The position numbers and the translations under genes are program-made. This document shows positions 1-64,000 of a stretch of DNA of 64,000 nt, in pieces. Position 1 is the first letter of the stretch. The number at the start of each line of letters is the position of its first letter. The DNA is taken from contig JAHBXW010000001.1 of NCBI GenBank assembly GCA_019636235.1, positions 372,001 to 436,000 on the forward strand, in the 5' to 3' direction. The notes under the pieces are model-generated. The model was not told where the DNA came from, ran no database searches, and saw nothing but the letters and a program-made list of their open reading frames with translations. This stretch comes from Planctomyces sp. GTDB taxonomy: Bacteria > Planctomycetota > Planctomycetia > Planctomycetales > Planctomycetaceae.

Positions 1-283
1 GCGCAGCTCCCGTCGCGATCTTGTCGACGCGCGCATCGCCCTCCGCGCAGCGCGCCAAGCAGCGTGCCGCGGGTCGGCCAGCGAGCGCATTTCGGGGAGC
101 GGCGTCGGCGTTCGAATCCGGACATGAAGGCTCTGCTCCGCTGATGGGAATCGGGGCCGTCAGGCTGGTCCGCCAGCCGGACGTTTGCGACCCCGTGGAA
201 ATGTGATACGAACCCCTCCGAGGAGCGGCAAGCGCTCCGCCGGCGGCGATCGACCGCTCGGCTCAGAGGTCGTTGAGGACACG
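1..283. other. Leading region without a supported gene
   Basis: No convincing coding region, RNA gene or terminator was found here. Short open frames exist on both strands but show no recognisable family, no good ribosome binding site and no membrane or signal features. The last part is the leader of tyrS and holds its GAGG ribosome binding site at about 275-278. It may also contain the end or upstream region of a gene lying before the window. Confidence 0.5.
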
Positions 284-1510
284 ATGGCATTTCTCCCTGT
301 CGCCGAACAGCTCGCGGTCATCCGCCGCGGCGTCGAGAAGATCGTTCCCGAGCAGGAACTGGAGCAGCGGCTCGAGAGTTCCCGCGCCTCCGGCGTGCCG
401 CTGCGGGTCAAGTACGGCATCGATCCGACCGGCATCGACGTCCACCTGGGGCACACGGTCCCGCTTCGAAAGCTGCGCCAGTTCCAGGATCTGGGCCATC
501 AGGCGGTGATCATCATCGGAAATGCGACGGCCCTCGTCGGCGACCCCAGCGGCCGGGACCAGGCCCGCAGCAGGAAACTGACGCCGGAGGACGTCGAGCG
601 GAACGCCCGCGACTACCTGGCGCAGGTCGGACGCGTCGTGGACCTTGACCGGGCCGAGGTCCACCGCAATGCGAACTGGTTCGGCCCGATGGCGTTCACC
701 GACCTTTTGTCGCTGTGCGGCAAAGTGACGGTCGCCCAGCTTCTGACCCGGGACGACTTCTCGAAGCGGATGGCCGCCGGCACGCCGATCTTTCTGCACG
801 AGTGCCTGTACCCGGTGATGCAGGCCTGGGACTCGGTGATGATCCGATCGGACATTGAACTCGGCGGAACGGAACAGCTCTACAGCTTCATGCTGGCCCG
901 CGACCTTCAGCGGACGCAGGGGCTGCCGGAACAGATTGGCGTCATGTCGCCGATCCTTGTCGGGCTGGACGGCGTTCGCCGGATGGGCAAGAGCCTGGGC
1001 AATTACATCGGCGTCGCCGAGCCGGCCTACGACATGATGAAGAAGTTCATGCAGCTCCCGGACGACTGCATGCGGATGTATTTCGAGTTGTTGACGACGG
1101 CGCCGCTCGACGACGTGGGCCGGCTGCTGGGCGGGCATCCGAAACAGGCCAAGCTGACGCTGGCGAAGACGGTGATTGACGAATACCACGGCGCGGGCGC
1201 TGGCGACGAGGCGGCCGCGCGCTGGCAGCGGGAGATCGGGGAAGGGGCGCTGCCCGAGGACATTCCCATCGCGACGATTCCGGCCTCCGCCGTGCAGGAT
1301 GGACACATCTCCGCGGCGCAGTTGCTGAAACTCGCGGGGCTGTGCGCGTCGACGAGCGACGCCCGTCGTGCGATCCAGCAGGGAGGCGCCTACATCGGCG
1401 ACGACAAACGGGCGATCGCCAGCCACGACGAGGCGATCCCCGTTTCCAGCGGCATGTTGATCCGCGTCGGAAAAAAACGCATCTGCCGGCTGGAGATCGG
1501 CGGCGGCTGA
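284..1510 (+). CDS. tyrS: Tyrosine--tRNA ligase
   Basis: A 408-residue class I aminoacyl-tRNA synthetase that charges tRNA-Tyr in the cytoplasm. The HIGH-type motif is HLGH at residues 54-57, inside GIDPTGIDVHLGH. The KMSKS-type loop is RMGKS near residue 234, followed by LGNY. The last 65 residues look like the S4-type RNA-binding domain that bacterial TyrRS uses to hold its tRNA. The frame is open from 185, but ATG at 284 has GAGG five bases upstream and gives the usual family N-terminus and length. It is the first of a run of plus-strand genes; folC follows after about 120 bases without a clear terminator. Confidence 0.95.
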   Translation: MAFLPVAEQLAVIRRGVEKIVPEQELEQRLESSRASGVPLRVKYGIDPTGIDVHLGHTVPLRKLRQFQDLGHQAVIIIGNATALVGDPSGRDQARSRKLTPEDVERNARDYLAQVGRVVDLDRAEVHRNANWFGPMAFTDLLSLCGKVTVAQLLTRDDFSKRMAAGTPIFLHECLYPVMQAWDSVMIRSDIELGGTEQLYSFMLARDLQRTQGLPEQIGVMSPILVGLDGVRRMGKSLGNYIGVAEPAYDMMKKFMQLPDDCMRMYFELLTTAPLDDVGRLLGGHPKQAKLTLAKTVIDEYHGAGAGDEAAARWQREIGEGALPEDIPIATIPASAVQDGHISAAQLLKLAGLCASTSDARRAIQQGGAYIGDDKRAIASHDEAIPVSSGMLIRVGKKRICRLEIGGG

Positions 1511-1629
1511 ATCCGTTTGAAGATGCCGGAATTGGTCGCGCGGCGTTGCTGGCGGGCGCAGCCGGCGGGTCTTAGAGTCCAGTTCGAAGCCTGCCGGCCG
1601 CCGGGCCGCCCTGTTGTCCGCCGTGTTCG

Positions 1630-3036
1630 ATGTCTCCTCCGCGCGTGTCCTCGCCGAACGATGCCGTTGCCGACGCTGCGTCCGGCGGCGGGCTGTCTCC
1701 CGCCCTGACCTGGCTGTTCGGGCGCTTGAATTACGAGCGGGCGCCGCACGATTCCTACACCGTCGAGGACTTTCGGCTGGGGCGCATGCAGCGTCTGCTG
1801 GAACTGCTGGGGGATCCGCAGCACGCGTTGCCTGCGGCGCACATCGCGGGGACCAAGGGGAAGGGATCGACGGCCGCCATGCTGGCCGCGATGCTCGAGG
1901 CTGCGGGGTTGCGCGTCGGTCTGTTCACGTCGCCGCACCTGACGCACTATGAGGAGCGGATGACGGTCAACGGCCGCCGGCCCGACGCCGCTGATCTGGA
2001 CCGGCTGATCCAGCGGCTGCGCCCCGCTGTCGAGCGCATGGACCGGGAGCGCGCCGAAGAAGACGGGCCGACGTTCTTTGAACTGACGACGGCGCTGGGC
2101 TGGCTGTACTTCGCCGAGCAGGCGGCCGACATCGTCGTCCTCGAAGTCGGCCTGGGCGGACGGCTGGATTCGACAAACCTCTGCCGACCTGAATGCTGCA
2201 TCATCACCAGCATCAGCCGGGACCACACGCGGCTGCTGGGCGAGACGCTGCCGCAGATCGCGCGAGAGAAAGCGGGGATCTGCAAGCCGGGCGTGCCCGT
2301 GATCTCAGGGGTCGAAGCCGATGCGCCGGCTGCCGTCATCCGCGAAGCCTCTGAGGCCTGCGGATCGCCGCTGCTCGAACTTGGTCGCGATGTCCGGATC
2401 GTTGGCGAACAGCCGGGTTCGCCATCCGACGCCCTGCCTCGCCTGCGCGTCGACGTCGCGACTCCCTGGCGGACGCATGCACAACTCGATTGTCCCCTGC
2501 CCGGACGGCATCAGGCGCGAAATCTCGCGCTGGCCGTCGCGGCCTTCGATCAATTGGCGGCGCGGTGGCGGGCGCTTCCGGAAGGGGCTGTCGCCCGGGG
2601 CCTGGCCGCAGCGCGCTGGCCGCTGCGAATTCAGCAGTTCTCCGCGCGTCCCCGCATCCTGATCGATGCGGCGCACAATGACGCCTCGATCGAGGCGCTG
2701 TGCGAGACGCTGGCCGGACTGCCGGACCAGCGGCGAATCGCGGTGTTCGGGACGTCCCGCGACAAGGACGCCGCGGCGATGCTGACCATCCTCGCCCGGC
2801 ATTTCGATGACATCGTGCTGACGCGCTATATGCACAACCCGCGGGCCCTGCCCGTCGATCAACTGGAGGCCCTCGCCCGACCGCTGGCGGACCGGCGACT
2901 GCATGTCGCGGCCGACCCCGCGTCGGCGCTGCAGGCGGCCCGTGCGCTGGCCGGCGCTGAGGACCTGATCTGCGTCACCGGATCCCTGTTCCTGGCCGCG
3001 GAAGCCCAGCGCCTGATGGAGCCGCCCTCGACATGA
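1630..3036 (+). CDS. folC: Bifunctional folylpolyglutamate synthase/dihydrofolate synthase
   Basis: A 468-residue Mur-ligase-family enzyme that ligates glutamate to dihydropteroate and to folates using ATP. The P-loop GTKGKGS is near residues 73-80 and is followed by the family block FTSPHLTHYEERMTVNGR. A second conserved block, VLEVGLGGRLDSTNL, lies near residue 178. The C-terminal domain has the IDAAHNDASIEAL motif, equivalent to DGAHNP in other FolC proteins. The stop codon overlaps the histidine kinase start in an ATGA, so the two are probably co-translated, although a folate enzyme and a Pho-type sensor have no obvious functional link. No strong ribosome binding site is visible before ATG 1630. 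Confidence 0.93.
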   Translation: MSPPRVSSPNDAVADAASGGGLSPALTWLFGRLNYERAPHDSYTVEDFRLGRMQRLLELLGDPQHALPAAHIAGTKGKGSTAAMLAAMLEAAGLRVGLFTSPHLTHYEERMTVNGRRPDAADLDRLIQRLRPAVERMDRERAEEDGPTFFELTTALGWLYFAEQAADIVVLEVGLGGRLDSTNLCRPECCIITSISRDHTRLLGETLPQIAREKAGICKPGVPVISGVEADAPAAVIREASEACGSPLLELGRDVRIVGEQPGSPSDALPRLRVDVATPWRTHAQLDCPLPGRHQARNLALAVAAFDQLAARWRALPEGAVARGLAAARWPLRIQQFSARPRILIDAAHNDASIEALCETLAGLPDQRRIAVFGTSRDKDAAAMLTILARHFDDIVLTRYMHNPRALPVDQLEALARPLADRRLHVAADPASALQAARALAGAEDLICVTGSLFLAAEAQRLMEPPST

Positions 3037-4325
3037 GCCGATCGCGGCTGCGAATGTGTGCGGTCGTCATGCTGGCCGCCGTTGCGTCCGCCCTGGCGGC
3101 GCTGGCGATCGTCCCGATGACGGTCGGACAGGCCGCGGTGCTGGTGCTGGCGGCGGTGGGAGTCGGTGGAATGCTGTCGGGCGCCGCGTCGTGGGTCGTA
3201 GCCGAGTCGCCGCCAGCCGCGCGGACTCCCCTGCCCGCCCCCGAGCGGCCCCGGGCTCCCGCGTCTGAACTGCTCGAGGGCATCCTGGGCGCCATGTTCG
3301 ATGGCGTGCTCGTCGTCGACGAGGCGCAGCACCTCCTGTTCATCAATCGTTCCGCCCGCGATCTGCTGGAAGTCGGCTCGCGGGCGGTCGTGGGGCGACT
3401 GTTGTCCGAAGTGTCGCGATCCTCGCCGCTGCAGTCAGTGATCGAACAGGCGCTCAATACGGGACAGCAGCAGCAAGCCGAGTTCGTCCTGCTCCGCCAA
3501 CGGCTGACGCTGCATGTTTCCGCCGGAACGTTGAACCTGGACTCGACGCGGGGCGTGCTGGTCGTCCTGCATGACGTCACCGAGCTGCGGCGACTGGAGC
3601 GGATGCGTCGCGAGTTCGTGTCCAACGTGTCGCACGAACTGAAGACGCCGCTGACGTCGATCCAGGCTTACGCGGACACGCTTCTCGATGCGGGGGGGCT
3701 GGACGACCCGCAACACAACCGGATGTTCGTGCAGCGGATCGCCGAGCAGGCCGAGAGGCTGCGGACGCTGATACTCGATTTGCTGCGGCTGGCGCGGATC
3801 GAGTCGGACGACGTGGCCTTCGAGATCGACGAGGTGGATGCGACGGCCCTGATTCGGGACTGCCTCGAGGACCGGACGACGATGGCGGCCGCGAAGTCGC
3901 TGACGCTGATGGCCGACTGCCCCGCGGAGCCGGTGCTGGTGGACGCTGAGGGCGAGGGATTGCGGACGATTCTGGACAATCTCGTCGACAACGCGATTCA
4001 TTACACGCTTGAAGGGGGGCGGGTGACGGTCTCCTGCCGGACGGAGGGAGACGAGGTGTGCCTGGAGGTCGCCGACACGGGCGTTGGGATTCCGAAGGAG
4101 CACCAGGAGCGGGTGTTCGAACGGTTCTATCGGGTTGACCGGGCGCGATCGCGGCTGGTCGGCGGCACGGGCCTGGGTCTGGCGATCGTCAAGCACCTGA
4201 CGCAGGCGTTTCAGGGACGGCTGGAGCTGGAGAGCGAACTGGGCAGCGGCAGCCGGTTCCGAATCTGGCTTCCGGCCACGCGGCGTCCGGCGTCGGGCGC
4301 CCCCACGATTGGCGACGCAACCTGA
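3033..4325 (+). CDS. phoR: Membrane sensor histidine kinase, PhoR-like
   Basis: A 430-residue kinase. Two hydrophobic segments occupy roughly residues 5-60 with little between them, so there is almost no periplasmic domain, as in PhoR. A PAS-like region (about 80-185) follows, then HisKA with phospho-acceptor His near residue 201 in NVSHELKTPL. The N box (LDNLVDNAIHYT) lies near 315, with G1 (VADTGVGIP) and G2 (GGTGLGLAIVKH) motifs after it. It sits immediately upstream of pstSCAB-phoU and its probable partner regulator, which supports the phosphate-sensing role. The partner gene lies at the far end of the module rather than next door. Overlaps folC by 4 bases. Confidence 0.88.
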   Translation: MSRSRLRMCAVVMLAAVASALAALAIVPMTVGQAAVLVLAAVGVGGMLSGAASWVVAESPPAARTPLPAPERPRAPASELLEGILGAMFDGVLVVDEAQHLLFINRSARDLLEVGSRAVVGRLLSEVSRSSPLQSVIEQALNTGQQQQAEFVLLRQRLTLHVSAGTLNLDSTRGVLVVLHDVTELRRLERMRREFVSNVSHELKTPLTSIQAYADTLLDAGGLDDPQHNRMFVQRIAEQAERLRTLILDLLRLARIESDDVAFEIDEVDATALIRDCLEDRTTMAAAKSLTLMADCPAEPVLVDAEGEGLRTILDNLVDNAIHYTLEGGRVTVSCRTEGDEVCLEVADTGVGIPKEHQERVFERFYRVDRARSRLVGGTGLGLAIVKHLTQAFQGRLELESELGSGSRFRIWLPATRRPASGAPTIGDAT

Positions 4326-4339
4326 TGCGAATTCAGAAC

Positions 4340-4394
4340 TTCACGACTTCTTAACAATCGGTCCGTTTACATCTTAACAATTCCGGAATAGCGT
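4340..4394 (+). promoter_or_regulatory. Candidate Pho-box repeats and promoter of pstS
   Basis: Two identical CTTAACAAT copies lie at 4350-4358 and 4373-4381, 23 bases apart. A related TTTACA sits between them at 4366-4371, and TTCACG lies exactly 11 bases before the first TTAACA. A -10-like TAGCGT follows at 4389-4394. PhoB/PhoP-type regulators bind direct repeats with about 11-base spacing, overlapping or replacing the -35. The position upstream of pstS fits, but the exact consensus in planctomycetes is not known to me. Confidence 0.5.
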
Positions 4395-4480
4395 CCGTCT
4401 GCACGGCAAGCGGGAAGCCCCGCCAGCCGGCCCTGCCCCGCCCCCATGCGAGCGGGTTCTCCATCCGGACAGTTTCCAAC

Positions 4481-5494
4481 ATGTCGCGCCCCACTCCCCG
4501 CCTGTTCTTTCGCTCTGTCCTTGCCACGGGGCTGGCGGTCCTGCTCCTGGGGTGCCCCGGCTGCACCATCAAGACCAGCGACCCCTCCGGCAGCTCCGCT
4601 TCCGGTACAGGCGGCGGCTCCGCGGCGCTGTCCGGCGAAATTGTCATCGACGGATCAAGCACGGTCCTGCCGATCTCGGCCGCCGTCTCGGAGGAGTTCA
4701 ACGAACTCCATCCGCGGGTCCGCGTGCCCGTCGGCGCTTCGGGCACATCCAGCGGGTTCAAACGGCTGATCGAAGGCACGATCGACATCGCCGACGCGTC
4801 CCGGCCGATCTCCCAATCCGAACAGGACCAGTTGAACGCCAAGGGGATCGAGTACCTCGAGCTGCAGGTCGCTCTCGACGGCCTGACGGTCGCCGTCAAC
4901 AAAGAGAACGCCTGGTGTTCGGCGCTGACGGTGAATCAGCTCCGGGAACTTTGGAACAAGGACAGCACAGTCAAACGCTGGAAGGATCTCGATCCGAGCT
5001 GGCCGGACGCGCCCATCAAGCTGTTTGGCGCCGGGACGAACTCGGGGACATTCGACTACTTCACCGAAGCTGTCACCGGCACGAAGGGCAACAGCCGGTC
5101 GGACTACACGCAAAGCGAGGATGACAACACGCTGGTGGCCGACGTCGTCTCGGACAAGTACTCGCTGGGATACTTCGGCTATTCGTACTACGAGGAGAAT
5201 CGCGACAAGCTGAAGGTGGTCTCGATCGCGCCGGGAGACGACCTTTCCGCAGCGGTCGAGCCGACGCGGGAATCCGTCGAGAACGGAACGTACGCCCCTC
5301 TGTCGCGTCCGCTGTATCTGTATGTCGCCCGCAAGGCGCTCGATCGGCCTGAGGTCGTGCAGTTCCTGAACTTCTACCTTTCGGAAGAGGGTCAGGCGCT
5401 GGTGCCGCAGGCGCACTGCATCCGGCTGAACGCCGAGCAGCTTCGAGAAAGCCGGGCGAAACTGGCCGCGGCGGCGCCCTCCGCCCTTCGCTGA
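4481..5494 (+). CDS. pstS: Phosphate ABC transporter, phosphate-binding lipoprotein PstS
   Basis: A 337-residue substrate-binding protein. The N-terminus is a lipoprotein signal (hydrophobic stretch ending LLLGC, with a second Cys shortly after), so it should be membrane-anchored outside the cytoplasm. The mature part begins with IVIDGSSTVLPIS and continues with GASGTSSGFKRL, DIADASRP, and later GAGTNSGTFDYF, all typical phosphate-contacting blocks of PstS. It heads pstSCAB-phoU and is preceded by Pho-box-like repeats, so phosphate-starvation induction is likely. A short Gly/Ser-rich linker follows the lipid-anchor cysteine. Confidence 0.95.
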   Translation: MSRPTPRLFFRSVLATGLAVLLLGCPGCTIKTSDPSGSSASGTGGGSAALSGEIVIDGSSTVLPISAAVSEEFNELHPRVRVPVGASGTSSGFKRLIEGTIDIADASRPISQSEQDQLNAKGIEYLELQVALDGLTVAVNKENAWCSALTVNQLRELWNKDSTVKRWKDLDPSWPDAPIKLFGAGTNSGTFDYFTEAVTGTKGNSRSDYTQSEDDNTLVADVVSDKYSLGYFGYSYYEENRDKLKVVSIAPGDDLSAAVEPTRESVENGTYAPLSRPLYLYVARKALDRPEVVQFLNFYLSEEGQALVPQAHCIRLNAEQLRESRAKLAAAAPSALR

Positions 5495-5522
5495 GCATCG
5501 CCCCTGACTCCCCCGCCGGACC

Positions 5523-6509
5523 GTGAACAGCCGCTCGCCCGCATCGCCGCCCACCGACCCCGCGCGGGACCTCGCGCGGCGGCTGACGTTGTCGCGCATC
5601 GGCGAATCGATCGTTCAGTCGCTGCTGTTCCTGTGCGCCTTCGCCTCGATCCTGACGACCGTCGGGATTGTGTACGTCCTGGTTTCGGAGACGTTCGTAT
5701 CCGCCAATCCGAGTGATCCGGCGTTTTTCCAGCGCGTGTCGTTTGTGGAGTTTCTGACGTCGACGCGGTGGTCGCCGAATTTCGCCGACAAGCACTTCGG
5801 CATCCTGCCGCTGCTGACGAGTTCGCTGATGATCACCGGAATCGCTGCGCTGGTCGGCATGCCGATCGGCATTCTGAGTGCGGTGTACCTCAGCGAGTAC
5901 GCCCGCCCGCGGACCCGGGCCTGGGTCAAGCCGGCCCTGGAAGTCCTGGCCGGCGTGCCGACCGTCGTGTACGGCTACTTCGGCGTGACGTTCGTGACGC
6001 CCTTCATTCTGCGGCCCGTGTTCGGGGGGCTGTTCGGGATGGATGTGGCCGGACGGAACCTGCTGAGCGCCGGCATCGTCGTGGGCATCATGCTGATCCC
6101 GATGGTCTGCTCGCTTAGCGAGGACGCGCTGCGGGCCGTGCCGCGAAGCCTGCGTGAGGCCGGCTACGCGCTGGGATCCACGAAGTATGATGTCTCGGTG
6201 CGGGTCGTTCTGCCCGCGGCGTTCTCCGGAATCGTGGCGTCGTTCCTGCTGGCCCTGTCCCGGGCGATCGGCGAGACCATGGCGGTGGCGATCGCCGGGG
6301 GCAACAGCCCCGTCCTGACGCTGAACCCCCTGCAGAGCGGACAGACGATGACCAGTTTCATCGTCAGCATGGCCATGGGCGATACGCCGATCGGGACGAT
6401 CGAATACAAAAGTCTGTACGCGGTGGCGTTCTGGCTGTTCCTGGTGACGCTCATCATGAACGTCATTTCGCAATCGGTGATGCGCCGCTACCGGGAGGTC
6501 TACCAGTGA
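5523..6509 (+). CDS. pstC: Phosphate ABC transporter permease PstC
   Basis: A 328-residue inner-membrane permease with about six hydrophobic segments. The binding-protein-dependent transport motif is seen as [19 protein letters not shown], followed by [17 protein letters not shown], which is typical of PstC. The start is GTG at 5523, 28 bases after pstS. The stop overlaps the GTG start of pstA by 4 bases, so translation is probably coupled. It forms the membrane channel with PstA. Confidence 0.94.
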
Positions 6510-7528
6510 CGTCCTCCCCTCCCCCGCGGCTGTTGTCCACGCTGCCGCAGCGGCACAGCGAAGGCTGGGTGTTCGCGGCGGCCTGCCGCGCTGCGGCCTG
6601 GTCGAGCTTCGGATTCCTGACGCTGATCATCGGGGCGATCCTGTTCAACGCCTGGGGCCTCGTCGACTGGCGATTCCTGACGAGCTATGACTCGCGGTTT
6701 CCGGAGAAGGCGGGGGTGCTGGCCGGCCTGCTCGGCTCCTTCTGGGTGATCCTGCTGACGGGGCTGTTTTCGGTGCCGATCGGCGTGGGAGCGGCGATCT
6801 TCCTCGAGGAGTATTCGTCGGACACCTGGCTGACACGGATCATCCGGACGAACCTGGCGAACCTGGCCGGCGTGCCGTCGGTGGTCTACGGGATGCTGGG
6901 GCTGACCGTGTTCGTGCGGATGTTCGGCATGTTCGACCGCAACGGCCTGGTGCATCGTCTGACGGGACACGACGTGGAGGCGATCGAGCTGCTGGGGCTG
7001 GAGATTCCCCTGCCCTTCAATCGCTCGGTGATCGCCGGCGCGCTGACGCTGACGCTGTTGATCCTGCCGACGATCATCGTGGCGTCGCAGGAGGCGTTGC
7101 GGGCCGTTCCGCCGTCGATCCGGCATGCGGCGCTGGCCCTGGGGGCGACGCGCTGGCAGATGATCCGCGGGCAGGTGCTGCCGGCCTCGGTGCCGGGGAT
7201 CGTGACGGGCGTGATTCTGGCGATTTCCCGGGCGATCGGCGAAACGGCGCCGCTGATTGTGGTGGGGGCGACAACGTTCGTGCTGTTCTCCCCGGGGGGG
7301 ATCGACTCGCCCGCGAAGGTTCTGGAGGACCCCGCGGCCTTGGCGCGCGTGCCGTTCGATCGGTTCACGGCGCTGCCCATTCAGGTGTATTACTGGGTGG
7401 AGAAGCCGCAGGTGGACTTCCAGCGGCTGGCGTCCGCGGCGATCGTGGTGCTGCTGGGACTGCTGCTGGCGCTGAACGGACTGGCGCTGTTCATTCGCTT
7501 CCGGTATCAGAAGAACCTGAAATGGTGA
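6506..7528 (+). CDS. pstA: Phosphate ABC transporter permease PstA
   Basis: A 340-residue permease partner of PstC with about six hydrophobic segments. The EAA-loop region reads [20 protein letters not shown] and is followed by [16 protein letters not shown]. It starts at a GTG overlapping the pstC stop by 4 bases and overlaps pstB by 7 bases, so the three are one translational unit. It is somewhat longer than typical PstA because of an N-terminal extension before the first membrane segment. Confidence 0.94.
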
Positions 7529-8406
7529 CGACCCCGAAACCGATGTCGGCATCGTCACGGGAAGTCGCCGGATCCGGCGGACGAGGTGTGATGCCCCCGA
7601 ATTTCACCGATGTCGTGAAAGACCGCCAGCCGGACGGGGATGCCGTCGTGCGGGCCGTCAAGATGCAGACTCGCGGACTGAACTTCTTCTACGGAGCCAG
7701 TCAGGCGCTGTACGACATCTCGCTGACGATGCCGGAACGCTCGGTGACGGCGTTCATCGGCCCTTCCGGGTGCGGCAAGAGCACGTTCCTGCGGACGCTG
7801 AACCGCATGAACGACATCATCGAGGGGACGCGGATCGCGGGCGAGGTGCTGCTTGAAGGCACGGACATTTACGGTCCGCAGATCGACGTGGTTTCGCTGC
7901 GGAAGCGGATCGGCATGGTGTTTCAGAAGTCGACTCCGTTCCCGAAGTCGATCTTCGACAACATCGCCTACGGCCCCCGCGTGGGCGGGCTGCGGGATCG
8001 CGCCCGGCTGGCGGAAATCGTCGAGACCTGCCTGCGGCGCTCCGCCCTGTGGGAAGAGGTCAAAGACCGTCTCGCCGACTCGGCCATGGCGTTGTCCGGC
8101 GGCCAGCAGCAGCGGCTGTGCATCGCCCGGGCTCTGGCCACCAACCCGGACGTCCTGCTGATGGACGAGCCGGCCTCCGCGCTGGACCCCGCCAGCACCT
8201 CGCGAATCGAAGACCTGATCTTCGAGCTCAAGGAGAACTACACGATCGTCATCGTGACCCACAACATGCAGCAGGCCGCGCGCGTCAGCGACACCACAGC
8301 GTTCTTCTACCAGGGGCGGCTGATCGAGGTCGGCCCGACGCGCGAATTGTTCACCAAGCCCACCGAGAAACAGACCGAAGACTACATCACCGGCCGGTTC
8401 GGCTGA
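7522..8406 (+). CDS. pstB: Phosphate ABC transporter ATP-binding protein PstB
   Basis: A 294-residue ABC ATPase that powers PstSCA. Walker A is GPSGCGKST near residue 86. PstB-specific blocks LRTLNRMND and [13 protein letters not shown] follow, then the signature [15 protein letters not shown] and Walker [14 protein letters not shown]. The C-terminal [12 protein letters not shown] region is also typical. Compared with the usual length of about 255 residues there is an extra N-terminal stretch of roughly 40 residues; a start further in is possible, but the overlap with pstA favours ATG 7522. Confidence 0.95.
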
Positions 8407-8450
8407 TCGTCGAGCGCCCTGAACCCGCCCCGCGTTTCGGAACCCCTGAC

Positions 8451-9128
8451 ATGTCCGTCCATCTGCAACTAGACCTCCACGAGCTGCACAAAGACCTGCT
8501 GTCGATGTGCGCCTCGGTCGAAGACATGATCCACCGCGCGGTCGATCAGCTGGGGGAGCCCAACCTGGACGACACGCGCCGGCTGATCACCGAGGACACC
8601 GACATCGACCGCTGGGATGTGCGGATCGAAGAAAGCTGCCTGAAGATCCTGGCGCTGCACCAGCCCGTCGCCATCGACCTGCGGCGGATCACGACGGTGC
8701 TGAAGATTTCCGGCGAGCTGGAGCGCGTGGCGGACCTGGCGGTGAACATCGCCGAGCGGTCAGCAGGGCTCCTGGACGGTCCCTCGGTGACGGTGCCCGA
8801 CAAGCTCAAGGACATGGCGGCCCGCGCGGTCGACATGCTGCACCGCAGCATCGACGCCTATGTGGAGCTGGACAGCCAGAAGGCGCGGCAGGTGTGCTCG
8901 GAAGACGATTCGATCGACGACTCCAACCGGTCGTTGATCGAGGAGCTGATCCGCTACATGCACCGGGAGCCGGACCGGCTCGATTCGCTGCTGCACCTGT
9001 TCTCGGCGGTGCGGCAGGTGGAGCGCGTGGCCGACCATGCGACGAACATCGCCGAGGATGTCGTATATCTCGTCGAGGGCCGGATCATCCGGCATGCCAA
9101 GAAGCTTGAGCGCCGCGAGAAATCCTGA
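8451..9128 (+). CDS. phoU: Phosphate-signalling accessory protein PhoU
   Basis: A 225-residue all-helical protein with two tandem PhoU repeats. Both carry the metal-cluster-type motif: ELERVADLAVNIAE in the first and QVERVADHATNIAEDVVY in the second. PhoU connects Pst transporter activity to PhoR and restrains the response when phosphate is plentiful. The frame stays open far upstream into pstB, but ATG 8451 (MSVHLQLDLHEL) gives the normal family N-terminus and lies 44 bases after pstB. Confidence 0.94.
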   Translation: MSVHLQLDLHELHKDLLSMCASVEDMIHRAVDQLGEPNLDDTRRLITEDTDIDRWDVRIEESCLKILALHQPVAIDLRRITTVLKISGELERVADLAVNIAERSAGLLDGPSVTVPDKLKDMAARAVDMLHRSIDAYVELDSQKARQVCSEDDSIDDSNRSLIEELIRYMHREPDRLDSLLHLFSAVRQVERVADHATNIAEDVVYLVEGRIIRHAKKLERREKS

Positions 9129-9227
9129 ACCGGAGCATCGGAACCGTACTCCATGAATGCCGCCGTCCTTCGTCCCGCGGGGCCCTTGGCCCGGCAGGAC
9201 CGCGTTGACCAGCGAGTCTCTGAGGCC

Positions 9228-9920
9228 ATGTCGAAGCCCCGGATTTTGATCGTCGACGACGAGCCCGCGATTGCGGATGTCCTCGTCTACAACTTCGCGA
9301 AGGAGAACTTCGAGGTCGAGACGGCGGCCGACGGCCGCACGGCGCTCGCCAGGGCCGCGACATTCCTGCCCGACCTCGTGATCCTGGACCTGATGCTGCC
9401 CGTCATGGACGGTCTGCAGGTCTGCCGCCAGTTGCGGGCCGAAACGAAGACGAAGAACGTCCGCATCCTGATGCTCACCGCCAAGGGGGACGAGACCGAC
9501 GAAATCGTCGGGTTCAACCTGGGCGCCGACGACTACGTCGCCAAGCCGTTCCGCATCAAACCGCTCATCGAGCGGGTCAAGGCGCTCCTCAGGAGGCCGA
9601 CGGCGGAAGAGGACTCCGTCGATTCCGTGGAAATCGACGGACTGTCGATCGACCGGATCAAGCATGTCGCCCTTCTCGACGGACGTGAATTGCTGCTGAC
9701 GCCCACCGAGTTCCGGCTGCTGTGGACGCTGGCCCGTCAGCCGGGACGCACGTTCACCCGCAATGAACTTCTCGACTGCTGTCGCGGAGAGGATGCGAAC
9801 TCGATGGAGCGGACGATCGACGTCCACATTCGGGCGCTGCGGAAGAAGCTGGACCGCCTCGCGGGCGCCATCGAGACCGTGCGGGGCGTCGGATACCGCT
9901 ACCACGAAGGGGGCGAGTGA
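9228..9920 (+). CDS. phoB: OmpR/PhoB-family response regulator
   Basis: A 230-residue regulator. The receiver domain (about 1-120) has the acidic pair in ILIVDDEP, the phospho-acceptor in LVILDLMLP and the conserved Lys in DDYVAKPF. A winged-helix DNA-binding domain (about 130-230) contains LTPTEFRLLWTLARQPG and ends with VRGVGYRY. Placement at the end of the pst-phoU module and a PhoR-like kinase upstream suggest it is the phosphate regulator. ATG 9228 matches the receiver start; an in-frame ATG at 9153 would add 25 poorly conserved residues. Confidence 0.88.
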   Translation: MSKPRILIVDDEPAIADVLVYNFAKENFEVETAADGRTALARAATFLPDLVILDLMLPVMDGLQVCRQLRAETKTKNVRILMLTAKGDETDEIVGFNLGADDYVAKPFRIKPLIERVKALLRRPTAEEDSVDSVEIDGLSIDRIKHVALLDGRELLLTPTEFRLLWTLARQPGRTFTRNELLDCCRGEDANSMERTIDVHIRALRKKLDRLAGAIETVRGVGYRYHEGGE

Positions 9921-9962
9921 GCACGGCGGCCGCCGCCCCCCACAAGCTGATTCCTCAACGGA

Positions 9963-11045
9963 TCAGAAGTTCGAGCCTTTGCGGGTCCCGCCCGGCGCGG
10001 GCATCCCCTGCCCTGCCGCCCCGGCCGAGTCCCCCTGAGGCACGACGCGAGCCCCGTCCAGCAGCGGTTCGGTGCTCTTGAGCACCAGCTCATCCCCGGC
10101 GCCGAACCGTCCCGCGACGAAGACATGGTCGTCGCCGATCTGCCCCAGTGGCTGCACGACGACATCGCGGATGAACCCCTCGCGAATCACCTGCACCTTG
10201 CGCTGGCCGGCCCCCGTGTTGGACAGCGCGGCCGTCGGGACCTCGGCCACCGGTTGCCGCGGAATCAACGGGGAAAAGACGGTCTGCCCGGCCTGAAACT
10301 TGCCGCCGCTGTTGTCGATCGACGCGACTCCCGTGGCCACCGATACAAACAGGTCGCGCAGCGGCTCGAATTGAGGCCGCAGCGGCACGACGGCCTGCAG
10401 CGTGGCACTGGCTGTCGCGTCCTCGATCTTCAGCTCAACCGAGCCGCCGGCGGCGGAGGTCCGCCCATCGACGGGCACCTCGACCCGCAGCTGGGAAGGA
10501 TCGATGATCGTCATCACCGGCTGCCCGGCCTGCACGAACTGCCCCTCGGTGACATGCACGGCGATGATGACGCCCGTCAGAAGCGTCTTCAGATTGCACT
10601 GCTCCAGCCGCAACTGGGCCAGATCGAGGTCCGCCTTGGCGACCTCCACGCGGGCCGCCGCCGCTTCTCCCTGCGACTGCTCGGCGAGCGCCGCCTTGTA
10701 GCCGGCCTGGGCGCGCGTCAGCTCGAGTTGCCGCTCCTGCGTCTCCATTCGGGCGACTTCCGCACCCGACTGCACCTTGTCCCCCAGCTTGGCATGCAGC
10801 GTCGCGACGACGCCGTCCCGGCGAGGCGAGATCGTCAGCGTGCGTACAGGCTGCAGTTGCAGCGGGATCTGATACAGCTCGGCCGGCCGGATCGTGAGGG
10901 GCGTCCGTTCAATGACGGCGGGACGGCCTTCGATCGCCGCCGGAGAAGATGCGCGCGGCGGCTCTGCCGTTTGAGAATACGCCGGCCGCAGCGCAGGCAG
11001 CGTCAGAACGCATGCGAGTATCAGACGACGCTGATCGCGGATCAT
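9963..11045 (-). CDS. RND/HlyD-type efflux periplasmic adaptor
   Basis: A 360-residue exported protein with a signal peptide (MIRDQRRLILACVLTLPAL). The sequence follows the membrane-fusion-protein layout: a lipoyl half (DGVVATLHAKLGDKVQSGAEVARME), an alpha-helical hairpin rich in Ala/Gln/Glu (about 115-165), the second lipoyl half (GVIIAVHVTEGQFVQAGQPVM), then beta-barrel segments. Such adaptors link inner-membrane pumps to outer-membrane channels, but no pump or channel gene is beside it. The longest frame begins 28 codons earlier; ATG 11045 is chosen because it directly precedes the signal peptide. Convergent with the phoB-like gene, 42 bases apart. Confidence 0.8.
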   Translation of the reverse strand: MIRDQRRLILACVLTLPALRPAYSQTAEPPRASSPAAIEGRPAVIERTPLTIRPAELYQIPLQLQPVRTLTISPRRDGVVATLHAKLGDKVQSGAEVARMETQERQLELTRAQAGYKAALAEQSQGEAAAARVEVAKADLDLAQLRLEQCNLKTLLTGVIIAVHVTEGQFVQAGQPVMTIIDPSQLRVEVPVDGRTSAAGGSVELKIEDATASATLQAVVPLRPQFEPLRDLFVSVATGVASIDNSGGKFQAGQTVFSPLIPRQPVAEVPTAALSNTGAGQRKVQVIREGFIRDVVVQPLGQIGDDHVFVAGRFGAGDELVLKSTEPLLDGARVVPQGDSAGAAGQGMPAPGGTRKGSNF

Positions 11046-11220
11046 GGCGGACGATCCTGCCCGGACCAACGCTCGCAATCGGCGAGCGCGACAGACCGCC
11101 GGCGCGGTCTCACGGAAACGTCCCGACATTACGCGCCCGAATCACAAGCGTCAACCGGCGGCCCCCGCCCTCCTTTCCACCGGACCGGCCGGGTTCAACC
11201 GCCCCCCCACCCAGTCCCGA

Positions 11221-11922
11221 TCAACGGCACAGCACCCAGCCGGACAACTTCCGGCAGCAGTTGGAGCAGCACTCCTTCGTCTCGCGCCACATGCGGCGGC
11301 ATCGCCCTTCGTCCCGGGGGGCCGCCTCAGCCTCCGTCGGGGCGGCGATCAGCTCGCCGTCGAACGCGGGCTGGTAGATCCCGTTCTGCAGCACTCCTTC
11401 GAGCAGGCTGGCCGGAGAGACTCGAACCGGGTTGTTCGCGGTGATCAGCTCCGTCGTCAGCAGGGCCTCGGTGGCGTATTCGGCGCAGTGAATGCCGTCG
11501 TTCCTGCGGCCCGTCAGGTGGTGCTTGACGCTGTACGACCGTCCGATCTGCGATTCGAGGTAGGTTTCGAAGTCGCAGGCCTGCTCATCGCTCATCGGAC
11601 GTCGTGGCCGGCAGACGATTAATCCGCCGGGCGACTGTGTTCCCAGATACTCCGCCAGTGGCAGTTTGCGCACGCCGACGCCGCTGGTGCTGTCGTACAC
11701 CCAGGCGCCCTCGGGTTTCAGGACGACGGCCGCGACATGCGTCACGCGGCTGCCGGTGTACACCCGGACCGCCAGGCAGTCCCCCTTCGTGTAAATCAGT
11801 GCGCCGGTTTCCAGCATGGGGGCGATGGTCGCCGTCGCCTGCGAGGCGGACGTCGAGCCGGATACGGAATCGCCGCAGCCTCCGCAGCTGGTCAGCGCCG
11901 CGACAAGAATCCAGGGGTGCAT
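11221..11922 (-). CDS. YiiX/NlpC-P60-like lipoprotein with Cys-rich tail
   Basis: A 233-residue predicted lipoprotein (lipobox AALTSC, Cys13). The core resembles the permuted papain-like YaeF/YiiX group: a His in VTHVAAVV (residue 62) and a Cys in GIHCAEYATEALL (residue 146), the expected catalytic pair. Members of this fold hydrolyse amide or thioester bonds, some in the cell envelope; the substrate here is unknown. The last 26 residues hold six cysteines (208, 218, 219, 222, 223, 232) amid Arg/Lys, which is unusual for the family. ATG 11922 is chosen because it precedes the signal peptide. Confidence 0.7.
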   Translation of the reverse strand: MHPWILVAALTSCGGCGDSVSGSTSASQATATIAPMLETGALIYTKGDCLAVRVYTGSRVTHVAAVVLKPEGAWVYDSTSGVGVRKLPLAEYLGTQSPGGLIVCRPRRPMSDEQACDFETYLESQIGRSYSVKHHLTGRRNDGIHCAEYATEALLTTELITANNPVRVSPASLLEGVLQNGIYQPAFDGELIAAPTEAEAAPRDEGRCRRMWRETKECCSNCCRKLSGWVLCR

Positions 11923-12061
11923 GGTGATTGGCCTCTGACAATGCGCCCGCGAAGGGCGACCCTGCGTGTCGACGAGTGTACGATGCCACCGCCAAGGCGG
12001 GAATGCGAAGCGCAGCGGCAGCACCGCATCCCGGCGCGAACTGGAATTGCGAGGTCTTTCG

Positions 12062-13393
12062 GTGCGGACATTGATTTCTGGCGCGAAATGCGTCTTCAGC
12101 GACGGAATTCGGGAAACGGACGTCCTCCTGGAGGGGCCCTCCATTCTGGGGATCGACCCGCCCCGGACGGCCGCGGCGGACGAACGCATCGACGCGACCG
12201 GCCTCCACCTGCTGCCGGGAGTCATTGACGATCAGGTGCACTTCCGCGAGCCGGGACTCGAGCACAAGGAAGATCTGCACACAGGCAGCCTGGCCTGCGC
12301 CAAAGGGGGCGTGACGACCTTTCTGGAAATGCCCAACACGCGCCCGACAACGACGTCCCGAGCGGCGCTGGAGGACAAACTCCGCCGGGCCGCGGACAAA
12401 TGCGTCGTCAATTTCGGGTTCTACATGGGCGCCTCGTTCGATTCCCGATCGCAGACGCTGAATCTGGACGAACTGAAAACGGCGACGCGCACCCCCGGGA
12501 TCAAAATATTCATCGGTTCCAGCACGGGCGATCTGCTGGTCGACGATCAGGACGCGCTCGAGCGGATCTTCGCCGAAACGATGCTGCCGATCTGCGCCCA
12601 CTGCGAGGACGAAACGACGGTCCGGGAGAACGCCGCGCGGCTGGCGAACAGCAGCGACGTCCGCGATCACTCCCGAATCCGCGACAACCAGGCGGCGCTG
12701 ATCGCCACGCGCCGGGCGATCGACCTGTCCCGCCGGCATCGCCACCCGTTTCATGTCCTGCATGTCTCCACAAAGGAAGAAGCCGAACTGCTCAGGGAGC
12801 GGCCCGCCTGGGTGACGGCCGAAGCCTGCCCTCACCATCTGTTCTTCACAACCGACGACTACGAACGGCTGGGGACGCTGGTGCAGATGAATCCGTCTGT
12901 CAAATCGCCGGCGGATGTCGACGCGTTGTGGGAGGCCCTGCGCGACGGGCGGATCGAAGTCATCGCGACCGATCACGCGCCCCACACGCTGGCAGAGAAG
13001 CAGGTTCCCTATCCCAAGTCCCCCTCCGGCGTGCCGGCGGTGGAGAACTCGCTGGCGTTGATGCTGGATGCGGCCTCCCGCGGGCTGTGCACGCTGCCGC
13101 AGATCGTGTCCTGGATGTGCGAGGCGCCCGCACGCGTCTGGAGTTTGAAGAACAAGGGGCGAATCGCGGAGGGCTTTGACGCCGACCTGGTGCTTGTCGA
13201 TCTGGCCCGCCGGGAAACGATCCGGAACGAGGAGCAGTTGACCCGGTCCGGCTGGAGTCCCTGGCATGGGCAGGCGTTGACGGGGTGGCCGGTTCGGACC
13301 TGGGTGATGGGCCGGACGGTGTTCGCCGAGGGTCGCGTCGATCCGCAGGCCCAGGGCCGGGAAGTCGAGTTCGATCGCGCGCCGATCGTCTGA
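12062..13393 (+). CDS. pyrC: Dihydroorotase-family amidohydrolase
   Basis: A 443-residue cyclic amidohydrolase, most likely the third enzyme of pyrimidine synthesis (carbamoyl-aspartate to dihydroorotate). Family blocks are [31 protein letters not shown], the Lys expected to be carboxylated in [11 protein letters not shown] (about 148), His in CAHCED and LHVST, and TDHAPHT near 303. The usual metal motif HxH is QxH here (Gln58-Val-His60), as in a known subfamily from Bacteroidetes. Start GTG 12062 has GAGG seven bases upstream; the frame is open from 11966. carB lies elsewhere in the window. Allantoinase or dihydropyrimidinase activity is less likely. Confidence 0.85.
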
Positions 13394-13497
13394 CTGGATC
13401 GGCCGTGCTCATCGGATTTCGGAATTCCTCTGACCCTCTTGACCCGTTCCAACGTATTCCAAGAGACTGAACCCTTGTCCGAGCACTGGAGGTTGCG

Positions 13498-13911
13498 ATG
13501 AGACGCTTCGTGTTTTGTGCGGGGCTGACGCTGGCATTGGCCGCGGTCGGTTGCAATACCGGCGGACATTCAACAGGCGTGGCGCGAGACATTACGCCCC
13601 CGGATGACGCCTGGTTTCAGGAAGAGGTCGTCAATTCGAATGTCCCGGTGCTCGTGGACTTCGGCGCGACGTGGTGCGGCCCGTGTCGTCAACTGGCGCC
13701 ACGGCTGGAGCAGCTCGAGCAGAAACATGGCGGCCAATTGAAGATCGTCGCCATCGACGTCGATGAAAAGCCCGAACTGGCCAGCCATTATCAAGTTCAG
13801 GGCATCCCGCACATGCTCATCCTGGACGGCGGAAAGATCGTCGCGGAGGAAGTTGGCTCGATGGAGTACACCAGCCTCGAACGCTGGGCTCTAGGCGCCA
13901 TCAAGAAGTAA
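13498..13911 (+). CDS. Thioredoxin-fold lipoprotein
   Basis: A 137-residue exported thioredoxin-like protein. The N-terminus is a lipoprotein signal with lipobox AAVGC (Cys19). The thioredoxin domain follows with the redox site WCGPC (Cys60, Cys63), the IDVDEKPELASHYQV stretch and the cis-Pro region GIPHMLIL. WCGPC is the classical reducing thioredoxin motif, so an envelope role in thiol reduction, perhaps supplying cytochrome c maturation, is plausible but inferred. A strong GGAGG precedes ATG 13498. Confidence 0.85.
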   Translation: MRRFVFCAGLTLALAAVGCNTGGHSTGVARDITPPDDAWFQEEVVNSNVPVLVDFGATWCGPCRQLAPRLEQLEQKHGGQLKIVAIDVDEKPELASHYQVQGIPHMLILDGGKIVAEEVGSMEYTSLERWALGAIKK

Positions 13912-13987
13912 AGTTCGTCAATCGTCAGGCTGTCTTCCCGCCTGCAGCCGCCCTTCGCTGTTGCCGGCAGTTCCCGTTCTTGAGTTC

Positions 13988-14845
13988 ATGAATCAGCCTT
14001 CGCACTCTCCCGGCCGTCCCGCCGCTCCCCTGCCCGATCCCACGATTCGCATGTCGCAGGGCTGGCATTGCCTGCATCTGTACTACCGCATCGACGCCGG
14101 CGCGCTGGCCCGGTTGAGCGAGGCGGCCCGCGCCGAAGGCGCCCGCCAGGTCGCGGAGGCGCTGACGCCGGGGCGCGACGGCGGTCCCGAGCGCATGCAG
14201 GCGTTCGCCGTCTCGGGGCATCGCGCCGACCTGGGGGCCATGCTTCTCGATCCGGATCCACTCAAGCTGGACGCCGTCCACCAGGCCATCCGCGCATCGG
14301 CGCTCGGGCCGGCGCTCGCCCCGGCCGCATCGTTCGTGTCGATCACTGAGGTCTCCGAGTACGTCCCGACCGTCGAACAGTATTCGGAACGGCTGCGCCT
14401 GGACGGCTTGTCGCCCGATGACCCCGCCTTCACGGCCCGCGTCCGCGCCTACGAGCAGCGGCTGCCGATGATGAATCAGCAGCGGCTGTACCCGGACATG
14501 CCGAACTGGCCCGTCCACTGCTTCTATCCGATGAACAAGATCCGCGATCCGCGGGCGAACTGGTACGAGCTGCCGTTCAGCGAGCGGTCCGCGCTGATGG
14601 CTGAACACGCCACCAGTGGGATCAAGTTCGCCGGAAAAGTGTCCCAGCTGATCACCGCGTCGACCGGCTTCGACGACTGGGAATGGGGCGTGACGCTGTG
14701 GAGCCGAGCGCCGGATTACATCAAGGAGATCGTGTACACGATGCGGTTCGACCGGGCCTCGGCGCGGTACGCGGAATTCGGATCGTTCTACGTCGGCTAC
14801 ATCATGCCGCCGGAACAGCTCCTGGCGCATCTGCGGCTGGCCTGA
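13988..14845 (+). CDS. hemQ: Coproheme decarboxylase (HemQ/ChdC), chlorite-dismutase family
   Basis: A 285-residue protein of the chlorite-dismutase-like fold. The C-terminal half holds the family signature: the Tyr of FYPMNKIR (residue 180), which forms the catalytic radical in HemQ/ChdC, then NWYELPFSER and MAEHATSGIKFAGKV, with the likely proximal heme His at 207. The last step of the coproporphyrin route to heme b is the known role. The N-terminal domain is the usual degenerate copy. The frame is open from a TTG at 13961; ATG 13988 is preferred. Lies convergent to queF. Confidence 0.9.
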   Translation: MNQPSHSPGRPAAPLPDPTIRMSQGWHCLHLYYRIDAGALARLSEAARAEGARQVAEALTPGRDGGPERMQAFAVSGHRADLGAMLLDPDPLKLDAVHQAIRASALGPALAPAASFVSITEVSEYVPTVEQYSERLRLDGLSPDDPAFTARVRAYEQRLPMMNQQRLYPDMPNWPVHCFYPMNKIRDPRANWYELPFSERSALMAEHATSGIKFAGKVSQLITASTGFDDWEWGVTLWSRAPDYIKEIVYTMRFDRASARYAEFGSFYVGYIMPPEQLLAHLRLA

Positions 14846-14870
14846 TGCGGCGCGGCGACATCCCCGCGAC

Positions 14871-15227
14871 TCAGCCGCCCCGGCTTTCCGCGATCACCGT
14901 GGTGCGAATGCCGCCGCGCGGAGTGAAAGCCGCCTCGACCTTCATGTGCCGCGGCGCCGTGACGGCCACGAGATCGTCCAGAATGCGGTTCGTGACGTCC
15001 TCATAGAACGCCCCCAGATCGCGGTATTGCTGCAGATACAGCTTCAGCGATTTCAGCTCGAAGCAGCGCGGTCCGGGGGTGTAGGTGATCGTCAGCGTTC
15101 CGAAGTCGGGCTGACCCGTCTTCGGGCACAGCGACGTGAATTCCGGACACACCGTCTCGATGATGTAATCCCGTCCGGGATGCGGGTTCTCAAACGTCTC
15201 AAGGAGGGATCGGTCAGCGGCAGCCAT
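14871..15227 (-). CDS. queF: NADPH-dependent 7-cyano-7-deazaguanine reductase QueF
   Basis: A 118-residue single-domain (short-type) QueF that reduces preQ0 to preQ1 in queuosine synthesis. The catalytic Cys34 is in [14 protein letters not shown], with Asp41 in the same block. The QueF motif [14 protein letters not shown] at 58-70 forms the NADPH site. It ends 25 bases from hemQ in convergent orientation. Other queuosine genes are not seen in the window. Confidence 0.95.
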
Positions 15228-15324
15228 GTCTCGCCTCTATTCCTGTCTCCGCCCGCGCCGCGTGGACCACGGGGCGCTTCGCCGGCGGAGATGCGTCGTC
15301 CGCCACGGTTCCGCCCGTCGCCTG

Positions 15325-15870
15325 TCAGGCGCCGGCCTGTTCGAGTCGCAGCAGACGCTGCTTCATGTCCAGCCCCTGGGGAGCGGAATACCCGCCGAGA
15401 CTGCCCCGAGCGCCAGTGACACGGTGGCAGGGGATGATAATCGGAATGGGATTGCGGGCCATGATGTTTCCGACCGCGCGGGCGGCTTTCGGCGAACCCG
15501 CGAGGGCGGCGACGTCCGCATAGCTCAGCGTCGCGCCGGGAGCGATGCTCCGAACCGATCTGATGACCCGCGAGGCGAAATCGGTGCCTTCCGTCTCGCG
15601 CGTGCGGACGTCCGCGAAATCGTCCGACCGACCGGCCGCATAGCGTTCCAGTCGCTTCCTCAGACCGGGGTTCCAGTCCTTCACCGGCTCATCCCCCGCC
15701 AGCCGGTCCCGAAGGGCGCTCAATGCCTCGGACCGCGAACCATGCCCGAACGTCAGGCATTCCACGGTGTCCCCTCGACCGACGACTCCGAACCAGCCGA
15801 TCTCAGTCGGGAATACGGAAATGGCGAATCCCTCGGCTGGGGACCCGATTTGTTGTGCACTTTGACCCAT
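15325..15870 (-). CDS. ogt: Methylated-DNA--protein-cysteine methyltransferase
   Basis: A 181-residue suicide DNA-repair protein that takes alkyl groups from O6-alkylguanine. The acceptor Cys148 is in IPCHRV, preceded by ARAVGNIMARNPIPI and followed by GSLGGYSAPQGLDMKQRLL, the classic block. The N-terminal half is a degenerate Ogt/Ada-type domain. The start chosen at 15870 has AGGAG ten bases upstream; an in-frame ATG 19 codons earlier is possible. It is transcribed toward queF, with 97 bases between them. Confidence 0.93.
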   Translation of the reverse strand: MGQSAQQIGSPAEGFAISVFPTEIGWFGVVGRGDTVECLTFGHGSRSEALSALRDRLAGDEPVKDWNPGLRKRLERYAAGRSDDFADVRTRETEGTDFASRVIRSVRSIAPGATLSYADVAALAGSPKAARAVGNIMARNPIPIIIPCHRVTGARGSLGGYSAPQGLDMKQRLLRLEQAGA

Positions 15871-16007
15871 TTTTCGAATGCTCCTAGAATTCGAGCGAGT
15901 TCCCGCCTCCCGCATCCCCTGAACCATCGCATTTTGAAGTCGCGAATGCCAGCCTCGATCCGTCTGGCGCGGAGCCTTCTGCGCCTGTCTCTCCAGGAAC
16001 GAAGCCG

Positions 16008-16751
16008 ATGAATCCGTACGCCGCTCTGGCTGACGACACCTACCTGAATCTGATCCTCAACACCGAGCTGCCTCTTCCGTCCCAGCGGGAGACGATCCTC
16101 GAGTTCTTCGGGCGTGTTCAGAAGTCGTATCCCACGATGAGGAACTTCTTTGCGCGCGAAACCGGAGATTTCGTCCTCGAAGAGGACAAGGACCAGCCGG
16201 CCTATCGCTGGATGAGCCTGGAAGCGAAGCGAATCTGCAGCGGGTTCCTGAATCCGCCCAGTTTCGACGAGGCGATGCAGCAGCACCTGCTGGCGCTGGA
16301 ACTGGCCCCGTACATGCTGTCGGTCAGTCCCCTGGACTGCGAGGCCCTGGACCTGCTGATGGGCTTTGATTTCGCCTATCGGGGCAATCACGATGAGATT
16401 GTCGCGGAAGCATTCGGCGGCGGGACGGTCGTCGAGGGGTTGCTGACGCTGCCGGGCGCCCGGCCCCTGCACTTCGAGCCTTCCGTGACGATGAGCCTCG
16501 ACGACACCTGCCGGCGGCAGTGCCGGCTGCTCATCGAAACGCGCACCACCGCCTACCAGGTCCGCCGGAACGAGTTTGGCGAAGAGCCGATCAGCGTGTA
16601 CTTCACGGTCCGGCAGTATGGCAGCCAGCCGCACAACAGCTCGCTGGCGGAGACGTTTCAGGAACTCCGCTCGACGGCCGAAAGCCTGCTGCAGGACCAC
16701 GTGATCAACCAGATTCTGAAGCCGCTGGCCGCGGCGATCAGCCGACGCTGA
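16008..16751 (+). CDS. Conserved hypothetical protein
   Basis: A 247-residue soluble protein with no signal peptide or membrane segment. I do not recognise a family. The composition is normal for a cytoplasmic protein and the codon use matches its neighbours, so it is very likely a real gene. The middle contains PYMLSVSPLDCEALDLLMGF and a Gly-rich turn near GGGTVVEG. A conserved-looking C-terminal stretch reads VYFTVRQYGSQP. It begins with a GGAAC-type ribosome binding site and lies upstream of the ccsA/hemX-hemA pair, separated from it by 80 bases. Confidence 0.75.
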   Translation: MNPYAALADDTYLNLILNTELPLPSQRETILEFFGRVQKSYPTMRNFFARETGDFVLEEDKDQPAYRWMSLEAKRICSGFLNPPSFDEAMQQHLLALELAPYMLSVSPLDCEALDLLMGFDFAYRGNHDEIVAEAFGGGTVVEGLLTLPGARPLHFEPSVTMSLDDTCRRQCRLLIETRTTAYQVRRNEFGEEPISVYFTVRQYGSQPHNSSLAETFQELRSTAESLLQDHVINQILKPLAAAISRR

Positions 16752-16831
16752 CCGCCCTGTTTCCCGGAGTCGTTTCCGAGTCGCCCCGGCCCTGTATGGC
16801 CGACGCCCCGGATCGTTCCCAAAGCTGACGC

Positions 16832-17737
16832 ATGCATCCCGAGAAGATTTCGCTGGTGTGCTTCTTCGCCAGCTACGTGCTTGCGCTGGTGCTGGAACTG
16901 ACGCGGCTGCTGCGGTCGATGTCCTTGAACCGCTGGGCGGGATGGCTGGCGGCGGCGGCGGGGTTCGTGGCGCAGACGACCTATCTGATCGTCCGCAGCC
17001 GGGCGGCGGAACTCCCTCCCCTGCTGTCGTCGACGCACGACTGGCTGCTGGTCCTGGCCTGGCTGACGGTGCTCGTGCACCTGCTGGTGGCGCTGGTGCA
17101 CCGTCAGATCGCGGTGGGCGTGTTCACGCTGCCCATCGTGGTGCTGCTGGTCGGGGCATCACGGTTTGTGAGCAGCGAGCCGAATCCGATCGAGGAGGCC
17201 CACCGCTGGTGGAGCATGGCGCATGCGACGTTTCTGGTGCTGGGCATCGCCGGGGTGATCTTCGGCGCGGCGCTGAGCGTGATGTACCTCGTGCAGCACG
17301 CGCGGCTGAAGCGCCCGCAGTCGGAGGTTGGCGGCCTGCGGATGTTCAGCCTCGAGCGGATCGCGCGCCTGAACTGGTGGAGCGTGATCGTCTCGGTGCC
17401 GCTGTTGACCCTGGGCATGGCGACGGGGGCGCTGCTGACGTGGCTGTCGCGGACGAGTCCGCAGCCGATATCCCTGTGGCGATGGTCGTTTTTCGTAAGC
17501 GGCGCGGCGTGGCTGGTGCTGGTCGCGCTGTTCGGCTGGCTGCTGACGACGCGCCGCGCGACGGGCCGGTTGGTGGCGTGGCGGACGCTGCTGGCGGGCG
17601 CGTTCGTTCTGGCGACGTTGCTGACGCTGGGCATCCTCAGCGGCGGCATGCATGGCGCCGCCAAACCCGCTGATGACGTCCGTCTGCCGGCGGAGCCCGC
17701 CCCGTTCGTCCGTACCGTCGCTGTTCTGCATCCATGA
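16832..17737 (+). CDS. Cytochrome c assembly-like membrane protein (CcsA/HemX type)
   Basis: A 301-residue integral membrane protein with about eight hydrophobic segments. It contains a conserved Trp/His stretch, AHRWWSMAHATFLVLG, followed by AALSVMYLVQHARLK, as in the CcsA/CcmC/HemX heme-handling family. It overlaps hemA by 4 bases (ATGA); a HemX-like protein before hemA is a known arrangement in which it modulates GluTR amount. A cytochrome c maturation role (CcsA) is the alternative; no CcsB/ResB-like partner is nearby. Confidence 0.8.
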   Translation: MHPEKISLVCFFASYVLALVLELTRLLRSMSLNRWAGWLAAAAGFVAQTTYLIVRSRAAELPPLLSSTHDWLLVLAWLTVLVHLLVALVHRQIAVGVFTLPIVVLLVGASRFVSSEPNPIEEAHRWWSMAHATFLVLGIAGVIFGAALSVMYLVQHARLKRPQSEVGGLRMFSLERIARLNWWSVIVSVPLLTLGMATGALLTWLSRTSPQPISLWRWSFFVSGAAWLVLVALFGWLLTTRRATGRLVAWRTLLAGAFVLATLLTLGILSGGMHGAAKPADDVRLPAEPAPFVRTVAVLHP

Positions 17738-19017
17738 ACGTCCGAGTCGTCTACTGCAGTCATTCGTCGGCGGACCTCTCCGTGCGGGAGCGTCTGGCCT
17801 TCGCGACGGATGAGCAGTTGACGCGGGCCTACGATGAACTGCGGTCGCGCTTCCCGCAATCCGAGCATGTCGTCGTCTCGACCTGCAATCGCGTCGAGCT
17901 GTACACGGCCCAGGACACGCTGGCCGAGGCGCCCACGTCCCGGGAGATCGCCGATTTCCTCGCCGAGTTTCACAACGTCCCCGTCAGCTCCTTCCGCGAC
18001 GAACTCCTGGAACAGTCGGGCGCGGACGCCGTGCGGCATCTGTTCCTGGTGGCCGCCAGTCTGGACAGCATGGTGCTGGGCGAAAGTCAGATCGTCAGCC
18101 AGGTCAAGAAGTCGTACGAACTGGCGACGCGCAGCGAGGTCAACGGCCCGCTGACGAACGCGCTGTTTCAGCGGGCGCTTGCCGTCTCCGCGCGCGTCCG
18201 CAGCGAGACCCGCCTTGCGGAAGGGCGCGTGTCGATCGCCAGCGTCGCCGTCGGAGACTTCGGCAAAGGCATCTTCGACCGCTTCGACGACAAGACGGTG
18301 CTGGTCATCGGCGCCGGGGAAATGGCGGAAGAAACGCTCCGCTACCTGCAGCAGGAAGGGGTCCGGTCGATCACCGTCTGCAATCGCAATGCGGAGCGGG
18401 CCCAGGGGCTGGCCGCGGCGTTCGGCGGAACGGTCCGCGCCTGGGACGAGCTGGATGTCCTGCTCAGCCAGGCGGATGTGATCGTCAGCACGACGGGCGC
18501 CGACCGGCCGATTGTCGACGCCCCCCGGTTTCGCCGGGCGCGGGCCGTGAGTTCGGGGCAGCCCGTGTTCATTCTGGATCTGGGGGCCCCCCGCGACTTC
18601 GACCCCCGGGTGGCGGACGTCGACGATTCGGTGTTTCTGTTCGATATCGACAGCCTGGAGGCCACCTGCCGCCGGAACCGGGAGGCCCGCAGTCTGGAAA
18701 TCGCCCGGGCCCGGGAAATCATCGACGAGGAAACGGCCCGTTTCATGCAGGACTTGTCGCACAAGGCGACAGGCCCGATCATTAAGCAGCTCAGGGAGTC
18801 GTGGCACGAGATCAGCCGGCTGGAACTTGAACAATTGTTCCGCAAGCTGCCGTCGCTGACGGACACGGACCGGCAGGCCGTGGAGCGAAGCGTCGAGCGG
18901 ATCGTCAACAAGCTGCTGCACCCCCCACTGGAAACGCTGAAGGACGAAGCCCGGGACGGCACTCACCACGGGCTGCTGGACGCGATCCGCCGGTTGTTCC
19001 GGATCACCGAGCCCTGA
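17734..19017 (+). CDS. hemA: Glutamyl-tRNA reductase
   Basis: A 427-residue enzyme that reduces glutamyl-tRNA to glutamate-1-semialdehyde, the first committed step of C5-route tetrapyrrole synthesis. The catalytic Cys51 is in STCNRVELYTA. SMVLGESQIVSQVK follows near 113, the NADPH-binding VLVIGAGEMAEETLRYL near 190 and the C-terminal dimerisation helices after 310. Translation appears coupled to the upstream HemX/CcsA-like gene. Together with hemQ it implies the coproporphyrin-dependent heme route. Confidence 0.95.
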   Translation: MNVRVVYCSHSSADLSVRERLAFATDEQLTRAYDELRSRFPQSEHVVVSTCNRVELYTAQDTLAEAPTSREIADFLAEFHNVPVSSFRDELLEQSGADAVRHLFLVAASLDSMVLGESQIVSQVKKSYELATRSEVNGPLTNALFQRALAVSARVRSETRLAEGRVSIASVAVGDFGKGIFDRFDDKTVLVIGAGEMAEETLRYLQQEGVRSITVCNRNAERAQGLAAAFGGTVRAWDELDVLLSQADVIVSTTGADRPIVDAPRFRRARAVSSGQPVFILDLGAPRDFDPRVADVDDSVFLFDIDSLEATCRRNREARSLEIARAREIIDEETARFMQDLSHKATGPIIKQLRESWHEISRLELEQLFRKLPSLTDTDRQAVERSVERIVNKLLHPPLETLKDEARDGTHHGLLDAIRRLFRITEP

Positions 19018-19103
19018 ACGCCCGGAACCCGAATTGTCCGCGGATTCCAGCGACGCCTATACTTCCCGCCCTTCGGCCCCAGGTTTTTTTACGGTCGCGG
19101 TCC

Positions 19104-20954
19104 ATGCAGCGTGAGTTCATCCGGAATTTTTCGATCGTGGCGCACATCGACCACGGCAAGAGCACGCTGGCCGACCAGTTGCTGCTGCGCACTCAGGCGA
19201 TCAGCGATCGCGAGTTCCAGGAGCAGATTCTTGACGATCTGGAGGTCGAGCGCGAGCGGGGCATCACCGTCAAGGCGCGGGCAGTCGCGATTTATTACGA
19301 CTACCCCGGGCCGTCGACCGACGCGCAGCTGCCCGCCGGAACCGCCCCCCCTCCCCCGGGGCGCTATGAGCTGAACCTCATCGACACGCCCGGCCACGTC
19401 GACTTCCATTACGAAGTGTCGCGGAGCCTGGCCGCCTGCGAAGGCGCGCTCCTGCTGGTCGACGCGTTTCAGGGCGTGCAGGCGCAAACGGTCGCCAACG
19501 CCTACGCGGCCATTGAGGGCAACCTCGAGATCATCCCGGTCGTCAACAAGATCGATCTGCCCGTCACGCGGATCGATGAGGTGCTCAACGAAGTCGAAAC
19601 GATCCTGGGGTTGGACGCCGCGACGGCGCTAAGAGTCAGCGCCAAACAGGGCCTGAACATCGAGGACGTGCTCAGGGCGATTGTCGAACGGGTTCCCGCG
19701 CCGCGCGGCGATTCCGCCGCTCCGCTGAAGGCGCTCGTGTTCGACAGCAAGTACGACGACTACCGCGGCGTGGTGACCTACGTCCGCGTCAAGGAGGGCC
19801 GGCTGGCGAAGGGGGACCGCATCCGCTTCATGAAGGGGGCCACGACTCACGAAATCACCGACCTGGGGCAGTTCCGGCCGCACATGACTCCGTGCGAGTC
19901 GCTGGGCGTCGGCCAGGTGGGCTACATCATCACCGGCATCAAGGCCCTGGGGAACGTGCACGTCGGCGACACCGTCACCCATGCCGGACGCCAGGCCGCC
20001 GAACCCCTGCCCGGCTACAAGCAGCCCAAGCCGATGGTCTTCTGCGGCATGTATCCCATCGATGCGACCGACTTCGAGAACCTCCGCGAGGAACTCGAAA
20101 AGATGTCGCTCAACGACGCCAGCTTCACCTTTGCCCCGGAAACCAGCGACGCTCTGGGCTTCGGCTTCCGCTGCGGGTTTCTGGGCATGCTGCACATGGA
20201 GATCATCCAGCAGCGGCTCGAAAAGGAAGCGGACGTCGACCTGATTCAGACCGCGCCGAACGTGACGTACGAGATCCTCAAACGCGGCGGCTCGCTGGTG
20301 CAGATCGACAATCCCGTCGACACGCCCGACCCGGGAGAGATCGAGGAATTCCGCGAGCCCATCGCCAAGGTCACGTTCATCGTGCCGTCGAAGAACATCG
20401 GCACGATCATGCAGCTCTGCGAGGACCGCCGCGGAACCTACAAGAGCACTGAGTACATGGGGCCCGACCGGGCCCAGTTGATCTACGAGCTGCCGCTGGC
20501 AGAGATCATCTACGACATGCACGACAAACTGAAGTCGGCGACGCAGGGCTATGGCACGATGGACTACGACGTCATCGGCTTCCGGGAATCGGACCTCGTG
20601 AAGCTGGACATCCTGGTCAAGGGGACGCGTGTCGACGCGCTGTCGACGATCGTGTACCGGGGGTTCGCCGAGCGCCGCGGCCGCGCGCTCGTCAAGAAGC
20701 TCAAAGAAGAGATTCCGAAGCACCAGTTTGAAGTCGCCCTGCAGGCGGCGATCGGCGCCAAGGTGATCGCCCGCGAAACGATCTCCGCCCTCCGCAAGAA
20801 CGTCACCGCCAAGTGCTACGGCGGCGACATCTCCCGCAAGCGGAAGCTGCTGCAGAAGCAGAAGGAAGGCAAGAAGCGGATGAAGCAGTTCGGCCAGGTC
20901 GAGATTCCGCAGAAGGCCTTCCTGAGCGTGCTCGACGCCGGCAACGACGACTGA
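19104..20954 (+). CDS. lepA: Elongation factor 4 (LepA)
   Basis: A 616-residue ribosome-associated translational GTPase that back-translocates or remodels stalled ribosomes. G1 is AHIDHGKST (residues 13-21), G2 is RGITVKA, G3 is DTPGHVDF and G4 is NKID. The characteristic LepA C-terminal region includes GFRCGFLGMLHMEI and the Lys-rich end ISRKRKLLQKQKEGKKRMKQ. Between G2 and G3 there is an unusual Pro-rich stretch (residues about 66-87) roughly 15 residues longer than in E. coli LepA. Confidence 0.96.
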   Translation: MQREFIRNFSIVAHIDHGKSTLADQLLLRTQAISDREFQEQILDDLEVERERGITVKARAVAIYYDYPGPSTDAQLPAGTAPPPPGRYELNLIDTPGHVDFHYEVSRSLAACEGALLLVDAFQGVQAQTVANAYAAIEGNLEIIPVVNKIDLPVTRIDEVLNEVETILGLDAATALRVSAKQGLNIEDVLRAIVERVPAPRGDSAAPLKALVFDSKYDDYRGVVTYVRVKEGRLAKGDRIRFMKGATTHEITDLGQFRPHMTPCESLGVGQVGYIITGIKALGNVHVGDTVTHAGRQAAEPLPGYKQPKPMVFCGMYPIDATDFENLREELEKMSLNDASFTFAPETSDALGFGFRCGFLGMLHMEIIQQRLEKEADVDLIQTAPNVTYEILKRGGSLVQIDNPVDTPDPGEIEEFREPIAKVTFIVPSKNIGTIMQLCEDRRGTYKSTEYMGPDRAQLIYELPLAEIIYDMHDKLKSATQGYGTMDYDVIGFRESDLVKLDILVKGTRVDALSTIVYRGFAERRGRALVKKLKEEIPKHQFEVALQAAIGAKVIARETISALRKNVTAKCYGGDISRKRKLLQKQKEGKKRMKQFGQVEIPQKAFLSVLDAGNDD

Positions 20955-20967
20955 GAGGGCATCGGCC

Positions 20968-21007
20968 GAGGGCGGTCAGGTTCGGCGTCTGAGGCATTGC
21001 CGCCCTC
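20968..21007 (+). terminator. Weak inverted repeat between convergent lepA and A2M-like gene
   Basis: GAGGGCGG at 20968-20975 pairs with CCGCCCTC at 21000-21007, with a 24-base loop and no T-tract. The position between two convergent genes suggests transcription termination, but the structure is weak. Confidence 0.25.
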
Positions 21008-21074
21008 AGCCGCGCCGGCCGCGCGTCGGGGCCCGCGACGACGTATCGCCGCCGCGAAACCCCGGACGCCCGCC

Positions 21075-21126
21075 CGGTCAGTACGCCTTCTCGACCAGAT
21101 CGCCCGTTCGGTCAGAACGCCTGCTC
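21075..21126. repeat. Two near-copies of an 18-base sequence at the 3' end of the A2M-like gene
   Basis: The sequence at 21109-21126, which contains the stop codon of the large minus-strand gene, matches 21075-21092 in 16 of 18 positions. The repeat period is 34 bases. Read on the minus strand, the two copies encode the alternative ends EQAF-stop and EKAY-stop, in different frames. Confidence 0.55.
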
Positions 21127-24100
21127 CGGTTTGACGCCCTCGACCGAGTTGTTCAGCAACTGCTCGTAGCCGCCGCGATTCTGCTCCTGAATGAAGTAAT
21201 TGCGCTCCAGCATCCGGCCGCGAAGCATGTCGATCTGCTGTGCAGGGAGGTTGCCGTTGGTGTTGACACCTTCGCTCGGCGGAGCATCCTGCGGGGCGGC
21301 CATTTCGGGGCTCGGGCCGAGGTGCTGCGTGCCCTGATAGAACGCGTACCGCCCCTCATCGGCCATCGCGATCACGGTGCTCGTGCCGCGGATGCCGTCG
21401 GCGATCAGCAGCCCGCGGAGATCCGTCCGGCCGTCGATGAACTCTTCGTTCAAGGACCCGATGACCTTCACCTGAACCTTCGACGCATAGGCGTCGGCGT
21501 CCGAGTATCGCACCGTCACCCGCACGCGGCCGCTGATGTTGTCCTCCTGCACTTCCAGCGACAGCGGAGAGACCAGCACCAGCCCGGATGCGTACAGGTT
21601 CTCGCCCCGGCACACGACCAGATAGGCCCCCTCCTCCCGCAGCGGGAGCGTCAGCACATGCTCGCGATCCTTGAAGTCGTTTCCGTCGCCCAGCGCGGCG
21701 GTCTCTTCGTGATACGGGCGGATGCCGGCCAGGTTGATCGCCGTGATCCGGTCGAAGTTCCGCTGCAGCAGCCCGAACTTCAGCAGGTCGATCCGGTACA
21801 CCTTGATCGACGCCTCGGCGAGGTTCCGGAACGAGAGCGTCACCTGCTTGTCCTCGGACGGCCGGATCGTCGTCACGTTGGGAATCGAGATCCGCTTGCG
21901 GGTGAAGAACTGGATCGCTTCGGCCGCATCGGCGAACCGGTCGCGGACGAGCGTATATTCCGCGATGGCTTCCGCCGCGCGGCCCAGGCTGTGGAACACC
22001 TGCCCCATGATGTAGATCGCTTCCCACTTGTTGTCCGCGTCCCGGGGCGCCGCTCCGTCGGGGAACTTCGCCTCGGCGACCTTGCGGCACATCTCCAGGG
22101 CCTGCTCGGGCTGGCCCAGCATGAACCGGCTGAGGCCGATCGTGTACCAGAAGGAATCAATCAGCCGGCTCTCGGGATACCGCTCCGCGAACTGTTCGGA
22201 GCGGCGGATCGCCACTTCGTACTGTTCGAGGTCCAGCAACGCGTTCGCGATCGCAAAGCTCGCTTCGTCGGCGGCCGGATCGGCCGGCCAGGTCGAAAGG
22301 AAGTGATCCAGCATCTGGATCGCCTCGCTGATGAGGTGCACGCGCGTCAGTCCGGCGGCCTTGAGACGGGCGTCGTCCGACGCCTTCGCCGCGTGCCGGT
22401 AGACTTCCTGCGCCAGCGCGTGCGTCGCCGACGCGATGTAGCCTTCCGCCGGATAATCGCGGAGCAGCGATTGCAGCACCTGCACGCTTCTCAGCAATTC
22501 ACCGCGGGCCTCCAGGAATCCGGACGTCCGCGCCTCGCGCTGGAACCCGTTCTCGATCGTCGCGCGGTACACCAGGTAGCTGCGCTCGTACTCGCCCAGT
22601 TCCCGGTATGCGTTCGCGACGGTCAGGATGTCCTCGAAGCGGACTTCGATGTCGGAGAACTTCTCCCGCAGGATTTCAAAGAACTTGACGATCTCGCCAT
22701 GCCGGCCGACGGCCACGCTCGTCCGGAACAGCGACTGGACGGTCTCGCGGTATATGTCGTCCCGCAGCCGATGCGGAGCGTTGAACAGTTCCAGGAACGC
22801 GGCATGCGCCCCCTCATAGTCGAGCTTCGCCAGCTTGCGCTGTCCGAAGTGGAACAGTTCGTCGGGCGTCAGTCGGTATTCATCCGCGGTCGCCGCTCCG
22901 CGGTTCAGAACCGTCAGCGCGACGGCCGGCGCGACGGCGACTTGCGACGGATTGTAGAAGTCCCGCACCGAAGTCGGCGACACCCGGTAATCGCCCGGCA
23001 GATCCCCCACGAGCGAGTAGCGGACCTGCCCGCCGCCGCGGTTCCCGAAGTAGAACGTGATCTCCCCGGCGCCAATGTCGAACCGCTCGAAATTTCCTTG
23101 AACCGAATCCCGCAGCACCTGACAGCCGGCCGGGACCGGCTCCGTAATGACCAGGTAGGGGTACCGGTCGTCGGAGGGGGTCGTCGCGGCCAGCCACGAA
23201 ACGAACAAAGTCACCTCGCCACGCTGGGCGAAAGGCAATTGCGTCAGGGGGTTCACGAACGCCCGGTACTGTCCGTTGACGACGCTGAAGCCGCGCGGGA
23301 TGGGCTGCCCCTCGTACTCGCGGAGCGCGGGTTCGTAGCGACGGCGGACCTGCCAGTCCTTCGTCGTCGAGGCGGCCTGGTCGGCCGGGACGAAGCCGGT
23401 CAGCACGACGGAGTACGAGAACGTGCCGCGCCCCTCGAGATCGATGTTCACGCGCTGCTGACGCCCCTCCACGAGGGCGTCGGCCGGAATGGCGATCCGC
23501 GTGGAGGCCGTTGAATCGCTGGTCGTGGCGATGGTCTCGATCTGCCGGTCGTTCACGGACACCGTCAGCCGGTATCGTTCGCTCGCAGGACGGGTGCGGG
23601 AATGCCACGTCGCGAGCGCGCGGAGCGCCGGACCATTGCTCCGTTCGACCGGCCACCGCACGCCGACCCGCGCCGCCGCGATGGCGTCCGTCAGGGGCGA
23701 CAACTGCGGGTCCTGAGGGCGGACCGCCGCCAGCAGCAGGAACTGCAGCGCCTGCAGCTCGACGGGATTCCGAGTCGCTGACGGCCCTGCCGCGGCGCCC
23801 GCGTCGCCGGCCGCGGCCGGCAGCCTATCCGCCAGCAATGGCAGGAGATCGGCCGCCATCTCTTTGCGGTCCAGATGGACCAGGGCCAGGCCGACGTTCA
23901 ACAGGCCAGCCGCCGAAAGCGCGTTGCGTTCGCGATGCAGCCGGTTCGCCATCGCGAAGTCCGCCCGCCCGACGGCCGCCAAACCATGCAGCAGCGCCGC
24001 CTGCCCTTCCAGATCCGAAGGGCTGATCTGCGTCGTCGCGGTGTTCAACCAACTCACCGAGCGCTCGAATGTGTCGTATGGCACGGCGAAGCCCGCCTGC

Positions 24101-27100
24101 CTCGCGACTCCCAGCGCCCACATCGCGCGGCTGGTCAGCAGCCGGTCGGCGTTTGCCTCAACGCGCCCTGTCCAGCTCCAGCCCCCGTCGTCCCGCTGGC
24201 TGGAGACCAGCGTGGTGATGCTGGAGGTGATTCGGCCGGCCAGGGCCACGGCGTCCGGGGCGCCGGCCTCGCGAGACAGCCCCAGCGAATCCAGAACGGC
24301 CACGCCCCCCAGGATATCGGAGATCGCCCGTTCCAGAGAATTGGACGGCGGCAGCCCGCACCGCGCGAGCAACGACGAGTCCGCGCCCAGCACGGCCTCG
24401 ATCAGCGCGCGGTTCACCGATGGTCCGATGACGATCTCCGCTGCGGTTGGACGGGCCGTGACGCCTTCCGGAAATCCGGCGAATGCAATTGTGCTTTGCG
24501 ACGCGACGCCGCTTGAGGCCGCGAACACCGGCAGACCGTGCGGCCGGACGGGAATCGTGCGGATCAGTCGGTCGCTGAGGTCGCCCGCTGCAAGGACGAC
24601 TTCGAGATCCACATGGGTGCTGGATGCATCGACGCCGGTCAGATCGATGGGCAGCGCGATTTCGGACACGCCCGTTCCGGCGACCTCCACCGTCTCCGTC
24701 AACTCGACCGTCTTGTTGCCGATCGTCGCCCGGAAGGTCGCCTGGACCTGCCGCGCCTCCGCCTGCGTATTGTGCACCTCCAGCAGGATGCGGGCCTTGT
24801 CCCCCATCGTCAGCGCCAGCGGCAGTTTCAGTTCGCCAAAAAGTTCCTTGCGGGTCGTGAGTTCAACATCCTGATCGCCGGCCAGCGCCTCGGCCGTGAC
24901 GCCCCGCGCCTGCAGCTTCCAGGTTGTGGATCGCTCGGGAAGCGGAAGTTCAATCCGCGCGAGGCCCTGCTCGTCTGTCACCACCCGGGGATCCCAGAAC
25001 CCCGTCTCGGATTCGCCCGTCATCGGCAGCACGCGCAGGCCATCGTCCGCGACCATCCGCAGCACTTCCGCTTCGGAGTAGTTGTTGAGGGCCAGCACGC
25101 GGCCGTCGCGCGTCCGGCCATTCACAGTCAATTGAAGCTGCGTTCCCAGTACGACATACGCGGCAGCGATCTTTGGATCAACAAGGCCATCGCCATTGCC
25201 GTCCCTCAGCACTCCAAAGTCGGAATCAAAGGACCAGATCAACGACGATGGGCTCGCCTCGTCCTGCCAGCGATCGCTGGCGCCCAGTTTCTCGTACAGT
25301 TTTTCGCGCCCCAGCGAATCCGATTCCGGTCGACCGCCGCGACCCGTCATCATGCCGGAGGCCCGATCGAACAGCTTCGCAGCTTCCGCCTCATCGCCCA
25401 AATTGGCCCCACCTCGCGTCCACAGACCTTCACGGGAGTCGCTGAACTCCGCCTGGCCGAATCCCGCCGCTCCGGCACGCCCTCCGAAAGGTTCGTTCGC
25501 CGTCAGCATCTGCTTCATCAGATTCGGGAGCGCTTCCGCCTCTCGCGCCAGCACCTGCCGTTGCTCCGCGTCCGCGAGCAGGAATCGGCTGATCCCCCCG
25601 GTGGAGGGGGCATAGCGGAACGTGCAACTCGTCGACTGCCGAATGGAGATCGTTCGTTCGCCGGCCGAAAAGACATCCGACAGAGGGGACTGCACCGGCT
25701 GGAATCGGGCCAGCAGGTTCGCCTGGACGAGCGCCACCGACAGTTCGGTGCGCACCGGCTTGCCGTTCGCGTCCAGCACTTCGACGTCGATCGTTGCGAT
25801 GTCGCCCGGCCGGGACACCGGCTGCGACGGCTGCATCCGGATCTGCAGCTTCTGCGACACCTTCAGCGGGCTGCTGGCGCTGTGGAACTGATGCCCCTGC
25901 ATCAGAGACACGCACAGCGTGAAGTTCGGCGCCAGATGGCCGTTCATCGGGATCGCCAGTTCGTTGACGCCCTGCTGCAGTTCGACGAGCTGATGGCCAA
26001 GGACATAAGCGCCGTCGTACGTGACGAGCGCGAGCGCCGGCTGATCCCGCCAGTGCAGCTTGATCGTCGCGGTTTCGCCCACGAGGTAGTGCTGGCGATC
26101 CGCAAGGATCCGCAGCCGCACGGCATCTTCATCGCCGGAGATCAGGATGTCCTTCTGCCCGCTGATGCGGTTGCCGAACCGGTCCGTGCCGGTGAGCCGC
26201 AGCGCGTACGCGCCCGGCTGATCCAGCCGCAGCGTTTGGCGGGCCGCGCCCGTGGCGGGATCAGTCTGGATCTCCGACGTCGAGACGACCGATTCTCCAC
26301 GCCCGCCGCGCCTGCGGGGACGATCGTCGCCCGTCGCCCGCGTCAGCACTTCGAGCGTGAGCGCTGCCCCGACGGGCTGCCCGGCGGCATCGGTGACGAC
26401 GCCCGTCACGTCGAACGTCTCGCCGTTGACGAACACATCACGCAGCGCGCTGACGGCGATTTCGAAGCCCCTCGCAGAGACATAGGCGGTTTGCGCCGCC
26501 GACAGGCCGCGCTCAGCGAACTCCACGAAGACGGTCGCCGTCTGCGATTCCGCATAACTCTGGGTCGAATGCTCGAACGCGACCTCTCCAGCCGCATTGG
26601 TGACGGCGTCGACCCAGGCGCCGTCATCCCCGACGCGATACCGCAGCGACTTGCCGGCGGCGGGGCTGCCGTAGTCATAGACCAGCCGAATGGTTCCCCG
26701 GATCGGCTCGCCGCGGTAGATCACGCGCTCCGCCAGATCGACGGTGAGCCGCACCGGCTCGATGCGATACTCGACCACCTGAAACCGCGATTCGTACGAC
26801 TGGCCGTCCCGCAGATGCGGCTGATGCAGATGCACTCGGTAGTCCCCCTGCGGCGCCGATTCCGGCAGCTGCAGATTCGAAGCGACCGTACCGAATTCGC
26901 TGAGGGCGACCGCCTCCGAATGCAGCAGCCGGCCGCGCGAGTCATGCACGTCGAGTCGGAACGATTCGCCCGGGTTGAAGGTGAACCGGTCCGCGTTGAC
27001 CCACCGCACGATGCCCTTGAGGTTCACCAGTTGCCCGGCGCGGTACGCTGGTCGGTCGGTGAACAGATACCCCTTCGGCGTCAGGCCGACGGCGAAATCC

Positions 27101-29331
27101 AGCCCGTTCAATCCAGTGACCGTTGAAGCCACATGCCCGTCCTGCACCGCGAACACTCGCAGGTCGCCAATCGACTTCAGCTCGCCGTACGACTTCTGCA
27201 GCACGCCGTCGGCGGCCGTCGTCTCTTCCGCGAAGACATTCGCGCCGTCGCTGACCAGCAGACTCGCGCCCTGCCAGGGCTTCGACAATCGCGTGTTCTC
27301 GACGAACACGAACAGCTCGTTGCGGGACGCTTTGACGATCATGTCCAGATCGCTGACGATGACCATCGTCGTCGCTTCCAGCTTGTCGCTGGCGACGGTG
27401 ACGGCCCAGACGCCCGGCCCGGCGACAGGCAGTTCGATGTCCTGCTCGATCCGGCGATACGGCTCGTAGCTGGCGACCGGATGCTCCAGCGTCTTGTCCG
27501 GATCGATGAGCGCCACGTCGAGCGACTCCAGCCCGGTCGCCAGGTGCATCTTCCGGAAGTAATCCGCCAGGTCCACCTGGTACGCTTTGAGCGTGACCTT
27601 CTCGACGTTTCGCAGTGAGACGTGAACGCGAGGCTGCTCATCCGTGTGGAATTTCCGGTCGGTCCGCAGTTCCAGTTGCGCCTCGGTCAGATTGGCGATC
27701 CGCTGCGCGGCCATGGACTGATAGTCACCGGTCACGGTGCGGTAGGCCTCCAGCGCTTCCGGCAGCCGGATCAGCCGCTCCTCGAGCGTGACTGCGATCA
27801 GCAACTGCGCCTGTGAGGCTTCCGCGGATGCGGGGTACTTCTGGACCAGTCGCCGCCAGTCGGCGATTGCCGCTTCGAACAGGGCGCGGGCCGCTTCGCT
27901 CAGCCCGGCCTGTGGATCGGCTTTGCGCTCGGCGTCTTGAAGCTCGATGCCCTGTTGGTTGTTCATCACGCCGAACTGCAGCAGGATCCGCGGTGCGCGC
28001 GGATCGAGGGGATACTTGTTGAGAAACGTCTCCCACAGAGTGCGAGCCTGCGCGGCGTCGCCGTCCTCCCGGAAGCTGTCCGCCTTGGCGAACTCGGCGT
28101 CGACGATCGCTTGTTGGACCTCGCTCCAGCTGGAATCGGTCGGGTAGCGATCCAGAAATTGCTTCCAGGCGGCAATGGCGTCATCGAACAGCAACTGCGC
28201 CAGCAGCGCCTGGCCGAGCATCCGGCTGGCGGCGGGCAGCTCCTTCGCGGCGGCATAGGCGGGATTCGCCAGCAGCGATTCCAGGCGCGTCACCGCCTGC
28301 GGAAACCGGCCGTGATGCATGAGCGCAGTCACGGCTTCCAGTTCGATCCGCGGCGCCAGCGCTTCCGCGGGGAATTCCTTCAGAAAGCGATCGACGGCCG
28401 CCAGCCCCAGCTCGAGCTGACTGATGTTCCCCGGCTGCGGGAACCCATGCGTCGCGGGGATGCGGGAAGCCGCCAGCACGCGAAACGAACGGATGTCAGC
28501 GTTGTCCGCATCCGCGGCCAGCAGATCCTGCCACGTGCGCCGCGCGTCGGCAGGCTGCCCGGACTCGAGCTGCGCACCGCCGAGTTCGTAACGCGTCTCC
28601 GCCAGCATGGCGGGAGTCAATTGCTCTTCCGGCGGAGCGCCTGGACGCTGATGCACGGCCAGCAGCGCCTGGAAAGCGGCGATCGCTTCGCCATGCGCCT
28701 GCAGGCGTCTCTGGCAGAGCGCCATCCGGAATTCGACCTGCCGCTGCAGGGCCGGGCTGACGCCCAGCTTGGGCACTTCTTGATAAAACGCGAGGGCCTG
28801 AGCGTAGTCGGGCTGCCGTGCGCCGACCGGGTCGGACGCCGGCACGCCGTCGAAGTACCGGTCCGCGTACTCCAGATAGACTCTGGCGAGCTCATCTTTG
28901 CGTCCGCGCGACAGCAACCGTTCCGCTTCGGCTTTGTAGATCTGCCCCGCGGCGAGGTAGTTCCGGGCTCGGACCAGGATTTCCGCGCGGCCGAACCGCG
29001 CCCGACTGCGCCATTCGCTGTCCGGATGCTGCTGCTCGAGCGCCGCGAACGTCGCCGCGGCGTCGTCCAGCAGGTCGGCGTCCATTTGTGCCCGGCCCTT
29101 GAGGTACATCAGATAGTCGACCGCGGGCGTGCCGGCCTGGGCGAGCCGCGCGTCGATCCGCGCGACGGCCGTCGCGTGGTCACGGGATTGCAGCGCCTCG
29201 TGGATTTCCGCCGGAATCCGCGGGAGCTGGCTGACGGTCGGCGGCGTTGGCCTCGCGGGGGCAGCGTCCTGGGAGAGCGCCGGGAGTTGCAGAACGTGGA
29301 ACAGCAGCAGGGACGCGAATCCGTAGCGCAT
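21112..29331 (-). CDS. Giant exported TPR/alpha-2-macroglobulin-like protein
   Basis: A 2739-residue protein with a signal peptide (MRYGFASLLLFHVLQLPALS). Residues about 30-560 are TPR-like helical repeats. About 570-720 form an MG1-like region, and the MG2 block TDRPAYRAGQLVNLKG is near 760. A disordered Arg/Gly patch near 1010 precedes an A2M family core with a helical TED-like domain from about 1650. The thioester CxEQ is absent: the equivalent place reads ARCGLPPSN. After the macroglobulin end (about 2140) come more TPRs (2150-2480) and a second MG1-like module (KVYRIDLLKFG, near 2510). Bacterial A2Ms are envelope protease traps or scaffolds; the function here is inferred only. Confidence 0.85.
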   Translation of the reverse strand: MRYGFASLLLFHVLQLPALSQDAAPARPTPPTVSQLPRIPAEIHEALQSRDHATAVARIDARLAQAGTPAVDYLMYLKGRAQMDADLLDDAAATFAALEQQHPDSEWRSRARFGRAEILVRARNYLAAGQIYKAEAERLLSRGRKDELARVYLEYADRYFDGVPASDPVGARQPDYAQALAFYQEVPKLGVSPALQRQVEFRMALCQRRLQAHGEAIAAFQALLAVHQRPGAPPEEQLTPAMLAETRYELGGAQLESGQPADARRTWQDLLAADADNADIRSFRVLAASRIPATHGFPQPGNISQLELGLAAVDRFLKEFPAEALAPRIELEAVTALMHHGRFPQAVTRLESLLANPAYAAAKELPAASRMLGQALLAQLLFDDAIAAWKQFLDRYPTDSSWSEVQQAIVDAEFAKADSFREDGDAAQARTLWETFLNKYPLDPRAPRILLQFGVMNNQQGIELQDAERKADPQAGLSEAARALFEAAIADWRRLVQKYPASAEASQAQLLIAVTLEERLIRLPEALEAYRTVTGDYQSMAAQRIANLTEAQLELRTDRKFHTDEQPRVHVSLRNVEKVTLKAYQVDLADYFRKMHLATGLESLDVALIDPDKTLEHPVASYEPYRRIEQDIELPVAGPGVWAVTVASDKLEATTMVIVSDLDMIVKASRNELFVFVENTRLSKPWQGASLLVSDGANVFAEETTAADGVLQKSYGELKSIGDLRVFAVQDGHVASTVTGLNGLDFAVGLTPKGYLFTDRPAYRAGQLVNLKGIVRWVNADRFTFNPGESFRLDVHDSRGRLLHSEAVALSEFGTVASNLQLPESAPQGDYRVHLHQPHLRDGQSYESRFQVVEYRIEPVRLTVDLAERVIYRGEPIRGTIRLVYDYGSPAAGKSLRYRVGDDGAWVDAVTNAAGEVAFEHSTQSYAESQTATVFVEFAERGLSAAQTAYVSARGFEIAVSALRDVFVNGETFDVTGVVTDAAGQPVGAALTLEVLTRATGDDRPRRRGGRGESVVSTSEIQTDPATGAARQTLRLDQPGAYALRLTGTDRFGNRISGQKDILISGDEDAVRLRILADRQHYLVGETATIKLHWRDQPALALVTYDGAYVLGHQLVELQQGVNELAIPMNGHLAPNFTLCVSLMQGHQFHSASSPLKVSQKLQIRMQPSQPVSRPGDIATIDVEVLDANGKPVRTELSVALVQANLLARFQPVQSPLSDVFSAGERTISIRQSTSCTFRYAPSTGGISRFLLADAEQRQVLAREAEALPNLMKQMLTANEPFGGRAGAAGFGQAEFSDSREGLWTRGGANLGDEAEAAKLFDRASGMMTGRGGRPESDSLGREKLYEKLGASDRWQDEASPSSLIWSFDSDFGVLRDGNGDGLVDPKIAAAYVVLGTQLQLTVNGRTRDGRVLALNNYSEAEVLRMVADDGLRVLPMTGESETGFWDPRVVTDEQGLARIELPLPERSTTWKLQARGVTAEALAGDQDVELTTRKELFGELKLPLALTMGDKARILLEVHNTQAEARQVQATFRATIGNKTVELTETVEVAGTGVSEIALPIDLTGVDASSTHVDLEVVLAAGDLSDRLIRTIPVRPHGLPVFAASSGVASQSTIAFAGFPEGVTARPTAAEIVIGPSVNRALIEAVLGADSSLLARCGLPPSNSLERAISDILGGVAVLDSLGLSREAGAPDAVALAGRITSSITTLVSSQRDDGGWSWTGRVEANADRLLTSRAMWALGVARQAGFAVPYDTFERSVSWLNTATTQISPSDLEGQAALLHGLAAVGRADFAMANRLHRERNALSAAGLLNVGLALVHLDRKEMAADLLPLLADRLPAAAGDAGAAAGPSATRNPVELQALQFLLLAAVRPQDPQLSPLTDAIAAARVGVRWPVERSNGPALRALATWHSRTRPASERYRLTVSVNDRQIETIATTSDSTASTRIAIPADALVEGRQQRVNIDLEGRGTFSYSVVLTGFVPADQAASTTKDWQVRRRYEPALREYEGQPIPRGFSVVNGQYRAFVNPLTQLPFAQRGEVTLFVSWLAATTPSDDRYPYLVITEPVPAGCQVLRDSVQGNFERFDIGAGEITFYFGNRGGGQVRYSLVGDLPGDYRVSPTSVRDFYNPSQVAVAPAVALTVLNRGAATADEYRLTPDELFHFGQRKLAKLDYEGAHAAFLELFNAPHRLRDDIYRETVQSLFRTSVAVGRHGEIVKFFEILREKFSDIEVRFEDILTVANAYRELGEYERSYLVYRATIENGFQREARTSGFLEARGELLRSVQVLQSLLRDYPAEGYIASATHALAQEVYRHAAKASDDARLKAAGLTRVHLISEAIQMLDHFLSTWPADPAADEASFAIANALLDLEQYEVAIRRSEQFAERYPESRLIDSFWYTIGLSRFMLGQPEQALEMCRKVAEAKFPDGAAPRDADNKWEAIYIMGQVFHSLGRAAEAIAEYTLVRDRFADAAEAIQFFTRKRISIPNVTTIRPSEDKQVTLSFRNLAEASIKVYRIDLLKFGLLQRNFDRITAINLAGIRPYHEETAALGDGNDFKDREHVLTLPLREEGAYLVVCRGENLYASGLVLVSPLSLEVQEDNISGRVRVTVRYSDADAYASKVQVKVIGSLNEEFIDGRTDLRGLLIADGIRGTSTVIAMADEGRYAFYQGTQHLGPSPEMAAPQDAPPSEGVNTNGNLPAQQIDMLRGRMLERNYFIQEQNRGGYEQLLNNSVEGVKPEQAF

Positions 29332-29404
29332 GCGTCAACTCCCCATGGTCCGATATCCCGCGCGACTGCCCCGCCCTCTGGGCGGTACGCCTCCGTCCGA
29401 CCGA

Positions 29405-29428
29405 CGATCCTTCGCATACGAAGGATCG
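29405..29428. other. Perfect 10-bp stem, 4-base loop hairpin
   Basis: CGATCCTTCG (29405-29414) is followed by CATA and by CGAAGGATCG (29419-29428). It lies about 75 bases upstream of the A2M-like start and downstream of the beta-propeller gene. No T-tract follows on either strand, so it is more likely an RNA structure or operator than a simple terminator. Confidence 0.5.
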
Positions 29429-29571
29429 ACGCGGCACGGACGCCTCTCGCGGGTTTCGCTTCAGCGGATCAACGCCGGAGCGGACGTCGAATTAGAAGGG
29501 ACGGACAGGCTGGGAGGAAAGTTCCGAAAAAAACAGACCTGCCGGGGACCGACGGACCCTCGCCAGGCCGC

Positions 29572-30486
29572 TTACAGATCGGTCCAGTCCAGGCGGACGA
29601 TCGTCCCGTCCGCCATCCCGCAGAACAGCGCATCCCCGAACGCGTCGCAACTCAGGTCTACCACGTCGGACGGCGTTTCCGTTTGCCACAGGACTTCGCC
29701 GTCGATGTTCAGCCAGAACAGGCGGCGTTCGACGCTCGTTGCGCCGATCCGGTACGGTTCGTAGCTGCACGCCACGCGGCGCACGGTCCCTTCGAGCACA
29801 TACGCTCCCACAGCGCCGCCGTCGCCGTCGAGCGTCTGGATGCCATGGGTCGATCCGGCAAGGTACACCAGGTCACCATCGCCGGTGGAGCACAGGTCCC
29901 CCACGTTCGACCAGAACCGCTCCTGCCAGACCTCGGCCCCGTTCAGGTCATAGCATCCGACGAGCCCGTGCTCCGCGGCTCCGAACAGAACGGCCGACTG
30001 CGCGCAGAACTGAAGGTACGCGAGAGGGCGGACTGTCTCGAACCGGGCGATGCGGCGTTTGCGCTCGTTGTAAATCTCCGTCTGCCCGTCGGTCAGGGCG
30101 ACCGCCAGATGGTTCCCGAACGGGGACATTGCCACGCCCAGGCAGGGTTCCGGGAGGTCCAGTTCCCACACCCCCTGCAGGCCGCGGTCGAAGCGCAGCA
30201 CCATCCCGTCGTCGATGACCACGACGCCCGCGGAGGAGTCATCGCTGACGGCCAGGAGCCGCGCGGCTCCCGGGAGCCTGGTCAGCGACGCGAGTTCCCC
30301 GCTCGCATCCAGGCGCTGCAGCGACGCGGCCTCGTCGATCGCGAACAGGTCCCCGGTTTCGCGGGCGTACCCCAGGCCGGCCACCGGGCCATCGCTGGCA
30401 TAGCTCCAGGGAACCGACGGCATTCGGCCCTGGCCGGACCGGACCCAGCTCGGAACGGCGAACTCTCGAGATTCACGAGCGGTCAT
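29572..30486 (-). CDS. WD40/PQQ-like beta-propeller protein
   Basis: A 304-residue protein without a signal peptide or membrane segment. It is built of about seven short beta-rich repeats with recurring patterns such as LFAIDEAASLQRLDASGE, VGCYDLNGAEVWQE and LFWLNIDGEVLWQ, which resemble PQQ/WD40-type blades. Such propellers are usually binding scaffolds. It lies upstream of the A2M-like gene and downstream of the S41 protease, all on the minus strand, so co-transcription is possible. Specific partner unknown. Confidence 0.65.
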   Translation of the reverse strand: MTARESREFAVPSWVRSGQGRMPSVPWSYASDGPVAGLGYARETGDLFAIDEAASLQRLDASGELASLTRLPGAARLLAVSDDSSAGVVVIDDGMVLRFDRGLQGVWELDLPEPCLGVAMSPFGNHLAVALTDGQTEIYNERKRRIARFETVRPLAYLQFCAQSAVLFGAAEHGLVGCYDLNGAEVWQERFWSNVGDLCSTGDGDLVYLAGSTHGIQTLDGDGGAVGAYVLEGTVRRVACSYEPYRIGATSVERRLFWLNIDGEVLWQTETPSDVVDLSCDAFGDALFCGMADGTIVRLDWTDL

Positions 30487-30630
30487 GCAGGCCCCGGCGA
30501 CGACAGTGCGGCCCCGGGGATACGAATCCGAGGCGGTCGCACGACATTCCAGCCTGCGTGCCTCCGAAATGCAAACGCCTCGGCGAACTGCGTTACGGCC
30601 CGGCGATCACACGATGCGCATCGTCGGCCT

Positions 30631-32265
30631 TCAGCGGGCGGCCGTCACGCGACCGCCGCGGATCGCTTCAATGGCGGCCCGCACGTCGGAATCATTCTGC
30701 GGGTCGACTTCGCCCAGATGCCGCTGCGACTTCGCGACAGCCTCGATCGCCAGGTCCGGCTTCACGCCGATCTTGCCCAGCGTGTCCCCCTTCGGCGAGT
30801 AGAACTTGGCGGTCGTCAGCCGGACGCCGCCGCCCCCCCGGAGGTCGTAGATGCTCTGCACGGACCATTTGCCGAACGACTTCCGCCCGACGATCAGACC
30901 CCGTTGGTGGTCGCGAATCGCGCCCGCGACGATTTCGCTGGCGCTGGCGCTGTTGCCGTCGATGAGCAGCACGATCGGCAGGTCCCAGGTGCCGGGAGCA
31001 TGCGCGGAATACGTGTAGTTCTGGTCGTACGTCCGGCCCCGCGTCTCCACCAGCACGCCGTTGCCGATGAACCGGTCCAGGACCTCGACGGCGGACGTCA
31101 GCAGGCCGCCCGGATTGCTGCGCAGGTCCCAGATCAGCGACTTCATGCCCTGCTTCCGCAACTGGACCAGCGCCTCATCCAGCTCCTGGGCGGTGCTCTT
31201 CTGAAACCCCGTCATCTGCAGGTAGGCGATGCCGTGCTCCGAATCGACGATGCGGGCGATGGGAATGCTCTTCACGTGCACTTCGCGGCGCGTCACCGAC
31301 ACTTCGCGGCGCCCGTTCGGCGACACGACTTCCAGCCGGACCTTCGATCCGGACGGTCCGGTCATCAGGCCGGCTGCTTCGTCGGTCGTCATGAACCGGC
31401 AGTCCTGCCCTTCAATCGCCGTCAGCACATCTCCCGCCCGCAGGCCGGATTCCGACGCCGGGCTTTGCGGCAGCACCTGAACCAGGTTCATGCCCTTGCC
31501 CAGTTCGCCCTCCATGACGATGCCGATGCCGACGAACTCCCCTTCAATGTTGCCGTACAGATCCTGCAGGCGGCCGGGGGTCAGCACGTTGCTGTAGTCG
31601 TCCAGGCAGTTGCAGGCGCCGTAGATGTACTCCTGGACGACAGCGCCGCCGTCGAGACCCAGTTGGCGGTAACCGATGTCGCAGATCTCGCCGATCATCT
31701 GGCGGGCGCCGTCGCGATTGCTGACTGGCTTGTTCCAGTACTTCTCGCGGAGCAGTTGTCGGAACTGCTGGACGCGCGACGCATCGGCGCCGAACAGGTT
31801 CTGATCGAGGAATCGCTCGTTGGCGAGAGCCAGCCAGAGGCTCTCCGTGCCGTGCGCGACGATGGACGTCGTGTCGATGGGATCGACGAAGTGCGCGTGG
31901 ATTTGAGACAGGACTTCGTCGAACTGCGTCAGCGCGGCATCCCGCGGCATCGACTTGATGGCCGTCAGGAAGCTGCGGTCCGTATACCGCCGGTCGATGG
32001 CGAACTGGAACTGGGCACGGCGCAGCCCGTAGGTCAGGTGCTCGTCCTGAGGCCAGGTCTGCAGGGCGCTCTTGTAGTGGTCGATCGCGTCGCGCCACTT
32101 TCGCTGACGCTCCAACTGGACGCCGGTCTGCACCGCGTCCGAAGCGCTGATCTGAATGGCGGCGTCGGCGGCGCGTGCCGGCTGCGCGGCCCAGGCGAAC
32201 CCCGACAGGAACAGGAGGCCGCAGGTCACGACCCTCTGCAAGGGCCGGCTTCCGAACGACAGCAT
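30631..32265 (-). CDS. S41 family C-terminal processing protease
   Basis: A 544-residue exported serine protease with an N-terminal signal segment. A short helical region (about 45-130) precedes a PDZ domain (about 235-320) with VGIGIVMEGELGKGM and ESGLRAGDVLTAI. The catalytic core has the Ser in DGNSASASEIVAGAI (about 439) and the Lys in GRKSFGKWSVQ (about 465), the Ser-Lys dyad of CtpA/Tsp. These enzymes trim C-termini of envelope proteins. ATG 32265 is preferred over the longer frame because GGGAG lies six bases before it and a signal peptide follows. Confidence 0.9.
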   Translation of the reverse strand: MLSFGSRPLQRVVTCGLLFLSGFAWAAQPARAADAAIQISASDAVQTGVQLERQRKWRDAIDHYKSALQTWPQDEHLTYGLRRAQFQFAIDRRYTDRSFLTAIKSMPRDAALTQFDEVLSQIHAHFVDPIDTTSIVAHGTESLWLALANERFLDQNLFGADASRVQQFRQLLREKYWNKPVSNRDGARQMIGEICDIGYRQLGLDGGAVVQEYIYGACNCLDDYSNVLTPGRLQDLYGNIEGEFVGIGIVMEGELGKGMNLVQVLPQSPASESGLRAGDVLTAIEGQDCRFMTTDEAAGLMTGPSGSKVRLEVVSPNGRREVSVTRREVHVKSIPIARIVDSEHGIAYLQMTGFQKSTAQELDEALVQLRKQGMKSLIWDLRSNPGGLLTSAVEVLDRFIGNGVLVETRGRTYDQNYTYSAHAPGTWDLPIVLLIDGNSASASEIVAGAIRDHQRGLIVGRKSFGKWSVQSIYDLRGGGGVRLTTAKFYSPKGDTLGKIGVKPDLAIEAVAKSQRHLGEVDPQNDSDVRAAIEAIRGGRVTAAR

Positions 32266-32807
32266 ACATGGCTCCCAGGCGTCCGCAGCCAGGCCGGCGT
32301 CCATCCATTTCGGCGACGGCTGCGCTCATCTCGACGGGCCGAGAGCCTCCATTGCTGGCCGGCGGGGCTGATCCCGGCCGGCGGCACGTCCAGTCGAACC
32401 TAGTCCACGATGCGCCGAGGGTCAAAGAAGCTCAAGCGCCAACTGTTGCGAAATCCCAACGTCCGCATCAAAAGCCGAAAGCCGGGTCCGATTGACCCCG
32501 TTGCCGGAAACTTTGCGGAAAGCCCGGAAGAGTGGGAGATTTCCTCGGCGTCTCCGCGGGGACCGCCCAGTTGGCGTTCGGTTTCCCGGAGCCCATGCCC
32601 GCCCGGCACTTGCGACAAGCGCCTTGGACGGCGATGGAGGCCATTCCCGATGCCGATTCTCCCTTGGGCATGGCTTGAATCTGCATTCGCGATTGTTACG
32701 GTTGGTGAAATTTTGCGCCCGCTTTGCAGCCAGCGACCGGCCGAACCGTCTGCGTTCCCGGTGCGCGCCGGCGGGGCTCCCTCACGACATCCGGGATTTG
32801 CGCGACT
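32266..32807. other. Long divergent intergenic region (S41 protease / carB)
   Basis: No supported gene. Open frames exist on both strands (for example 32410-32841 on plus) but lack recognisable protein features and run into the start of carB. The region should contain promoters for both flanking genes. The base composition is somewhat less GC-rich near 32640-32720. Confidence 0.5.
32675..32702 (+). promoter_or_regulatory. Possible carB promoter
   Basis: TTGAAT at 32675-32680 and TACGGT at 32697-32702 are separated by 16 bases. This is the same spacing as in the flp-type promoters later in the window. Weak match; no other support. Confidence 0.25.
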
Positions 32808-36074
<3,267 letters not shown>

Positions 36075-36142
36075 TTGCCGAAATCAGAGGAATCGGAAAG
36101 AATTTTCGTGGCGCCCGGATCCGGATGCCGCCGGTGCATGTC

Positions 36143-37240
36143 ATGAGATTGCGCGTCACAATCGCGGGACTCGCCGCGTTCGCCCTGGCTACCCAATTCT
36201 GGACGGCCAGGGGGGATGAGATTGCCGCGTCCCCGCCGGAAGCCACTGACGAGGCGATCGTCGACTCTGATGCGGAGTCCGAGATGCCCGAAGCTGATCG
36301 CGGCCGACTGAACATTCCCACCTGGACGCTCGGCGGCCGTCAGTTCTGGGGGGATGTCGCCTTTTTTCACGGTTGGCGCATTCAGCACAACGTCTTCACC
36401 GGCCATTACCGACTGCTCGATCCGCGCGACGTCCGACAGGCCTGGGGATCGCTGGCGGCCTGCCGGCAGGTCCTGGACGACCAGCAGCAGCGGCTGGGCC
36501 TCAAACCAATGTCAGGACGGGCCGTCGTGCTGATCCACGGAGTCGTCCGGTCGTCGAAGTCGTTCGCCGCCATGAAGACCGCACTCGAACGGGACGGCGC
36601 GATCGTCGTGCCCTTCGACTACCCCAGCACTCGGATGACGATCGACTCGTCCTCCGAGTATCTGCACCAGACGCTCGAATCCCTCGAGGGCGTGGACCGG
36701 ATCGATTTCGTTGTGCACAGCATGGGCGGCCTCGTAGTGCGGAGCTATCTCAGGAATCATCGCGATCCGCGACTGGGCCGGCTGGTCATGCTGGGCGTGC
36801 CGAACCATGGCGCGCGGCTGGCGAACATTCTCCGCGACGTGTCGCTGTTCAAGGCGATCTTCGGTCCGGCCGGCCAGCAACTGATCGAAGGGAACGGGGA
36901 GTTCATCGATTCGCTGCCGGCGCCAGATTTCCCCTTCGCGGTCGTTGCCGGAGCGCGCGGCGACACGGAGGGATACAACCCGTTGATTCCCGGCGACGAC
37001 GACGGCACGGTCAGCGTCGACTGCACGCGGCTCGCGGGGGCGACAGACTTCATGACGGTCCCCGCCATCCATTCCTTCCTGATGGGCAATCCCGACGTCA
37101 TCGCAGCGACGCTTCGGTTTCTCAGCAGCGGCGCGCTGCGGGAGTCGGGCGAGGCGCAGCCCGTCTGCCCTGCTCCGGCCCCAGAGCCGATCCCGGCCGC
37201 TGAACCGGCCCCAGTGCCGGCCCCAGTGCCGGCCCCTTGA
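36143..37240 (+). CDS. Exported alpha/beta hydrolase (lipase/esterase-like)
   Basis: A 365-residue exported hydrolase. A signal peptide (MRLRVTIAGLAAFALA) leads into the alpha/beta core. VVLIHGVVRSSKSF gives the oxyanion-loop region, the nucleophile Ser is in VVHSMGGLVVR (about 193), the likely Asp is in GDDDGTV (about 285) and the His in AIHSFLM (about 309). PGAP1/lipase-like proteins share this order. The C-terminus is a Pro/Ala-rich tail made by a 12-base repeat. An in-frame ATG six codons earlier (36125) is an alternative start. It follows carB by under 70 bases. Confidence 0.8.
   Translation: MRLRVTIAGLAAFALATQFWTARGDEIAASPPEATDEAIVDSDAESEMPEADRGRLNIPTWTLGGRQFWGDVAFFHGWRIQHNVFTGHYRLLDPRDVRQAWGSLAACRQVLDDQQQRLGLKPMSGRAVVLIHGVVRSSKSFAAMKTALERDGAIVVPFDYPSTRMTIDSSSEYLHQTLESLEGVDRIDFVVHSMGGLVVRSYLRNHRDPRLGRLVMLGVPNHGARLANILRDVSLFKAIFGPAGQQLIEGNGEFIDSLPAPDFPFAVVAGARGDTEGYNPLIPGDDDGTVSVDCTRLAGATDFMTVPAIHSFLMGNPDVIAATLRFLSSGALRESGEAQPVCPAPAPEPIPAAEPAPVPAPVPAP
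37205..37236 (+). repeat. 12-base tandem repeat in hydrolase C-terminal tail
   Basis: The unit CCGGCCCCAGTG occurs at 37205-37216 and 37217-37228, followed by a partial copy to 37236. It encodes a PAPV-type tail immediately before the stop codon and may vary in copy number between strains. Confidence 0.8.
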
Positions 37241-37358
37241 CCTGTCGCTCGGGACCGCTGATCGTATCCCTGCAAGTCCGAACGTCGGACCGGTGATGGC
37301 GCTAACGGGCGCCTTCCCGAACGTCGCCCGCGCAGCCGCATCGATCGCCAACGTCCCC

Positions 37359-37817
37359 ATGCCCCTCCATGTTTCCCGCCGGCGCGTCCAGTTCTCCGAG
37401 ACGGACATGGCCGGCATTGTGCACTTCGCCAATTTCTATCGCTGGATGGAAGAGGCCGAGCACGACTACTTCCGCTCGCTGGGGCTGCGGATCATGGAGC
37501 CGCGAGACGACGGCAATATGCTGGGCTGGCCGCGCGTTTCGGCGTCCTGCAATTATGTGGCTCCCGCGAAGTACGAGGACGAAATCGACGTGCGGCTGGA
37601 CGTGGAGCGGGTCGGGCTGCGATCCGTCTCGTACGTGTTCGAGTTTGTGCGCGGCGAGCAGACTTTGGCCCGCGGCCGGATGAAGAGCGCCTGCTGCATC
37701 TGCCGGCCGGACGGCACGCTGACGTCGGTGGATCTTCCGGAACGGCATCGGGAACTGATTCGCGAGTCCGCCCCAGCCGCGCGGGCCGGCGATGCGACGT
37801 CCGAATCCGCCGCGTAG
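37359..37817 (+). CDS. YbgC/4HBT-type acyl-CoA thioesterase
   Basis: A 152-residue hotdog-fold protein. The start of the domain, RRVQFSETDMAGIVHFANFYRWMEEAEHDYF, carries the YbgC/FadM active-site Asp and the HFANFYRWME helix in their usual places. YbgC-like enzymes hydrolyse short or hydroxylated acyl-CoAs. A GTG/ATG pair at 37293-37298 would add 22 residues before MPLHVSRRRV; neither start has a clear ribosome binding site. The role in this neighbourhood is not apparent. Confidence 0.85.
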   Translation: MPLHVSRRRVQFSETDMAGIVHFANFYRWMEEAEHDYFRSLGLRIMEPRDDGNMLGWPRVSASCNYVAPAKYEDEIDVRLDVERVGLRSVSYVFEFVRGEQTLARGRMKSACCICRPDGTLTSVDLPERHRELIRESAPAARAGDATSESAA

Positions 37818-37861
37818 TCCGCTTCGCCTGTCGCCGGAACGCCCCGCCCCCGCCCGAACCA

Positions 37862-38497
37862 ATGCCGACTGACAGAACCGACCAGTTGCTCGTCGAGCGG
37901 ATTCGCGAGGGAGATCCGGACGCCTGGCGCGACTGCATCGCGCGGTATGAGGGGCGGCTGATCGCGTTCGTCGACAGCCGCATCCGGGACCGCGCGGCGG
38001 CGGAAGACATCGTCCAGGAGACGTTTCTGGGCTTCCTGAACGCCCTGTCCAATTACAACACCGCCACTCCGCTGGACGCGTTTCTGTTCGCGATCGCGGC
38101 CCACAAGCTGACGGACCTGCTCCGCCGGCAGGGGCGTCGTCCGGCATTCCGGGCGGGGGACTCGACGACCGAGGAGACGCCGGAGTTCGCGGGGCGGGAC
38201 CGCGTCGCGTCGAGCCTGGCCCGCAGCCAGGAGCGGCGGGTCATCGAGGAGGAATTCGTGGCGGGCGTGCTGGGACCGTTGATCGCCGAGTGGCGGGCGC
38301 GCGGCCAGTTCGAGCGTTTGAAGTGTGCGGAACTGCTGCTGGTCAAAGGTCTGCCGAATAAGGACGTCGCCCGTGTGCTGGGAATCACCGAGCAGGACGT
38401 CGCGAATCAGAAGCACGCGCTGCTGTCGAAGCTGAAGACGGCGGCGGAGAAATCGCGGCTGCGGAGCCTGGACCTGTCGGACCTGGGCGGGGCCTGA
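37862..38497 (+). CDS. ECF-type RNA polymerase sigma factor
   Basis: A 211-residue sigma-70-like factor. Region 2 (residues about 20-85) contains LIAFVDSRIRDRAAAEDIVQ and ETFLGFLNAL, with the core-binding helix typical of ECF factors. Region 4 (about 150-200) has KGLPNKDVARVLGITEQDVA, a helix-turn-helix. The linker between is short and acidic. It lies about 280 bases upstream of the Flp pilin genes, so a link to their unusual shared promoter motif is possible but untested. No anti-sigma factor is adjacent. Confidence 0.85.
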   Translation: MPTDRTDQLLVERIREGDPDAWRDCIARYEGRLIAFVDSRIRDRAAAEDIVQETFLGFLNALSNYNTATPLDAFLFAIAAHKLTDLLRRQGRRPAFRAGDSTTEETPEFAGRDRVASSLARSQERRVIEEEFVAGVLGPLIAEWRARGQFERLKCAELLLVKGLPNKDVARVLGITEQDVANQKHALLSKLKTAAEKSRLRSLDLSDLGGA

Positions 38498-38570
38498 GCG
38501 GGCGCCTGCGTGCCGGCGCCGGATGTTGCTAATAATCAACGTCGAAATCGACTTCGGAAGCGGAACCGAT

Positions 38571-38601
38571 TTGACCCCCGCGGGGCGCGGCCTAGGTTTG
38601 C
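38571..38601 (+). promoter_or_regulatory. flp1 promoter-like element, TTGACC / CCTAGGTTTGC
   Basis: TTGACC at 38571-38576, a 16-base spacer, then TAGGTT at 38593-38598 within CCTAGGTTTGC. The same arrangement occurs before flp2 and a weaker one before cpaA. The resulting leader would be about 170 bases. Confidence 0.6.
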
Positions 38602-38774
38602 GCGAAGCCTGTCGGGGGAGGGTCGCGCAAGTGCGGGCCGAGGTTCCCCGGAGTTGGCTGCGTTCGCCTTCAGGAGGAATGGCGTGTGATTCCATCGTGG
38701 GAGCCCGTGCCTGTGTGAGCGGCGGGCTGCCCGATTTCCGCGACGCGGAAATGTGCGCATTGGGGAACTCTCAG

Positions 38775-38939
38775 ATGATGACGTCGATCAAGCGGTTTCT
38801 GAAATCGGAAGACGGCCCGACGGCGGTTGAGTACGCCGTGATGCTGGCGCTGATCGTGGTGGTCTGCCTGGCCGGCGTTCGCGCCGTGGGCACCAACGCG
38901 GCCGACAAGTTCAATGACGTGAAGAACTCGCTGACCTGA
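38775..38939 (+). CDS. Flp/Fap-type pilin 1
   Basis: A 54-residue type IVb pilin precursor and likely major subunit of a Tad pilus. The prepilin site is EDG followed by PTAVEY, with Glu+5 and Tyr+6 of the mature protein as required for Flp maturation. A hydrophobic helix AVMLALIVVVCL follows. It is 47/54 identical to the second pilin downstream. The frame extends far upstream, but ATG 38775 has GGGGA eight bases before it and matches the start of its twin. Own promoter-like motif and own terminator. Confidence 0.9.
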   Translation: MMTSIKRFLKSEDGPTAVEYAVMLALIVVVCLAGVRAVGTNAADKFNDVKNSLT

Positions 38940-38974
38940 GTCCTTCCGCGGCGGCGTTGCCGCTGCCTGCCCCG

Positions 38975-39000
38975 CGCCCGGCGACTTGCCGGGCGTTTTT
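38975..39000 (+). terminator. Rho-independent terminator after flp1
   Basis: A perfect 8-bp stem CGCCCGGC / GCCGGGCG (38975-38982 and 38988-38995) with a 5-base loop, followed by five T. It ends the first pilin transcript. Confidence 0.9.
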
Positions 39001-39055
39001 CATTTGGGGGATTCAGGCAGGACCGGACGAATCTGACAAATTCTCCGATCGCGGT

Positions 39056-39086
39056 TTGACTGCCCGCAAACTCGACCTAGGTTTGC
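39056..39086 (+). promoter_or_regulatory. flp2 promoter-like element, TTGACT / CCTAGGTTTGC
   Basis: TTGACT at 39056-39061, a 16-base spacer, then TAGGTT at 39078-39083 within CCTAGGTTTGC. The 11-base core is identical to that of flp1 and the spacing is the same. The leader to the ATG would be about 210 bases. Confidence 0.6.
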
Positions 39087-39230
39087 CTGTTCGAGGTCCG
39101 CCGCGAGCCGCGACGGTTCGGACATTCCCCGCCGTCCGAATCCTCGGCGGCGCGTTTCTCCGGGTCTGGCCCCGCTGTGCTGCGGGGAGTGTGATTCGGT
39201 CGGCTGTGGTCGCTTCGCCGCGAGTACTGG

Positions 39231-39267
39231 CGGACGTCCGGGGCCGATCAATCGGTGCGGACGTCCG
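39231..39267 (+). promoter_or_regulatory. Duplicated palindrome in flp2 leader
   Basis: The 10-base palindrome CGGACGTCCG occurs at 39231-39240 and again at 39258-39267. Between them is CCGAT-CA-ATCGG (39244-39255), itself an inverted repeat. The block lies 36-72 bases before the flp2 start and could be an operator or a structured leader RNA. Confidence 0.45.
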
Positions 39268-39302
39268 TCCGGGCCGACGTGTGTGCAACAGAGGACAAAA
39301 CA

Positions 39303-39467
39303 ATGCTGAACTCCGTGAAGAAGTTTCTGAAGTCGGAAGACGGCCCGACCGCCGTCGAATACGCCGTCATGCTGGCCCTGATCGTCGTGGTCTGCCTCAC
39401 GGCCGTCCGCGCGATCGGCACGAACGCGGCCGACAAGTTCAACGACGTCAAGAACAGCCTCACGTAA
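39303..39467 (+). CDS. Flp/Fap-type pilin 2
   Basis: A 54-residue Flp pilin, 47/54 identical to pilin 1. It has the same EDG-PTAVEY processing site, the same hydrophobic helix and the same C-terminal end NAADKFNDVKNSLT. Differences are confined to positions 2, 3, 5, 7 and 33-38. ATG 39303 has GAGG eight bases upstream. It has its own promoter-like motif and terminator, so the pair arose by tandem duplication that included the regulatory DNA. Either could be major pilin; dosage or switching is possible. Confidence 0.92.
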   Translation: MLNSVKKFLKSEDGPTAVEYAVMLALIVVVCLTAVRAIGTNAADKFNDVKNSLT

Positions 39468-39515
39468 GCCTCGCCGGTCGCGTTCCGCGGCCTTGTCGAC
39501 GCTTTCGCGATCGCC

Positions 39516-39549
39516 CGCCCGGCCGGATTCCATCCGCACCGGGCGTTTT
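39516..39549 (+). terminator. Rho-independent terminator after flp2
   Basis: CGCCCGG (39516-39522) pairs with CCGGGCG (39539-39545), with an inner CGGAT/ATCCG helix, followed by TTTT. The outer stem has the same core sequence as the other two terminators in this cluster. Confidence 0.85.
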
Positions 39550-39611
39550 GCTGTCGCCGGGCGTCGCAGGTCCAGGACCTGCCGCGGCCGAGCCTCTGAG
39601 GGAGACGTGAG

Positions 39612-39725
39612 ATGTTCCCGTTCTGGATCGATCTGCCGGCGCTTCCGCTGGCGCAGTGGATGTCGGTCGCCGCGGCGGGCTCCTGCGCGTTCTACGTGCA
39701 CCTGCTGCTGTGCAGCCGCAGTTGA
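39612..39725 (+). CDS. 37-residue small membrane protein
   Basis: A short ORF that starts MFPFWIDLPALPLAQWM and continues with a hydrophobic Ala/Val/Leu stretch ending HLLLCSRS. GGAG lies seven bases before the ATG and a strong terminator starts 20 bases after the stop, giving a compact gene-like unit between the pilins and cpaA. It has one predicted membrane helix (about 17-34) and no Flp processing site, so it is not a third pilin. No family recognised; it may be a small accessory of the pilus system or fortuitous. Confidence 0.5.
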   Translation: MFPFWIDLPALPLAQWMSVAAAGSCAFYVHLLLCSRS

Positions 39726-39744
39726 AAACGGCACTGAGTGGAAA

Positions 39745-39781
39745 CGCCCGGCGGGAAGCAATTCGCGCCGGGCGTTTTTTT
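39745..39781 (+). terminator. Rho-independent terminator after the small membrane ORF
   Basis: A perfect 9-bp stem CGCCCGGCG / CGCCGGGCG (39745-39753 and 39766-39774) with a 12-base loop, followed by seven T. It is the third terminator in this cluster with the same stem core. Confidence 0.92.
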
Positions 39782-39940
39782 GCGCCCCCTCCCCCGCTGC
39801 GATCCAGGGGCGCCGAATGCGCACCGCCGCCGACGGTCCCGCCCAGCCCCCGCAGGCGGACGTCGGGGCGCGAATGTGCATGACGTGACAGCTATGCCGC
39901 CGCGCGCCGGAAAATCCGCGGCAAATCCCGGGCCCACGAC

Positions 39941-39969
39941 TTCGAGGGCCTGCGGCATGACCTAGGTTT
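39941..39969 (+). promoter_or_regulatory. cpaA promoter-like element, CCTAGGTTT
   Basis: CCTAGGTTT at 39961-39969 matches the cores upstream of flp1 and flp2, and the preceding GA is shared with flp2. Sixteen bases upstream of TAGGTT lies TTCGAG (39941-39946), a poor match to TTGAC. About 90 bases before the cpaA start. Confidence 0.45.
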
Positions 39970-40060
39970 CCAGAGCACCGCGGCATCCGGTTTGTCTGCC
40001 GCGCGGACTGTGCCCCCCAGAAGACTCCCCTCACCCATCGAACGGAAAGGCGGTTGCGCC

Positions 40061-40612
40061 GTGGACTGGCAACAGATTCTGATCGAGAACTGGCATGTGA
40101 AGCTGGTGTGCGTGACGTTGATCGTCGCGGCCTGGATTGACGGCAAGGAACTCCGCGTTCCGAACTGGATCACGTTTCCGATGGTCCTGGCCGGCTTGCT
40201 GTACAGCTTCGCCATTGGCGGCTGGGAGGGGCTGGGCCACGGTCTGATCGGAATGTGCGTGGGCCTCGCCACCCTGATGCCGCTGTACGCGGTGGGGGGG
40301 ATGGGGGCCGGCGACGTGAAGCTGATGGCTGGCGTCGGCGCCTGGCTGGGCCCGCAGGTGACCTGGAACGCGTTTCTGGTGTCGGCCGTCGTGGGCGGCG
40401 GAATGGCCCTGGCGATGGTGCTGTACCGCAAGGCCTGGAACAAGCATTACGGCAACGCGATGTTGATCCTGTCGGAGATGGCGACGGTCAAGGATCCGCG
40501 CGAGCTGTCGAAGATCGCCGCGGATCGGAAGCCGCACATGCTGCTGCTGCCGTACGGCATCCCGATCTGCATCGGTTCGATCGCGTACTTCCTGTACGCG
40601 GGGATGATCTGA
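40061..40612 (+). CDS. cpaA: Tad-type prepilin peptidase (CpaA/TadV)
   Basis: A 183-residue polytopic aspartic peptidase of the A24 family that cleaves Flp prepilins at the inner membrane. The two catalytic Asp blocks are AAWIDGKELRVPNWITFP and GGMGAGDVKLMAG. There is no N-methylating domain, as expected for the Tad type. About six membrane segments. Start GTG 40061 has AAAGG ten bases upstream; the frame opens at 39992. Confidence 0.9.
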   Translation: MDWQQILIENWHVKLVCVTLIVAAWIDGKELRVPNWITFPMVLAGLLYSFAIGGWEGLGHGLIGMCVGLATLMPLYAVGGMGAGDVKLMAGVGAWLGPQVTWNAFLVSAVVGGGMALAMVLYRKAWNKHYGNAMLILSEMATVKDPRELSKIAADRKPHMLLLPYGIPICIGSIAYFLYAGMI

Positions 40613-40823
40613 GCGAGACCGGCGGAAACGGCCGCAGGCGTTGCGGTCGGCTTCGCAAACGGGGCGGTTTGAGGGGTTGGACGGCACGACCGTCACAGGC
40701 GTTTCAATTGTTGCAACCCGCATAGATTGAAGCAGGGCGTTCCAGGCTGCCGATTCTGACACTGGAATCGTGTCGGCCCCGGAGCGCCTCGCGTGCGGGC
40801 GGAAAGACCTCAGGGCGATCGTC

Positions 40824-41918
40824 ATGAAACCCAAGACACTGGCGCTGTTGTGCGTTGCGGTCGGATGCGGCCTGGTGGCCATGATCGGCGTGCAGCAAGC
40901 GATGAACAAACCCTCGGCCGCGAAGGTGGAAACCATCCAGGTGCTCCAGGCCATCGACGCCATCGATCCCGGCGTTCCGCTGACGGAGGAACTCGTCGTG
41001 TTTCGCGAGATTCCACGCGACGCGGCGCCGGAGGACTGCATCACGCGGATCGAGGAATACCAGCAGCGGTCGCTGACAGTGGCGGTCGTGAAAGGGGACT
41101 ACATCCTCAAGGGCAAGCTCAGCGACAAAGGCGTGTCGGGCAAGTCGATCCAGATTCCGATCGGCAAGACGGCCGTCACGATCAATGTGGACGAGACCCA
41201 GACGGCGAGCGGCATGGTCAAGGCCGGAGACAAAGTGGACGTGACCGTCACTTACGACGCGCGGACGCCTACCGGCGTGCAGACCAAGACCATGACGCTC
41301 CTCGAATGCGTCACGATCTTCGCGATCGCCGACCAGACCAAGAACGACATGGCCAAGCGGACCGACACCAACGCCGTCAAAGCCCGGCAGGTGTCGCTGA
41401 TCGTCGAATACGACCAGGCCAACTGGCTGGTCCTCGCGGAACGCAAGGGCCAGTTGCGGTTGCTGTGGCGGAACCCGCTGGACACGGCGATCCGCAGCAC
41501 GCGGGCCGTCACGGACAATTTGCTGTCGGAACTGCGGGGCCTGGACACCGGGTCGCGGGAGCGGCCGCTGTACGGCGAGTCGGACGAGGCGCCGCCGGAG
41601 TCTCCGGTGATCGCGGCCGAACCCGAACAGAAGCCGGACGTGCAGCAGTTCCTGGCCCAGCCCGCCCCGGTGGCCGTTGAGCCGCAGCCCGCGGCCGACC
41701 CGTCGCGTCCCACCTGGGATGTCAAGGTGTACGTGGGCAACGACGTGCAGTCGTATGCATTCGAAATGACGGAAGCGAAGAAAAACGAGGAAGCCGCAGG
41801 CGCGTCGACGACTTCGACGAACTCCGGCGGCCTGCTGGATCGCTTCGGCTGGTCGCTGCCCTGGACGGCCCGCAAGGCCCCCACGGAGGAGCCGGCCGCG
41901 ACGAATCAGGCGTTGTGA
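40824..41918 (+). CDS. cpaB: Flp pilus assembly protein CpaB/RcpC
   Basis: A 364-residue periplasmic assembly protein with an N-terminal membrane anchor (TLALLCVAVGCGLVAMIGV). A SAF domain (about 40-100) begins VLQAIDAIDPGVPLTEELV and an RcpC-like region follows with SIQIPIGKTAVTINVDETQT and AGDKVDVTVTY. The C-terminal 120 residues are low-complexity and Pro/Ala-rich. It should interact with the CpaC secretin. AGGG lies eight bases before ATG 40824. Confidence 0.88.
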   Translation: MKPKTLALLCVAVGCGLVAMIGVQQAMNKPSAAKVETIQVLQAIDAIDPGVPLTEELVVFREIPRDAAPEDCITRIEEYQQRSLTVAVVKGDYILKGKLSDKGVSGKSIQIPIGKTAVTINVDETQTASGMVKAGDKVDVTVTYDARTPTGVQTKTMTLLECVTIFAIADQTKNDMAKRTDTNAVKARQVSLIVEYDQANWLVLAERKGQLRLLWRNPLDTAIRSTRAVTDNLLSELRGLDTGSRERPLYGESDEAPPESPVIAAEPEQKPDVQQFLAQPAPVAVEPQPAADPSRPTWDVKVYVGNDVQSYAFEMTEAKKNEEAAGASTTSTNSGGLLDRFGWSLPWTARKAPTEEPAATNQAL

Positions 41919-42091
41919 ACAGAACGGAGACCGGCGGTCGCCCGCAAGGGACGATCGCCGGCCGCCGCTGAGGCGATGGAGAACGGGTCCGAGGAACGGC
42001 GAGGACGCCGGCCCGCGGACGGGAACGTTCGGCGCGACAAGGATGGCCGCGGCCAGGCTGCCAACAGCAGTCTGGCCTGGGAGGTGCAGGG

Positions 42092-43924
42092 ATGCCACGG
42101 TTCAGTCATCGATCACAGACATCGCGGATTGTGCTGCTCGCCGCATTGGCGCTGGGCGCGCTGTCCTCGACAAGCGCGCTGGCTCAATCGTCCGGGACCG
42201 ACTCGCCTCGTCCCGGTGAGCCGGTCGTCTCGATCATCTCCCGCGACACCAAGCTCACGCTCGTCGAGCTGCAGACGCGGCTTCTGGAACTGGGCAACCG
42301 CATTCGCGCCGTCGACGGCCACGACCCCGACGTGCTGACGATCATCCCGGTCTCGAACCAGCGGGTGCGTCTCAAGGCCGAGAAGTCGGGCGTCACCTCG
42401 TTCACGCTGACCGACGAGTTCGACAACATCTACACCGTCGAGGTCTTCGTCGACGCCGACGTCCGCGAACTGCAGGCCTACCTGGGACGGCTGTTCCCCG
42501 GCGCCGCCATTGAAGTCGTGGGTCTGAACGGCAGCGTCGTCCTGCGGGGCTGGGTCACCGAGCCGCAACAGATTCCGCAGATCATGGACGTCGCGGAGAA
42601 GTTCTCCCCGATCGTCCTCAATCAGATGAACGTGGGCGGCGTCAGCACCGTCCAGCTGCAGGTCAAAGTCATGGAGGTGCAGCGCTCCAAGCTGCGTCAG
42701 TTCGGCTTCAACTTTCTGCATGTCGGGCAGCAGAGCTACTTCGCCAGCACGCCCGGCGGCCTGGCGCCCCTGCAGAACGCCACCCTGCCCTTCGGCGGTC
42801 CGCCCAGCGTCACGGTCCAGCCCGGCGCTCTGGCCAATCAGACGATGCAGTTCGCAATCACCGGCTCCAGCGACATCTTCCAGGCCTTCATCGAGGCCGT
42901 GGAAACCGAGTCGCTGGCCAAAGTCATGGCCGACACCGCCCTGGTGACCAACAGCGGCCGCCCCGCGACGCTGCTCGCCGGCGGACAGTTCCCGATCCTG
43001 GTGCCGCAGCAGTTGGGCACAGTGACGATCGAATACCGCGAGTTCGGCGTGCGGATGGAGGCCCTGCCGATCGTGCTGGGCAATGGCCGGCTGCGACTGC
43101 AGGTGTCGCCGGAAGTCAGCGAGCGGGACGTGTCCAGCGCGGTGGTCGTGAACGGATTCACGGTGCCCGGCGTCACGCTGCGGCGGGTGAACACGGAAGT
43201 CGAAATGCGGTTTGGCGAGACGCTGATGCTGGGCGGCCTGATCCTGCAGCGGGAACTTGTCTCAAACACGAAGGTTCCGTTTTTGGGCGATCTGCCGTAC
43301 ATCGGCTCGGCTTTCAGCCGCCGCCGCTCGGAGATCGGCGACACCGAACTCTTGATCATGCTCACGCCGCATATGGCCGCGCCCCTGGCCGCGGGCCAGC
43401 TTCCCATCACCGGGCCGGGCACGAATTCGGAAGCGACGACCAGCCACGAGTTCTACTTCGACGGGTTCGTGGAAGTGCCGAACTACAACCCGCCCCCGGA
43501 AACTCTGGGAGGCATGATGGACGCCGGTTACCCGCCGTCGGTTCCCGGCTACTCGCCCGGACCGGTGCTGGATCCCGGCTTCCTGCCGCCGGTCCAGACT
43601 CCGGCACACGCCGAACCGCATCCGGACGACGCCATGCCGTCGGCCAGTCGCACGGACGGCGTCCAGCAGACATCGGCCCTGTTCGACGTCCGGGCCCGCG
43701 ACCGGGATCGCGGAACGACACTGGGCACGATGCGGCCCTTCGCGACGACCTCGCAGTCGCGGGCGTCCGTCAAATCAAACTCCGGCGACAACATCCGCGG
43801 CACGACGGGCGGACATTCCACCAGCAGCGAATCGGCCGATGCCTCAGGCCGGAGGCTGGAACTGGTCGAACCAGCGCCCGCCGCTCCGCGGTCCTGGTTC
43901 TCGGGAGGCGCCTCTCGCAACTGA
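42092..43924 (+). CDS. cpaC: Tad secretin CpaC/RcpA
   Basis: A 610-residue outer-membrane secretin precursor with a signal peptide ending STSALAQ. The N-terminal part has a pilus-assembly N domain (about 40-125). A BON-like segment (PGAAIEVVGLNGSVVLRGWV) follows. The secretin core (about 200-440) includes VQLQVKVMEVQRSKLRQFG, GETLMLGGLI, and VPFLGDLPYIGSAF with LLIMLTPHM at its end. The last 160 residues are disordered and rich in Pro/Ser/Thr. A strong GGAGG is seven bases before the ATG. Confidence 0.92.
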   Translation: MPRFSHRSQTSRIVLLAALALGALSSTSALAQSSGTDSPRPGEPVVSIISRDTKLTLVELQTRLLELGNRIRAVDGHDPDVLTIIPVSNQRVRLKAEKSGVTSFTLTDEFDNIYTVEVFVDADVRELQAYLGRLFPGAAIEVVGLNGSVVLRGWVTEPQQIPQIMDVAEKFSPIVLNQMNVGGVSTVQLQVKVMEVQRSKLRQFGFNFLHVGQQSYFASTPGGLAPLQNATLPFGGPPSVTVQPGALANQTMQFAITGSSDIFQAFIEAVETESLAKVMADTALVTNSGRPATLLAGGQFPILVPQQLGTVTIEYREFGVRMEALPIVLGNGRLRLQVSPEVSERDVSSAVVVNGFTVPGVTLRRVNTEVEMRFGETLMLGGLILQRELVSNTKVPFLGDLPYIGSAFSRRRSEIGDTELLIMLTPHMAAPLAAGQLPITGPGTNSEATTSHEFYFDGFVEVPNYNPPPETLGGMMDAGYPPSVPGYSPGPVLDPGFLPPVQTPAHAEPHPDDAMPSASRTDGVQQTSALFDVRARDRDRGTTLGTMRPFATTSQSRASVKSNSGDNIRGTTGGHSTSSESADASGRRLELVEPAPAAPRSWFSGGASRN

Positions 43925-44032
43925 TCCGACAGCCACTGCCCGCGCTCCGTCCCCGGAGCAGGTCTCACTGCCTGTGTTGGACTGCCGGCCGAACAGTCCG
44001 CAGTCCCCCTCACTCTGCGATGTCCCGTTGTC

Positions 44033-45235
44033 ATGAATAACGTCGTCCGACTCGCCCTCGTCGACCCCCACGACGCTTCCCGCAACTCGGTGAAAACCCT
44101 GTTGCTGGGAATCGACACCGTGTGGCTCGAGGCCGAGTGCTCCCGCTATGACTTCTTCATCGACATCGTCAACCAGACGCAGCCCGACATCGCGCTCGTG
44201 CACCTCGATGGCGATGCGCAGCGGGCGCTGGCCCTGGTGGCGCAGATCACCCAGGAGCAGCCGGCGTGCGCGGTGTTCGTGATCTCCAGCTCCCAGGAAG
44301 GCAGCCTGATCCTGCAGGCGATGCGGAATGGCGCCAAGGAGTTCCTGCACTCGCCGCTGCGGCTTGACGACTTCATGGCGGCCCTCGACCGCCTGCACGC
44401 CAGCACCGGCAAAAAGGACAAGGCCCGCGGCAGCAAGGTGATCTCCATCTGCGGCGCCAGCGGCGGCGTCGGCTGCACGTCGCTGGCCATCAACCTGGGC
44501 TGCATCCTGGCGCAGAACAAAGCCAACAGCGTTGTCGTCATCGACCTCGACGTCGCGCTGGGGGATTCGGACGTCTGGCTGGACATCATTCCCGATTACA
44601 CGATTCAGGATGTGGCGGACAACATCTCCCGGCTGGATTACTCGCTGCTGAAGCGGTCGCTGTCGCAGCACGCCAGCGGCGCGTTTCTGCTGCCGCGGCC
44701 GATCCACATGGAAGAGGCCGCGCCGATCAACGCGGAGCAGCTGCAGCGCGTCATCGCGCTGCTGCGGGCGACGTTCTCCCACCTGATCATCGATCTCAGC
44801 AAAGCCTATACGCGGCTGGACCTGGCGGCGATTCAGGTGTCCGACGTGACGCTGCTGGTGACGCAGCTCGACCTGCCATGCCTGCGGAACGTCGTCCGGC
44901 TGCTGCAGTTTCTTGACGAGCGCGAAATGAGCGCCCATTTGAAGGTGGTCGTGAACCGCGTCGGCCTCGAGGATTCGCAGATCAGCCTCAGCAAGGCGCT
45001 GGAGACGATCGGCCGCGAGGTGTACTGGCAGCTGCCCAACGACTACGCGACGATGGTCGAGTCCCGCAACAATGGCGTGCCGCTGATCAATCAGGCGCCG
45101 CGCTCCAAGCTCAACAAGTCCGTTGAACTGCTGGCGGCGCAACTGGATTCCACGGCGGCGCCGCCGATAACCGAACCCGCCGAGCCGGCTGACAAACCCA
45201 AACGGAGGTTGTTCAGCTTTCTCGGCAACAAGTAG
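44033..45235 (+). CDS. cpaE: Tad localisation ATPase-like protein CpaE/TadZ
   Basis: A 400-residue protein with an N-terminal receiver-like domain (about 5-120) and a C-terminal MinD/ParA-like domain (about 130-385). The P-loop is GASGGVGCTSLAINLG: both lysines of the deviant Walker A motif KGGVGKT are replaced (Ser143 and Cys148), so nucleotide hydrolysis is doubtful. TadZ proteins place the pilus machine at a cell pole. VVIDLDVALGDSDVWL is the Walker A-prime-like region. It is the last gene of the locus; the motor gene cpaF does not follow. Confidence 0.87.
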   Translation: MNNVVRLALVDPHDASRNSVKTLLLGIDTVWLEAECSRYDFFIDIVNQTQPDIALVHLDGDAQRALALVAQITQEQPACAVFVISSSQEGSLILQAMRNGAKEFLHSPLRLDDFMAALDRLHASTGKKDKARGSKVISICGASGGVGCTSLAINLGCILAQNKANSVVVIDLDVALGDSDVWLDIIPDYTIQDVADNISRLDYSLLKRSLSQHASGAFLLPRPIHMEEAAPINAEQLQRVIALLRATFSHLIIDLSKAYTRLDLAAIQVSDVTLLVTQLDLPCLRNVVRLLQFLDEREMSAHLKVVVNRVGLEDSQISLSKALETIGREVYWQLPNDYATMVESRNNGVPLINQAPRSKLNKSVELLAAQLDSTAAPPITEPAEPADKPKRRLFSFLGNK

Positions 45236-45253
45236 AGGGGGCGAGGATCGCGA

Positions 45254-45372
45254 CGTCGACATGGACCGCGTCACCATGTCGACGGCCACGGTCCATGACC
45301 GCGACGGTGCGGGCGCCGGCGATTCCTGGGGGGGAAATCGCCGCACCCGTGTCCGTCGCGGTTTCTTTTTTT
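45254..45372 (+). terminator. Nested inverted repeats and T-tract terminator after cpaE
   Basis: The long terminator has ACCGCGACGG (45298-45307) pairing with CCGTCGCGGT (45353-45362), inner pairing of TGCGG with CCGCA, and a T-rich tail to 45372. Upstream is a perfect 11-bp inverted repeat, CGTCGACATGG / CCATGTCGACG (45254-45264 and 45274-45284). A mutually exclusive alternative pairs ATGGACCG with CGGTCCAT (45261-45268 and 45289-45296). It separates convergent genes. Confidence 0.75.
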
Positions 45373-45422
45373 CCAGCGGGCTCCCATCCCTGCCCGGATC
45401 AAAGGGCATCGCGCCGATCAGA

Positions 45423-47228
45423 TCACTGCATTGGCGCCGGAGCCGCGGCGGCGTTCGCGGGCCGGCCGGCCTCTACCCCCGACACCTTCATCACGCCCAG
45501 GTCCGTGCCGGCATGCCGCATGGAGATCGTCTCGGGAAACTGCCGGCTGCCGAACGACGCCAAGGGGCCGAACCGCAGCTCGCACTCGTCCTGATCCTCT
45601 CCGAGCGCGAAATCCATCCCCACGCAGCCGCCCGTCGACTGGTCGAAATACCAGCGGCACAGCGTCTCGCCCCGATGCGTCATCAGCACGTCCACCCGCT
45701 CGCCCGTCCCGTCCAGCGGCTCGCTGCCGAGGTAGTACGTGTCCGAGAACGCTTCGGCGCCGCGCGTCAGCATGCCGCGCAGCGCATGCATCGCCGGCAG
45801 CAATCCGCCGGTCGCGGGCGGCAGATCCTCGAGGTCCTTGTCGAGCTGCTGACCGTTCGTGCGGTCGCCGATCTTCACGGCGATCGCCTGGTCGGCCAGG
45901 CGGAATTCAATCGTCGTCCGCGCATCCAGCCGCCCGCTGACCTGCAGCGGCTCCTGGATGCCGTCGAATCCCCAGGTCTTCAGCGCTGACAGCAGCCGCT
46001 CCTGCGCCGCCCGGTTGAACCAGTAGTTGGCGAATCTGGGGCGGGCCTCATAGAGGTCGGCGTACGCCGCGGGGACGCCGCTGGACTCCGGCGCTTCAGG
46101 CGGAGCGACATCCTTCGGAGCCTCTGGCAACGGACTCTCGGGCTGCTTCTCTTCGGGTGGAGCGTCGGGCCCTGGACCGCGGCGCGGGCGGGGGGGCGGA
46201 GAGTCCTGCCCCCGCAGCTCGAGCTCGGCGGCCCGGTGCAGCCTCCGCAGACGCACGATGATCTGTTGCTCCTGTCCTTTGCGGCGATACGTCAGCGGGA
46301 GCTTCCAGCCCGCGGGGTAGATCCCCAGGATGTTCTTAAACTGGTTCGCCGTATCGACCGTACGGCCGCCGAACATGACCAGCTCGTCTCCGACCTGCAG
46401 CCCCCGGCGATACGCCTCGGACTGTTCGAGGATTCGGCTGACCGTCACCGAACCGTCGCTGTTCGTCGAGACGACCGCGCCAAGCGTCGCATGATCGACG
46501 ATTCGACCGCTCTTGAGATTGTCGAAGAAGTTCCGCACCTGGTTGATCGAGATGGCGTAGCCCGCCCCGACGTTCACACGCCCCCGCTTCTCCACGGAAA
46601 TCCGCCCGTTGATGCCAATCAGTTCGCCGTCCTCGTTGAACAGCGGACCGCCGGAGTTGCCCGGGTTGATCGACGTATCGACCTGAATGCAGTCGGTGTA
46701 TTCCAGCAGCGTCCCCGCGGGAAACTGATACCGTCGCACGCCGCTGACCATGCCGTAGGTCACCGTCGGCTGGAAGTCGGTCGCGAGCAGAAACGGGTTG
46801 CCCATGGCGTAGGCGCCGTCGCCGACGCGGACCGTGTCGCTGTCGGCCAGCGTGGCGGCCGGAAAGTCGTCCCGCCCCAGCAGGCGGATCACGGCGACAT
46901 CCCCGGTGGGATCGATGCCCACGAGAACGGCGTCGTACAGCCGGCCATCGTTCAAGCCGCACTTCATGAACGGACCCTGTCCCTCGACCACGTGAAAGTT
47001 CGTGACCACGAAGCCGTCGGCGGACACCGTCACGCCCGAACCGCCCCCCTGCCCCCCCTGGGCGAAGATCGCCACGACGGTCGGCGAGACCCGCTCGATG
47101 ACCGCGATGCGTCGCGACTGGGCCTCCAGCACTTCCGGCTCAACAGCCACGGCCGACGCGGCGGACAGCGTCAGCAGCACGGCCGCCCACGCGGTCGCGC
47201 GCCGCTGGAATGAAGTCGATGCAATCAC
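45423..47228 (-). CDS. HtrA/DegP-like serine protease with PDZ and novel C-terminal region
   Basis: A 601-residue exported trypsin-like protease. Signal peptide about 1-33. Catalytic His in TNFHVVEG (about 78), Asp in TGDVAVIRL (about 108) and Ser in INPGNSGGPLF (about 193). One PDZ domain (about 250-335) contains AYRRGLQVGDELVMFGGRTV. A Pro/Glu-rich linker (about 340-390) leads to a 210-residue C-terminal region that I do not recognise, with GSEPLDGTGERVDVL. DegP-type proteases act on misfolded envelope proteins. Start GTG 47228 has GGAGG six bases upstream; the longer frame overlaps livF. Confidence 0.88.
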   Translation of the reverse strand: MIASTSFQRRATAWAAVLLTLSAASAVAVEPEVLEAQSRRIAVIERVSPTVVAIFAQGGQGGGSGVTVSADGFVVTNFHVVEGQGPFMKCGLNDGRLYDAVLVGIDPTGDVAVIRLLGRDDFPAATLADSDTVRVGDGAYAMGNPFLLATDFQPTVTYGMVSGVRRYQFPAGTLLEYTDCIQVDTSINPGNSGGPLFNEDGELIGINGRISVEKRGRVNVGAGYAISINQVRNFFDNLKSGRIVDHATLGAVVSTNSDGSVTVSRILEQSEAYRRGLQVGDELVMFGGRTVDTANQFKNILGIYPAGWKLPLTYRRKGQEQQIIVRLRRLHRAAELELRGQDSPPPRPRRGPGPDAPPEEKQPESPLPEAPKDVAPPEAPESSGVPAAYADLYEARPRFANYWFNRAAQERLLSALKTWGFDGIQEPLQVSGRLDARTTIEFRLADQAIAVKIGDRTNGQQLDKDLEDLPPATGGLLPAMHALRGMLTRGAEAFSDTYYLGSEPLDGTGERVDVLMTHRGETLCRWYFDQSTGGCVGMDFALGEDQDECELRFGPLASFGSRQFPETISMRHAGTDLGVMKVSGVEAGRPANAAAAPAPMQ

Positions 47229-47286
47229 GCGGTTCCTCCGTGTCTTTGCCGGGAAGGCGCAACAGGGACATGCCGCCCGCGGCCTC

Positions 47287-48000
47287 TCAGCCATGGACGC
47301 CCAGGTAGGCTTTGCGAACGTCGTCGCTCGCCGCGAGGTCCGCGGCGGCGCCTTCCATGATGATCTGTCCGACCTCCAGAACATAGGCGCGATGGGCCAC
47401 CTGCAGCGCCATGCGCGCGTTCTGCTCGATCAGCAGGATCGTCGTCCCCGCCTGGTTGATCTCGCGGATCACCTGGAAAATCGTCTGCACCACGCGCGGC
47501 GCCAGTCCCAGTGAAGGCTCGTCCAGCAGCAGCAGACGCGGCCGCGCCAGCAACGCCCGGCCGATCGCCAGCATCTGCTGCTCGCCCCCCGACAGCGTGC
47601 CGGCGACCTGCCGCAGCCGCTCCTTCACCCGCGGAAACAGCGCATAGACCCGGTCGCGCTCCTGCTCGATGCCCCCGTCCCGGCGACCGTACCCGCCCAA
47701 CTCCAGATTCTCCTCGACGGTCAGGTTCAGAAAAATGCCCCGGCCTTCGGGAACATGCACCAGCCCGGCGCGCGCGACCTGGTGCGCCGGCCGGCCGACG
47801 ATCGACTCGCCGCCGTACAGGATTCGGCCCTGGCTGGGGCGGGCTAGCGCCGAGATCGCCCTCAGCGTGGTCGTCTTGCCCGCGCCGTTAGCGCCGATCA
47901 GCGTGACAATCTCCCCCTCCGCCACGTTCAGGGAAACGCCCCGCAGCGCCTTGATCGCACCGTAAGCGACGTGCAAATCGTGGATTTCAAGCAGCGGCAT
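47287..48000 (-). CDS. livF: Branched-chain amino acid-type ABC transporter ATPase LivF
   Basis: A 237-residue ABC ATPase. Walker A is GANGAGKTTTL (about 37-47), the Q-loop region includes ARAGLVHVPEGRGIFLNLTV, the signature is LSGGEQQMLAIGRAL and Walker B is LLLLDEPSLGLAP. The VPEGRGIF stretch is typical of LivF. The last gene of the liv run, starting 48 bases after livG; the HtrA-like gene begins 58 bases beyond its stop. Confidence 0.93.
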   Translation of the reverse strand: MPLLEIHDLHVAYGAIKALRGVSLNVAEGEIVTLIGANGAGKTTTLRAISALARPSQGRILYGGESIVGRPAHQVARAGLVHVPEGRGIFLNLTVEENLELGGYGRRDGGIEQERDRVYALFPRVKERLRQVAGTLSGGEQQMLAIGRALLARPRLLLLDEPSLGLAPRVVQTIFQVIREINQAGTTILLIEQNARMALQVAHRAYVLEVGQIIMEGAAADLAASDDVRKAYLGVHG

Positions 48001-48048
48001 GTGCGTTCTGAGCAGGAAGACGGATCAACAACGGGCGGAAAAGCCAAT

Positions 48049-48867
48049 TCAGGCGTCGGGCGTCGGTTCCCCCAGGTACGCGGCAATCACGTTGGGATCG
48101 TTCTGGATCCGGTCGGGAGGGCCGACGGCGATGATCTCTCCGTGATCCAGCACCGTGATCTTCCTGCAGACTTTCATCACCAGCCCCATGTCGTGGTCGA
48201 TCAGCAGAACCGACAGTTCGAACCGCTCCGGCAATGACTCGATCAGCTTTGCGAGCGACTGCTTTTCCTGCGGATTCATGCCGGCGGCCGGCTCGTCGAG
48301 CAGCAGCACTTTGGGCCTGGTGGCCAGCGCTCGCGCGATCTCCAGTCGCCGCTGATGTCCGTAACTCAATGATCGGGCGGGAGCGTCCGCGTCGCCCCGG
48401 AGTTCCATCACGTCCAATAATTCCAACGCCCGGTCCCGCAGGTCGGCTTCGCAGCGATGGAACCGGGGTCCGCGGAAAAACGTGCTCAGCGCGCCGACCG
48501 ACCGCCGCAACTGCGCCGCGAGACGCACGTTGTCCAGAACGCTCATTTCGCCGAACAGCCGGATGTTCTGGAACGTCCGGGCGACTCCCGCGAGGGTGAT
48601 CTCATGCGGTTTGCGGCCGGTGAGATCGTGGCGGGCCAGCCGAATGCCGCCCCGATCCGGTCGATAAACGCCCGTCAGGAGGTTGAAGACGGTCGTCTTG
48701 CCGGCGCCGTTCGGGCCGATCAGGCCATACAACGACCGCTCGGGAAGCTGCAGCGAGAACCCGTTGACGGCCTTGAGGCCGCCGAACGCGATGCCGACGT
48801 CCTGAACGTCCAGGAGCGGCCGATTCTCGGGGGACGCGAGCGCGAAACGCGCGGGGCCGGAGGTCAT
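48049..48867 (-). CDS. livG: Branched-chain amino acid-type ABC transporter ATPase LivG
   Basis: A 272-residue ABC ATPase. Walker A is GPNGAGKTTVFNLLTG, followed by VARTFQNIRLFGEMSVLDNV, typical of LivG. The signature is degenerate, LSYGHQRRLEIARAL, as in other LivG proteins, and Walker B is VLLLDEPAAGMNP. The start at 48867 is set by a 4-base overlap with livM; the frame extends 49 codons upstream into livM, which is not the real start. Confidence 0.93.
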   Translation of the reverse strand: MTSGPARFALASPENRPLLDVQDVGIAFGGLKAVNGFSLQLPERSLYGLIGPNGAGKTTVFNLLTGVYRPDRGGIRLARHDLTGRKPHEITLAGVARTFQNIRLFGEMSVLDNVRLAAQLRRSVGALSTFFRGPRFHRCEADLRDRALELLDVMELRGDADAPARSLSYGHQRRLEIARALATRPKVLLLDEPAAGMNPQEKQSLAKLIESLPERFELSVLLIDHDMGLVMKVCRKITVLDHGEIIAVGPPDRIQNDPNVIAAYLGEPTPDA

Positions 48868-49973
48868 CGGGCGGTTCCCCGCCGCTTCCGGAACCAGGGC
48901 AGGAAATCCCAGATCTCCCGCGAACCGAGCAGTCCCTGCGGCCGCAGCAGCATCATCGCGATCAACAGGCTCGCGTAAATGATCATCCGGTATCGATCGA
49001 AATCTCGCAGCCACTCCGGCAGATACGTGAGGATCGAGGCGGCGATCATCGAACCGGTCACCGAGCCCTTGCCGCCCAGCACCGTCATGATGATGTACTC
49101 GAACGACCGCTGAAAACCGGCGTCGCGCGGCTCGATGTTCACGCCGATGCGGTGCGCGTACAGGCCCCCGGCGACTCCCGCCAGGAACGCTGCGATCACG
49201 AAGCTGCGCACCTTGACCCGCGTCACATTGACGCCGACCGAATAGCTGGCGATTTCATCCTCGCGGATGGCGATCATGGAGCGGCCGATCGCTGAGCGTT
49301 TGAGGCGCACGGCAAAAATCACCGTCAGCGACAGAAACAGCCCGACCCAGAACAGGTTCGTGTACTTCGGCAGGCCATTGAATCCCACCGCTCCGCCGAC
49401 CGGCGGCGGAATCAGTTCGCGCCATTTCGCCTCGGCCAGACCTTCCCGGCTGCCGATCACGCGGTTGGTCTGCTGCAACAGCACCCGCAGGATCTCGCCA
49501 AAGCCCAGCGTCACGATGGCGAGGTAATCGCCCCGCAGCCGCAGCGAAGGCAGCCCCACGACGTAGCCGGCGCAGGCCGAGACCAGCCCCCCCGCCACGC
49601 AACTCGCCGCGAACAGCCACTCCCCGGCCCCGAACGGGCCCCCCTGCCGCGCAGCCGTCCCCCACAAGAGCAGCGAACCGTAGTAGGTCACCATGCCCGA
49701 CGTGTAGCCCCCCAGCGCCATGAAGCCCGCGTGGCCGATCGAAAACTGGCCCGTCATGCCGTTCACGATGTTCAACGACACGGCCAGCATCATCGCCACG
49801 CCGATGTTCATCGCCGTGACCGTGTCATACGCGTCCAGCACGCGCCCCTCGAGGCTCCACACGCCGAACGCGAACGCCACTCCGCACAGCGGCACGACCA
49901 GCCCTTTCAGCGCTGCCCGCAGCAGCGATTCGTCCTGAACGGGAGCCACAGGCGACGGGGCGGCGGCGGTCAC
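48864..49973 (-). CDS. livM: Branched-chain amino acid-type ABC permease LivM
   Basis: A 369-residue membrane permease with about ten hydrophobic segments. The conserved permease block is SIGHAGFMALGGYTSGMV, with SLRLRGDYLAIVTLGFGEI and AIREDEIASYSVGVNV later, typical of LivM. It overlaps both livH (4 bases) and livG (4 bases). Confidence 0.93.
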   Translation of the reverse strand: MTAAAPSPVAPVQDESLLRAALKGLVVPLCGVAFAFGVWSLEGRVLDAYDTVTAMNIGVAMMLAVSLNIVNGMTGQFSIGHAGFMALGGYTSGMVTYYGSLLLWGTAARQGGPFGAGEWLFAASCVAGGLVSACAGYVVGLPSLRLRGDYLAIVTLGFGEILRVLLQQTNRVIGSREGLAEAKWRELIPPPVGGAVGFNGLPKYTNLFWVGLFLSLTVIFAVRLKRSAIGRSMIAIREDEIASYSVGVNVTRVKVRSFVIAAFLAGVAGGLYAHRIGVNIEPRDAGFQRSFEYIIMTVLGGKGSVTGSMIAASILTYLPEWLRDFDRYRMIIYASLLIAMMLLRPQGLLGSREIWDFLPWFRKRRGTAR

Positions 49974-50920
49974 ACCTTCTCCCTGTACGGAGTTCCCAGA
50001 ATGCCCGTCGGCCGGATCAGCAGAATGATGATCAGCAGCGCGAACACGTACACGTCGCGGTAGTTCGAAGAAATGTAGAAAGCTCCAAACTGCTCGACGA
50101 ACGCGATCACGAACCCGCCCAGCAGCGCCCCCCGGACATTTCCGATCCCGCCGATCACCGCCGACACGAAGGCCTTCAGCCCCAGCAGCACCCAGATCGT
50201 GTGCGCCGGCTGGTTCAGGCCCGGATACTTCATCGCGTACAGAAAGCCCGCGGCCGCGGCGAGCACCGATCCCGTCACAAACGTGAACGAGATGATCCGG
50301 TTGGCGTTGATGCCCATCAGCGCGGCCGTCTCGGCGTTGAACGACACCGCCCGCATCGCCGCGCCCAGGCGCGTCCGGTACACGATCGTTTCCAGCGCCA
50401 GCATCAGCAGCCCGGCCGTCACGAAGATCGTCGCGTCGACCAGTCCAATCACGACCTCTGAACTGCCAGGTCCGCCGAACGACATCCGCACCAGCGCCGG
50501 ATTCGGCAGCAGCGCCGGCATCGACACCGGGCTTGAACCAAACACCGCGTCGAGCTGTCCCACGTTCTGCAGCAGCAGCGAAACGCCGATCGCCGTAATC
50601 AGCACGTTCAGCCGCGGCGCGCGGCGCAGCGGCTTGTAGGCCAGCCGTTCAATCAGGAATCCCAGAACGCCGCAGACCGTCATGGCGCACGCCAACACCA
50701 CCGGCCCCAGCCACAACGGTGGCCCGTCCGCCGGCGCCAGCCGCTTCAGGCACCACTGCGCGACCGTGTAGCTGATCCAGGCCCCCAGGACGACGACGTC
50801 CCCATGCGCGAAATTGATGAACTTCAGGATGCCGTAGACCATCGTGTAGCCCAGCGCGATCAGCGCATACAGGCTGCCGACGGCCAGCGCGGTCTCCAGC
50901 GTTTGAACGAAATCGGCCAT
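49970..50920 (-). CDS. livH: Branched-chain amino acid-type ABC permease LivH
   Basis: A 316-residue membrane permease. The N-terminal YALIALGYTMVYGILKFINF and AHGDVVVLGA, and the later MGINANRIISFTFVTGSVLA, are classic LivH blocks. It starts 24 bases after the binding-protein gene and overlaps livM by 4 bases. Confidence 0.94.
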   Translation of the reverse strand: MADFVQTLETALAVGSLYALIALGYTMVYGILKFINFAHGDVVVLGAWISYTVAQWCLKRLAPADGPPLWLGPVVLACAMTVCGVLGFLIERLAYKPLRRAPRLNVLITAIGVSLLLQNVGQLDAVFGSSPVSMPALLPNPALVRMSFGGPGSSEVVIGLVDATIFVTAGLLMLALETIVYRTRLGAAMRAVSFNAETAALMGINANRIISFTFVTGSVLAAAAGFLYAMKYPGLNQPAHTIWVLLGLKAFVSAVIGGIGNVRGALLGGFVIAFVEQFGAFYISSNYRDVYVFALLIIILLIRPTGILGTPYREKV

Positions 50921-50944
50921 TCCGGGTCCGCGGAGCGGAGTGGT

Positions 50945-52102
50945 TCAGCGTTCGGGCTCAATCGTCGTGACGAACGTCGGAACGCCACCCTTGATCTCCA
51001 GAATGACGGCCTGCTTGACCGGATTGCGGTCGGCGTCGATCGAGATGCGGCCCGTCACGCCGTCGAATCCCTGCGTGGCGGCCAGTTCCCTGGCGATGGC
51101 CGCGCCGTCGCGGGATTGCGCGCGATCGATCGCCTCGAACAGGATCCGGGCCGCGTCGTATCCCAGCGCGGCCAGGCCGTCCGGCGTCTTGTTGAACTTC
51201 GACCGGTACTTCGTGATGAACTCCTGCACCCGGGGGCTGGGATCCTGGTGCGAATAGTGGTTCGAGTAGAAGCAGCCCTCGAGCGCCGCCCCGCCGATCT
51301 CCGTCAGCTTCTCCGAATCCCAGCCATCCCCGCCCATCAGCGGGACCTTGATGCCCAGGTTCCGCGCCTGCACGGCGATGTTCCCGACGTCCGTATAGTA
51401 CCCCGGCACGAATACGATGTCGGGGCTGGACGAGCGGATCGACGTCAGTTGAGCCGAAAAGTCCTGGTCGCCGCCGGTGAAGGACTGCCGCGCCACGACC
51501 GTGCCGCCCAGCGTCTCGAAATGCCGGGCGAACTCCTTGGCGAGGTCCACCGAGTACGGCGCCCGCTGATCGAAAAGCACGGCCGCCTTCTGGGCCTTCA
51601 GCGGCTCATGCTCGCGGGCGAATTTCGCGCAGACGTAGCCCTGGAACGGGTCAATGAAGCAGACCCGGAAAATCATGTCCCCCTTCTTCGTGACATCGAC
51701 GTTCGTCGACGAGGGGGTGACCATCGGCACGCCGTTTTGCTGGCAGACGTCCGCTCCGGCCAGCGACAGCCCGGAGGCGACTTCGCCGATGACGGCCGTC
51801 ACCTTGTCGCGCGTCACCAGCCGCGTCACGACGACGCCGGCCTCGGCGGCCTCGCCTTTGTCGTCGTAAGTGATCAGCCGGAAACGGTTGCCCCCGACTG
51901 AAGCGGCGGCGTTGTACTCCTCGAGAGCCAGGCGGACGCCGTTGTCGGTGGATTGCCCGAACGTCGCCTCCGGCCCCGTCATCGACGCATAGTGGCCAAT
52001 GGCGATGTCGCCGGACGCATCGCCGGATTTCCGGCATCCGGACGACAGGGCCGCGCTGGCGACGGCCACACACAGCGTCAGCGAAACAAAGCGGTGAGGC
52101 AT
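50945..52102 (-). CDS. ABC transporter substrate-binding lipoprotein (LivK-like)
   Basis: A 385-residue periplasmic binding protein of the Leu/Ile/Val or amide-urea class. The lipoprotein signal ends LSSGC. The mature protein starts IAIGHYASMTGPEATFGQS, then has YDDKGEAAEAGVVVTRLV and AVIGEVASGLSLAGADVC, typical of family 4 binding proteins. It is the first gene of the transporter run on the minus strand. ATG 52102 (MPHRF) is chosen over a GTG 7 codons earlier. The true ligand cannot be read from the sequence. Confidence 0.88.
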   Translation of the reverse strand: MPHRFVSLTLCVAVASAALSSGCRKSGDASGDIAIGHYASMTGPEATFGQSTDNGVRLALEEYNAAASVGGNRFRLITYDDKGEAAEAGVVVTRLVTRDKVTAVIGEVASGLSLAGADVCQQNGVPMVTPSSTNVDVTKKGDMIFRVCFIDPFQGYVCAKFAREHEPLKAQKAAVLFDQRAPYSVDLAKEFARHFETLGGTVVARQSFTGGDQDFSAQLTSIRSSSPDIVFVPGYYTDVGNIAVQARNLGIKVPLMGGDGWDSEKLTEIGGAALEGCFYSNHYSHQDPSPRVQEFITKYRSKFNKTPDGLAALGYDAARILFEAIDRAQSRDGAAIARELAATQGFDGVTGRISIDADRNPVKQAVILEIKGGVPTFVTTIEPER

Positions 52103-52284
52103 CGGAGCCTTGAGAACTGGCACGGGACTGGAAACACGGCGAGCGCCGCTTCAACACACCGAACGCGTTGGCAGAATAGCCGTTGCGGCAGGCCGCCTCC
52201 AGCGTGGTTGGCGGCGGATGCGGCCGATTTGCCGCCTCCGCGCCAGCCGACCCCTGCCTTCAGTCCCGTAGGCCCGCACCGTGT

Positions 52285-53100
52285 TCACGAGGGCGAGTCG
52301 AGTCGCCCCAGCGCCTGCGAACGGTGCGTCGCCGTCACCACCGCGTTCATCAGGATGCCACGCAGGCCCCCCCGCTCCAGCTCCAGCAGGCCGGCGATCG
52401 TCGTCCCGCCGGGACTCGCCACAGCATCCTTGAGCGCCCCCGGATGCTCGCCCGTCGCCAGCACCATCTCCGCCGCGCCCAACAGCGTCTGAGCCGCCAG
52501 CCGAGTCGCGACGTGCCGCGGCAGGCCCGCCGCCACGCCTCCGTCGCTGAGCGCCTCGATGATCTGAAACGCGTACGCCGGCCCGCTGCCTGACAGTCCC
52601 GTCACCGCGTCCAGCTGCGACTCCGGAACCTCGAGGGCGATTCCGATCGTCGAAAACAGTTCCAGCACCGTCTCCGCGTCGGCGGCCGTCGCCGAGCCTC
52701 CACGGGCCACAGCCGTGGCGCCGGCCTTCACCAGACAGGGCGTGTTGGGCATCACCCGCACCAGCCGTTTGTCGGCGCCCAGCCGCGCGGCGATCCTTGC
52801 GATGGGAGCCCCGGCGACGATCGACACCACCAGCGGCTGGCTGTCCAGACTCTGGCAGATTTCCTGCAACACCATCTCGAGCTGCTGCGGCTTGACGGCC
52901 AGCACGAGAATGTTCGCGCGGCGGACAACGTCGGAGTTGGCGTCAAACGTTTCGGCGGAGGTCTCCTCGGCGAACCGCCGGCGGCAGTCCGGGCTGGGAT
53001 CGCTGCCGACAAGTTGCCGGGGCGTCGCGACCCCCGCGCCCAGAAGCCCGCGCGCGATGGCGGTGGCCATGCGTCCGCAGCCGATGAACCCGATTCTCAT
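52285..53100 (-). CDS. proC: Pyrroline-5-carboxylate reductase
   Basis: A 271-residue NAD(P)H enzyme for the last step of proline synthesis. Rossmann start MRIGFIGCGRMATAIARGLL; VRVMPNTPCLVKAGATAVARG is the mid-domain block; the C-terminal ProC signature is GLSGSGPAYAFQIIEALSDG, followed by VASPGGTTIAGL. ATG 53100 gives the family N-terminus; the frame opens 6 codons earlier. It lies between an amidohydrolase and the binding-protein gene. Confidence 0.95.
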   Translation of the reverse strand: MRIGFIGCGRMATAIARGLLGAGVATPRQLVGSDPSPDCRRRFAEETSAETFDANSDVVRRANILVLAVKPQQLEMVLQEICQSLDSQPLVVSIVAGAPIARIAARLGADKRLVRVMPNTPCLVKAGATAVARGGSATAADAETVLELFSTIGIALEVPESQLDAVTGLSGSGPAYAFQIIEALSDGGVAAGLPRHVATRLAAQTLLGAAEMVLATGEHPGALKDAVASPGGTTIAGLLELERGGLRGILMNAVVTATHRSQALGRLDSPS

Positions 53101-53133
53101 GTCCGCGCCGACAGGCATGCGCCCCTCTTCCGA

Positions 53134-54111
53134 TCAGGCCAGGTTCAGTCGATAAATTCGCAGCGCGTTACCGGACCAGAGCTGCGTCTGCTCAGGCTCG
53201 GGACGTTCCGCGATGATGTCCCGCAGCGCCTGCACCCACGCCAGCAGCGGAGCGCCCAGCAGGCACACCGGCCAGTCCGAGCCGAACACGACTCGGTCGG
53301 GGCCGAACGCGTCGAGGCAGAAATTCACGCAGGGCGCCAGGGTCTCGGCCGTCCAACCGGGCCGCACGCGGGCGATGACCCCCGAAATCTTGCAGATCGT
53401 GTTCGGCCGCTTCGCCAACCCCTCGATCGACCGCTTCCAGCCATCGACCGAGTGCGTCGGTTCCTCAGTTCCCGGATGGAACGCGTTCGGATCGGCGTTT
53501 CCGCAATGGTCCACGATGAACGTGACGTCCGGCGCTTCCTCCGTCAGCTTGCGGCCGTCGTCCAGTTCGTCCGGCCGCATGCAGAGGTCAAAACTCATCC
53601 CCCGTTCACCAAGTTTCCGCACGCCCGCGATGAATTCCGGCCGCAGGCAGTGACCGCGCGGCGTCGATCCGCCGTGCAGCACCTGGCGCACTCCCTGCAC
53701 GACGCCGGACTCGCCATGCCGGGCGATGTAGTCTCCGAACCCGGGGGCATCGGGCCGCCCCCCGATCACCGATCCAATCGTCTGCGATTCGCCGCCGCTG
53801 ACCAGCTCGATGATGTGCTCGGCTTCCTTGTCGTGCTGACCGTCGGCGACGTCGACCTCCATATAGACGGCCCGGATGTTCAGCCCCTTCGTTGCGGTCC
53901 GGTAATCGGCCGGCAGGTAACTCTTGCGGAGCACGTCGGGCGCGTCCTCCAGCCAGGGCAGCGTCAGCTTCGAGCGGTCCCACAGGTGCTGATGCGTGTC
54001 GACGATCAGCGGCTGCTCGGCGTTTTCGGCTGCCGACAGCCGTCCTCGAACGGCGCCGGGAACAAGCGCGACGGCCGCGCCTGCAAGCAAATGGCGTCGG
54101 GTGATGTACAT
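53134..54111 (-). CDS. Tat-exported amidohydrolase (amidohydrolase-2 / TIM-barrel type)
   Basis: A 325-residue metal-dependent hydrolase. The N-terminus has a twin-arginine signal (ITRRHLLAGAAVALVPG). The barrel begins IVDTHQHLWD, the usual HxH metal motif, continues with FIVDHCGN and has FGSDWPVC near the C-terminus. Closest look-alikes are L-fuconolactonase or L-rhamnono-lactonase type proteins, so a role in sugar-lactone use is possible but not shown. ATG 54111 has GGGAG seven bases upstream. Confidence 0.85.
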   Translation of the reverse strand: MYITRRHLLAGAAVALVPGAVRGRLSAAENAEQPLIVDTHQHLWDRSKLTLPWLEDAPDVLRKSYLPADYRTATKGLNIRAVYMEVDVADGQHDKEAEHIIELVSGGESQTIGSVIGGRPDAPGFGDYIARHGESGVVQGVRQVLHGGSTPRGHCLRPEFIAGVRKLGERGMSFDLCMRPDELDDGRKLTEEAPDVTFIVDHCGNADPNAFHPGTEEPTHSVDGWKRSIEGLAKRPNTICKISGVIARVRPGWTAETLAPCVNFCLDAFGPDRVVFGSDWPVCLLGAPLLAWVQALRDIIAERPEPEQTQLWSGNALRIYRLNLA

Positions 54112-54231
54112 CGGAGGACTCCCTGCGAGGCTGGTCCGGCTGGCCTTGTGGCCCGGACATGTGAAGTCTAGCGACGCCGCGGGCGGACGCGCAGTCCGCG
54201 CCTCGCCGCGCCTGCAGGCCCGGATGCCGAC

Positions 54232-55731
54232 TCAGCCCGTCCCGCGCTTGTTGTCGTACGCCTCCAGATCCCGCAGAAACAGCGCCAGAGTCGCGTGCAG
54301 CGTCTCCCGCTGGATCTTCCACTCCGGCTGATCCTCCGTGTACTTGCTGCAGTGGTCCACGAGCAAACGGTACATGAACTTGAACATGTGCCGCGGCGCC
54401 CGCAGCCGGTCGAACGTGGCGATCAGTTCCGGCTCGGTGATGGAAGCGTCGAACAGGTCGCGGATGCCGGGTCTTGTCTCGGCCAGCTTCGCGCACGCCC
54501 GGATGCGGTCGTTCGCGATGTCGAACAGCCCCTGCCCCGTCCACGTCAGCGACGGAATCAGGTTCTGTTTGTCCAGCCGCGACTTCTCGTAGAACTCCTT
54601 CTCCTGCCGGTTCAGATAGCCCACGACCGCCGACGGCAGCAACAGCTTGAACGCGATCCCGGGATGCTTCAGGAACTTGTTGTCGAACATCGGCCACAGC
54701 ATGTCCCGCATCCGCTCCGGCGATCCGTTGATCAGATGCGGCTCGTCCACCCGGTCCACCAGCACCACCAGGCTGGTGAAGCCCAGCGACTTCAGGACGG
54801 CCTGCAGCTTGTTCAGCAGCTCGTAGCGATCATCTCCGCGGGCCTTCGCAGGCAGGGACTGGCCGATGATCTCCGACCTCTCGAACGAGGACAGAATCTT
54901 GCGGAGCGCCATCGTCTGATGGTCGATGACGCGGATCTGCCGACGAATCCACCACGACTGCCACAGAATCCAGGCCTGATGCATCACGAAGGGCGCCCAG
55001 CCGATCGCGATCAGCAGCCAGGCCCACCACGTCGTCAGCACCGATTTCAGATCGAACAGCCAGTAGAACAGCGCGACCACGAGAACGGTGACGCCCAGCC
55101 CCAGCGCCCGATCCCATTTCGCCCGCCACGTCGAGAACCGCAGCTTCCGACGCAGAGCGTTCCAGCGCCGCTTGGCGCCGATCTCCCGGCTGTTGTCGTA
55201 GCACGCCGCCAGCAGCAGGATGTCCCGCCGTTGAGGGCGCGTCAGCGCCGCCAGGTCGTCCGTGCGGATCGACATCGCGCTGTCGTTCGGATCCTCGCCC
55301 TGGTTGCGGATGTCGTTCGCCAGCCGCGTGACGGCCAGCGACAGGATGGCATCCATGTGGTCCCACAGGCGCCAGGACTGCAGAGCCTTTTCGGGACGTC
55401 GCCGTCGGCCGGAAAGCCGTTCCCGAAAGTTGTCCAGAAACGGGTTGAAATCGTCGTATTCGACGATGAATGCCCGCTGACCTGATTGCTCGCGATTGTG
55501 CTGATCGAGCCGGCCGACGATCTGCAGGCGCATGGCAGTTTTTCCGCTGCCCTGCTCGCCGAAGACGACGGCGGTCGAGGGGGTCGCGGGATCGCCGAAC
55601 ACCTTGTCCCAGGCCGGATGGTACGTGCCGGTGAGACAGTGCTGCTGGAAGACCTTGTCCGACTGGGCGTCTTCCTGAGCGAACGGGTTCTCCGTGATGC
55701 CGTAATGATCGAGGAACTGATGGACTTTCAT
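54232..55731 (-). CDS. KAP-like membrane P-loop NTPase
   Basis: A 499-residue protein. Walker A is GEQGSGKT (residues 58-65) and a Walker B-like LVVLVDRVDEPH lies near 320. Two or three hydrophobic segments (about 207-265) are inserted between them, including WWAWLLIAIGWAPFVM. This arrangement resembles KAP NTPases, in which membrane helices interrupt the ATPase domain. Function unknown; KAP proteins have been linked to membrane-associated signalling and, in some cases, phage defence. The first ATG of the frame is 38 codons earlier; MKVHQFLDHYG is preferred. Confidence 0.7.
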   Translation of the reverse strand: MKVHQFLDHYGITENPFAQEDAQSDKVFQQHCLTGTYHPAWDKVFGDPATPSTAVVFGEQGSGKTAMRLQIVGRLDQHNREQSGQRAFIVEYDDFNPFLDNFRERLSGRRRRPEKALQSWRLWDHMDAILSLAVTRLANDIRNQGEDPNDSAMSIRTDDLAALTRPQRRDILLLAACYDNSREIGAKRRWNALRRKLRFSTWRAKWDRALGLGVTVLVVALFYWLFDLKSVLTTWWAWLLIAIGWAPFVMHQAWILWQSWWIRRQIRVIDHQTMALRKILSSFERSEIIGQSLPAKARGDDRYELLNKLQAVLKSLGFTSLVVLVDRVDEPHLINGSPERMRDMLWPMFDNKFLKHPGIAFKLLLPSAVVGYLNRQEKEFYEKSRLDKQNLIPSLTWTGQGLFDIANDRIRACAKLAETRPGIRDLFDASITEPELIATFDRLRAPRHMFKFMYRLLVDHCSKYTEDQPEWKIQRETLHATLALFLRDLEAYDNKRGTG

Positions 55732-55933
55732 GGATGCTTCTGTGAACTCATCCGCGGGGGGGCACGGCGGCCGCGTCCGATCGCCTCGGGGCCCCGGAAT
55801 ACGGGCGCCGTCATCAGAGTCTCGCGCGCTGATCGACGGGGACAATCGTCAGGCCGGGGAAATCTGCCCGGATTTCCCGTCTTGCTGTCTTGAAGAGCCA
55901 ATGACTACGGAAAGGGAGGCGTGTCGCCGGGCG

Positions 55934-56122
55934 TCATTTCGTGAGGATGAGCTTGCCGGAGCGGGTGATGCGGAGCCGGTAGGTGACGCCATCGTGCTCG
56001 ATCTGAACCTCCCTGTGACCGGCGAAGAGGCTGCTGGAACGGATGACTGGTTCTGGATTTGCGTCGTCGTGGCGGTGCGTTGGGGAGCTGTCGGGCGTCT
56101 GATTGGGCTTGTCGGGATCCAC
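55934..56122 (-). CDS. hemP: Hemin uptake protein HemP
   Basis: A 62-residue protein whose C-terminal half matches the HemP family: IEHDGVTYRLRITRSGKLIL, ending TK. HemP proteins are small iron-regulated factors in heme uptake. The N-terminal 28 residues are polar and unconserved-looking. The start is GTG 56122 with GGGAG seven bases upstream. Two Fur-like palindromes lie 54 and about 130 bases upstream, in keeping with iron control. No TonB receptor or heme ABC transporter is adjacent. Confidence 0.85.
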   Translation of the reverse strand: MDPDKPNQTPDSSPTHRHDDANPEPVIRSSSLFAGHREVQIEHDGVTYRLRITRSGKLILTK

Positions 56123-56175
56123 AGTGCGACTCCCTGCGGGTTGTTGTTCGTCGTGGCGGTGGCCATGCTATTGGA

Positions 56176-56189
56176 ACTGAGACTCAGTC
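56176..56189 (-). promoter_or_regulatory. Palindromic operator 1 upstream of hemP
   Basis: ACTGAGACTCAGT (56176-56188) is a perfect palindrome. On the minus strand it reads within GACTGAGTCTCAGT, the same 14-base string as in operator 2, in opposite orientation. It is 54 bases from the hemP start. Confidence 0.6.
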
Positions 56190-56250
56190 GCAACACAAAT
56201 GAGCAAGTGAATGGATTCTGGCGATCCGCCGCGGTACGATCGGCCGTCGC

Positions 56251-56267
56251 TGAGACTGAGTCTCAGT
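56251..56267 (+). promoter_or_regulatory. Fur-like palindrome 2, 7-1-7 type
   Basis: TGAGACT-G-AGTCTCA (56251-56265) is a perfect 7-1-7 palindrome and resembles the Fur-family layout TGATAAT-N-ATTATCA, matching at 5 of 7 positions in each half. It lies between hemP and the DUF1559 gene and could act on either. Confidence 0.6.
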
Positions 56268-56363
56268 GCAAAAGCCGAGCGCCAGCCAACGGTCCCCCGT
56301 CCAGCCAGCCTCACCTCGGCCTCGATCGAACCAACTTGGATCGCTCTCTCGGGGACCTCATCC

Positions 56364-57362
56364 ATGCGGCGGCGCGGATTCACTCTCATCGAACTGCTGG
56401 TCGTCATCGCCATTATCGCCATCCTCGTCTCGCTGCTGCTCCCCGCGGTGCAGCAGGCCCGCGAGGCCGCACGCCGGACGCAGTGCAAGAACAACCTCAA
56501 GCAGCTCGGCCTCGCGCTGCACAATTACGCCGGCAGCCACACGTTGTTCCCGCCATCGGGCATCGTCGCCGGCATTTCCGTCACGCAGCCCTGGTCGGCT
56601 CAGGCCTTCCTCCTGCCCTACCTGGACGGCACGAACGCCTACAACCTCATGAACTTCTCGGTGGGCTACCACCACGCCATCAATCGCGCCGCTTACCCGC
56701 CCGGCGGTCCGGCGACGATCCGCGTTCCCGTGCTGCTTTGCCCCAGCGATCCGAATGACCGGGCGCGGCTGAGCGCGACCGGCGAGATCGAACATTATCC
56801 GCTGTGCTACGTCGTGGGCGTCGGCGACTACCTCGTGTTTGATCCCGCGACAGGCAAGGACGGGGGCGGCGCGTTCGCCATCAACGGCCGCATCCGCGAT
56901 CGGGATTTCCTCGACGGCATGAGCAACACCGTGGCCATGGCCGAGGTGAAGGCCTTCACGCCGCGCTTCCACGACGCCACGCTGCCCGCCACGCCGCCGC
57001 TGGGGCCGGATGATGTCTCCCCCTCCGTCAGTGGAGGCGCCTGGTCCCCGACGAACGGGCACTCGGAATGGGTCTGCGGCCGCGCGATTCACAACGGCTA
57101 TACGACGACGTTCACCCCCAACACGTATGTCCCGCACGAGACCGGCGGCACGGCTTACGACTTCGACGTCTCCAGCCACCGTGAGGGCACGAGCACGACG
57201 CTGCCCACCTACGGCGTCATCACGTCCCGCAGCTACCACACCGGCATGGTGCACGTGCTGCTGATGGACGGTTCGGTGCGGTCGGTCAGCGACAGCATCG
57301 ACCGGATGACGTGGAAGAACCTCGGCCAGCGGGCCGATGGCAACGTCATCGGCGAGTTCTGA
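56364..57362 (+). CDS. DUF1559 (SBP_bac_10) pseudopilin-like protein
   Basis: A 332-residue protein of a family highly expanded in planctomycetes. It opens with the type II/IV prepilin-like helix RRRGFTLIELLVVIAIIAIL, then PAVQQAREAARRTQCKNNLK and LGLALHNYAGSH. A C-terminal block, TGMVHVLLMDGSVRSVSD, is also typical. The processing site G-FTLIE predicts cleavage by a PilD-type peptidase and assembly in a pseudopilus-like structure. GGGGA lies ten bases before ATG 56364. Function within the family is not established. Confidence 0.92.
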   Translation: MRRRGFTLIELLVVIAIIAILVSLLLPAVQQAREAARRTQCKNNLKQLGLALHNYAGSHTLFPPSGIVAGISVTQPWSAQAFLLPYLDGTNAYNLMNFSVGYHHAINRAAYPPGGPATIRVPVLLCPSDPNDRARLSATGEIEHYPLCYVVGVGDYLVFDPATGKDGGGAFAINGRIRDRDFLDGMSNTVAMAEVKAFTPRFHDATLPATPPLGPDDVSPSVSGGAWSPTNGHSEWVCGRAIHNGYTTTFTPNTYVPHETGGTAYDFDVSSHREGTSTTLPTYGVITSRSYHTGMVHVLLMDGSVRSVSDSIDRMTWKNLGQRADGNVIGEF

Positions 57363-57383
57363 ACGCGGCGGCGCCCAAGGGAC

Positions 57384-58808
57384 TCACGAGGCGAGAATCT
57401 CACTGACGACCTCGCCGTGCACGTCGGTCAGACGGAAATCCCGCCCTGAATAGCGGTACGTCAGCCGCGTGTGATCCAGTCCGAGGACGTGCAGGATTGT
57501 GGCGTGCAGGTCGTGCAGGTGGACCTTGTTCTCGACGGCGAAGTAGCCGTAATCGTCGGTCGCCCCGAAGCTCAGACCGGGCTGCACGCCTCCGCCGGCC
57601 AGCCACATCGTGTAGCCCTGGGGATTGTGGTCCCGGCCATTGTCCCCCTGGGCCACGGGCGTGCGTCCGAATTCGCCGCCCCACAAAACGAGCGTGTCCT
57701 CCAGCAGGCCGCATCCGTCGAGGTCCCGCAGCAGGGCGGCGATCGGCTGATCGACTTCCCGGGCGTTGCGCGTGTGGCTGTTTCTGAGGTCGTCGTGCTG
57801 GTCCCACTTGTAACTGTGGGTGCACTGGATGAAACGGACGCCGCGCTCCGCGAAGCGGCGAGCCATCAGACATTGCCGCCCGAAGTTGGCGGTCGCGGGA
57901 TCATGCAGGCCGTACATCTCCTGAATGGCCTGGCTTTCGCTGCTGACGTCCTGCAGCTCCGGGGCCGAGGTCTGCAGGCGGTAGGCGAGTTCGAACGAGT
58001 TGATCCGGGCTTCCAGAACCGGATCGGGGCCGGTGCTGGCCAGCTGACCGCGGCTGAGCTCGCGCATCAGGTCGAGTTCGCGGCGCTGGAGATTCAGCGG
58101 CGTGCCGTCGGAGGTTTGAATGAAGGGGATCTTTGCCTGGTCGCTGGGCGTGCCGGCATTGCCGATCGCCGTGCCCTGGAATTCCGCCGGCAGGAAGGCG
58201 GAACCGTAGGCCGTGGCCCCGCCGTGAGTCAGCGTGGGGCAGATCGTGATAAAGCCGGGGAGGTTCTCGTTCTCCGTGCCAAGTCCATAGGTGATCCAGG
58301 CGCCCATGCTGGGCCGCACGAACGTGTCGCTGCCGGTGTGCAGTTCGAGCAGCGCGCCGCCGTGTCGGGAGTTCGACCCATGCATGCTCTTGATGAAGCA
58401 GATGCGGTCGACGGTCTGGGCGACATGCGGGAACAGGTCGCTGACCCAGGCCCCGGATTCGCCGTATTGACGGAACTCCCAGGGAGACTTGAGGAGGTTG
58501 CCGGTGGTCGATGAGAAGACTCGCGGCTTGGAAAACGGCAGCGGCTGTCCGTGATCCCGCTGCAGCAGCGGCTTGTAGTCGAAGGTGTCGACCTGCGACG
58601 GGCCGCCGTGCATGAACAGGAAGATGACGCGTTTGGCGCGGGCCGGAAACCGCGGTTCACGCGCGGCCAGCGGACCTGCGGATTGCGAGGCCCGCGCCGC
58701 CGGCTGCAGCAGCGACGCCAGCGCCAGCGATCCGAAGCCGCACGCGGATGTTCGCAGCCAATCGCGGCGGGACGTCACGCGCTCAAAGTTTCTGCAACCG
58801 TCGCTCAT
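57384..58808 (-). CDS. DUF1501 protein, Tat-exported
   Basis: A 474-residue protein of the sulfatase/alkaline-phosphatase-like DUF1501 family. A Tat signal ([20 protein letters not shown]) is followed by the conserved [20 protein letters not shown] and, near 300-400, [18 protein letters not shown] and [15 protein letters not shown]1501 genes are nearly always paired with DUF1549/DUF1553 genes, as here: the two are 8 bases apart on the same strand, so translation is probably coupled. A role in handling sulfated or complex polysaccharides is often guessed but unproven. Confidence 0.92.
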
Positions 58809-58816
58809 GAGTTCAG

Positions 58817-61800
58817 TCAGTTCACAAACAGGAATTCATTGGTGGCCATAACGGCCCGGCACAGCGACTGCCAGGCTCGCAGTTCGGCAAGCGGCGCCGC
58901 CCCGCCCTCCCCGGTCGCCAGCGCCTCGACGTAGCTGATTGCCGCGTCCGATTCCTCCGCTGTCGGCTCGCGTCCCAGCAACACCTCGAACACATGCGAC
59001 ACGCGGGCCGCGGAGGCGGGGAAGTTCTCAAGCGTCCGCGCCGCCAGCCGCTCGGACTGGCGGGCCACGACGTCGCTGTTCATCAGAAACAGCGCCTGCG
59101 GAGCGACGGTGGTCGCCGACCGCTTGCCCTGCATCACGCTGGGGTCGCCGAAGTCGAAGGCTTCCAGAAAATTGAACGTCGCGCTGCGGACGATTGGCAG
59201 ATAGATCGTGCGGCGCGGGCTGGCATAAATCTGCGAATCGACGTTGGCCGTGCTGGTCACGTACGCCCGGTTCTGGGTCGCGAGCAGCGTGCCCCCCATG
59301 GCGTCGTCAAGCGCCCGGCCCGCGTGCAACAGGCTGTCGCGAATCGCCTCGGCTTCCAGCCGGCGGCGGGCCATCCGCCACAGCAGCTTGTTCTCGGGGT
59401 CGATCGCGTCGCCGTCCGCGCGCCATGCCGACGATTGCCGCCACGCCGCGGACGTCAGGATCAGCCGATGCATGGTCTTCAGGGACCAGCCGGAGCGCAC
59501 GAGTTCATCCGCCAGCCAGTCGAGCAGTTCGGGATGCGTCGGCCGGTCGCCGAGGACTCCGAAATTGTCCGACGAGCGGACCAGTCCCTCGCCAAAATGG
59601 TGTTGCCACAGGCGGTTGACGACAACGCGGCCGGTCAGCGGATGTTCGCCGCTGGTCAGCCATTCCGCGAGTTCCCGCCGGCCGCTGGACGACGCGGGGA
59701 TCGCCGGTTCGGAGCCGGTTTGAAACACATCCGGAAACCCGCGTGGCGTCTCATCGCCCAGCGTCAGATGACTGCCACGCAGGTGAATTCGCAGCGACTC
59801 GGGCGTGCTGTCGGAGACCGCCATCGCCTCGGCCAGCTTTGGCGTGGCCGCGTCGGCCGCCTTTTCGTCCTCGGCGAGCATCGCCAGCCGCGCCCGGACA
59901 GGCTCAGCGAAGTCGCTTTCGGCGACGGTGGTCGCGGACCATGGGCCGCTCTCCGCGCGAAGCACCGATGCTGCCGGCGCGTCGGCGTCCAGGGAGGCGA
60001 GAGCCGCGGCGTAGCGGTTCGCGAGCTCCAGGAGCGACTCCGGACGGGGCTCGGCAAGCACCGCAGCATCCAGCCCATCGCCGGATGGAACGAAGCCGTC
60101 CCAGGTTCCAGAGACGCTGTAATGCCGCCAGGCGGCGAACGGCGAAGCGGGATCGGCCAGGACCCGTTCCCACCGCACAATGGCCTCGGGATGCAGATTC
60201 TCCGAAACGTCCGCCAGCGCCGGCGCCTCGCTGGCGTCGACGGGCGTCAGTTGCAGCTTGTCGATGTGCGGGAAGAAAACCGGCTGTTCGAGCCGCAAAA
60301 CGTTCTGCCCCGGCTCGAAGCGGAAGACGCCGATCGCCGACCAGGCCTGATCGGCCGGGCGCCAGCCCCCGGTAGTCGCCGCAGCGACGTCGGTGCGCAC
60401 ACGGCGGCCGTTCAGGAACAACTCGCAGGGGCGGGATTCCAGCGCCGCATACCGCACGTCGACCTGATGCCAGCCCCCCTCGGCGATGTCGACATCGTAT
60501 TCGACGAAATTCGGCGCCTCGCCCTGATTCACCAGGACGCCGATTCCCTCGCCGTACCCGTCCCGCGCCCTCAGGACGTTTCCGCGATCGTATTCCTCCG
60601 CCTCAATGACTCGCGCATTGGCGCGGGCGGCGTCCCCGTCGCGCAGGGCGATCGGCGTCAACGACCGCGTCCGGGTTCCGTCCCGCGCGGCCAGCATGTG
60701 CTCCGCCGTCCGCGCGCGGATCGCATCCAGCAGCCGACCTCGCTCTTCGTCGACGGCCTTCGACCGCTCGGCCTTGATCGAGTCGAGCCGCGCCAGGCCG
60801 ATGCGGCGAGCCTCCAGTTCGTCGGGCGTGCCGATCGGAACTTCCTGCCAGCGGGCGACGACCGAGAAATTCTCCATCGTCCGCGTGCTCTTGAAGATGC
60901 CCGCCAGCGAATAGTAGTCCCGTGCGCGGATCGGATCGTACTTGTGGTCGTGGCAGCGGGCGCAGCCGAACGTCATCCCCAGCACGGCCTTGCCGAGCGT
61001 ATCGACCTGCTCGTCGATGATGTCCATCTGCATCTTGACCGGGTCGTCCTCGGCGAGCATTTTCGCTCCCAGCGACAGAAACCCGGTCGCCACCATCCGC
61101 CGGTTGCGGACCTCCGGGTCATCGTCCGGCAGCAGGTCGCCGGCGATCTGTTCGCGGAGGAATTCGTCGTAGGGCCGATCGGCGTTGAACGCCTCGACGA
61201 CGTAGTCCCGATACCGGAACGCGTTCGCGAACGCGAGGTTTTCATCGAGACCGTTCGAATCGCCGTAGCGGGCCAGATCCAGCCAGTGGCGCCCCCAGCG
61301 CACGCCGTACTCGGGCGAGGCGAGCAAACGGTCCACCAGCCGCTCCCAGGCGTCGGCCGATTCGTCCGCCAGGAACTCGCGGATCTCTTCCGGAGTCGGC
61401 GGCAGTCCGCGGAGATCAAACGACGCCCGGCGAATCAGCGTCCGACGGTCGGCCGCGGGGGACGGAGCCAACCCATGTTCCCGCAGCGACTGCAGGAGGA
61501 ACCGGTCGATCGGAGTCCGCGCCCATTCCTCGCCGTCGACGCGGGGGACGTCCGGGCGGCGCACGGGCTGGAAGGCCCAAAAGCTGCGTTCCTCGTCGGT
61601 GATCGGCCCCGCGGCGGCGGAGCGCGAAGCGGGCGGCTCGATGTCCGTTGCGGACTGGCCGGGCCACTGGGCGCCTCGGTTCACCCAGTCGGTGAGGTCG
61701 TCAATTTCCCGCTGCGGGATCTTCGAACGAGGCGGCATGTGCACCTGGTCCGCGTGATTCACGGCCAGGATCATCAGGCTGGTCGCGGCGCTTCCGGGAA

Positions 61801-62038
61801 TGGCCGCCGGACCGCGGCTGCCCCCCTGAAGCACGCCAGCGAGAGAATCCAGGCGGAGGTCGCTTTCGGCCGCGTCAGCGCTGTGGCACTCCCAGCATCG
61901 CTCCGCGAGGACCGGCCGGATGCGCCGCTCGAAGAACTCCTGATCGGCCGCCGCGAGATATTCGGCGCGCACGTCCGGGAGCGCGACGACCGTCGCGATT
62001 ATCGCTGCGAAACACAGACACGCACGGCTGCGAATCAA
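58817..62038 (-). CDS. PSCyt1-DUF1549-DUF1553 planctomycete cytochrome protein
   Basis: A 1073-residue exported protein. Signal peptide about 1-25. The PSCyt1 domain carries a heme-binding CWECH (about 48-52) and a downstream Met in [12 protein letters not shown]1549 (PSCyt2) follows at about 155-380, with [16 protein letters not shown]. An inserted carbohydrate-binding-like module (about 480-600) reads [11 protein letters not shown] and [15 protein letters not shown]1553 (PSD1, about 770-1040) has [20 protein letters not shown]. Typical of planctomycetes and always with DUF1501 neighbours. Redox or polysaccharide roles are inferred only. Confidence 0.92.
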
Positions 62039-62054
62039 GCGGTCGACTCCTCAA

Positions 62055-62078
62055 ATGCATCAATATTCCTGCATGCAT
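62055..62078. promoter_or_regulatory. Paired ATGCAT in a divergent promoter region
   Basis: ATGCAT palindromes at 62055-62060 and 62073-62078 are 18 bases apart in an AT-rich patch between the PSD1 gene (minus) and the glycosidase (plus). They may be an operator for the divergent pair. Confidence 0.25.
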
Positions 62079-62240
62079 GGCAGTATCCCCTGCGGACGCA
62101 GGATCGGCAAGACGACCCGGAAATCTCTGCGGGATCCGCCCGCGCGTGTGCGGGTTTGACACCGTCCCGCCAGCACTGAAAGATCAGCAGCGCAATTGAA
62201 ACACCGCGCTGGATGCGCCCTTCCCCGCTCTGAAGGACTG

Positions 62241-63395
62241 ATGACGATGCCGAGAATGCCCGCCCGACTGCGCCTGTTGTGCTTCGCGATGGCCCTCGCG
62301 ACTGGAGCGATCGCCTCCGCCGACGCCAGCGAGCGCTGGAGCGTCGAGCAGGCTCGTGAATGGCGGGACCGCACCGGCTGGCTCGTGGGCGCCAATTTCG
62401 CCCCGGCCTACGCGATCAATCAGTTGGAGATGTGGCAGGCCGACACGTTTGACCTCGAAGCCATCGACCGGGAGCTGGGCTGGGCCCAGGACCTGGGCAT
62501 GAACAGCATGCGGGTGTTCCTGCATCACCTGTTGTGGGAGCAGGACTCCGAGGGCTTCCTGAATCGGATCGATCAGTTCCTGGAGGTCGCGGAGAAGCGC
62601 GGCATCCGGGTGATGCTGGTGCTCTTCGACAGCGTCTGGGACCCGCACCCGCAGCTGGGACCGCAGCGGGCGCCGCAGCCGGGGCTGCACAATTCGGGCT
62701 GGCTGCAAAGCCCCGGGGCGAAGGACCTTACTGATCCCGCGCGCCACGGACTGCTGGAGGCCTACGTCAAAGGCGTGGTCGGCCGGTTCCGGGAGGACCC
62801 GCGCGTCGTCGTCTGGGACCTGTGGAACGAGCCGGACAATCTCAACGACAACAGTTACGGCCGCAATAAGCTGCGCCAGGAGCCGGCGGAGAAACACAAG
62901 TTCACCGCCGAGCTGCTGAAGAAGTCGTTCGACTGGGCGCGAGAGGCGCAGCCGACGCAGCCGCTGACGTCCGGCCTGTGGATTCGGGACCGGGCCGTCG
63001 CCCCCAACCGACTGATTCCGATCGAGAAGATCCAGGTCGAGGAATCCGACATCATCAGCTTCCACAGCTACGGCCGGCCCGACGAAATGCGGGAATGGAT
63101 CAAGGCCATGCAAAGGTACGATCGGCCGCTGTCCTGCACGGAATACATGGCGCGTCCAGTGGGCAGCACATTCGACCCGCTGCTCGAGATTCTCAAGGAG
63201 CACGAAGTCGACGCGTACAACTGGGGCTTCGTGGCCGGGAAGTCGAACACGATTTATCCCTGGGACTCGTGGCAGAAGGCCTACGACGCCGAACCGCCGC
63301 GCTGGTTCCACGACATCTTTCGCGGCGACGGCACGCCCTACGATCAGGCGGAAGTCGATTACATCCGCCGCGTGACCGGCGCCGCCGCGAAGTGA
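62241..63395 (+). CDS. Exported GH5-like glycoside hydrolase
   Basis: A 384-residue exported TIM-barrel hydrolase with a signal peptide ending about residue 30. The N-terminal WLVGANFAPAYAINQLEMWQ, the mid-barrel MNSMRVFLHHLLWEQD, the acid/base Glu197 in VWDLWNEPDN and the likely nucleophile Glu301 in SCTEYMARP fit clan GH-A (GH5/cellulase-like). Substrate unknown. AAGG lies four bases before ATG 62241; an ATG two codons later is also possible. Divergent from the PSD1 gene. Confidence 0.8.
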   Translation: MTMPRMPARLRLLCFAMALATGAIASADASERWSVEQAREWRDRTGWLVGANFAPAYAINQLEMWQADTFDLEAIDRELGWAQDLGMNSMRVFLHHLLWEQDSEGFLNRIDQFLEVAEKRGIRVMLVLFDSVWDPHPQLGPQRAPQPGLHNSGWLQSPGAKDLTDPARHGLLEAYVKGVVGRFREDPRVVVWDLWNEPDNLNDNSYGRNKLRQEPAEKHKFTAELLKKSFDWAREAQPTQPLTSGLWIRDRAVAPNRLIPIEKIQVEESDIISFHSYGRPDEMREWIKAMQRYDRPLSCTEYMARPVGSTFDPLLEILKEHEVDAYNWGFVAGKSNTIYPWDSWQKAYDAEPPRWFHDIFRGDGTPYDQAEVDYIRRVTGAAAK

Positions 63396-63417
63396 ACCCG
63401 GACGGCTCCCAGACGGC

Positions 63418-64000
63418 TCAGCCGTCGGGCAGTTCGGCGACATCGTGATACCCGACGAGCTGGACCTCGCGCGCATGGTCGCGGGCCAGCCGTCGGAGTT
63501 GCGACAGACTCTCGCGCCGCCGGGCGTCGTCCGCGGCGCGGAGCGCGGCCAGTTGCCCGACCGGATGCTGATCGTCCGTCAATTCGACGCGAAGGTAATA
63601 CGCGTCGCCGACGTGCAGCAGCCATTGCGAACCCTGCTCGATCGCCACGCCGCAGTGCCCGCGCGTGTGCCCGAACAGCGGGATCAGCAGCACCTGCGAT
63701 TGCAGCCCGAGATCGAGCGGTCGCGCGGGGAGGCTGAACCAGTCCGTCGACCGAGCGGCGTCGCACGGCTTCCACCGCGGACCATGCGAGAATTGCGACT
63801 CGACGTAACGGACATCTCCGGCGGCCAGCGCCGCCAGCTCTTCGCTCGACATCCGGATCGCCGCGTCCGGAAAATCGGCCAGGCCGCCGGCATGGTCCGG
63901 ATCCGCATGCGTGAGCACGATGTCCGTCACCGCCGCGGCGGACCACCCCCGGCCTTCCAGTTGCCGGACGAGCGTATCCTGCTCGGAGAATTGGAACCCG
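63418..64000 (-). CDS. Metallo-beta-lactamase-fold hydrolase (partial)
   Basis: The C-terminal 193 residues of an MBL-fold metalloenzyme; the gene continues past the window end, and the frame is open from 64000. The zinc-binding motif is variant, LTHADPDHAGG, followed by the distal His region LFGHTRGHCG and HVGDAYYL, as in glyoxalase-II-like and AHL-lactonase-like hydrolases. Just before the motif, residues read FSEQDTLVRQLEGRGWSAAA, a normal family stretch. It converges on the glycosidase, 22 bases apart. Confidence 0.85.
   Translation of the reverse strand, partial: GFQFSEQDTLVRQLEGRGWSAAAVTDIVLTHADPDHAGGLADFPDAAIRMSSEELAALAAGDVRYVESQFSHGPRWKPCDAARSTDWFSLPARPLDLGLQSQVLLIPLFGHTRGHCGVAIEQGSQWLLHVGDAYYLRVELTDDQHPVGQLAALRAADDARRRESLSQLRRLARDHAREVQLVGYHDVAELPDG

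Follow-up and report, generated by a model that had tools for sequence, protein, structure and literature searches.

Do the three short genes that precede cpaA in this planctomycete pilus locus form copies of one expression cassette, or do they belong to different transcription units? The window, the whole stretch of DNA that was analysed, covers 64 kb (G000:C1:372001-436000) of the 5.61-Mb genome of a Planctomyces species; judged by cpaA, the closest relatives with a name are records labelled Planctomycetaceae. Within it an ECF-type sigma factor gene is followed by flp1, flp2, a 37-codon open reading frame, cpaA, cpaB, a secretin gene and a cpaE-like gene. A first-pass annotation had proposed that flp1, flp2 and the 37-codon frame, each closed by a hairpin of the same stem, are an iterated cassette giving separate short transcripts insulated from the cpa genes.

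Results

A pilus locus of the Flp/Tad type

Both flp genes encode pilins of the Flp_Fap family, and a prepilin peptidase, CpaB, a secretin and a CpaE-type ATPase are encoded next to them, the composition of a Flp/Tad (type IVc) locus (Table 1). TadE/TadG minor pilins are also encoded in this genome (G000:C43, locus L266; PF07811 60.8 bits, PF13400 35 bits).

Table 1. Features of the pilus locus, with the leader elements of related loci. Positions are those of the window unless a locus (L) is given; R1 is the promoter model described below.
Feature	Position	Strand	Evidence or detail
ECF-type sigma factor gene, directly 5' of the flp1 promoter	37862..38497	+	PF04542 49.4 bits; TIGR02937 above cut-off
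flp1 promoter (predicted): TTTGAC 38570-38575, CCTAGGTTT 38591-38599	38570..38599	+	R1 match E 7.3e-6; R1 seed
flp1, Flp/Fap pilin, 54 aa	38775..38939	+	PF04964 40.8 bits, cut-off 32.2
Hairpin T1: CGCCCGGC GACTT GCCGGGCG + TTTTT	38975..39000	+	stem 38975-38995, then TTTTTC
flp2 promoter (predicted): TTTGAC 39055-39060, CCTAGGTTT 39076-39084	39055..39084	+	R1 match E 3.8e-7; R1 seed
flp2, Flp/Fap pilin, 54 aa	39303..39467	+	PF04964 40.8 bits, above cut-off
Hairpin T2: 7-bp outer stem, bulged inner stem	39516..39549	+	stem 39516-39545, short TTTTGC tail
37-aa membrane microprotein MFPFWIDLPALPLAQWMSVAAAGSCAFYVHLLLCSRS, MxPFW family	39612..39725	+	relatives in 41/61 family genomes; synonymous third-position variation
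Hairpin T3: TTTTTTT tail	39745..39781	+	stem 39745-39774, then TTTTTTTG
Third CCTAGGTTT, 5' of cpaA, without TTTGAC	39961..39969	+	R1 E 0.46; kept 5' of cpaA in congener G001
cpaA, prepilin peptidase	40061..40612	+	PF01478 75.7 bits
cpaB, secretin (cpaC) and cpaE-like genes	40770..45235	+	PF16976/TIGR03177; PF00263; response-regulator-like and ParA/MinD-type (CbiA/MinD-type) matches
c-di-GMP-I-GGC riboswitch (RF03167) in flp leaders	L218:2189-2264, L221:2103-2195, L223:2206-2293, L225:2096-2188, L248:2131-2214		
GGGTC element	L125:4267-4315, L078:2812-2865, L095:4491-4544, and 16 more loci	minus (L125, L095)	

Three hairpins with one stem

The hairpins T1, T2 and T3 begin 36, 49 and 20 bases past the last base of the stop codons of flp1, flp2 and the 37-codon frame, respectively. 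As the first-pass annotation had it, all three are built on the core CGCCCGG/CCGGGCG and run into a T-tract, and in each a G+C-rich stem is followed at once by a T-run, as in a Rho-independent terminator. The RNAfold energies with tails are -17.9 (T1), -19.7 (T2) and -25.6 (T3) kcal/mol, making T3 the most stable; judged by its tail, T2 is the weakest. The sequence CGGGCGTTTT occurs in the 64-kb window at T1, T2 and T3 only. The stem followed by TTTT (CGCCCGGN{3,24}CCGGGCGTTTT) is found four times in the 5.6-Mb genome, three of these being T1, T2 and T3, and the backwards control pattern not at all. The fourth, at C42:94622, lies inside a long reading frame on the other strand and was treated as chance. 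With four exact cases genome-wide, the idea that this stem is the habitual terminator of the genome was ruled out.

Two general searches pointed the other way. A standard terminator scan of positions 36000-42000 gave two sites in all, compared with 4.4 in shuffled sequence, and included T1 alone of the three because its loop limit of 8 excludes both T2 and T3. Similarly, a search for the stem with a fixed 5-nt gap and up to two mismatches returned five window matches, where 4.45 would be expected by chance, and none of them was T1, T2 or T3 because the real loops differ in length.

In related genomes a stem with a T-run lies within 130 nt 3' of 34 of 89 flp stop codons, compared with 85 of 2000 random windows. 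The core itself (CG[CT]CCGG...CCGG[AG]CG) follows 12 of the 89 genes, spread over 10 genomes, and is present in 12 of 5460 random windows; the stem core is one that recurs 3' of flp in other genera, in a minority of cases. Under the criterion used the other 55 flp genes have no hairpin with a T-run, among them that of the congener G001, where one can be folded after flp, but in a stretch chosen by eye. The hairpin 3' of the microprotein gene in G001 has another stem, and three identical stems were not seen there.

Of the 12 core hairpins, six have tails with three T or fewer in eight (1-3 T) and would make poor intrinsic terminators, so that termination may not be the only role of the hairpin. 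It might chiefly serve to stabilise 3' ends or mark processing sites, a long pilin mRNA being trimmed or terminated by Rho; the stem core is kept in relatives despite these weak tails, and a stable hairpin at the 3' end of an abundant pilin mRNA would do the same job. All three hairpins of the window, however, have TTTT or longer directly after the stem, and the general enrichment of stems with T-runs after flp also speaks for intrinsic termination, so we regard this explanation as rather unlikely, though it deserves to be kept in mind.

A promoter motif shared by flp1 and flp2

The upstream regions of flp1 and flp2 have the motif TTTGAC-N15-CCTAGGTTT in common. The first-pass annotation had noted a promoter-like motif before both genes, and the case for it turned out stronger than had been claimed. 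CCTAGGTTT is present in five copies in the 5.6-Mb genome, three of which fall within 1.4 kb on the same strand, 5' of flp1, flp2 and cpaA. In neither species of the genus (the window and G001) does TTTGAC accompany the copy before cpaA. Set in a sigma-70 frame, where hexamers like TTGACA and TATAAT are expected at a distance of 16-18 nt, the predicted flp1 promoter reads TTGACC, 16 nt, TAGGTT. With this 16-nt spacer, the six invariant columns of a 55-row alignment are TTG and TA...T, which are the most important positions of a sigma-70 promoter. A consensus scan of 36000-42000 for sigma-70-like promoters gave none.

Conservation was investigated in a set of 91 flp genes, the two of the window and 89 from other genomes of the family (the search gave 112 rows, of which 21 weak ones, all below the family cut-off, were dropped). 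A 17-position form of the promoter, with up to four mismatches, lies within 500 nt 5' of 63 of these genes, compared with three matches in 739 kb of control sequence; many of the 28 genes from which it is missing are divergent paralogs. Counted by genome, TTTGAC-N13-GACCTAGGTTT (up to 4/17 mismatches, within 500 nt 5' of an flp) is found in 52 of the 57 flp-bearing genomes of the family. In the other five no such promoter precedes any examined flp, and two of them have less than 200 nt of contig upstream. Of 64 picked sites, 61 share one and the same spacing, where offsets of 21-26 were permitted and ties went to the shortest. Because the sites were chosen by the motif itself, part of the conservation seen at the picked letters is a product of that choice, but positions outside the picking motif are also kept: G in 53 of 55 and A in 52 of 55 sites before CC (YGA), as well as an A/T-rich stretch 5' of the motif.

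A sequence model (R1), trained solely on the window's family, was then applied to 148 genomes from the class. It matched (E <=1e-3) in 50, namely 27 of the window's family, nine of a second family (f5) and 14 of other families. The family f5 lay outside the training of the model; nine of its 16 genomes have a match at this threshold, and in all nine a match stands 5' of flp on the same strand, some 420-430 nt away. Loci of named relatives anchored on cpaA, a set that overlaps with the family genomes, give the same picture: the motif lies 5' of cpaA in 67 of 80, including those of Blastopirellula marina DSM 3645 and Lacipirellula limnantheis, with 72 matches in 206 kb of target sequence against 4 in 668 kb of control. 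Nine of the 13 loci without it have less than 1.2 kb of sequence 5' of cpaA. Conservation in relatives had been named as a check by the first-pass annotation, and both the promoter and the 3' hairpin do recur at flp genes across the family.

The neighbouring sigma factor and a wider set of promoter loci

One candidate for the protein that reads TTTGAC...CCTAGGTTT is the product of the ECF sigma gene at 37862-38497, which might encode a dedicated sigma factor. The gene stands directly 5' of flp1, likewise in the congener G001, and of 59 genomes searched, counting the window's own, 57 have a close ortholog. However, in 30 loci it adjoins flp in just two, those of the two members of this genus. 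The 28 other ortholog loci, viewed over up to about 1.5 kb on each side, have no adjoining pilin gene; their loose-pattern matches are not pilin-like, and CCTAGG occurs in only one of them, without TTT. Nor does the presence of the ortholog track the promoter: G010 has the ortholog but neither flp nor an R1 match, and G011 and G021 (completeness 79 and 93%) have flp and promoter matches but no close ortholog. The form TTGAC/TAnnnT, moreover, resembles a sigma-70 promoter and not one of the ECF type. A dedicated role for this sigma factor therefore seems improbable, and it is a weak candidate for the promoter reader. Orthologs of the gene are also present in genomes without an flp match.

The promoter is also found away from flp. 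Twenty non-flp loci were considered, comprising 19 of the best 22 R1 matches among those listed and a weaker one, G000:C2; G015:C148, G031:C418 and G017:C250 were left out of this set. Type IV filament genes lie downstream at seven of the 20 (TadE, Tad twice, N_methyl three times and an STN secretin-type domain), although two of the three N_methyl matches fall slightly short of the curated cut-off and such proteins are frequent among planctomycetes. A further three loci precede GGDEF genes. The other 10 include genes for NrdR, a TPR protein, a response regulator with HTH_17 and a glycosyltransferase; the first open reading frame had no match at L150, L152, L160 and L167, and L151 and L154 were not scanned. 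With filament or GGDEF first genes at 10 of 20 loci, a promoter regulon extending beyond flp is a lead to be followed.

The three GGDEF genes (L161:348-2549, L162:354-2501 and L153:667-2127 (+), in G014, G070 and G019) start 6, 13 and 321 nt downstream of their flp-type promoter matches, and two of them have an HD domain. The best R1 match in the window's genome besides the two flp sites is at C2:113725 (E 0.0024), upstream of a 503-aa open reading frame (L167:390-1898) with no Pfam match.

Leaders of the flp genes

The likeness between flp1 and flp2 raises the possibility that the repeated elements are mere remnants of a recent tandem duplication of flp plus its flanks. The coding sequences are identical at 132 of 165 positions in a gapless alignment, and 3' of them a gapped stretch of about 42 columns running into the hairpin aligns weakly. 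On the 5' side, though, where about 235-270 bases were compared, the best local alignment covers nothing but the promoter (36 columns). Since T3 stands after an unrelated gene and relatives with a single flp bear the same promoter, a duplication remnant is a very unlikely explanation.

In some relatives the leader between promoter and flp holds a c-di-GMP-I-GGC riboswitch (RF03167). It was found in five of the 20 named loci first screened, those of Blastopirellula, Lacipirellula, Aeoliella, a Pirellula and a Thermoguttaceae record; of these, Lacipirellula is the one whose order, Pirellulales, was checked. In f5, all 9 of the 9 genomes with an R1 match also have a riboswitch match placed between that R1 site and flp. 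In other loci of the window's family, no riboswitch reached the gathering score among the 15 remaining sources of the first screen and 20 more (L236, one of the sources screened, is of uncertain family), and positions 37500-41000 of the window have no match to RF03167 or its relatives at E <=1. The window's genome does have one RF03167 match, at C43:139075-139150 (L266:3076-3151, minus), upstream of TadG-like and TadE genes; no flp promoter motif occurs within the 600 nt before it.

Many members of the window's family have another conserved element in their flp leaders, GGGTC-RACCTC-N-GAGGTT followed by T/G-rich sequence; in the loci searched, no Rfam family matched it at the gathering score. 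It may be either an RNA element or a DNA site bound by a protein. A model of this element made from 18 family leaders (R2) matches 19 loci of 87 sources at E <0.02, 18 of which are the seeds, and all lie in flp leaders. It also matches seven of 68 loci of named relatives, some being the same contigs as in the earlier set, and has no match in the window at E <=5. Covariation in the R2 hairpin is not beyond that of shuffled alignments (179 of 500 reach the score), so we claim no RNA structure for it.

The 37-codon frame encodes a conserved microprotein

The proposal that the 37-codon frame is a third copy of the cassette is not supported. No flp-type promoter motif precedes it in the window, and the encoded protein is not a Flp pilin paralog, with no PF04964 match and no EY prepilin site in its sequence; it belongs to an unrelated, conserved family of microproteins that stays with cpaA where it lies apart from flp. 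By tblastn and profile A2 (E <1e-3) the microprotein is present in 41 of 61 genomes of the family, one copy each, 37 of these copies being seeds of the profile. Of the genomes in the class sample, 30 of the 37 that belong to the window's family have it, as does one of the 111 others, there marginally (E 0.0076). Its members have 31-38 aa, start with MxP[FY]W and contain one hydrophobic stretch. A pattern that requires MxP[FY]W occurs in 35 of 81 loci, compared with no match in 1.0 Mb of control.

The frame is very short, and the window's copy has no match in Pfam or NCBIfam, so one might suppose that it is untranslated and that the conserved stretch belongs to an RNA element. In 36 copies chosen by MxP[FY][WF], however, all four Pro codons occur at codon 3 (14, 8, 10 and 4 times) and both Phe codons at codon 4 (17 and 15), an acidic residue is present at position 7 in 31, the start is ATG in 35, the Kyte-Doolittle mean is >=1.6 over 18 residues in 31, and a Shine-Dalgarno-like word from a permissive list precedes 27; this makes an untranslated frame the least credible of the alternatives. 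The synonymous variation indicates that selection acts on the putative microprotein as a protein.

The microprotein gene is on the same contig as flp in 39 of the 41 genomes. In the other two (G029 and G061; loci L202 and L182) it lies apart from flp yet adjoins cpaA, and because it stays with cpaA there we read it as a gene of the cpa side. Either CCTAGGTTT or CCTATGTTT stands 5' of it in these two genomes, the CCTAGGTTT one being an R1 match (E 0.0025). In 29 of 80 loci of relatives it starts about 165-550 nt before cpaA (a thirtieth candidate, L184, was a spurious match 5' of flp), and in some genomes no more than a few dozen bases separate its stop codon from cpaA. Of the separate short units insulated from the cpa genes that had been proposed, those of flp1 and flp2 are supported by the sequence and that of the 37-codon frame is not.

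Discussion

The reading that we favour, with a probability of about 0.7, is that flp1 and flp2 form two units of their own with strong expression and that the microprotein gene is on the cpa side, reached by read-through of T2. In detail, flp1 and flp2 would be two monocistronic pilin units, each starting at a dedicated promoter (YTTGAC, 12 nt, YGACCTAGGTTT) that would be used by a lineage-wide pilus or attachment regulon, with a leader of about 175-215 nt. The CGCCCGG/CCGGGCG hairpin would end most flp transcripts and probably also shield their 3' ends. The product of the 37-codon frame would be a conserved microprotein of the Tad locus that crosses the membrane once, and its gene would go with cpaA; low-level expression through read-through of T2, the weakest hairpin, is most likely, with T3, the strongest, closing the gene off. 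The genes from cpaA onward may be driven from their own region, where the -10-like CCTAGGTTT is present. The net result would be much pilin, with little microprotein and assembly machinery. Of this reading, the analysis shows the sequence elements, how rare they are in the genome, how far they are conserved and that the microprotein forms a family, and the activity of promoters and hairpins, the read-through, the relative amounts and the regulator are inferred. A very high level of pilin relative to the assembly proteins, as the first-pass annotation had expected, is in our view plausible.

In the pilA-cpa locus of Caulobacter the pilin gene also has its own promoter upstream of cpaA, as proposed here, with the difference that this promoter is CtrA-dependent. 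We know of no MxPFW microprotein in Pseudomonas aeruginosa. In one report flp and rcpC of P. aeruginosa are treated as having separate promoters, under PprB and RpoS (PMC6821963), so a pilin gene with its own promoter is already known elsewhere; the likeness to the window is that pilin is driven apart from the assembly genes, and the difference lies in the regulator. A report on the flp-tad locus of Aggregatibacter describes one 14-gene operon, the promoter of which affects flp1 expression (PMC7157720); there, too, Flp pilin and tad genes lie in a single locus, but in the single operon described it is unlike the window. Another parallel is offered by the sister lineage (Blastopirellula, Lacipirellula and others), where the same promoter precedes the RF03167 riboswitch and flp, whereas the flp leaders of the window are without the riboswitch.

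A search of titles and abstract openings, in which subscription journals were thinly covered, found, among the papers listed, no description of the promoter, the microprotein or a c-di-GMP riboswitch before planctomycete flp. Within these limits the promoter and its distribution seem to be new, as do the MxPFW microprotein and the hairpin that recurs after flp.

Taken jointly, these observations allow a broader reading that we offer tentatively, at somewhat less than even odds. Planctomycetales and Pirellulales, two orders of Planctomycetia, may share a regulon dedicated to surface attachment on a single promoter of fixed spacing, YTTGAC-N12-YGACCTAGGTTT, which would be read by a sigma factor or an activator and would drive Flp pilin as well as, at other loci, TadE/TadG, pseudopilins and c-di-GMP enzymes. 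The switch in the leader would be a c-di-GMP-I riboswitch in Pirellulales or the unclassified GGGTC-AACCTC-N-GAGGTT element in many Planctomycetaceae, and MxPFW would be a new membrane component of the Tad system.

For the biology of these bacteria, the locus makes the control of attachment pili in planctomycetes open to testing, through one promoter sequence that can be traced genome-wide. It yields a short list of candidate regulated genes and a small, uncharacterised protein encoded next to the prepilin peptidase and, in the sister order, a link between c-di-GMP and planctomycete pili.
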